36,720 bases of DNA. Origin: Methanobacteriota archaeon (lineage in GTDB: Archaea > Thermoplasmatota > Poseidoniia > MGIII > CG-Epi1). A model generated the notes under the pieces. It did no database searches. It saw only the letters and a list, made by a program, of their open reading frames with translations, and had not been told where the DNA came from. Position 1 is the stretch's first letter. The number at the start of each line of letters is the position of its first letter. Shown one piece after another: positions 1 through 36,720 of the stretch. The translations under genes and the position numbers were made by a program. Where the stretch lies: positions 1-36,720 of the forward strand of contig JAAZXP010000007.1 of assembly GCA_014240055.1 (NCBI GenBank), read 5' to 3'.

Positions 1-929
1 GTAAATATAAAATTAAATTTGCAAATCTTAAGGGTCAAGCAATGCGTTTTACCAAAGGTATGAAAGGAGGTTCAAAAATTCGTTCTAAGATTACTTTTGC
101 TACAAATATTGAAGAATTGGAAAAAGTTGAAGCTTATTCCGATGAGATAGATTTTTTGGTCGGATTGGGTGGAGGTAGACCGATAGATCTAGCTAAACAA
201 GCTGGCTTCAATACAGATATTCCTTTTATTTCAATTCCAACGGCAGCATCTCATGATGGTTTTGGTTCTGCACGAGCTTCAATACGTCAAAAAGGGCGTA
301 AAACCTCGATGCAAGCTATTCCGCCAATAGCAGTAGTTGCAGATACTTCTATAATTTCGAAGGCCCCAAGACGATTACTTGGAGCTGGTGTTGGAGATAT
401 AATTAGTAATCAAACAGCGGTGCTGGATTGGAAGCTATCTGAACAAAAAGCAGATTATAGTGAATATGCTGCAGCCTTATCAGAAATGGCAGCTCAATTG
501 GTTGAAGATGGAATAGATAAAGTGGCTAATGGTAGTGAGGAAGGAGTTCGTCTGGTAGTTAAGGCGCTAATTTCCAGTGGAGTTGCAATGTCCATTGCAG
601 GTACTTCAAGACCAGCAAGTGGAGGTGAGCACAAGTTTTCGCACTGGTTAGATTCACACTGTGAAAATCCTGCTTTGCATGGTGAACAATGTGGTTTAGG
701 ATCTATAGTTACAATGTATTTGCATGGAGGCAATTGGGAAAAAATAAGAGATACATTGAAAGCCGTAAATGCACCAATCAATGCAAAAGGTTTAGGAATC
801 GATGAAGATATGATTTTGTCAGCATTTCTTAATTCTAAAGAAATAAGACCTAATAGGTTAACAATATTAGATACAGCTAGCCCTGACGAAATTAAAAATG
901 CAGCTTTAGTTACTGGTATTATCAGTTAA
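1..929 (+). CDS. egsA: sn-glycerol-1-phosphate dehydrogenase (NAD(P)-dependent), 5' end truncated by the window
   Basis: Protein has LVGLGGGRPIDLAKQ, FISIPTAASHDGFGSARASI, LGAGVGDIISNQTAVLDW and EHKFSHWLD..HGEQ, typical of G1P dehydrogenase. The frame is open upstream of the first ATG (42) back to the window start (KYKIKFANLKGQAMRF), so the gene probably begins outside. Confidence 0.93.
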   Translation, partial: KYKIKFANLKGQAMRFTKGMKGGSKIRSKITFATNIEELEKVEAYSDEIDFLVGLGGGRPIDLAKQAGFNTDIPFISIPTAASHDGFGSARASIRQKGRKTSMQAIPPIAVVADTSIISKAPRRLLGAGVGDIISNQTAVLDWKLSEQKADYSEYAAALSEMAAQLVEDGIDKVANGSEEGVRLVVKALISSGVAMSIAGTSRPASGGEHKFSHWLDSHCENPALHGEQCGLGSIVTMYLHGGNWEKIRDTLKAVNAPINAKGLGIDEDMILSAFLNSKEIRPNRLTILDTASPDEIKNAALVTGIIS

Positions 930-2369
930 TCTTTCTTCAATTTCAGTTGATATCCATAAAACTAAGATAGTAATCAGAATTACTGGCGTACTAAAATGAA
1001 ATCCTTGTGTAAACCATTCAGGTATAGCATTCCCTTTTTTAGAAGACCAATATGACCATCCTACTAGAACTTCTCCAGCAATTATAGAAATGATGCAGCT
1101 GTTTGCTCTGACTCTTTTCCAATAAAGTACAGCTACTGTGGTTGGGAAAAGTACTGCTAAGCCTGTAAATGCTTGTGACACGATATCAAATATGGTGTCA
1201 GGAGGGTCATAAGCTAGAAATAATCCAATTATGGCTAGAATTATTACTAAAGCTCTACCAGTCTTTTTTTCATTTTCAGGTTCAATTATTTGATTAGATG
1301 ATAATGCATCTTTTGTTATTATAGAAGACATTGCAAGAATTTGGGAGTCTGCAGTAGACATGAATGCAGCCATTGCTCCAATACTAACAAGAGCTGCAGC
1401 CCAAAGTGGTGCGTATTCAGTTAATAAAAGAGGTAATATATTATCGGATTCTTTCTTAGAAAGTACATGATCAAAATCTACAATATTACCGTAAACACCG
1501 ATTATTACTGGGAACAGGAAAAGTATTGGGACAATTGTAGGATATAACCATGCAGCTGTTCTAATTGCTTTATCATCTTCTGCAATATAAAACCGAGAAA
1601 AGAGTTGCGGAAACATTGGAACTGTTATTGGCCATAATATAGTATATGAAAAAATTACTTGCCAGGTAAAATTCCCTTCTCTCACAAATTTTTCAGGTGA
1701 ATTGTTCCACAATTTTTCACCACCTTTACTAAATCCACCAATTTCATCGTTCATAAAGAATGTAAATACAAAAATTATCAGAATGATAAACATTAGGGTT
1801 CCTTGAAAGACATCAGTTAACGCAGATGATTTCATTCCACCTAATATCAAGTATGAGACCATAACAAGAGTTAGTAAACATGCACCTGTAAAGTATGGAA
1901 TTTCTCCATTTGATAATGTTTCTAACAAGATTCCAGCACCCATGGGTTGAGTTGCTAAATATGGTAAAGTAAATATTACTAGAACTAGACCATAAATCCA
2001 TCCTAAATATTTTGAATTAGTTTCCCCACTTATTAGTTCAGGTGGAGTCATGTATCCTTTCTCTTTTCCGAGTTTATGAATAGGTAAGCCAAGTAATAGT
2101 ATTGAAAGCCCAACAAGTGAAGTTCCCATAGCCATAATTCCATAGAATCCCCATCCTGCACGATAGCTTGACCCTGAGAAACCTAAGAAGAAGAAGGCTG
2201 AAAAATTGGTTGCAGCCAAGGTACAGAAAAGAATCCATGGATTGATTTTTCGGGATGCAACAAAATAATCTTCTGAACTGTCTTCTTTGCTGCGCCCATA
2301 AATTCCAATACCGATAGATATTGCAAGATAAATTGTTAAAATGATTCCAATAGTTAGTAAATCACTCAT
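906..2369 (-). CDS. Sodium:solute symporter family (SSS) transporter
   Basis: 487 aa, about 12-13 hydrophobic segments; EDYFVASRKINPWILFCTLAATNFSAFFFLGFSGSSYRAGW, TDVFQGTLMF and AAFMSTADSQILAMSSIITKD are SSS family signatures. Confidence 0.92.
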   Translation of the reverse strand: MSDLLTIGIILTIYLAISIGIGIYGRSKEDSSEDYFVASRKINPWILFCTLAATNFSAFFFLGFSGSSYRAGWGFYGIMAMGTSLVGLSILLLGLPIHKLGKEKGYMTPPELISGETNSKYLGWIYGLVLVIFTLPYLATQPMGAGILLETLSNGEIPYFTGACLLTLVMVSYLILGGMKSSALTDVFQGTLMFIILIIFVFTFFMNDEIGGFSKGGEKLWNNSPEKFVREGNFTWQVIFSYTILWPITVPMFPQLFSRFYIAEDDKAIRTAAWLYPTIVPILFLFPVIIGVYGNIVDFDHVLSKKESDNILPLLLTEYAPLWAAALVSIGAMAAFMSTADSQILAMSSIITKDALSSNQIIEPENEKKTGRALVIILAIIGLFLAYDPPDTIFDIVSQAFTGLAVLFPTTVAVLYWKRVRANSCIISIIAGEVLVGWSYWSSKKGNAIPEWFTQGFHFSTPVILITILVLWISTEIEERLTDNTSN

Positions 2370-2598
2370 CTTTCCTCCAGCTCTTCGAAAACTTCCAAAC
2401 TGAATATGCTAAAGCAAATTGGATTACAATAAGGTAAATTACCCATATAGGAATCCAGTTATTAATTCGATTACTAGAGTTCCAGCTCCACCAGTCTATG
2501 CTAATAACAATAAGTGTAATGAAAACAATAGCCCATTTCTGATTTATCTTGGAATCTGGGAACCAGAATGGTAAAAGCTCCCATTTCTTTTCGGTCAA
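2362..2598 (-). CDS. Small two-TM membrane protein, probable accessory subunit of the adjacent SSS transporter (DUF3311/YhdT-like arrangement)
   Basis: 78 aa with two hydrophobic segments (WAIVFITLIVISIDWW; WIPIWVIYLIVIQFALAYSVW). Overlaps the SSS gene start by 8 nt on the same strand; small hydrophobic ORFs before SSS transporters are a known arrangement. Confidence 0.65.
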   Translation of the reverse strand: MTEKKWELLPFWFPDSKINQKWAIVFITLIVISIDWWSWNSSNRINNWIPIWVIYLIVIQFALAYSVWKFSKSWRKDE

Positions 2599-3428
2599 GC
2601 TTGAAGTCTTTCAATAAGTTCAGCCTTGGTGCCTGAAACTGGTAAATCTTTTTCTTTTAACAATTCTTTTAGTTCAGCTACTTTCATTTTACTATAGTCA
2701 GTGTCTTCAGCTTCAATTTCTTCTTCAACTGCAGGCGACTCTTCTTGTGCAACTTCAGTTTCTTTTGCCTTTGGAGCTGGTTTAGTATTAGCTTCCTCGA
2801 TTATTTTTTCTAATTCATCATCTTCTGGAGGTACTTCCATAAGACTTGTTGGATTCATAACATGGATTTTAGAAATTTCAACTCTTTTTGTTGGATACGT
2901 AGACTTCAACATGGTTGCAACTTCCTTACTTAGATCACCAGAATATATCTTTTTTAGAGTTTCAGATATGTTTAATTTAGTAAGAGATTCATCAATACAC
3001 TTGTGTGCAACAGCTCTCAAAACTCTTTCCTGGGATTTCTTTATTCTTTTATCAACCATTATAATTGGTTTAATTCTAATTTGAACATCATCTTGTAAAT
3101 TTAAAACAAAGTTACAATCTATACGACTATTCTTTCTTCTGGTTAGCGCTCTTTTGTAGTCTGAAGTTAAACGGTGACCATCGAACGAAGTGAAAGCATT
3201 ATTTCCCCTTACTTCATTAACTCTAAATTTTATCATAAAATTTTTTTGATTAAAATCACCAGTTAATTTTTCTAAAGGAACTTCGGTTACTCTACCATTG
3301 ACAACCTCTGGGCTGTCGGCAGGTGTGTGTGCCATTATTGCGTAATTAAACATGGAAGGTGCATGTAATTGGTACCACATTTTGTTCTTCCATTTGTCTT
3401 TAACTTTTGCTCGGGTAACTTTGGCCAA
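2595..3428 (-). CDS. rps3ae: 30S ribosomal protein eS1 (S3Ae) with acidic linker and C-terminal SAP domain
   Basis: N-terminal ~200 aa matches S3Ae (KVKDKWKNKMWYQLHAPSMFN..., RVLRAVAHKCIDESLTKLN, EISKIHVMNPT). C-terminus DYSKMKVAELKELLKEKDLPVSGTKAELIERLQA is a canonical SAP motif. Confidence 0.93.
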   Translation of the reverse strand: MAKVTRAKVKDKWKNKMWYQLHAPSMFNYAIMAHTPADSPEVVNGRVTEVPLEKLTGDFNQKNFMIKFRVNEVRGNNAFTSFDGHRLTSDYKRALTRRKNSRIDCNFVLNLQDDVQIRIKPIIMVDKRIKKSQERVLRAVAHKCIDESLTKLNISETLKKIYSGDLSKEVATMLKSTYPTKRVEISKIHVMNPTSLMEVPPEDDELEKIIEEANTKPAPKAKETEVAQEESPAVEEEIEAEDTDYSKMKVAELKELLKEKDLPVSGTKAELIERLQA

Positions 3429-3445
3429 ATTTAATTTCTCCGTGA

Positions 3446-3460
3446 TGAACTATAAGTTCA
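3446..3460. promoter_or_regulatory. Inverted repeat TGAACT-ATA-AGTTCA in the divergent eS1/USP promoter region
   Basis: Perfect 6-bp arms with 3-nt spacer; overlaps an AT-rich CTTATAG element 25-30 nt upstream of the eS1 ATG on the minus strand. Confidence 0.4.
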
Positions 3461-3514
3461 GGTCTGCGCTCACTGGACAGGGTTAAATATACGTTGCGTC
3501 GATTGCAATACAAG

Positions 3515-4315
3515 ATGTTTGACAAACTATTGCTTCCTCTAGACCCTTCGAAGCGTTTGAAACCAGCACAAGATTATGCTATTGCGTTAGCTAAACGACT
3601 AGAAATCCCTCTATTTGCAGTTTTTGTAAGTAATCCATCTAAAACAGGAACTATTACTGCTTCAGGTGAAACTCAAAAGGGTATTGAAGTTCTCGGTGAG
3701 AGACAATTAAATCAATTTATTGAAGGTGTTTCTGATGTTAAGATTAAATCGATATTAAAAACTGGTAAAAGACGGAAAGTTCTAGCTCAATTAATTGATG
3801 AGGGAGTTGCAGACACTTTAATTCTTGGTCCTTTCAGGTCTATGCTAAGTAGATTATTTACAGGTTCAGAGGTTGAAAGAATTTTAGATTCCGAATCTTC
3901 CCATGCCTTTGTAGTTAGAGAGGATCATCCTCTTCCAGGGCCGGGTTCTCCGGCTTTAGTGGTTTTTGATGGGCTTTCATTATCTAAAGATGCTCTTAAG
4001 AGAATCGAAGATTTTTCATTAAAATTCAAGTGTGATATAGAGTTATTGCATATTGGTACTGAAATTTTTGGAGGTGCTGAAGCTATCGATAAAGCGGTAG
4101 AAATTTTAAGGGAAAAATTAGGAACTGAAGTATTAGTTACTTCTAAAATTGTTCCCTTTAGTTTCTTTAAAACTCGAAAGAGTATTGCAAATTCGGTAAT
4201 AAGTTCAACAGGAGCGCGTATAGTTATTCTTCCAGATATTGAAGATGCAGTTAGCGATAATCTAATTCACCAATTGGTTTTGAGTGCGTCAGTTCCGGTG
4301 TGTGTTCTAAGATGA
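3515..4315 (+). CDS. Universal stress protein, two tandem UspA-like domains
   Basis: MFDKLLLPLDPSKRLKPAQDYAIALAKRLEIPLFAVFV and a second half ALVVFDGLSLSKDALKRIEDFSLKFKCDIELLHIG. The ORF-track start at 3494 is TTG; a TATA-like TTAAATATA about 25 nt upstream favours ATG 3515. Confidence 0.8.
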   Translation: MFDKLLLPLDPSKRLKPAQDYAIALAKRLEIPLFAVFVSNPSKTGTITASGETQKGIEVLGERQLNQFIEGVSDVKIKSILKTGKRRKVLAQLIDEGVADTLILGPFRSMLSRLFTGSEVERILDSESSHAFVVREDHPLPGPGSPALVVFDGLSLSKDALKRIEDFSLKFKCDIELLHIGTEIFGGAEAIDKAVEILREKLGTEVLVTSKIVPFSFFKTRKSIANSVISSTGARIVILPDIEDAVSDNLIHQLVLSASVPVCVLR

Positions 4316-5886
4316 GTAAAGATGAAGAATTTGAGGAGATGCTCGAAGGTCTCGATATTGTTGCTGAAGCTTTAGATGAAGAACCTCATGCAGTCTTACC
4401 TCGTATTAATCAACTTAAGCGCAGAAAAACCCTATTGGAATTACAATCAGACTTATTTGATCCAATAGAAAGGCAGCATGCATTCTATAGATTATTTCTT
4501 AATTCAACTTTTAGAAAGTTTGGTGCAGGTGTTCTAATTGTTTCTTTCATTAATGTTTTATTGTATTTGTTTGCAGATGGTTTAACTACATCCGGAAGAA
4601 ATGTTTTTGTATTATTTTTATTCATAATATACCTGTGGGTTTCTGAAACATTTCCTCTTCCAGTCACAGCTTTGATGGCTGGTGTGGCTTTAGTATTATT
4701 AGGTGAAAATCGGGATGATGCATTTAGTTCCTATGCTTCTGATTCTGTATTTATGATTCTAGGTTCTTTGATAATTGCGCAAGGAATAACCAAATCCGGT
4801 GCTGAGAATTTAATAATACGAAGATTCCTGGGGCCTTTTACAGGTTCTAATTATTCATTAATTTTGGGAATAATTCTTATTTGTAGTTTTATGGCAGCTA
4901 TAATTCCTGATCACAGTGTTGCAGCAATTATGCTTCCTTTGGTATTAACTATTGCAGATAAAACAGATATAAGAAAACGCCCTAATGAAATGATTGCATT
5001 GGTTTTAGCCGTTGCTTTTTCGTGTTCGATTGCAGGTTTGGCTACTCCATCTGGTGGAGCTAGAAATGTGATAGCTATGGGTTTCTTAGAAGAATTATAT
5101 GATATAAGAATTTCATACATTCAATGGGTTGTATTGGCAGCCCCAATAACTATTGCAGCAGTTCCAGGTGTATTTCTTACTTTAATTTTTGTCAACAAAG
5201 TAACTTATCGTAAAATTGATTATTCAAATGAGCAAACACAACCAATAGATGATCGACAATTATTATCATTATCCATTTTAGGCTTAACTTTCCTGTTATT
5301 TTTAACTTCAGGCTTTAACGGATTAACTTTGGGAACTAGTGCAATGATTGGCGGTATACTAATGCATACTTTTGGAGTTCTTGAATGGGAAGACAGCCGA
5401 CAGCGGTTACGTTGGGGAGTTATGTTCATTTATGGTGCAGCTTTAACTATGGGTAAAGCGATGGTCAGTCACGGTGCAGCAGCATGGTTGGCTGGTGGAT
5501 TGTATGAATTAGCTGAGATTGGATCTCAATTTGGAGGTGATTCAGTAATTATTCTTCTAATCATAATTGTTACGGTATTATTAACGAATGTAATGAGTGA
5601 TGGAGCGGCAGCAGCAATACTTGTGCCTATTACTTTAGCAGTTGGTGCTGCAGCAGGTTTACCTTTAGCATCTGTAGCTTTGATTACGGCAATTAGTACT
5701 GCATTTGCATTTATGACTTCATTTGGTACGCCGCCTAACTTAATAGTTCAGGCTTCGGGTATTCCCAAATCTAGTGATTTTGTTAGAAATGGAGTTCCAT
5801 TGGTAATTTTTACGATTATATTATTAATGACTGCAGAATATTATTATTGGGATATGGCAAGAGAATGGGTTAATCTTACAAACTAA
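4312..5886 (+). CDS. DASS/SLC13-type anion (dicarboxylate/sulfate-like) transporter with ~70-aa N-terminal cytoplasmic extension
   Basis: Hydrophobic polytopic protein with VSETFPLPVTALMAGVALVLLG, LLTNVMSDGAAAAILVPITLAVG and SFGTPPNLIVQASG, DASS/CitT-type motifs. ATG 4312 overlaps the upstream stop as ATGA. Confidence 0.87.
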   Translation: MSKDEEFEEMLEGLDIVAEALDEEPHAVLPRINQLKRRKTLLELQSDLFDPIERQHAFYRLFLNSTFRKFGAGVLIVSFINVLLYLFADGLTTSGRNVFVLFLFIIYLWVSETFPLPVTALMAGVALVLLGENRDDAFSSYASDSVFMILGSLIIAQGITKSGAENLIIRRFLGPFTGSNYSLILGIILICSFMAAIIPDHSVAAIMLPLVLTIADKTDIRKRPNEMIALVLAVAFSCSIAGLATPSGGARNVIAMGFLEELYDIRISYIQWVVLAAPITIAAVPGVFLTLIFVNKVTYRKIDYSNEQTQPIDDRQLLSLSILGLTFLLFLTSGFNGLTLGTSAMIGGILMHTFGVLEWEDSRQRLRWGVMFIYGAALTMGKAMVSHGAAAWLAGGLYELAEIGSQFGGDSVIILLIIIVTVLLTNVMSDGAAAAILVPITLAVGAAAGLPLASVALITAISTAFAFMTSFGTPPNLIVQASGIPKSSDFVRNGVPLVIFTIILLMTAEYYYWDMAREWVNLTN

Positions 5887-6491
5887 TTATTCTTACTTCT
5901 ATTCGTTTTATTTTCCACATTCATTAGCCCCCCAATAAATGCAAAAGTTACCACAGATATGAATACTGAAGAATTGCTGTCAGGCATTTTAGAAATGGGA
6001 CCTAGTACACTTTTCTCAGGATTATGTCCTAATATTTCTCCGATTTTATCAGCTATGTCGTTTGGCCCGGAACCTGGAGGTAACGCTCCAGAGGATGCAA
6101 GCAGATATGCTGTAGCAATAACGAGAAAAGGTAACATTGCAGCAGTTAGAGCTCTGGCAGGATCGCCAGCCTTCCTTCCACCGAAGAAACCACCTACAGC
6201 TGCAGTAATTGAACCAGGGATAGTGAGAACCCCTAGAACTATCATGATTGTAAATATGTATATGAAACCAGCAAAAATCCCATCGCCAAATAATTTAATA
6301 GTGCTAAAGTCACTTTTCAGAATATCAGTTACAGGATATTTTTCGTTTTCAATAGTTTCAATTTCACTGTCTTTAAACTCTTCAGTGTCATCTTTTTTTT
6401 CTATTTCTTCTACATAATCCTCTTTGAAAGAATCAGATTCAATGTCTATCTTTTGACGTACTAATTCCCAAATGTCTTTTTCTGTATCCAC
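5883..6491 (-). CDS. Hypothetical membrane protein with acidic N-terminal cytoplasmic region
   Basis: 202-aa ORF, acidic N-terminus then hydrophobic segments (GDGIFAGFIYIFTIMIVLGVLTIPGSITAAVGGFFGGRKAG, ALTAAMLPFLVIATAYLLASSG). Terminates in a 4-nt convergent overlap with the transporter. Confidence 0.65.
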   Translation of the reverse strand: MDTEKDIWELVRQKIDIESDSFKEDYVEEIEKKDDTEEFKDSEIETIENEKYPVTDILKSDFSTIKLFGDGIFAGFIYIFTIMIVLGVLTIPGSITAAVGGFFGGRKAGDPARALTAAMLPFLVIATAYLLASSGALPPGSGPNDIADKIGEILGHNPEKSVLGPISKMPDSNSSVFISVVTFAFIGGLMNVENKTNRSKNN

Positions 6492-6587
6492 TATTTGTAA
6501 ATTAGTTGCTATCTATAAATTAATGATGATACCTACAACAGATTAATATAAGACCCAGAACAGACCAGATAGAACGGTGAAAGCTAA

Positions 6588-6965
6588 ATGGAAGTTTTAA
6601 CTACAGAAACACTCGCTTCTGCAATAAATTATAGCCCAGAATATTCTCATATGGGTGATGACGAATCTAGTTATCTAGCAGAGCACATATTGAATTTTTT
6701 TGGATTCAGTGATCGTATAATTGATAATGTTTTACATCCAGAAGATAGAGATACTTTCTATATGCTGGAAGATGCAGGTTTGATGGAAACTGAAAGAGAA
6801 GAAACAACGCTATATGATGGAAGAGAATGGAGAATACATTATTGGCTACTGAAAGTTTCTGAGATTCAGAGCCGTAGAGATGCCGGGCCTAAATATGCAC
6901 CAGACGATATGGAACCTTCAGTATATGATGAAATTCCAGATGACATCTGGTCACGTGAAAATTGA
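6588..6965 (+). CDS. Conserved archaeal hypothetical protein (possibly DUF6015 family)
   Basis: 125 aa; LAEHILNFFGFSDRIIDNVLHPEDRDTFYMLEDAGLMETEREETTLYDGREWRIHYWLLK resembles a conserved archaeal family from memory; overlaps the next gene by 4 nt. Confidence 0.7.
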   Translation: MEVLTTETLASAINYSPEYSHMGDDESSYLAEHILNFFGFSDRIIDNVLHPEDRDTFYMLEDAGLMETEREETTLYDGREWRIHYWLLKVSEIQSRRDAGPKYAPDDMEPSVYDEIPDDIWSREN

Positions 6966-8863
6966 AATTACCCTATTCACTAAGAGCTAATCAAAGTAAA
7001 ATAATAGATAGTATTACCTCAGCATTAAAAAATCAGAATCATCTTGTTTTGGAAGCACCAACTGGGAGTGGAAAAACTTTCTCATCATTGGCTGCAGCGT
7101 TGCCTTTTATTGAAAATAGTGATATGAAGATTGTATATTGTGTACGTACTAACTCACAACAGAAACAGGTAATATATGAGTTACAGAAGTTCAAGGAATC
7201 AGGTAATAAGATAAAGGCTGTAGCGATTCAGGGTAGAGAGGCACTTTGTCCACAGCAAAAAAATGATGATGAGTTAAAGAAATCTAATTGGTCAGAGAAA
7301 TCAAAAATTTGTAAATCTCTGAAGTTGAAATCTAAGTTAGGAGAGAATGGATGTCCATTCTATAGCAAACTTTTGAGAGGAGGTGATTCTTTTACTAAAA
7401 AATGGTCTTCAGAGATACTTACTGCACAGGAATTTGCTAAGAAAGCTGAAGAAGAAGGTGTTTGTCCATATGAACTTAATAAATTGATGCTTAAAGAGGC
7501 TCAAGTTGTAATTGTACCTTATGTTTATTTCTTTGATGAATTTATAAGAAATTACATGTTAGGATGGATGGGTACTTCAATAGATAAAATAATAGCGATA
7601 GTTGATGAAGCACATAATCTTCCAGATTGGGCCAGAGGTGCAGCTTCAGAATCCATGACTTTAAAATCTATTACTCGGGCGATTGATGAAGTAAAAGATT
7701 ATGGATATCAACTTCCCGAGGGAAGAGACCCAATCCATTTTTTAAATCTTGTAGAAGCCTCAATGGAAAAATTGTCTGAAGAACACATTTCAGATGAAGA
7801 AGAAGAAGGCCACTTACCTTCCCATATTGTTTCTCTAGATTCAGAAGTGGCTACTTTTGAAACTGAAATGATGTCACTTGGTGCAATGACTTTACATCGC
7901 CTCAAACAAGATTCTACTGAGATTTCTAAGATGGGTCAGCAAACTCGGCAATATCTTTTGGATAAGAGCAAACGTCCACGTTCCTATCTTGGTTCAGTAG
8001 GGGATTTCCTCTGCCGTTGGCTTGATTCAATAGATAGTCATACAATTCGTTTAATTGGTAAAAAACCATTAAGGTTGGAAAAAGTATGTTTAGATCCAAG
8101 AATAATGACGAGTTTTCTCGATAATACAGCAGGAGTAGTTTCAATGTCAGGGACAATCAGTCCTCTAGATATGTTTAGGGACTTAGTTGGACTTAAACCA
8201 AGCACCATTTTGGAAAAGACAGAATCTATATTTCCGGCAGAGAACAAAAAAATAGTGTATTTAGATGATGTAACTACTTCGTACAATGAACTTAATAGTA
8301 AATCTAGTCTTTGGAGTAAAATAGTATCTAAATTAGAATTGATTACTACAAATTTTAATGGTAATATAGCTTTGTTTTTTCCATCTTATAAATTACTTGA
8401 ATTAGCATTAGAACATTTACATCTAAAAAAACCAGTCTATAGAGAGTATTCAGGAATGGATCAAGAAGAGCTAATGCAAACAGTTGAAAGTTTCAAGTCA
8501 GATAGTGGAGCCATATTGGCAGGAGTAATGGGTGGAAGATTAGCTGAAGGTATAGACTATCCTGAAACTACGCTAGAAATGGCAGTCATAGTGGGTATTC
8601 CTTATCCTTCTCCAGGAGTTAGGCAGAAGGCTTTACAGCATTATTATGACATTTCCTTTAACGGGAGGGGTTGGAAATTTGCAGTAGAATCTCCAGCAGT
8701 GCGTAAACTCTTGCAAGCAGCAGGTCGAGTTGTTCGTTCCGAAAGTGATCGAGGTTTCATTGTTATAGCAGATAGTCGGACAGGTCGTTTTTCAGAGTAT
8801 ATTCCTGATTTAGAGCGTTCAGATGACATAGTTTCAGAAATAAATGACTTTTTTGAAGCCTAA
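6962..8863 (+). CDS. xpd: XPD/Rad3-type Fe-S superfamily 2 DNA helicase
   Basis: Walker A EAPTGSGKTFSS, DEAH box VDEAHNLPDW, SGTISPLDMF, QAAGRVVRSESDRG, and four cysteines (ALCPQ, KICKS, NGCPFY, GVCPYE) between motifs Ia and II as in XPD/DinG 4Fe-4S helicases. TTG start. Confidence 0.9.
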   Translation: MKLPYSLRANQSKIIDSITSALKNQNHLVLEAPTGSGKTFSSLAAALPFIENSDMKIVYCVRTNSQQKQVIYELQKFKESGNKIKAVAIQGREALCPQQKNDDELKKSNWSEKSKICKSLKLKSKLGENGCPFYSKLLRGGDSFTKKWSSEILTAQEFAKKAEEEGVCPYELNKLMLKEAQVVIVPYVYFFDEFIRNYMLGWMGTSIDKIIAIVDEAHNLPDWARGAASESMTLKSITRAIDEVKDYGYQLPEGRDPIHFLNLVEASMEKLSEEHISDEEEEGHLPSHIVSLDSEVATFETEMMSLGAMTLHRLKQDSTEISKMGQQTRQYLLDKSKRPRSYLGSVGDFLCRWLDSIDSHTIRLIGKKPLRLEKVCLDPRIMTSFLDNTAGVVSMSGTISPLDMFRDLVGLKPSTILEKTESIFPAENKKIVYLDDVTTSYNELNSKSSLWSKIVSKLELITTNFNGNIALFFPSYKLLELALEHLHLKKPVYREYSGMDQEELMQTVESFKSDSGAILAGVMGGRLAEGIDYPETTLEMAVIVGIPYPSPGVRQKALQHYYDISFNGRGWKFAVESPAVRKLLQAAGRVVRSESDRGFIVIADSRTGRFSEYIPDLERSDDIVSEINDFFEA

Positions 8864-8895
8864 GTAATTTAATGCTCTATTTTTAGACGTGCAGC

Positions 8896-8972
8896 GCCAC
8901 CGTGGCTTAGCCCGGTATAGCGACTGATTCGTAATCAGTAGATCGGGGGTTCAAATCCCCCCGGTGGCTCCA
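8896..8972 (+). tRNA. tRNA-Thr (anticodon CGU, 8930-8932), CCA genomically encoded
   Basis: GCCACCG TG GCTTAGCCCGGTATAGC G ACTGA TTCGTAA TCAGT AGATC GGGGG TTCAAAT CCCCC CGGTGGC T CCA. All arms pair (7-bp acceptor, 5-bp anticodon, 5-bp T stem); U73 discriminator is consistent with archaeal tRNA-Thr. Confidence 0.95.
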
Positions 8973-10286
8973 TTATTCTTTGCTATATTTATTCTTACTA
9001 CGTCTCATAGCTTCTAGAGCTGGCATTGTTTCATCGGCCATAAAGGCGATGCATGCCCCACCACCAGTTGAGACATGTTCAATTTTTGAGGTTAGTCCCA
9101 TTTGGTTGAAGGCCATTGCAGTTTCTCCACCACCTACAACAGTCATGTTTGGATTATTTGAGATAGATTGGAATACCTCTCTAGTTCCAACAGCAAATTC
9201 AGCATCTTCGAAGACTCCCATAGGCCCATTAGCGATAACAGTTCCAGCCTTATCAATATATTCTATGTAGTTAACTAATGTATCTAATCCAATGTCATGT
9301 ATTGGATATTCAGTTGGTAATGATTCAATTTGTACTCCCAATCGATTTCCCTCATTATTCAAAGCTACATCATTAGGATAAATAATTTGGTCATTATAAT
9401 TTTTCAATAAATATTTAGCTTTATCTATTACATCTTCATAATTTGGTATATTCTTTTTGATAAATTCGTTACTAGATTTCCCTATGTTTATACCTGCGGC
9501 AATTAAAAATATATTAGCAACAACGCCTCCAGTCAAAACATAATCTACACCTTTTTTTAGGAAATATTCAGATATTGCTACAGAATCTGCAGCTTTACTC
9601 CCTCCTAAAATCGCAATTCTTGGTTGAGGTCCTGAGGCAATCGCCTTTCCTAAAAAATCTAATTCTCTTTGCATTACTCTCCCTGCAATAGCAGGTAGTT
9701 TCTCTGCAAATCCAACAAGAGATGGTTGACATCTATGTGCGGCTGCAAAAGCATCATTTATGAATAAATCAGCTAGTGGAGAAAGTTTAGCAACCATTTT
9801 ACTATTTGACTGCTTTTCAAAATTATTATTTTCGAATTTATTAAGTTCTATTTCTTGTTCATCAAATCGGACATTCTCGAGCATAAGAATATCACTGTTC
9901 TTTAGTTTTTGAATAGAACTAATAGCTTCCTTACCGTATAAATCAGGAACAAATTTTATTTTAATATTAATAATATCAGACATTATCTTAGCATGTTTTT
10001 TTAAACTAACAAAATCTAATTTACCTGGACGGGATTGATGAGCTAAAATTATGATTTTTGCGTTCTTCTCAGATAATTCTTTAACCGTATCAGCATGTCT
10101 TTTAATTCTGGTGTTATCTAATATGTCTCCATTTTCAGGATTAACTGATGAGTTAATATCTATTCTTAAAATTATTACTTTACCCTCGATTTTGAAATCA
10201 TCAATTGTTAAAAAACTACGATCCTCTAAGGTATCAAATTCGCCGTCAACAGTTGTATAACCACTATTTTGACCCACAAGTCGCAA
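8973..10286 (-). CDS. pgk: Phosphoglycerate kinase
   Basis: GKVIILRIDINSSVNPENGDILDNTRIKRHADTVKEL, IILAHQSRPGK, LLENVRFDEQE, NDAFAAAHRCQPSLVGF, NGPMGVFEDAEFAVGTREV, VGGGETAMAF, HVSTGGGACIAFM. Start is non-ATG (TTG 10286 or nearby GTG). Confidence 0.95.
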   Translation of the reverse strand: MRLVGQNSGYTTVDGEFDTLEDRSFLTIDDFKIEGKVIILRIDINSSVNPENGDILDNTRIKRHADTVKELSEKNAKIIILAHQSRPGKLDFVSLKKHAKIMSDIINIKIKFVPDLYGKEAISSIQKLKNSDILMLENVRFDEQEIELNKFENNNFEKQSNSKMVAKLSPLADLFINDAFAAAHRCQPSLVGFAEKLPAIAGRVMQRELDFLGKAIASGPQPRIAILGGSKAADSVAISEYFLKKGVDYVLTGGVVANIFLIAAGINIGKSSNEFIKKNIPNYEDVIDKAKYLLKNYNDQIIYPNDVALNNEGNRLGVQIESLPTEYPIHDIGLDTLVNYIEYIDKAGTVIANGPMGVFEDAEFAVGTREVFQSISNNPNMTVVGGGETAMAFNQMGLTSKIEHVSTGGGACIAFMADETMPALEAMRRSKNKYSKE

Positions 10287-10314
10287 GGGGGTTGTTTGTA
10301 AACCTTTTTGTTGA

Positions 10315-11277
10315 TTAATTTTCGATGTGTCTGCCTAATACTACAAAATTAGCTACGACAGCTTCAATCTGAATTCTAGGATTAGCACCTTCAGATAATC
10401 TAAAGTCAGCTTCAGCTAATTTCTCGATCATCTGCACCTTGACATTATCTGGAATATCTAAATCTCTTACACATCTGTGCATTTGGCGTAGTACATCTTC
10501 TCCAGCCAAACCATATGTAATTTGTAAGGTATCCAGCTTCTCTCTTGCTCCGGAAAAGTTACCAGACAATGACATTTGTAATGCATCTTCAACTTCCTCA
10601 GGCCTTGCAGCAGCAACAGCTTGGTAGACGACATCTTGTGTAATATCAACATTTGCTGCGGCAGCCATTTGCAGACTGTTTATGGCACGCCTCAAATCTC
10701 CTTGGGCAAGATAAGTTAAGGATTCATAAGCATCTTTTGATACAGTTAATTTTTCATTCGTCGCTACAAATTTAAGATATTTTTCTAAATCTTCAGCTTT
10801 CAATGGTCTAAATCTGAACACAGCACATCTTGATTGAATAGGTTCTATTATTTTTGATGAAAAGTTACAAGACATTACGAATCTACAGGTTCGTGAATAT
10901 TTTTCCATAGTTCGTCTCAAAGCGGCTTGCGCTGCGCTTGTTAATGCATCAGCTTCATCTAAAAATATTATTTTGAATCCATCTTCCCCTAATGGTGCAG
11001 TTCTTGCAAATTCTTTAATTTTACCCCTAACAACATCAATTCCTCTTTCATCAGACGCATTAAGTTCATGTAAATTATGTCTCCATAAATCTCCAAACAT
11101 TTCTCTTGCTAATGCTAGAGCACTAGTTGTTTTTCCGATTCCTGCAGGCCCTGCAAATAGTAAATGAGGCATGGATCGTTCTTTTACATAATTTTTCAAT
11201 CTTGTAGTAACTGCAGATTGGCCAACGACCTCTGATAGGTTCATCGGGCGATATTTCTCTATCCAAATTTCCTCCAT
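10315..11277 (-). CDS. rfcS: Replication factor C small subunit
   Basis: WIEKYRPMNLSEVVGQ, AGPAGIGKTTSALALAREMFG, IIFLDEADALTSAAQAALRRTMEKYS, SRCAVFRFRPL. No intein insertion. Confidence 0.96.
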   Translation of the reverse strand: MEEIWIEKYRPMNLSEVVGQSAVTTRLKNYVKERSMPHLLFAGPAGIGKTTSALALAREMFGDLWRHNLHELNASDERGIDVVRGKIKEFARTAPLGEDGFKIIFLDEADALTSAAQAALRRTMEKYSRTCRFVMSCNFSSKIIEPIQSRCAVFRFRPLKAEDLEKYLKFVATNEKLTVSKDAYESLTYLAQGDLRRAINSLQMAAAANVDITQDVVYQAVAAARPEEVEDALQMSLSGNFSGAREKLDTLQITYGLAGEDVLRQMHRCVRDLDIPDNVKVQMIEKLAEADFRLSEGANPRIQIEAVVANFVVLGRHIEN

Positions 11278-11359
11278 TAATATGCTATTCGCCCGTTGTA
11301 TTTAATTCCGTCTACAGTTTAATGTAACCGATAAATAGCCCGTAACTAAACCGTATTTA

Positions 11360-12526
11360 ATGTCCAGATATGAAGGCCTTGATTTTTTTAATTTAGAACA
11401 AAATTTGACTGAAGAGGAGATAATGGTTCGGGATTTAGTTCGTAGTTGGGTAGATGAAAAAGTTCTTCCAATTATTGAGAAATATTATACAGAGGGAACC
11501 TTTCCTGTAGAATTAATACCTGAAATAGGTTCAATGGGTCTTTTTGGATGTAATTTAGACGGTTATGAATGTGCCGGATTATCGAATGTAGCTTATGGCT
11601 TAGTTTGCCAGGAATTAGAGCGAGGTGATTCAGCAATTAGAAGTTGTGTATCTGTTCAAGGTTCATTGTCAATGTATCCAATTCATGCATTTGGAACAGA
11701 AGAGCAGAAGCAAAAATATTTGCCAGGAATGGCTAAAGGTGAATTGATAGGATGTTTTGGACTTACTGAGCCAGATCATGGTTCAGATCCTGCAGGGATG
11801 GAAACCAAAGCAGTAGATGACGGAGATTCCTATATTCTGAATGGAGCTAAAATGTGGATTACTAATGGTACCATTGCAGATTTAGCAATTGTTTGGGCTA
11901 AATTGGATGGGAAAATCCGAGGTTTTATAGTAGAAAAAAGTGATAACGGTTTTACAGCGCCTGAAATGAAGGGTAAGCATTCTCTTAGAGCTTCAATTAC
12001 TAGTGAATTAGTTTTCCAAGATTGTAAGATACCTAAGGACAGACTGTTGCCTGATGTTCAAGGGCTCAAAGGTCCATTAAGCTGTTTAACTCAAGCAAGA
12101 TTTGGTATTGCATGGGGTTCCTTAGGGGCTGCAATGGGATGTTTTCATTCTTCAGTTGATTATTCTAAATCTCGAATAATGTTCAATAAACCAATTGCAA
12201 GTTTTCAATTAGTTCAAAACAAACTGGCATGGATGCTTCGTGAAATAACAAAAGGCCAATTATTAGCATATCATCTTGGTAGAGCTAAAGACAAGGGCGA
12301 ATCTACTCCCGAAATGGTTTCACTTGGTAAAATGAATAATGTTGATGCAGCTATTCAAATAGCTCGTATGTCAAGAGATATTCATGGAGCCAATGGCATT
12401 CTGAATGAGTATCCTATAATGAGACATATGGCCAATCTTGAAAGCGTATATACATATGAAGGTACACACGATATCCATAATTTAATTTTAGGACGTTGGA
12501 TAACTGGTATTCAAGCTTTTGAGTAA
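11360..12526 (+). CDS. Acyl-CoA dehydrogenase (glutaryl-CoA dehydrogenase-like)
   Basis: IGCFGLTEPDHGSDPAGMETKA, LNGAKMWITNGTIADLAIVWAK, RFGIAWGSLGAAMGCF, RDIHGANGILNEYPIMRHMANLESVYTYEGTHDIHNLILGR, closest in pattern to glutaryl-CoA dehydrogenase. Confidence 0.9.
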   Translation: MSRYEGLDFFNLEQNLTEEEIMVRDLVRSWVDEKVLPIIEKYYTEGTFPVELIPEIGSMGLFGCNLDGYECAGLSNVAYGLVCQELERGDSAIRSCVSVQGSLSMYPIHAFGTEEQKQKYLPGMAKGELIGCFGLTEPDHGSDPAGMETKAVDDGDSYILNGAKMWITNGTIADLAIVWAKLDGKIRGFIVEKSDNGFTAPEMKGKHSLRASITSELVFQDCKIPKDRLLPDVQGLKGPLSCLTQARFGIAWGSLGAAMGCFHSSVDYSKSRIMFNKPIASFQLVQNKLAWMLREITKGQLLAYHLGRAKDKGESTPEMVSLGKMNNVDAAIQIARMSRDIHGANGILNEYPIMRHMANLESVYTYEGTHDIHNLILGRWITGIQAFE

Positions 12527-13525
12527 TTAGATAGTATTAGGTGTAGCTACAGCTTCATTCCATACTTTACAATTATAACAGCTACGTGTTAATGATTTAC
12601 CATTTCCATCAGCACCATCACTACTGGTGTAACTGAATGTATCTTCAAATGATCCTTTAGAGAGTATAAGAGTTTCATTTTTACCCAGCCCATTGCCGAT
12701 AGCATTGTCCTCTACAGAGAAAACATTTTCATAGTTTCCATATGTAGATTTATATGTGGTTGGTGATGTAGTTAATATGGCAACCTTTTTTGCAGGTATT
12801 ACGATTATATCGTCTTCATTTTCAGGTAATATCTTGTCTTTGTCCACATCATCTGCAATTACCCAATTTTCTAGATAAATTGCAGTTGGATTTGGATTAT
12901 ATACTTCAATCCATTCATAATCAATTCCAGTGTTAGTAGGATTATACATGACCTCTGTCAGGTATATTTTATTACCGAGGGTATTACCTTCAAAAACAGT
13001 TACAGTTAGTAATGAAGGTAGTAATTCAGAACCACTATTGTATAGCATATATCTTTCAGATTCAACACTTATTGAAGCTCCACTAGGGTCGCCACCCCAA
13101 ACACATACAGATTCATTTGGAACGATTGTACGAATTTCTATTCTTAGTTCCTGACTAACTTCTAATTCATTTCTTAAAGGATTATATGGAAATTTTCCTA
13201 AGGCTTCGCATTTATCCTTATCCAGATTTCCATTAGAATCCAGTAATCCTACAGTTATGCCATTTCTTAATTGTGATTCACCAGTTCCAAACTCGAAGTC
13301 TTCCCAGTTAGTCACATTATTAATTTTGCCTTGAGAACCAGTTAATTCAGAGATAACTTCTCTGGCCATAACAACACGATTGTCATTGTTATCCAAATCT
13401 ATGCCAATACGGTAATTCATGGCTGAAGTAAATGACTGAATCAGTAAAACAAAAATAGTTAGAGCCATTGTAAACTCAATAACGTGAGTAACGGCATCTT
13501 CAGTTTTGATTGTTCTTGGTTTCAT
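12527..13525 (-). CDS. Secreted/membrane-tethered protein: archaeal pilin-like N-terminal helix plus C-terminal lamin-tail domain
   Basis: N-terminus KTEDAVTHVIEFTMALTIFVLLIQSF is pilin-like. C-terminal half IYLTEVMYNPTNTGIDYEWIEVYNPNPTAIYLENWVIADD...ILPENEDDIIVIPAKKVAILT is a lamin-tail domain. ATG at 13525 overlaps the upstream stop as ATGA; the ORF-track start at 13552 is probably too early. Confidence 0.8.
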   Translation of the reverse strand: MKPRTIKTEDAVTHVIEFTMALTIFVLLIQSFTSAMNYRIGIDLDNNDNRVVMAREVISELTGSQGKINNVTNWEDFEFGTGESQLRNGITVGLLDSNGNLDKDKCEALGKFPYNPLRNELEVSQELRIEIRTIVPNESVCVWGGDPSGASISVESERYMLYNSGSELLPSLLTVTVFEGNTLGNKIYLTEVMYNPTNTGIDYEWIEVYNPNPTAIYLENWVIADDVDKDKILPENEDDIIVIPAKKVAILTTSPTTYKSTYGNYENVFSVEDNAIGNGLGKNETLILSKGSFEDTFSYTSSDGADGNGKSLTRSCYNCKVWNEAVATPNTI

Positions 13526-14991
13526 CCTCTCATTTCCCTCTTGAAAAGCCATGTCGCTATTCTAAGGCATATTAATGGCCACAAGACAAGAGACAATAAA
13601 AGTAACCATCCCGGTACACCTTCGAAATCTATAGATATAGTTCTATGGGTAAATAGTCCTACTGCCATTTGATAAACAAACCCAGGATTGAGTAATGCTA
13701 ATCGAGATGCGATAGCTTGGTATTCAGGGTCATTTTCAAAATTTTGAGCAGATACATCTATACCAATAACAAAAGAAACTGCATAAACAAGCAAGGTCCA
13801 AACTACTGAGAATAACAACCATGCCCCTAATCCATAAATTACTACGTCAGCACCATTCTTTGCCGAAATTGCTAAACATAATTGGAAAGTAACCATAGTA
13901 AATATCATAAATTGTCCAAAAACTAAGAAAGTAACCATACATCCTACTGTGGGCATTTCTCCAGCTACAGTCATGAAATAAAGTCCTAAGACTTGTGCAA
14001 TAAAAGCAGGAACTCCAACTACCATTGTTAGCCCTAGTGCTTTACCAAGTATTATTGTTTCACGATTTATGGGTCTTGCTAAAAGCATATTCAAAGTATT
14101 CGATTGTCTTTCCTTATGAATTGTATCTACTGACACAGCAATTGCTGCCAATGAAACTACAAAGAAACTGAAGTAAGATAATCTCAGAATACCGTCATTT
14201 CCACTTGTTACAGCAAATACAGAGGTACTATTTTGTAAATCTCCTAAAAGCCATCCAATTCCGACAATAAATATAGTGAAAAAAGATCCCAAAACGATCA
14301 TTCGAGGAGCTTTTAGGCCTCTTCGAAATTCGAATAATGCTAAATGTTTAGCAAATTTTAATTGAGTTCTTAAATTTGGTATTCTGCTAAATGAGTAATA
14401 ACTACCTATTGCTAACAGAAGCAATTCGGTTCCAAAGAAATAATAATCAGTATCGGAAGCTAAGTGGATATCTTCAGGTATTGCTTCCCAACCTTCTCTA
14501 TTCAGTGTTATGTTTTGTCCATTTTCAGTATAGTATGAGGTATTTTCAATAACATAGGCTCTAACTGTCACAATTTCACTTTCAAAGAATTCTCCACTAA
14601 GGTCACCATTAACTAAAATTCTCATTCCACTCAAATTGATTATGGTTTTACCATACAAATCTTCATCATAAACTAAGGCTTCATCCTTAGAATATTGACC
14701 AACAACTATACTATCATTATTGTAAACTTCAAATTTAGGTGAAGTTACTAAGATACCTTTGAATGTGATACTATCTCCTACATTCTCAGGGAAGTTTATG
14801 TTCGTTTCATTATTTCCTTTAGTAACAGTTTTCCCTTTCCATATCTCTAATGGATTTGTTTCGGTAGTTAGCTCCCAGTGTGTTTTATGAACAATAGCAA
14901 CAACCATAACCAAAGAAATCGCAATAATCAGAGGCTGCCAGATTTTTAGTTTATTCCATTGATTTAATCTTCTACTAATCACGGTCTTCAC
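13522..14991 (-). CDS. ABC-2 family transporter permease with large extracytoplasmic insertion
   Basis: Multi-TM protein; SVDTIHKERQSNTLNMLLARPINRETIILGKALG is characteristic of NosY/ABC-2 permeases. About 150-aa soluble region between TM1 and TM2. Confidence 0.85.
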   Translation of the reverse strand: MKTVISRRLNQWNKLKIWQPLIIAISLVMVVAIVHKTHWELTTETNPLEIWKGKTVTKGNNETNINFPENVGDSITFKGILVTSPKFEVYNNDSIVVGQYSKDEALVYDEDLYGKTIINLSGMRILVNGDLSGEFFESEIVTVRAYVIENTSYYTENGQNITLNREGWEAIPEDIHLASDTDYYFFGTELLLLAIGSYYSFSRIPNLRTQLKFAKHLALFEFRRGLKAPRMIVLGSFFTIFIVGIGWLLGDLQNSTSVFAVTSGNDGILRLSYFSFFVVSLAAIAVSVDTIHKERQSNTLNMLLARPINRETIILGKALGLTMVVGVPAFIAQVLGLYFMTVAGEMPTVGCMVTFLVFGQFMIFTMVTFQLCLAISAKNGADVVIYGLGAWLLFSVVWTLLVYAVSFVIGIDVSAQNFENDPEYQAIASRLALLNPGFVYQMAVGLFTHRTISIDFEGVPGWLLLLSLVLWPLICLRIATWLFKREMRG

Positions 14992-15952
14992 CTCCGGTTT
15001 CAGTCATGAAAACATCTTCTAAGGAAGTGTCTTGAGGTTCAATAGAAAAGATCTGTACATTGTTTGATACCAAATTGTTAGTTACCCATGGTATCAAATT
15101 TTCCTTTAATTTTAGTAAAATATGCTGGTGTTTACCTAGCTCTTTCATTTCTAGAATATTAATTCCTTTCTTTTTATTTAATTCTTCCTCATTATTTTTA
15201 TTAAAATTCTTAACTCTTAAAGAAAGTTTAATCGCAGTTTTTCTTACCTTTTCTCTAATATCTTGAATAGATTCTTGTCTAATCAGTTTTCCATTATTTA
15301 TGATTCCAACATGAGTACATATCTCTTGGACTTCTGACAGAACATGTGAACTAAGCAAAATGGTTAGTCCTTTTTTATTTAAATCTCTTAATACACTTCT
15401 TAAGGCCTTTACTCCTCTCGGGTCCAATCCAGATGTGGGTTCATCAAGAACTAATATTTGAGGCTCATGTAGTAATGCAATAGCAAGCGCTAGCCTCTTT
15501 TTCATACCTAGTGAAAACTCTCCAACGGGTCTTTTTGAATCTTTTTCGAGACCAAGAAGTTTCAGCAATTCTGAGCTTCTTTTTTCTATGGTCTCAGTAG
15601 TTAAGTCATAAAACCCCGCATAGAAAGATAGAGTTTCTACACAATTAAGATTTCCGTAAAGTCCGATCTGTTCAGGTAGAAAACCAATTTTATTTTTATT
15701 TTCAAAAGAATTATTTTCTATATCTTCGCCTTCTATTAGTATAGACCCTGCATCAGATTTTAATATTCCAGTTATGCATTTTATGGTTGTAGTTTTACCA
15801 GCTCCATTAGGACCTAGAAATCCGAATATTTGTCCTTTTTCAACTTTAAAACTTAATTTGTCAAGAGCTTTTGTGGTTCTAATAACTCTTCCGAAACTGC
15901 GAATCCGGTAGTCTTTTTGGACTCCGTCTAATTCAAGAAGGGTGTTTGCCAC
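14975..15952 (-). CDS. ABC transporter ATP-binding protein
   Basis: Walker A GPNGAGKTTTIKCITGIL, signature FSLGMKKRLALAIALLHEPQILVLDEPTSGLDPRG, H-loop LLSSHVLSEVQ; overlaps the permease gene. Confidence 0.95.
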   Translation of the reverse strand: MANTLLELDGVQKDYRIRSFGRVIRTTKALDKLSFKVEKGQIFGFLGPNGAGKTTTIKCITGILKSDAGSILIEGEDIENNSFENKNKIGFLPEQIGLYGNLNCVETLSFYAGFYDLTTETIEKRSSELLKLLGLEKDSKRPVGEFSLGMKKRLALAIALLHEPQILVLDEPTSGLDPRGVKALRSVLRDLNKKGLTILLSSHVLSEVQEICTHVGIINNGKLIRQESIQDIREKVRKTAIKLSLRVKNFNKNNEEELNKKKGINILEMKELGKHQHILLKLKENLIPWVTNNLVSNNVQIFSIEPQDTSLEDVFMTETGGEDRD

Positions 15953-16002
15953 GTAATGTCACCCTTGATTGCTGTTATAAAACCACATCGTCTTAAGGTA
16001 GT

Positions 16003-17490
16003 GTGCCCGAATTTTGGAGATATCCATTTTTGCCAGCTGCAAGTAAAATTCTTGAAGGAGTTACATTAGATGCTCTTCTTAGTGATTACTTTTATGCAGA
16101 AGCTAGAGCACTTGCACTTACTCGTCTTGAGACTTCAGCTTCTTTAGGCATTATTGATGTAGAAGGTCCCCCAACTAATGATGAATCTGATATTGTTTTA
16201 GGATATGTAATTTCTAGATTGGTCTTAGCTGCAGCAGATAATCAAGCCTTAGTTAATTATGTTGCATTATCAGAAGCCAGGCGTGCAGAGCGTTATCTTT
16301 CTTCAGAAACTGATGAGAATTTAGTAAATTTTGTTAACCATTTTGATGCTATTAATGTTAAGCTGAATGGTTCTATTTTTGATATGAATTTTGTAGATTA
16401 CGTAAGGGCTGCTTCTAAGCTTCGTGAAGGAGACTGGAAGCTTTCCAACAGAGGCGTCAGCAAGGGAATTGTTAGCCTAGATCGTATAACATTGATCAGA
16501 CTAATGAGAGAGGTTATTCGACAACATCTTGAGGAATTACCTGAAGCTCCAGTAGAAATTAAGAAACAATTTGAAGGAACAATCGAAGAATTGAAATCCC
16601 AAATTTCTAAGACTTTTGTGGAGAGAATAGGTGGTTTGAATAATGTAGTTAGTGAAAGGCAGGCTGAGGCCATGAAGGAATTAGGCAAATTTGATCTTTC
16701 AAAGGCTCCACCTTGTTTTAATACAAATTTATTAGATTTACAAGCAGGAGTTAATCTTCCACATCCTTCACGTTTTTTTATAACAACTTTCCTTTCATCT
16801 TTAAACCAAAAATCTGAATCTGTAATGCAATTATTTGCCACAGCTCCAGATTTCAAAGAATCTTTTACACGTTATCAAGTTGAACACATAACTGGAACAA
16901 CTTCTAGTACAAAGTACAGCGCACCAAAATGTGATACATTAGTATCTACAGGAGTTTGCCAAGGTCCTAATGGATTATGTCGTCAAATACGTCATCCGTT
17001 GAGTTATTATCGTGTTATGGCTGAATCTGAAAAAGATGTAAAGGTCCGTTTAGAAAGAATTTTGTTAGCTGCATTGAACCGCGAAGAGTATCCTGCTAAA
17101 TTATTAGAAAGAAACATGGAAAAGTTTGGGGACTTTGATTTTTCTTATGGTGAAGAAATAGTTAAAAGGAAGTTGTCAGAAGCCATTAGATCTGATGAAA
17201 TCAGCAAAGTAAGTGTAAAGATCAGTCACTTTCAGGGTAGAGTATATTCTGTTGAAGTTCCAAATGAAGAACGTAAAATATGGATTACAAAAGCGGCATT
17301 GGGAATAACTGATGGCAATTCAGATTATGACTGTTTACCATTAACAGATTGGAAGTTAGCACTTCCGATTGGAGAAGCTCAATACAGGTCTAAATCAATG
17401 GATTTGATAGTTAAACCTTTTGAAATCAATATGGATGATAATGAGGTTCGAAAATTGTTCTTAATATTAGGAATTGTAGAAGAGTCTTAG
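16003..17490 (+). CDS. priL: DNA primase large subunit
   Basis: MPEFWRYPFLPAASKILE...ARALALTRLE and the Fe-S region CFNT...CDTLVSTGVCQGPNGLCRQIRHPLSYYRVM. GTG start. Confidence 0.9.
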   Translation: MPEFWRYPFLPAASKILEGVTLDALLSDYFYAEARALALTRLETSASLGIIDVEGPPTNDESDIVLGYVISRLVLAAADNQALVNYVALSEARRAERYLSSETDENLVNFVNHFDAINVKLNGSIFDMNFVDYVRAASKLREGDWKLSNRGVSKGIVSLDRITLIRLMREVIRQHLEELPEAPVEIKKQFEGTIEELKSQISKTFVERIGGLNNVVSERQAEAMKELGKFDLSKAPPCFNTNLLDLQAGVNLPHPSRFFITTFLSSLNQKSESVMQLFATAPDFKESFTRYQVEHITGTTSSTKYSAPKCDTLVSTGVCQGPNGLCRQIRHPLSYYRVMAESEKDVKVRLERILLAALNREEYPAKLLERNMEKFGDFDFSYGEEIVKRKLSEAIRSDEISKVSVKISHFQGRVYSVEVPNEERKIWITKAALGITDGNSDYDCLPLTDWKLALPIGEAQYRSKSMDLIVKPFEINMDDNEVRKLFLILGIVEES

Positions 17491-18641
17491 ACTCGAATAC
17501 GTCTTCCACAACTACAGATGAATTTAGGTGTATTTTCATCAATATGATGTACAGTTTCACATGATGGACAGGTGATATTTTTGACACCTTTTCCCATATT
17601 CACATCGGAATCATCAGTTTTTGGAGGTGCTGCTTTTCTTACTACTTTTTTCTTTGTTATAGACTTCTTTGCAACGGTTTTCTTAATAGCTTTTTTCTTT
17701 GGAGCTGCTTTAGGTTCCTCTTTATCGCCCTTATCTTTTGTATCTTTTAGAGTTGCTCCTCCAGTTAATTTAGCTAATAATTCACTCTCATCAAAGTCTT
17801 CATCTTCTTCATCATCATCGTAATCTTCGTATTCTTCATCATCCTCGACTTCATCTTCTTCATCATCCGAATCTGCTTTTGAGTCCTCTAGGCGTTTTAA
17901 TTTTGATTCACTTGGTAATTCTGAATCATATCCTACTCCTGTCAAACTTTTACTTAATGGATTAACGCTTTCTTTGGTCTTATACAAACTAGCAGTTGTG
18001 TCTTCGGGTGCTAAAACAAACGTATAAATTCCAAAAGATAAAAGTATAATTCCAACGAGTCCTACTATAATCATGACCAAGTTATCCATAATTGGTGCAG
18101 GAAGTTCTGGAAGCGTAAAACCAGATGATGTCTCTTTAGCTGCAGCTTCATCTATGGTGAGTTGAATAGTTGTTCCAGCTCCAGTAATAACTGTTGAGGT
18201 TTTATTTGACATTACAATATTGAAACGAATGTCTCCTTTGTAACCATCGAAGTCAGCACTATCTGAATAGAATTTAGCTTCATATACATCATATTCACGT
18301 ATTTCACTGGCTTTAGGTTCAATGTAACGTGGTGCTGCACAGGCCCTACACGCATCCCTTGAATCATCATCACTTAAAAATTCTACATCGATGTTAATAT
18401 TGTATACTGAATATTCTTCGTCATCAGCATCATCACTGTACATGTATGCACCTTTAATATAAAATTCCAAGACAATATCAGTTCCATACGAGATTGAGGT
18501 GTTAACTTCAGCAACGACCAGATCCTCTTTAGATCCGTTCATATAAATTTCTACTAATCCTGCATTAGCTACAGGAAGAAATAAGATCGATAAAATAAAA
18601 CATAGTAGCGCAGTTTGAGTTAACTTATTTCTTTTAATCAT
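17487..18641 (-). CDS. Single-pass membrane protein with signal peptide, ectodomain, acidic and Lys-rich cytoplasmic tail, C-terminal zinc ribbon
   Basis: N-terminal LTQTALLCFILSILFLPVANA; TM NLVMIIVGLVGIILLSFGIYTFVLA; tail DSDDEEDEVEDDEEYEDYDDDEEDEDFDESE; then KKKAIKKTVAKKSITKKKVVRK; terminal CPSCETVHHIDENTPKFICSCG. Confidence 0.75.
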   Translation of the reverse strand: MIKRNKLTQTALLCFILSILFLPVANAGLVEIYMNGSKEDLVVAEVNTSISYGTDIVLEFYIKGAYMYSDDADDEEYSVYNINIDVEFLSDDDSRDACRACAAPRYIEPKASEIREYDVYEAKFYSDSADFDGYKGDIRFNIVMSNKTSTVITGAGTTIQLTIDEAAAKETSSGFTLPELPAPIMDNLVMIIVGLVGIILLSFGIYTFVLAPEDTTASLYKTKESVNPLSKSLTGVGYDSELPSESKLKRLEDSKADSDDEEDEVEDDEEYEDYDDDEEDEDFDESELLAKLTGGATLKDTKDKGDKEEPKAAPKKKAIKKTVAKKSITKKKVVRKAAPPKTDDSDVNMGKGVKNITCPSCETVHHIDENTPKFICSCGRRIRV

Positions 18642-18742
18642 CTATTATTACCACTTTACTCTACTTTCTAATATAAGACTTCCTATTTATTATTAGATAT
18701 AACTCAGACAAGCCTCTTAACCGCCACTCTAAATAGTAAATA

Positions 18743-19933
18743 ATGTCAGGTGAAAAAGACTACTTGAAAAAAACAGGAAAAGGTACGCGATCAGTGCACT
18801 CAGGTACTTCATCTAGTGAGAACTCATTGAATACGCCGGTGTATCAATCCTCTACTTTCTTTTTAGATGATGATGCTTATAAAATGTGGAAAGCAGGAAC
18901 TCCTAGAGCTCCAGTTTATACAAGATATAATAATCCTTCAATGAGAGCTGTTGAAGAGAAGATAGCTCACCTTGAAGGTGCCGAAGATGCTTTAGTTTTT
19001 ACTTCAGGTATGTCTGCCATTTGTACAACTCTTCTTACTTTTCTAAGCCAAGGAGATCGTATAGTCACAACCCGTAATCTTTACGGTGGTACTATTATTT
19101 CATTAGATCAGGATTTTACTAGATTTGGAATAGATGTGCATTATATTGATATAAAGGATTTAGATGCAGTAGAAGAGGCTTTGAAAGAAAAAGAAACTAA
19201 GGTATTGTATTGTGAAACGGTTACTAATCCCTTACTTGAAGTTTCAGATTTACCTGAATTGGCAAAATTAGCTAAAAAGTATGGAGCTATACCAATTGTA
19301 GATAGTACTTTTGCCACTCCGATGGGATGTCAACCTCTAGATTATGGTTTTGAAGTAGTACTTCATTCAGTTACTAAATTACTGAATGGTCACAGTGATA
19401 TCATAGGTGGGGCTGCTGCAGGCAGTAAAGAAATAATTAATCAGATTTGGTATAAATTGAGAAATTTTGGAGGGACTATGGATCCTCACCAAGCATCTCT
19501 GCTTGAAAGAGGAATTAAAACATTGCACATACGTTATGAAAAAGCTATGACTACTGCAGGTAAACTAGCAACTTGGCTAGAAGCTCATCCTAAAATTGAG
19601 AAAGTCATATATCCGGGATTAAAGAGTCATAATGATTATGAATTAGCCCAAAAAGTATTGGATAGTTCTAGTACAATGGTATGTTTTGAGGTTAAAGGTG
19701 GCGATGAAGCGGGCCGTAAATTAATGGATAATATGATAGTGGCATCTCAAGCAATTTCACTAGGTGGAGTTGAATCCTTAATTTCAATGCCATGTTCCAC
19801 AACTCATGTTTCTTGGAGTCAAGAAGACCGCCTAGATGCAGGTATCGGCTTAGGTTTCATTAGATTTTCAACAGGTATTGAAGATACTGAAGATTTGATA
19901 TCTGATTTTGAACAAGCGTTAGAGAAATTATAG
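18743..19933 (+). CDS. Cys/Met metabolism PLP-dependent enzyme (cystathionine gamma-synthase / methionine gamma-lyase type)
   Basis: TRSVHSGT...NTPVYQSSTF, YTRYNNPSMRAVEEKIAHLEGAEDALVFTSGMSAI, VLHSVTKLLNGHSDIIGG (PLP lysine), SLGGVESLISMPCSTTH, GFIRFSTGIEDTEDLI. Confidence 0.93.
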   Translation: MSGEKDYLKKTGKGTRSVHSGTSSSENSLNTPVYQSSTFFLDDDAYKMWKAGTPRAPVYTRYNNPSMRAVEEKIAHLEGAEDALVFTSGMSAICTTLLTFLSQGDRIVTTRNLYGGTIISLDQDFTRFGIDVHYIDIKDLDAVEEALKEKETKVLYCETVTNPLLEVSDLPELAKLAKKYGAIPIVDSTFATPMGCQPLDYGFEVVLHSVTKLLNGHSDIIGGAAAGSKEIINQIWYKLRNFGGTMDPHQASLLERGIKTLHIRYEKAMTTAGKLATWLEAHPKIEKVIYPGLKSHNDYELAQKVLDSSSTMVCFEVKGGDEAGRKLMDNMIVASQAISLGGVESLISMPCSTTHVSWSQEDRLDAGIGLGFIRFSTGIEDTEDLISDFEQALEKL

Positions 19934-19964
19934 TCCCATAGAGATAATAGCCCACTTTGCTTGG

Positions 19965-22280
19965 GTGCATGTGGATTATACGATTAGGCTGATTTCTGCA
20001 ATTTCTTGCACTGAAGAAATACAAGGTACGGGCAGAAATATAGTGTATCTTTTTGGAACTACTAAAGACGGTGAATCTATTGCTGTTCGAACTCCACTTC
20101 TTTTACCTTATTTCCAAGTGGTTGAACCACCTCAAGATATAATTGAAAGTCTGAAAAAGAGAGATGATGTTGAAAAAGTTGAACCTCAAGAACTGTGGGT
20201 TGATGGTTCTGTAAAAAACTGTATGAAAGTAACAGTCCCTCATCCAGGTAGAGTTCCAAAGATACGGGAATGGTTGAAAGGCAATAATCTAAAATTATTA
20301 GCTGCAGATATTCCTTTCCATCACAGATATTTGTATGATAATAACATAGGCGGATGCGTTCGAGTTCGTGGTAAAAAGATAATAAAAGATAAATGGTCTT
20401 GTGATGTTATTGAGGTCGTTGAAATACTTCCTGCAGAAGATTTTGAATCAAATTTTAAAGTATTAAGTTTTGATATAGAAAATTCCATACTTGAAAGAAC
20501 GATATATTGCTTAAGTTATTGTGTTAAGACTTCAGAAGGGTATGTAAAAGAAGAAACTCTATATGGTGATGAAAAGAAGATATTAACAGACTTTGTAAAA
20601 GCAGTAAATGGTCAAGATCCAGATATAATTACTGGTTACAATATCGATGGATATGACCTTCCTCTTTTAGTTGAAAGGGCCGAAGTACATGGTGTTGAGC
20701 TGAATATAGGCCGTAATGGTTCCGTTTTAGAACAAAGATTTCAAAGATTTTGGCAAGCTAAAGGTCGAGTTATTGTTGATGCTTGGTGGAATGTAAAACG
20801 TGAAGTTAGGCCACGTCAAGAATCACTGAATGCGGTTGCTAAAGAATTGTTAGGAAGAGAAAAACATGACGTTAATCCGAGAAAAATGGATGAGGAATGG
20901 GCCAATAATCCTGAAAAGGTTATGAATTATTGTCTAGAAGATGCTAAACTAGCGTTGGATATACTAGAGCATATTTCGGTCCTTCAAAAGTATCAGCATA
21001 TTGGTTCAGTAGCTAAATTGCCATTTGATGATGTGATTAACGGTATTACTTCTAATATGATAGATTCATTGATGATAAGATTTGCAGATTCTAAAGGAAT
21101 AGGTGTTCCGATGACTAATCGTCAGAAAAGAACTGGGCACATTGAAGGTGGTTATGTTCATGACATAAATCCAGGTTTGTATGAGTGGGTTTGCGTTCTT
21201 GATTTTAAGTCGATGTATCCTAGTATAATCATAGATCGTAATCTCTGTTTTTCGACTATTTCTCCAGATGGTGAAATTGAAACTCCATTAGGAATAAAAT
21301 TTCAAAGTCCAGATAAAAAGAAAGGGCTTTTACCTGAATTATTAGTAAATTTGATGGCAGAAAGAGACGCTGCCAAGAAGCTTCAGGCTTCAGCTACAAC
21401 AGATACGGAAGAGAAATATTATAAGAGAATTCAAGAAGCAATTAAGATATTAATGAATTCGGTTTATGGGGTTTTTGCTTCTTATTTTTATCGTTTTACA
21501 AATTTGAGTATTGGAGCTTCAATAACTGCTTACGCTAGAGAGTATGTTAAAGATATTTTACACGAGTTGGAAAGTGAAGGAATTGATGTGATATATGGAG
21601 ATACAGATTCGGTTTTCTTCCGTTCACCACATGATGATTTAGATAAAACTGTTGAATTTGGTGAAGGTATTGCAAAAAGATATTCAGTAGGTGCTAAACA
21701 GTTAGAGTTTGAAAAAATTCTTCAACCGTTCTTTTCACATGGAGTAAAGAAAAGATATGTGGGTAAGCAAATTTGGCCTAAAGAGAGTATGTTAATCAGA
21801 GGATATGAAACGCGAAGAACGGATTCTTTCTCGATTCAGATTGAAGCTCTTGAAGATATTTTTGCTAAATTAATGGATAGAGATATTGACAATGCACTGG
21901 AAGCTTCAAGGAATTGGGTAACTCGAGTTTCTGAGGGTGATTTTGATGATAAAAACTTTGTTATATCTAAAACAGTGAATCTTAATAGAAAATATGTCAA
22001 TGAAGATAATCAGGCTCACTTACAAGCTTACAAGAAATTTATAGAGACAGGACGTCCATTTGTGAGTGGTATGAAAATATCATTTATCGTTACAGATGCA
22101 AGTGTTAGTCCTATGAAAGTTGAGCCATTTATTCCTGAAGAAGAATGTCCTAAACCAGATTATAATTATTATGCAGATCGTATTGCTAAATCATTATCTA
22201 GAATAACTGATGTATTTGATTGGGATGAAAAAGCATTAAAAACAGGTAAAAGGGCACCCAAGCAGCAAACCTTGTTCTGA
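19965..22280 (+). CDS. polB: Family B DNA polymerase
   Basis: Exo I SFDIENSI, Exo II GYNIDGYDLPLL, DFKSMYPSIIIDRN, KILMNSVYGVFAS, YGDTDSVFF, KKRYVGK. No intein. Start GTG 19965 (or GTG 19971). Confidence 0.96.
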   Translation: MHVDYTIRLISAISCTEEIQGTGRNIVYLFGTTKDGESIAVRTPLLLPYFQVVEPPQDIIESLKKRDDVEKVEPQELWVDGSVKNCMKVTVPHPGRVPKIREWLKGNNLKLLAADIPFHHRYLYDNNIGGCVRVRGKKIIKDKWSCDVIEVVEILPAEDFESNFKVLSFDIENSILERTIYCLSYCVKTSEGYVKEETLYGDEKKILTDFVKAVNGQDPDIITGYNIDGYDLPLLVERAEVHGVELNIGRNGSVLEQRFQRFWQAKGRVIVDAWWNVKREVRPRQESLNAVAKELLGREKHDVNPRKMDEEWANNPEKVMNYCLEDAKLALDILEHISVLQKYQHIGSVAKLPFDDVINGITSNMIDSLMIRFADSKGIGVPMTNRQKRTGHIEGGYVHDINPGLYEWVCVLDFKSMYPSIIIDRNLCFSTISPDGEIETPLGIKFQSPDKKKGLLPELLVNLMAERDAAKKLQASATTDTEEKYYKRIQEAIKILMNSVYGVFASYFYRFTNLSIGASITAYAREYVKDILHELESEGIDVIYGDTDSVFFRSPHDDLDKTVEFGEGIAKRYSVGAKQLEFEKILQPFFSHGVKKRYVGKQIWPKESMLIRGYETRRTDSFSIQIEALEDIFAKLMDRDIDNALEASRNWVTRVSEGDFDDKNFVISKTVNLNRKYVNEDNQAHLQAYKKFIETGRPFVSGMKISFIVTDASVSPMKVEPFIPEEECPKPDYNYYADRIAKSLSRITDVFDWDEKALKTGKRAPKQQTLF

Positions 22281-22771
22281 TGTCTAAAATCGAATATAAT
22301 AGTGAAAGCCGCGAGTGGTACATTGCCTCTGCTTTAATTTTAGCAATTATCACAATTTGCTACTTAGTAATAATGAGATATGTTTTTACTAGTGAATCTG
22401 AGCTTTCGCCTGAATTAACCAGTGCAATAAAATTCTCTTTCTTTATTCTTTCATTATCGGGTGTGTTTGTAGGTGTTCAGGGTTATAAATTTAGAGATGG
22501 TAAAGGTATTCTTATTCGCAAGGACGGTGAAGAAATATTATTTGATTTAGAGAAGCTATTTTTGGAATCTGATTTGCCAGTAAAAGAGACCTTTTGTTTG
22601 GGTACAGGTAGTCTAGGTTTGTGGAGGCCAGTTGGCCGTCTTTCTCTTAAGGAAGGTGAAGTTGAAATTAAGGAAATATGGTTTTACATGTATTACTATA
22701 GAACACAGATTGCCTTGCGAGACAAAGTCCCTCAGAAATTGATAGATGAATTTATATCTAATTTGGATTAA
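22280..22771 (+). CDS. Hypothetical two-TM protein with a PH-like soluble C-terminal half
   Basis: 163 aa; TM segments YIASALILAIITICYLVIM and FSFFILSLSGVFVGVQG; ATG overlaps the polB stop (TGATG). Confidence 0.65.
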   Translation: MSKIEYNSESREWYIASALILAIITICYLVIMRYVFTSESELSPELTSAIKFSFFILSLSGVFVGVQGYKFRDGKGILIRKDGEEILFDLEKLFLESDLPVKETFCLGTGSLGLWRPVGRLSLKEGEVEIKEIWFYMYYYRTQIALRDKVPQKLIDEFISNLD

Positions 22772-23246
22772 ATTCACCAAGACCTGAACCGTAATAAATT
22801 AGAGGTTTGGAATTTTCATCGAAATTTCCGTTTTCAATTTGCCCAATAAATATGGTGTGATCTCCTCCTTCGTGTCTTTCGGTTATTTTGCATTCCATTG
22901 ATGCTAGGCAGTCTTCCAATAGTGGAGTTCCTAAATCGGTTAAAGTGTGTGGTAAAGATTTGATTAGTTCATTTTTATCAACATTTGAATTAGCAAAATC
23001 CCAAGCCAGTTTTCCTTGATCAGAATTACATATATTTATACCAAAAGTATCGCTATTTTTTAGCGATTCATGACTAACTATTTTTCTATCGATACATATT
23101 AAAACTAAAGGGGGGTTCATTGACAGCGAACAAAAGCTGGAAACGGTTAGCCCTCCAAATTTATTATTTTCATTAAAAGTTACTAGAGTTACACCTGCTG
23201 CAAACCTACGCATTAATTCTTTAAAAAGATCATTGTCTACTGCCAT
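22758..23246 (-). CDS. Flavin reductase-like domain protein (FMN-binding split barrel)
   Basis: LMRRFAAGVTLVTF...GGLTVSSFCSLSMNPPLVLICIDRKIVSHESLKNSDTFGINI and ECKITERHEGGDHTIFIGQIEN. ATG at 23246 preferred over TTG 23258. Confidence 0.88.
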   Translation of the reverse strand: MAVDNDLFKELMRRFAAGVTLVTFNENNKFGGLTVSSFCSLSMNPPLVLICIDRKIVSHESLKNSDTFGINICNSDQGKLAWDFANSNVDKNELIKSLPHTLTDLGTPLLEDCLASMECKITERHEGGDHTIFIGQIENGNFDENSKPLIYYGSGLGEFNPN

Positions 23247-23248
23247 AC

Positions 23249-23258
23249 TTGACGTCAA
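23249..23258. promoter_or_regulatory. 10-bp perfect palindrome TTGACGTCAA just upstream of the flavin reductase ATG
   Basis: Self-complementary sequence; about 20-30 nt downstream (minus strand) of the TATA-like AAATATAC. Confidence 0.4.
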
Positions 23259-23307
23259 AAGGGACTATCTATTTAGTATATTTCTGTATTTTTAATCCGG
23301 CCTCTTC

Positions 23308-23338
23308 TTTATATAGCAATTGAACGCGTAAGCACGCG
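23308..23338 (+). promoter_or_regulatory. Putative promoter of the giant gene: TATA box (TTTATATA, 23308-23315) followed by inverted repeat CGCGT-AAGC-ACGCG (23325-23338)
   Basis: Archaeal TATA-like octamer; perfect 5-bp arms with 4-nt loop at the expected TSS; GGTG Shine-Dalgarno-like motif at about 23347. Confidence 0.5.
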
Positions 23339-23356
23339 AACGAAAGGTGTCATAAT

Positions 23357-26300
23357 TTGATAGACAAAAATAATCGGATAGTTAACGCCAGTGTTTTGTT
23401 GCTGATGGCATTTTTATTCGTTGTTTTTGTTGCAGATGATTCTGAAGCTGCGACTTACAAAGTTGATAGTTTAGGCGGTTCAGATTATACTAACATAACA
23501 CAAGCTGTCGAGAATGCATCTGCTGGAGACACAATTAATATCGCCTCTCGAAATTATTTTGATGCGGTAGATGTTGATAAGAGATTAACGATTATTGGTG
23601 GAAATTATGGTGTCAGCTTAAACAATTTGTATAATTATTGCTATGAGAACGATCTTATTGGATATTATACCTTTGATAATTCTGGAACCTATGTTAGTGA
23701 TAGGGTATGGTGTGAGAGTAACTATGGATATTTATCAGGGGCTGTTCGAACTCCCGGTTTTACTGGCGATTATTCAGTAGATTTTGACGGCGATGATGAT
23801 TATCTTGCAATAGATCATGATTCAGTCTATAATGTTTCTAAAGTTTCAATAAGTAGCTGGATTAATATCGATGATAATAATACTGATACCAGAACTATAT
23901 TTTCTAATTATCAAGAGGGGTCCACGCGTCATGGTTATGAAACATTTGTAAATGCTGACGCTAATTTCGGATTTCAATTTGGTTTTGGAAGTAGCTCAGG
24001 TTCATGTCACTCAGATACTGAAATCACTGAGAATAATTGGACACTTGTTACAGCCACTTATGACGGATCAAATATCAAATTATACATTAATGATGAATTA
24101 GATAAGACATGTGGCTATGCTCAGGGTATATCTGATAGTGATGGTAAACAAATTTTTGGGTCTTCAGACCATGATTCAGACAGCACCTATGATAATTTCT
24201 TTGATGGGACAATAGATGAACTGCTAATATGGAAGAAGGCATTAGGTCAGACAGATGTCGAAAATATTTATTGGGGTGGTAATGCAAAACCACGAATTAA
24301 TGCAAGTGAAGGTAGTTATGCCATAAGACTAACAGTTGACAATTCTGTTGTAAGAAATATTGAAGTTGCATTCACTGGCCCAGATATTGGCGAGAGTAGT
24401 GGAGATGCCGGTTTGGTAATTCAAGGTACGGATGGCGATCCAATAACTGGAGTTACAATTTCTGATGTGATATCAAAATATGATAGAAATGGTCTTAGAG
24501 TCTCTAATGCTAAAGATATATTCATTAATTCATTTAGTTCACAGGGATGTGATACTGGCAATGGCCTTAAGACAGGTGTAACTCTTTACAACGTAACAAG
24601 TTCTGAAATGTGGAATGGTCATGTGCAATGTGCTGAAACTGCAGGATACTTGTTTACTTCAGGAAGTAATAATAATATTTTTAATACGATTCAAGCATAT
24701 AGTTGTAAAGTAGGTTTCAAAGTAATATCTAATGGAAATTATTTCAATAATACTTATCTAGGCAACAATGACGATGTAGGTATTTTGTTTTATGGATCTG
24801 ATAACAATCAAATTAATGATGGAAATTACTATAGCAATAAATATGCCATAGGCTTCACACGAGGTGCTGAAAATAATCGGATCAAAAATCTAAACTTTGA
24901 TGATAATGATGATTATGATATTCACCACGGTTATGATTCAAACACAACTAGAAATGGTTGGAATAATATATTGATAGATACCGAATTTGAGGATTTATCT
25001 ATAGATTCCAATTCTAGACTTTTAGAGAAGACTCTGATAGAGACAACTATTACAGATAATGGAACCTATGCCTGGAATAGAGTCAATAAAACATTAGATA
25101 GTGATAGAAGGGCTTACTCAGGTACAAATTCTTTTTGGGCTGGAAATAGTGATGAGGATGAGTATTTTAGAAATTGGAATGTTACTTTCAAGATGAGTTC
25201 AGATATTAGTCTTCCTAGTGGAGGATTAGATGAATCTCGAATATTAGAGATAAGAACATGGTACAAGACAGAAGAAAATTTTGATGGTGGTAGAGTATAC
25301 ATTACCAAGGATCAAGAAAGTACTTGGAATCTCTTAACGCCTTTAGGTGGTTATGATAGTTTGATGAATGATGGTTCTGATTGTGATAATAACGAGAAAG
25401 CTTTTACAGGAGATAAATCGTCTTCTGATTGGCAAAATAAAAAGTTTAACTTATCTGGTTACAGAGGCGAAGATGTTCGAATAAAGTTTGTTTTCTGTAG
25501 TGATTCAGGCACGGAAATGGAAGGTTGGTACATCGATAATGTAAAAATTTACAAAGATGTGGATTCAACCAATGTTGCATATTTTGATGATTTCGAAAGA
25601 TTAGGTCATAGGTGGGTGGATGCTAGAGGCTGGGTCCATGAAGGAAATCCAGAATATGATGGAAAGAAAGATGCAGATATCATAATAATCGAAGATACTA
25701 GTTCCGAAACTTTAGTTAATAAATCAATCAATAAGGATATGAAGATTCATCTGAAATTAGATGAAAGCGGTACTAGTAGTGCATATGATTCTTTGGCAGG
25801 ACAATATTGGTATAGAGCTGGCAATACAAATTATGTTTCAGGATTGTATGGTAATGCAGCTAATTATGATGGGAGTGGAGATTCTCATTACTCCTCATAC
25901 GATTATATTTCAACGTCTCCTTATAGATTTGATGAACTAACAGTTTCAAGTTGGGTTAATTTTGATTCATTTCCATCTAGTAGTACTGATTATGACACGG
26001 TAGTAGCTATGGATAGAGAGGGTCAGTTTAGATTACAAGTTAATAGCAGCGGGAATCCTGTAGCTTATGGTTATTTTTATAGTCCTTCAGGTGAAAAAAG
26101 GGCTATTGGAGATGATGCATTAGTTACTGGTGTTTGGTATCATCTTGCAGCAACCTGGAGCGAGACTACAGACGATATCAAACTTTATGTTAATGGCACA
26201 TTAGTCAAAACTTATTCATTTTCAGAAACTACTCCTTATCTTCGAACTCTTAGTAGTTATATGTACATTGGAAGAGATTACAACGGCCATTACATGGATG

Positions 26301-29300
26301 GTAAAGTTGATAATGTACAAATTTGGCAAGAGGATTTCTCAGCCCGTAATATCAAAGCTATTTATGAGCATCCAATTAATGGACCTGTTCTTTATTCTAC
26401 AAAACATTATGGAGGTTCCGATAGTAAAACCGATAGTGAGGGTAAATTAGATGATATTTATGTAACAACTAAAATTTATGATGGCTCATCATCAGGTTCA
26501 GTAGTAGATACTTACATTGGTATTAGATATGGCGATTGGACGCGCGAAATTGCTAAGGCTACTATAACTGATAGTAAATTAGAAGCTAAGGTTTTTGATT
26601 TCCGTGTTTATAATCGTAATAAAGATAATCTGTATTATTCTTTGTCATCTGCAGTTTCCGGAGCTAGTAGTGGGAATACTCTCGAATTATGGCCTGGGAA
26701 GTATAAAGAAAATATAGAGGTCACGACAAAGATTGCTATACTAGGGGCTGGGACAACTAGAACGATTATTGATGCGAGATATCGAGGTCCAGCACTCAAA
26801 TTCACTAATTACCAAACTGATTATTCATCAGTTAAAAATTTACGAGTTACTCATTCCTCTAACCAATCCAGCAGTTGCCAGTCTTCTGCTCAATATGGAG
26901 GGGCAATATATTCATACTATTCAGATTTTCTAACAATTGATAATGTTCATTTCTTTGAAACCTATATTGGTTATATGTCATGTTATGCAAATGATAATAC
27001 AATTAAAAATTCAGTATTTGATAGAGGTTCTATCAGCAGTTATCATTCTGGAATATATTCTTATGGCGGCATTAATTACGATATAAGAAATAATGTAATT
27101 ACAAAATATTCATATGGTCTGTATCTTTATTATAATAATTACGGTTCACACTTTTTTAATAATTCTATCCATAATAATACTAATTATGGGATATACCTGT
27201 ATTATTCCGGTCACTCTAGTTACGCTAGTGATCCTCTTATTTTCGAAAAGAATAGTCTAGTTGACAATAATTATGGTTTTTACAGAGGAGACACTTCTAG
27301 TAATTATGGCCGATACATCCAATTTAAAGATAATTTAGTTAAAAGTAATTCTAATTATGGGATATATTGTTATTATTATTGCCAAGATTGGAAAGTAGAA
27401 AACAATACGTTTGATGGTGATGACGATCAAACTTATGGCTGGTACACTTATAGATACCAATATAGAACCGAATTCGGAAATAATACTTTTAGAGACCACA
27501 CAAGTAAAGATATTTATCTTCAATATTGTGGAACTGGAACTAATGCTAATAAATTCTTTTACAACACTTATTCTACTATTACAGTTTCATCCGGTTGTCA
27601 AGTTGATATTTACAATAATCTTAATGTAAAGACTGTAGAAGAAGATAGTGATGCTTTTTCTAATGTAGAAATTGAAATTAAAGATAGTTCTAAGACTTAT
27701 TACGAAACTTCACAATGGGGTGGTTCAGATTCTTTAACGGATAGTAATGGTTTTATTTCTAGTTCGATGCTTATACGCTCAGGATATTATGCCTCTAGTT
27801 CAACTCTAACTGATAATAATATTACTGTTAATTTGGCTTATGGGGTCAGGGCAAAATCTACTTGGATTAATTTTGATACTGATACTACTAAGGCCGTTAC
27901 AGTTCCCGACGCTTTCCGTCTCGGTGTTGTTAAAAATACAAATACTAGCACAATTTACACTAGTTTTTCTTCTGCAGTCAATGCTGCAAGCACAAATAAT
28001 GTTCTAAATATTTGGGCGTGGACTTATAATGAAAATTTTGTAATAAATAAAGGAATTACAATAATTGGTAATTCAACAGCTAGTTCGATCATAAACGGTG
28101 GAACTGGAGACTACGCAATTGAGGTCAAATCTAACGGCGTCACAATTAAGAATTTAACACTGAACGGCGCTTCCGATAGTTTACTTTATGCTGGAAATTA
28201 TAATAATCTTGAAGTTGAAAACGTAGTTATGGGTTCTAGTTCCTCTAATTATGGAATTTATTTTGATAGAACAAGTGATACTACTATAACAAGCGTAACT
28301 GTAAATGATACAGATCGTAAATCAGTTTACATTGATGACGGAGATACGATTACCTTCAAGAATAGTTATTTCATGAATTCTTCTTCTTCACATGGTTTTG
28401 AAATTTCAGATAGTGAGGATATAATACTAGATAATGTTTTCATTTACAATGCTGGTTATGATGGTTCCTCAGCCTATGGATTGTATGTTTCAGGAAGTGA
28501 TAAAGTCACGATTAAGGGCACTACAAAGGTGGGCTCTAGTAAATCGTATGAGCTTTATGCGACATCCTCAACAAATTTGAAAATATATAATTCTACATTT
28601 ACAGGTAAAAATTTAGCTTTAATTGAAGACTCAGATAGCTTTTTGGTGGAAAACAGTGTTTTCAAAGATACTTCCAGCGGCGATAATGGCGTTTACATCA
28701 AAAATACAGATAGTGGAATCTTTAAATTTAATACAATAACAAATTCGGCATCAGATGGCACTTCTGATTTTGGTTCGATATATTTGACTAGTTCATCTTC
28801 TAATCAAATTTTGAATAATACAGTTACCAATTCAGGAAGATCAGGAATTCATCTTAAGTCTAGTTCAAATGATAACAAGATTTATGGAAATACAGTATCT
28901 TCAAGTAATTTACATGGTCTTTATGTTCAATCCTCTGATAATACGTTAGTTCGAAACAACTCATTTTCAAGTTCGAGTATTTATGGAATAAAAATTTCAA
29001 GTTCTGATAATGTTGTAATTGATAACAATACATTAGATTCGAATTCTAATTATGGTATTTATCTTTCTTCATCAGATACTGGAATTATTAAGACTAATAC
29101 TATTTCTGATAATCAAGGTGGAATATATATCACCGGTTCAGACGATGTAATTATTTCTTCGAATACCATAGATGATCATTCATTATATGGTGCATATCTT
29201 GCAGATTCGAAAAGAGTTAAGATTAAGAAAAATGTAATCAAGAACAGTCAAAGTGATGCCTTAGTTCTTTCCTCAAGTTGTGATAATGCGTACATTGATA

Positions 29301-32300
29301 ACAATACAATAAAGAACAATGGTTTAACATCCTCAGGAAGAGCTGTGAAATTGTATGAGGTTGATAACTCGGTATTGTATAATAATTCAATTGAATCTAA
29401 CGAATACACTGGAATGTCTATTGTTGCATCTAATAACAATAAAATCATTCAAAACATAGTAAAAGGTAATGGAAAATATGGGATATCGGTAAGTAATGAT
29501 TTTACCAAATCTGCTAATAATACAATCAAATCTAATACTATTAATGATAATGAAGATCACGGAATTTACAATTTAGGTATCTATACCAAAATAATCAATA
29601 ACACGATTAAATATAATGAAAAGGATGGTATTAACATACAATCTGCAGGCGCTAGAACAAGTATTGAACAGAATACAATTACTGATAATGAAGATAATGC
29701 AATAAGCATTTTGGCCAATTATGTAGTAATTAAGTTGAACACGATTGATGGTGCAACTTCCGATAGTGCAATCAATGGCCTCAATTCTAAATCTATATCT
29801 ATAACGAATAACACGATTGAGGGTGGTCTTCAGGGAATTAAGATTTCGAATGGTACGAATTCTTTCATCTACAATAACACTATAACATCTAATTCCGAAA
29901 CTGGAATTTACTTATTGGGAGGATCTCATTCAAGTGAAATAAAATTAAATACAGTTAAGGATAATGAAGATGTAGGAATTCATGTTTTAAGTTCGGATTT
30001 AGTAGTAGTTAAGAATAATATTATTGAAGACAATAATGGATATGGAATTTATGGTTTCAATTCTAAGTTACTTGAATTTCAAATTAACACAATTAAAGAT
30101 AACGATGGAGGGGTAAAGTTCAGTAATTGTGATTATTGTAATTTAACTTCGCTAACTATTTCTGATAACGGTGGAAGGGGTATTTGGTTCTTAAGTGGTT
30201 CTGATAATAATTACATTAAGCATGTGACTTCTTCCAGTAATAGTATTAAAGATGTATATATTCAAGATTCAAATCATAATACTGCTTTTAATTTTACATT
30301 TTCAACAATTTCACTAAATACAAATGCGACACTTACAATTACTTCAAATTTGGAAATTGTATTCCAAGATGGTGGTGGAGATCCATTTGAAGGCATTGAT
30401 TTCGCACTATTGACTGCCGGTGTCAAGGTGTATTCTACACCTTTCTATGGTGGTTCTGATGCAGTTTCAGATTCCAACGGTGAAGCTGGAGCTACATTCT
30501 CTCTTAACTATAGAATTTACAACGGTAGTTCAACGCCAGACACAATTTCTAACATAATTAAGTATCACTATGGTGTGAGAAGTAAAGAAAAATCAATTGA
30601 TATGAGTACTTCCCATACTGAAACAGTTTCAGTACCTTCCTATTGGGTAAAAGGTCTTGTTAGAAATACAGACTCAAGTACAGATTACTATAAGATCCAA
30701 GATGCTATAGACAATGCTTCTTCTGGCGATACTTTACATATTTGGGCATGGAAATATAGTGAGAATGTAGAAGTTGATGAGAGTATAACAATAATTGGTA
30801 ATGGAACTGGAAATACAACTCTGAATGCAACATCTAGTGGTAAGGGTTTCGATATAACTTCAGATGATGTTACAATAAGAAATATTAATGTTGAAGGCTG
30901 TGGTAGTACAGATTCTTACAATGGTTTCCAGTTGTCTGGAGATGATATTACTATCGAAAATGTAATAGTTAAGACGTGTTACAGAGGTGCAGCCATAGGA
31001 GGTTCAGGTGCTTGGATAGGCAATTCTACATTTTCAAATAACTCCAATAACGGTATTGAAGTGTTTATTGGGGATACTTCTACTACTGCAGTTAAGATTT
31101 ACAAGAATACATTATGGTGGAACGGCAATCATGGTATCAGGAGTCTTGAAGATGATGTAATTATAAGCGCCAATAATATTAGAAATAATACCGAAAATGG
31201 AATTTATTTAAGTGGTGCTGAAGATGCAGTTATTTCAGATAACATTATTGTTGATAATAAAGATAATATAGATATTTACAGCGATTCAGCACGTACACTG
31301 ATTAAGAATAATTTGGTATCCAGTGCAACTTCATATGGCATGAGAATCGACGGTACTGCTTCAAATAATATTATAATTGAAGGTAATACAGTCCAAAATA
31401 ATGGTGTAGATGGAATATATATCAAACATTCCGATTATTTCTATCTAGGAAACAATACAATTTCAGGAAGTGGAACTTTTGATTTAAGGTTCTCTGCAAC
31501 TACTATTGGTAATTCTGCTAAGAATACCACTTTCTCAACTATTTCAGTTCATTCAAATGCTTATTTTGCAATTTACAATGATTTAACATTGAAGTTCATG
31601 CAAAATGCTACAGTTGGCTTTGATGAATTAGATGTTAAACTTGTTAGTGATAGTTCTACTAAGTATGCAACTTCTTACTATGGTGGCAGTGACTCTAAGA
31701 CAAATACCAATGGATTAATTAGTACAAATTTCACTTTAAAATTCAGAATATATGATGGAACCTCTACACCTGATGAAGCAACTACAACATTGTATTATCA
31801 TTATGGAGTTCGTGCTAAGGCTTACAATCTGAATATGACGACTTCTCATACAGAGACAGTATCAGTTCCTTCATATTGGAAAGATGGTTTAGTTGAGAAT
31901 TTGGATAGTGGTCTGAAATCTGCAAGTATACAGGATGCTATAGACAATGCATCCTCTGGCGATACACTGAAACTATGGTCCTGGAATTATGTTGAAAGTG
32001 ATATTGAAATAAATGAAAGAGTGACTATTATCGGTAATTCATCAGGAACAGTATCAATTAGTGCCAACTGGGAGAATTCAGTATTTAATATTCAAACAAA
32101 TACTATAACTTTGAAGAATTTGACTCTCAAGAGAAGTAGTAATTCTACTGATGAAGCTTGTATCAAAACTACAGTAGGTACTGGAATATTGATAGATAAT
32201 GTATTGATGAATAATTGTGGTATTGGTATTTTAGTCAAGACCAGTAATGTAGTTATTTCTAATGTTACTATTGAAGATTCAGTAACTGATGGAATAGTTG

Positions 32301-35300
32301 TCAAAAATACAGCTAGTAATGTACGAATTGAGAATTCAACAATTAAGAGAAGTGGAGATGATGGAGTCCAACTTGAGTCTAATGTTTATCTTTACAATAA
32401 TACAATTTCGTCGAATACCAATAGAGGAATTTATGTTATATCAGGTTCAGATTATGCTAAGATTAGGTACAATACAATAGACGACAATGATGAACAAGGA
32501 GTCTATGTTTTCGGTGTACATCATGTTGAGATTAGAAATAATGTAATTGAAGATAATGAAAATTATGGAATACAATTAAAAGATGCTAATTTTACACAAA
32601 TAAGAGATAATACAGTTGATGATAATGATGGTGGTTTGAGAACAGAATCGACATATAATTGTAATATTACAGGAAGTACTTTCAAAAATAATAATGGTAA
32701 AGGAATTTGGTTTACCACTACTTCAAATGGAAATAATATTAGAGACACAGTTGCTACGGGAAGTTCAAGTAATGATATTGAATTAGATGATTCTAAGAAG
32801 AATACTGGATTTAATTTCACATTTGGTTCAGGGAGTATCGATGTTGATTCAGATTCAGATTTCCGTGTGATGAATACTTTGAATATTAAGTTTACAAATG
32901 GTTCAGAGGCATTTGCAGGTGTAGATCTAGAATTATTCAATTATGATACCATTGTTTATGCAACTCCATTTTACAGCGGTAATGATGCTGTTTCATCAGC
33001 TACTGGATTTATCAGTGGTGAATTGACTGTTGCTTACGAGATTTACAACGGAAGTTCTACTACTGAAGATGTGGATACGACTCTCAAGTATCACTATGGT
33101 GTAAGAGGTAAATCAATAGATGTGGATACAGGAACTTCACATACTGAAATCGTGGATGTTCCTTCATATTGGACGAAAGGACTTGTTAGGAATACGGATA
33201 CAAGCACAGATTACTACAAGATTCAATATGCAATAGACAATGCTTCAGCCGGAGATACACTGAACATTTGGGCCTGGACATATTATGAGAATATTGAGAT
33301 TAGTAAGGAATTAACAGTAATTGGCAATGGAACTGGAGATACAACAATTAATGGTAGCTTTATAGATAATACGATTAAAATAACAGCAAGTGATGTAGAA
33401 TTAAGTTATTTTACTGTAATAGGTGGAGGAAATAGTACAAATACTAAAAGTGGAATTCACTTAAGTGGAAGTGATATTAAACTTTCAAACTTAGTTATCG
33501 ATTATGGTTATCAAGGTTTGTATACCTCTGGTTCTTCTAATACAGTATCTTATACAATTATCAAAAACCAGGACAGAGATGGTTTGCTTGTGCAGGGAAC
33601 TACATTTACTTTAATGAATTCCACAATATCTGATAATGGTTATCATGGATTATATTTCAATACGGGTGGTTCAGGTTCATTCATATACAATAATACTATA
33701 GAAAATAGTGGTGGAAGAGGAGTATACATTTCCCAGTCATCTAATATTAGAATTTCCTTTAACACAATTACAGATTCCTCTGGAAATGATGCTAGTGATA
33801 GTGGAGCAGGAATTTGGATTGAAGGTTATTTATCACAAAACATTAGAATATTAAATAATACAATTAAAGATAACAAACATGGAATACATAGTTGGTCCGG
33901 AGGTCAGGGGCCAAGTGATATTTCAGTTATTGGTAACCAAATAAGTGATAATGAGAAATATGGTATTAAGATAACAAAGAATTCAACGCATTGGAAACTT
34001 TGGAATAATACTATAACAGACAATGATGAATACGATATTTCTTTTTCAGATACTGGTTCAGATAATAATTATGCAGTTAATACCGAATTTGATACAATAT
34101 ATGTAAATTTTGGATCATCGCTTACAATTAGAGAATATTTAGTATTAGATGTAAATGATGCTTCTGGAGCTAATATGAGTGGTATTGACATCAAAGTTAT
34201 GGAAGACGATGTCCAGAAGTATGCAACTGATTACTTTGGCGGTAGTGATCCTAAGACAGATTCATCGGGAACTATTGCAACTTTCTTGATAAATTCAATG
34301 AAGTATGATGGTAGTTCAACCCCTACAACAATACCAACCTATGTTACAGCTAGAAATCACGACTGGGTTGAAACTTTCACATCTGATCCTTCTTCTACAG
34401 TAGATATAACTGTTCCAGATCTCCGTGTTCAAAATATAAGGACTGGAACTTTAACTTATCATATCCAGACATCCATTGATGCAGCTGAAGAAGGAGATAC
34501 AGTAAGGGCTTGGAATGGCACTTACTATGAAAATATTGATATTACTGAAGAGTTGGCATTGAAAGGTAATGGAACCTCTACAATAATTAATGGAAATAGT
34601 GGTAATGCAATTGAAGTTAGTGAAGATAGTGTTACCATTACAGATATACAAATAGTATCTTCAGAAAATGGAATTTATCTAAATGGTATTGATGATTTAA
34701 GAGTTTATAATATAAAGTTTGTAAATAATGAACATGGTCTTTATGTTGAAGACTCAACAAATCTTGTTCTTAATAACAGTATATTTGATGTGGATGATTA
34801 TGGAGTTTACTTCACGGGTACATCTGGTTCTATAGTTAGAGATAATTCTTTCCGTAACGGAACAGATGCTGGAAATTATTGTATTTATCAATCAGAGTCT
34901 GATTCAAATGGTAATACACAAATTATAGGCAATACTTTCAACGACTGTTATACAGCTTGGAAATCTAGTAGTAATGCGAATACATTTAGAGATAATACAC
35001 TAAAAGATAACCAATATGGAGTTTTACTTGCCGGTACTGCATCCCATGATAATCTGATAAAAGATAATACATTTGATGATTCTGATACTGCAATATACAT
35101 TTACAATACAGCTCATGACAACATTATTTTTGAGAATAGCTTTGATGATTCTGATGATTATGATATCAAATTAAGTGATTCTTATGATACAGTATCCTAT
35201 AACAATACATTTTCTTCAATTTCAGTAGCTTCAGATTCCAATATGTGGATTAAGGTGTATCTTGACCTAACCGTCTCTGATAATGCAAGTAATGCCTTTT

Positions 35301-36472
35301 CAAATGTAGATGTTGAAGTCAAACAAGATAATTTAGTTGTTTATTCATCAACATATTTCAGCGGCGACGATCCTAAGACAAATACCACTGGTCAAATTTC
35401 GACCTTCCTAGTGGCTACTTCTCAATACAATGGAAGTTCAACACCAACTGCAGTTACTACTACAATTACTGCACGTTATTCGGATTGGATTTCTTCAAGT
35501 GCTTACAACATAAATAATGCAGTATCTCTAAATGTAGCTGATTTCAGAGTTCAAAATCAAGATTCCGAAATAATGTATTATTCGATTGGTGGGGCAATTA
35601 ATGCAGCTAATACTGGCGATACACTTTCAATTTGGAAAGGTACTTACTATGAAAACATTATTATAACTAAAGAGATAACTCTTGTAGGAAATGGAACCTC
35701 TCAAACAATAATCAATGGTAGTTTATCAGGTACTGTTGTTACGGTTGATGCTGATGAAGTGGTAATCGATAATTTAGCGATTATTTCTAGTGGTTCTGAT
35801 GGGTTTGGTTTATTAGTTTCAGAGGGAGATGGAGAATATAAGAATCTAAAACTATCTTATAACAATGTATCTTATTCTTCAATTGGTGACTTTAATGAGT
35901 TGTCATCCAGTGTTATAACGAATAGCAATTTTGGAGTTATAATAAATGGAGATAATAACGTAGTTACTCAGAATACTTTTTCAGATAATCAATACTCAAT
36001 ACACTTTGCTTATACTTCAGAAGATAGTAGGGCAGACAACAATGAAATTACTGATGGGACTCATGCAGGTATTTCTTTGCATGGTACTGAAGAAATAACT
36101 ATTAGAGATAATTATATTCACAATAACTCGGGATACGGTATCCGATTGACAGGCTCTGCTGAAGAGAACATCATTTTCAATAATGATTTAGATTATAACT
36201 CTCTTTACTCAATATATATTTATGAATCTGGAAACAATTCAATACATAATAATACCTTCAAGTCAAACGATGATGGTCCAGTTTTCATAGAGAATTCTTA
36301 CAATAATATTGTACAAGATAATGCTTTCAATGCTAATGATGATTATTTGACCATTGATGGTGGAGGTCAAAATAGTATATTGTTTAACACATTTGCAGAA
36401 AGTGGTATACTTCTTCAAAATGCTAATAACCAAATTATTACAGGGAATACAATAACCGATGCTTCAGCCTGA
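23357..36472 (+). CDS. Giant secreted multi-beta-helix protein (PbH1/NosD-like repeats, LamG-like and MAM-like insertions)
   Basis: Uninterrupted 4371-aa ORF, TTG start, signal peptide (NASVLLLMAFLFVVFVADDSEAA). Long runs of ~22-25 aa rungs such as NNTIxxNxxxGIYLxxSxxxxIxx; repeated N-cap xxIQDAIDNASSGDTLxIWxxxYxENIxIxxxITIIGNGT. Confidence 0.93.
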   Translation: MIDKNNRIVNASVLLLMAFLFVVFVADDSEAATYKVDSLGGSDYTNITQAVENASAGDTINIASRNYFDAVDVDKRLTIIGGNYGVSLNNLYNYCYENDLIGYYTFDNSGTYVSDRVWCESNYGYLSGAVRTPGFTGDYSVDFDGDDDYLAIDHDSVYNVSKVSISSWINIDDNNTDTRTIFSNYQEGSTRHGYETFVNADANFGFQFGFGSSSGSCHSDTEITENNWTLVTATYDGSNIKLYINDELDKTCGYAQGISDSDGKQIFGSSDHDSDSTYDNFFDGTIDELLIWKKALGQTDVENIYWGGNAKPRINASEGSYAIRLTVDNSVVRNIEVAFTGPDIGESSGDAGLVIQGTDGDPITGVTISDVISKYDRNGLRVSNAKDIFINSFSSQGCDTGNGLKTGVTLYNVTSSEMWNGHVQCAETAGYLFTSGSNNNIFNTIQAYSCKVGFKVISNGNYFNNTYLGNNDDVGILFYGSDNNQINDGNYYSNKYAIGFTRGAENNRIKNLNFDDNDDYDIHHGYDSNTTRNGWNNILIDTEFEDLSIDSNSRLLEKTLIETTITDNGTYAWNRVNKTLDSDRRAYSGTNSFWAGNSDEDEYFRNWNVTFKMSSDISLPSGGLDESRILEIRTWYKTEENFDGGRVYITKDQESTWNLLTPLGGYDSLMNDGSDCDNNEKAFTGDKSSSDWQNKKFNLSGYRGEDVRIKFVFCSDSGTEMEGWYIDNVKIYKDVDSTNVAYFDDFERLGHRWVDARGWVHEGNPEYDGKKDADIIIIEDTSSETLVNKSINKDMKIHLKLDESGTSSAYDSLAGQYWYRAGNTNYVSGLYGNAANYDGSGDSHYSSYDYISTSPYRFDELTVSSWVNFDSFPSSSTDYDTVVAMDREGQFRLQVNSSGNPVAYGYFYSPSGEKRAIGDDALVTGVWYHLAATWSETTDDIKLYVNGTLVKTYSFSETTPYLRTLSSYMYIGRDYNGHYMDGKVDNVQIWQEDFSARNIKAIYEHPINGPVLYSTKHYGGSDSKTDSEGKLDDIYVTTKIYDGSSSGSVVDTYIGIRYGDWTREIAKATITDSKLEAKVFDFRVYNRNKDNLYYSLSSAVSGASSGNTLELWPGKYKENIEVTTKIAILGAGTTRTIIDARYRGPALKFTNYQTDYSSVKNLRVTHSSNQSSSCQSSAQYGGAIYSYYSDFLTIDNVHFFETYIGYMSCYANDNTIKNSVFDRGSISSYHSGIYSYGGINYDIRNNVITKYSYGLYLYYNNYGSHFFNNSIHNNTNYGIYLYYSGHSSYASDPLIFEKNSLVDNNYGFYRGDTSSNYGRYIQFKDNLVKSNSNYGIYCYYYCQDWKVENNTFDGDDDQTYGWYTYRYQYRTEFGNNTFRDHTSKDIYLQYCGTGTNANKFFYNTYSTITVSSGCQVDIYNNLNVKTVEEDSDAFSNVEIEIKDSSKTYYETSQWGGSDSLTDSNGFISSSMLIRSGYYASSSTLTDNNITVNLAYGVRAKSTWINFDTDTTKAVTVPDAFRLGVVKNTNTSTIYTSFSSAVNAASTNNVLNIWAWTYNENFVINKGITIIGNSTASSIINGGTGDYAIEVKSNGVTIKNLTLNGASDSLLYAGNYNNLEVENVVMGSSSSNYGIYFDRTSDTTITSVTVNDTDRKSVYIDDGDTITFKNSYFMNSSSSHGFEISDSEDIILDNVFIYNAGYDGSSAYGLYVSGSDKVTIKGTTKVGSSKSYELYATSSTNLKIYNSTFTGKNLALIEDSDSFLVENSVFKDTSSGDNGVYIKNTDSGIFKFNTITNSASDGTSDFGSIYLTSSSSNQILNNTVTNSGRSGIHLKSSSNDNKIYGNTVSSSNLHGLYVQSSDNTLVRNNSFSSSSIYGIKISSSDNVVIDNNTLDSNSNYGIYLSSSDTGIIKTNTISDNQGGIYITGSDDVIISSNTIDDHSLYGAYLADSKRVKIKKNVIKNSQSDALVLSSSCDNAYIDNNTIKNNGLTSSGRAVKLYEVDNSVLYNNSIESNEYTGMSIVASNNNKIIQNIVKGNGKYGISVSNDFTKSANNTIKSNTINDNEDHGIYNLGIYTKIINNTIKYNEKDGINIQSAGARTSIEQNTITDNEDNAISILANYVVIKLNTIDGATSDSAINGLNSKSISITNNTIEGGLQGIKISNGTNSFIYNNTITSNSETGIYLLGGSHSSEIKLNTVKDNEDVGIHVLSSDLVVVKNNIIEDNNGYGIYGFNSKLLEFQINTIKDNDGGVKFSNCDYCNLTSLTISDNGGRGIWFLSGSDNNYIKHVTSSSNSIKDVYIQDSNHNTAFNFTFSTISLNTNATLTITSNLEIVFQDGGGDPFEGIDFALLTAGVKVYSTPFYGGSDAVSDSNGEAGATFSLNYRIYNGSSTPDTISNIIKYHYGVRSKEKSIDMSTSHTETVSVPSYWVKGLVRNTDSSTDYYKIQDAIDNASSGDTLHIWAWKYSENVEVDESITIIGNGTGNTTLNATSSGKGFDITSDDVTIRNINVEGCGSTDSYNGFQLSGDDITIENVIVKTCYRGAAIGGSGAWIGNSTFSNNSNNGIEVFIGDTSTTAVKIYKNTLWWNGNHGIRSLEDDVIISANNIRNNTENGIYLSGAEDAVISDNIIVDNKDNIDIYSDSARTLIKNNLVSSATSYGMRIDGTASNNIIIEGNTVQNNGVDGIYIKHSDYFYLGNNTISGSGTFDLRFSATTIGNSAKNTTFSTISVHSNAYFAIYNDLTLKFMQNATVGFDELDVKLVSDSSTKYATSYYGGSDSKTNTNGLISTNFTLKFRIYDGTSTPDEATTTLYYHYGVRAKAYNLNMTTSHTETVSVPSYWKDGLVENLDSGLKSASIQDAIDNASSGDTLKLWSWNYVESDIEINERVTIIGNSSGTVSISANWENSVFNIQTNTITLKNLTLKRSSNSTDEACIKTTVGTGILIDNVLMNNCGIGILVKTSNVVISNVTIEDSVTDGIVVKNTASNVRIENSTIKRSGDDGVQLESNVYLYNNTISSNTNRGIYVISGSDYAKIRYNTIDDNDEQGVYVFGVHHVEIRNNVIEDNENYGIQLKDANFTQIRDNTVDDNDGGLRTESTYNCNITGSTFKNNNGKGIWFTTTSNGNNIRDTVATGSSSNDIELDDSKKNTGFNFTFGSGSIDVDSDSDFRVMNTLNIKFTNGSEAFAGVDLELFNYDTIVYATPFYSGNDAVSSATGFISGELTVAYEIYNGSSTTEDVDTTLKYHYGVRGKSIDVDTGTSHTEIVDVPSYWTKGLVRNTDTSTDYYKIQYAIDNASAGDTLNIWAWTYYENIEISKELTVIGNGTGDTTINGSFIDNTIKITASDVELSYFTVIGGGNSTNTKSGIHLSGSDIKLSNLVIDYGYQGLYTSGSSNTVSYTIIKNQDRDGLLVQGTTFTLMNSTISDNGYHGLYFNTGGSGSFIYNNTIENSGGRGVYISQSSNIRISFNTITDSSGNDASDSGAGIWIEGYLSQNIRILNNTIKDNKHGIHSWSGGQGPSDISVIGNQISDNEKYGIKITKNSTHWKLWNNTITDNDEYDISFSDTGSDNNYAVNTEFDTIYVNFGSSLTIREYLVLDVNDASGANMSGIDIKVMEDDVQKYATDYFGGSDPKTDSSGTIATFLINSMKYDGSSTPTTIPTYVTARNHDWVETFTSDPSSTVDITVPDLRVQNIRTGTLTYHIQTSIDAAEEGDTVRAWNGTYYENIDITEELALKGNGTSTIINGNSGNAIEVSEDSVTITDIQIVSSENGIYLNGIDDLRVYNIKFVNNEHGLYVEDSTNLVLNNSIFDVDDYGVYFTGTSGSIVRDNSFRNGTDAGNYCIYQSESDSNGNTQIIGNTFNDCYTAWKSSSNANTFRDNTLKDNQYGVLLAGTASHDNLIKDNTFDDSDTAIYIYNTAHDNIIFENSFDDSDDYDIKLSDSYDTVSYNNTFSSISVASDSNMWIKVYLDLTVSDNASNAFSNVDVEVKQDNLVVYSSTYFSGDDPKTNTTGQISTFLVATSQYNGSSTPTAVTTTITARYSDWISSSAYNINNAVSLNVADFRVQNQDSEIMYYSIGGAINAANTGDTLSIWKGTYYENIIITKEITLVGNGTSQTIINGSLSGTVVTVDADEVVIDNLAIISSGSDGFGLLVSEGDGEYKNLKLSYNNVSYSSIGDFNELSSSVITNSNFGVIINGDNNVVTQNTFSDNQYSIHFAYTSEDSRADNNEITDGTHAGISLHGTEEITIRDNYIHNNSGYGIRLTGSAEENIIFNNDLDYNSLYSIYIYESGNNSIHNNTFKSNDDGPVFIENSYNNIVQDNAFNANDDYLTIDGGGQNSILFNTFAESGILLQNANNQIITGNTITDASA
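23461..23610 (+). repeat. N-cap copy 0 of the giant protein (start of helix 1)
   Basis: YKVDSLGGSDYTNITQAVENASAGDTINIASRNYFDAVDVDKRLTIIGGNYG matches the later internal N-caps. Confidence 0.8.
23651..24290 (+). other. LamG/concanavalin-like domain 1 of the giant protein
   Basis: LIGYYTFDNSG...YSVDFDGDDDYLAIDHDSVYNVSKVSISSWINID...NNWTLVTATYDGSNIKLYINDELDKT...FDGTIDELLIWKKAL. Confidence 0.85.
25016..25610 (+). other. MAM/immune-inhibitor-A-like beta-sandwich domain of the giant protein
   Basis: RILEIRTWYKTEENFDGGRVYITKDQESTWNLLTPLGGYD...WQNKKFNLSGYRGEDVRIKFVFCSDSGTEMEGWYIDNVKIYKD. Confidence 0.65.
25738..26380 (+). other. LamG/concanavalin-like domain 2 of the giant protein
   Basis: MKIHLKLDESGTSSAYDSLAGQYW...NAANYDGSGDSHYSSYDYISTSPYRFDELTVSSWVNFD...VWYHLAATWSETTDDIKLYVNGTLVKTYSFSE...GKVDNVQIWQEDF. 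Confidence 0.88.
26411..26757 (+). repeat. Linker + N-cap cassette 1
   Basis: GGSDSKTDSEGKLDDIYVTTKIYDGSSSG...LYYSLSSAVSGASSGNTLELWPGKYKENIEVTTKIAILGAGTT. Confidence 0.75.
27719..28079 (+). repeat. Linker + N-cap cassette 2
   Basis: GGSDSLTDSNGFISSSMLIRSGYYASSSTL...AYGVRAKS...VPDAFRLGVVKNTNTSTIYTSFSSAVNAASTNNVLNIWAWTYNENFVINKGITIIGNSTA. Confidence 0.8.
30449..30810 (+). repeat. Linker + N-cap cassette 3
   Basis: GGSDAVSDSNGEAGATFSLNYRIYNGSSTPDTISNIIKYHYGVRSKEKSIDMSTSHTETVSVPSYWVKGLVRNTDSSTDYYKIQDAIDNASSGDTLHIWAWKYSENVEVDESITIIGNGTG. Confidence 0.92.
31682..32047 (+). repeat. Linker + N-cap cassette 4
   Basis: GGSDSKTNTNGLISTNFTLKFRIYDGTSTPDEATTTLYYHYGVRAKAYNLNMTTSHTETVSVPSYWKDGLVENLDSGLKSASIQDAIDNASSGDTLKLWSWNYVESDIEINERVTIIGNSSG. 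Confidence 0.92.
32975..33338 (+). repeat. Linker + N-cap cassette 5
   Basis: SGNDAVSSATGFISGELTVAYEIYNGSSTTEDVDTTLKYHYGVRGKSIDVDTGTSHTEIVDVPSYWTKGLVRNTDTSTDYYKIQYAIDNASAGDTLNIWAWTYYENIEISKELTVIGNGTG. Confidence 0.92.
34238..34579 (+). repeat. Linker + N-cap cassette 6
   Basis: GGSDPKTDSSGTIATFLINSMKYDGSSTPTTIPTYVTARNHDWVETFTSDPSSTVDITVPDLRVQNIRTGTLTYHIQTSIDAAEEGDTVRAWNGTYYENIDITEELALKGNGTS. Confidence 0.88.
35360..35700 (+). repeat. Linker + N-cap cassette 7
   Basis: SGDDPKTNTTGQISTFLVATSQYNGSSTPTAVTTTITARYSDWISSSAYNINNAVSLNVADFRVQNQDSEIMYYSIGGAINAANTGDTLSIWKGTYYENIIITKEITLVGNGTS. Confidence 0.88.
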
Positions 36473-36487
36473 AACATATGGTACTCT

Positions 36488-36505
36488 GAACCTTGTGTGA
36501 GGTTC
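36488..36505. terminator. Hairpin GAACCT-TGTGTG-AGGTTC downstream of the giant gene
   Basis: Perfect 6-bp inverted repeat starting 15 nt after the giant gene stop; no T-run immediately follows, so terminator function is uncertain. Confidence 0.3.
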
Positions 36506-36546
36506 GATAATAAACTCAATATTGGAAGCTTTGATATTCTTCACTT

Positions 36547-36720
36547 TCAATAGTTCCGAGACTGGCCCTTAGACAGTCTCCTTGGTATTACTTCAAGCGA
36601 AAGAAGTGTAATTCCGGAATCAATTATTTGCTTTGTTTGTTCTAAATTCCTAAAAGGATCAGCCATGTGCCCTTTTAAACTTAAATATTTTCTGGCCTCA
36701 GAAACGGTATAAAAAGATCC
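36547..36720 (-). CDS. Partial CDS (3' end or decayed fragment), possibly NAD(P) transhydrogenase alpha-subunit-like
   Basis: Open minus-strand frame from the window edge: GSFYTVSEARKYLSLKGHMADPFRNLEQTKQIIDSGITLLSLEVIPRRLSKGQSRNY*. The tail resembles the PntA/AlaDH-type G(V/I)T..(S/A)(L/M)(E/D).(V/I)PR...(A/G)QS segment, but family assignment is weak. Confidence 0.35.
   Translation of the reverse strand, partial: GSFYTVSEARKYLSLKGHMADPFRNLEQTKQIIDSGITLLSLEVIPRRLSKGQSRNY

Follow-up and report, generated by a model that had tools for sequence, protein, structure and literature searches.

A giant transmembrane protein of marine group III archaea with serial capped beta-helices and a predicted cytosolic NTPase, probably a surface receptor

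The locus described here raises two questions: where does the protein encoded by a 13.1-kb open reading frame end, and what would an archaeal cell do with a surface protein of this size? The window, i.e. the whole stretch of DNA analysed, is 36,720 bases long and comprises an entire contig (GenBank JAAZXP010000007.1, here C113) of assembly GCA_014240055.1, which totals 1.23 Mb in 135 contigs. From position 23357 the frame stays open over 4,371 codons, with TTG as its start and a TGA stop at 36470-36472 (Table 1). A sequence-only reading had taken it for a secreted archaeal protein of 4,371 aa composed of serial right-handed beta-helices. Its archaeal origin is secure, the relatives being the marine group III euryarchaeotes CG-Epi1, AH-321-L02, AG-343-J07 and others, but both the length and the secretion had to be revised.

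Table 1. Features of the window, with copies of the longin-like domain found elsewhere
Feature	Position	Strand	Residues	Basis or remark
Open frame, 4371 aa	23357..36472	+		N-terminal ~63% of the ~6,900-aa gene; gene continues past the TGA at 36470
Signal-peptide-like N-terminus: hydrophobic run, then ADDSEA	23357..23449	+		Sequence; likewise in G015
N-cap, beta-helix 1	23483..23605	+	43-83	Linker+N-cap profile, i-E 3.7e-8
Laminin_G_3 domain 1, between cap and rungs of helix 1	23654..24286	+		Pfam; approximate boundaries
Beta-helix 1	24287..25021	+		Pfam, repeat period; approximate boundaries
InhA-like MAM domain	25181..25636	+		E 3.7e-13
Laminin_G_3 domain 2	25898..26353	+		Pfam
Cassette 1 (linker + helix 2 N-cap); start overlaps laminin-G domain 2	26219..26788	+	955-1144	Cassette profile
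Cassette 2 (linker + helix 3 N-cap)	27542..28108	+	1396-1584	Cassette profile
Beta-helix 3, longest, about 720 aa, period 23	28109..30271	+		Pfam, repeat period
Cassette 3 (linker + helix 4 N-cap)	30272..30838	+	2306-2494	Cassette profile
Cassette 4 (linker + helix 5 N-cap)	31505..32074	+	2717-2906	Cassette profile, structure model
Cassette 5 (linker + helix 6 N-cap)	32798..33361	+	3148-3335	Cassette profile, structure model
Beta-helix 6, non-orthologous to relatives' helix 6	33389..34066	+		33-34% identity vs 63-78% in flanking linkers
Cassette 6 (linker + helix 7 N-cap)	34064..34600	+	3570-3748	Cassette profile, structure model
Cassette 7 (linker + helix 8 N-cap)	35183..35731	+	3943-4125	Cassette profile
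Chimeric contig end	36473..36720	n/a		Exact pieces of C33, C58, C52
Longin-like domain copies	A6; L074:4604-5014; L072:4072-4500; L099; L102; L106; L110			

The length is an artifact of the contig end. The protein breaks off in the middle of a helix, 248 bases short of that end, and the bases behind the stop include exact copies from other contigs of the same assembly: 36484-36531 from C33, 36559-36667 from C58 and 36666-36720 from C52. Contig C84 (L011, G000:C84) has a similar end, its bases 1-55 being an exact copy of window positions 30458-30512 fused to a gene for a subunit of RNA polymerase. Chimeric ends thus recur in this assembly, as from amplification or assembly chimeras, and its remaining contig ends deserve distrust. 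Since the stop belongs to such an end, the protein is not 4,371 aa long; the frame covers the outer two-thirds of a protein of ~6,900 aa. The concern that the frame might be an assembly chimera is misplaced for the frame itself and justified for the sequence behind it.

The rest of the gene can be recognized in the same assembly. In congeneric genomes, frames of 6,928 (G015), 6,909 (G001) and 6,899 aa (G004) carry both halves, the 5' ends of the G001 and G004 frames lying at contig edges. Contig C62 of the window's assembly holds a 2,458-aa frame that begins mid-linker without a start. The window protein aligns to G015 residues 21-4351 at 65% and the C62 frame to residues 4461-6928 at 63%, with about 109 aa in between unseen in the window's own genome. 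In each of the three relatives, the best matches to window cassettes 1-7 and to the C62 cassettes are cassettes 1-7 and 8-10, respectively, in order (rows that set C62 against helices 3-8 in one comparison were misplacements and were left out). The intact G015 gene is flanked by the left neighbours of the window gene (DNA polymerase B and flavin reductase) and also by the right neighbours of the C62 frame (a presenilin-like gene, assigned by eye, a phosphoesterase and a helicase). Judged by this collinearity and synteny, the C62 frame is the missing C-terminal part of the window gene. That the gene truly ends at 36472, encoding a secreted protein, with the C62 frame as a separate gene, would agree with the stop present in the assembled sequence, but it is scarcely credible given the scraps of three contigs behind that stop, the recurrence of such ends at C84, and the opening of C62 near the very point in the relatives where the window sequence stops.

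Within the window, Pfam finds Beta_helix in 20 stretches (E 5.5e-190), NosD in 20 and Laminin_G_3 in two; Beta_helix reaches 624 bits against a curated cut-off of 25.9 and NosD 458 against 23.6. A profile of linker plus N-cap detects one single N-cap and seven cassettes, the latter with i-E values from 1e-41 to 2e-84. This profile was seeded with four of the seven window cassettes; because unseeded relatives give the same sites, and the order is identical in three relatives, the eight N-caps are genuine and no product of chance. Eight is also the number given by the sequence-only reading, but its coordinates for caps 2-8 fall inside the linkers, about 200 bases upstream of the cap. Repeats with a period of 21-26 are seen in the helices, exceeding all shuffles in helix 3 and individually weak in the shorter helices. 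One laminin-G domain interrupts helix 1, while the MAM domain and the second laminin-G domain lie between helices 1 and 2. A search of the window for DNA tandem repeats returned none, which argues that the cassettes are old, and N-glycosylation sequons show no enrichment in the protein.

Two units (window 31505-34636) were modelled with AlphaFold2, using four orthologues. The model contains two separate solenoids, mostly at pLDDT 75-94, with cap helices at 142-147 and 573-578; the beta linkers of ~130 residues between the solenoids fall below pLDDT 50. Foldseek matched this model to right-handed beta-helices, including PL6 alginate lyases, AlgE4, RbmB, tailspikes and the adhesin PfbA. Profiles and model together support an outer part built as a chain of separate capped solenoids and not as a single continuous one. 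The assignment to NosD/PbH1-type right-handed helices, and the picture of beads on a string with a cap for each helix, are thus upheld, with the difference that the whole protein has ten helices and not about eight. The linkers between the helices are beta linkers, for which the proposed sandwich fold is a possibility at that model confidence.

The architecture of the whole protein is well supported: ten beta-helices, three laminin-G domains, one MAM domain, an Ig-like stalk, one membrane helix and a cytosolic part. Two of the laminin-G domains and the MAM domain sit near the far end, and the third laminin-G domain sits near the membrane, followed by the Ig-like stalk and a single hydrophobic helix, after which comes RRNR. 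The signal peptide and this positive charge give the orientation, with the NTPase on the inside of the cell. The protein is therefore not secreted as had been supposed; its complete orthologues end in the membrane helix and about 900 cytosolic residues. From the membrane inwards these are a P-loop NTPase that has STAND-like motifs, the longin-like domain, a beta-sandwich and, last, an acidic tail with DDLLGKLDEL at its end.

In the P-loop NTPase (~445 residues, after the membrane helix), Walker A (GEPGVGKT), a DD Walker B, R141 and a GxP-like GSP, all assigned by eye, are invariant among six diverse copies. Profile matches in these copies (AAA_16 in 6/6, nSTAND3 in 5/6, NB-ARC in 4/6) all stay below the cut-offs, with 22.2 bits against a gathering score of 32.6 for AAA_16, 19.6 against 27.2 for nSTAND3 and 12.7 against 23.5 for NB-ARC. 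A sequence search of the PDB with the NTPase gave P-loop matches only. Motifs and weak profile matches point to a STAND-type protein, for which NTPase activity is predicted. Soluble paralogues with a DSVI.KS-like tail were seen beside a gene for a HerA-like ATPase (L071:3748-6282) and beside one for a propeller-like protein (L072:8144-9859).

The domain behind the NTPase, of ~130 residues, carries the motif LIY.DGR ... D.DI.SGML.AI..FVKDSF ... WDGD and has neither a Pfam family nor a credible sequence match in the PDB. Built from eight sequences, the AlphaFold2 model of the cytosolic region scores poorly (mean pLDDT 42.8), and from it only the longin-like stretch was used, cautiously. At a pLDDT of about 36-75, Foldseek matched this stretch to longins and AP-complex subunits, among them Sec22b (TM 0.72 by target) and AP2 mu, which weakly suggests a longin fold. 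Of 297 Thermoplasmatota genomes, 34 encode the domain; they represent 22 of 139 genera, and the richest genomes hold at least 13 copies. It stands immediately behind the membrane helix in many large surface proteins of the Ig type (1.5-2.1 kaa). It is also found inside AAA/STAND-type ATPases (L099, L102, L106 and L110), on a response regulator next to a histidine kinase, on a ThiF-like protein and, in the window's own genome (C91), on a smaller beta-helix/membrane protein without the NTPase. This company of receptors, ATPases and a response regulator is the best evidence that the inner end may serve signalling.

A profile of the cytosolic module matched 19 of the 195 genomes of the class, 18 of them in the window's family, some via the longin-like part only. 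By this search the module belongs to marine group III and hardly occurs elsewhere. The nineteenth genome belongs to MGII (G021; L067, G021:C33), and since its assembly, UBA23, has a 96% match to a marine group III copy, the NTPase module there probably reflects mis-binned marine group III contigs rather than transfer. In a sample of the phylum, the NTPase turned up in one more family (G203), where it lies behind Ig/PKD domains and a membrane helix. A sister genus encodes a shorter form, about 3,860 aa long and with fewer cassettes, in the same gene order. Several fairly complete congeneric genomes (G008, G009, G011 and G012) had no match to the NTPase, so the genus can do without it.

Identity between species is 91-98% in the NTPase, as opposed to 32-94% in the outer modules. 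Fourfold sites are only about 47-59% identical and near saturation, which implies strong purifying selection on the NTPase. In helix 6 the window protein is 33-34% identical to four relatives, among which this helix reaches 54-86%, whereas the flanking linkers stay at 63-78%. For G015 and G004, identity is 86% in helix 6 and 54-56% in its neighbours, helices 5 and 7. With five genes compared and one clear case, helices seem to be swapped singly while their linkers stay in place; we regard this as a lead, and the exchange could not be dated owing to the near-saturation of fourfold sites.

What, then, could such a protein do? We favour, with a probability of about 0.62, a giant modular surface receptor of marine group III (CG-Epi1 lineage), ~6,900 residues long, which crosses the membrane once and carries a cytosolic NTPase. 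A beta-helix rises 0.48 nm per rung, so that some 125 rungs plus linkers would, as a rough estimate, form a rod of about 100 nm. The receptor would bind a ligand and signal: its laminin-G and beta-helix modules might bind glycans or the surfaces of particles or neighbouring cells, and the binding, clustering or pull could be transmitted via the membrane helix to the NTPase. The NTPase would switch state after this outside event, and the longin-like domain, the sandwich or the tail might recruit a partner.

The main rival is a giant membrane-anchored adhesin, in which the rod serves only to fasten cells to particles or to other cells, under inside-out regulation or anchoring by the cytosolic part, with no signal passed. 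Adhesins often contain laminin-G, MAM and beta-helix modules, PfbA is among the fold matches, and the exchange of helix 6 would fit surface diversification. An adhesin or glycan-binding fibre, as the sequence-only reading proposed, is conceivable for the outer part. However, the NTPase is the most conserved part of the protein, and among its relatives are soluble copies as well as Ig-type membrane proteins that have no beta-helices; a mere anchor would leave both points unexplained. The conserved inner part thus favours a receptor over a simple adhesin, and we consider the regulated adhesin rather unlikely. A surface sensor that detects viruses or other attackers through a STAND-type NTPase, on the pattern of defence systems, is suggested by weak matches to Nhi, AbiO, Avs4 and EruA and by the fast evolution of the outer modules. 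These matches are restricted to the P-loop region, though, neither a nuclease nor any other killing domain turned up in the protein, and the neighbours are housekeeping genes, making this reading improbable. We judge a surface array of polysaccharide-active enzymes, with lyase- or epimerase-like helices, to be highly improbable: the PL6 alginate lyases and AlgE4 epimerases are indeed the best fold matches of two helices, but at 9-18% identity such matches are generic for right-handed helices, the sequence families matched are the general Beta_helix/NosD ones, and no solved enzyme was matched by sequence.

Comparison with known systems places the candidate receptor between several of them. Huge archaeal proteins with Laminin_G_3, over 5,000 aa in length, have been reported with a function given as not understood (PMC11573180). 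The full-length protein shares their size and the N-terminal Laminin_G_3, while the passages that describe them speak of neither serial capped beta-helices nor a cytosolic NTPase. Proteins of the NosD/PbH1 type (PF05048, PF13229, TIGR04247) have the same cap and rung motifs, which score highly here, but the full-length protein differs in having ten helices per chain, each with a cap and linker. With no nos genes among the neighbours examined, only the fold is common with the copper-site maturation protein NosD. The NTPase has the Walker A, DD Walker B, arginine and GxP-like motifs of STAND/AAA_16 NTPases (NB-ARC, NACHT, nSTAND3), and is unlike them in scoring below all curated cut-offs and in lying behind a membrane helix under a giant ectodomain. 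Longin/roadblock domains, including AP-complex mu and sigma subunits and Asgard longins (PMC10933270), have the beta-beta-alpha-beta-beta-beta-alpha order tentatively predicted here; unlike the named longins, the present domain occurs in Thermoplasmatota surface proteins, lacks a sequence match to them and was modelled at low confidence. It is possible, though doubtful, that the protein represents an undescribed class of archaeal outside-in receptors, combining module-swapping glycan-sensing ectodomains, one membrane helix, a STAND-type NTPase and a longin-plus-sandwich module like adaptor-complex mu subunits, as a branch of a Thermoplasmatota-wide signalling system.

Huge laminin-G surface proteins of archaea have been known but unexplained, and the inner end of one can now be seen. 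With its conserved NTPase and longin-like module, what was loosely a "giant adhesin" becomes a receptor hypothesis that can be tested. For marine group III archaea, which are uncultured, such a candidate receptor would bear on what they sense or hold on to.
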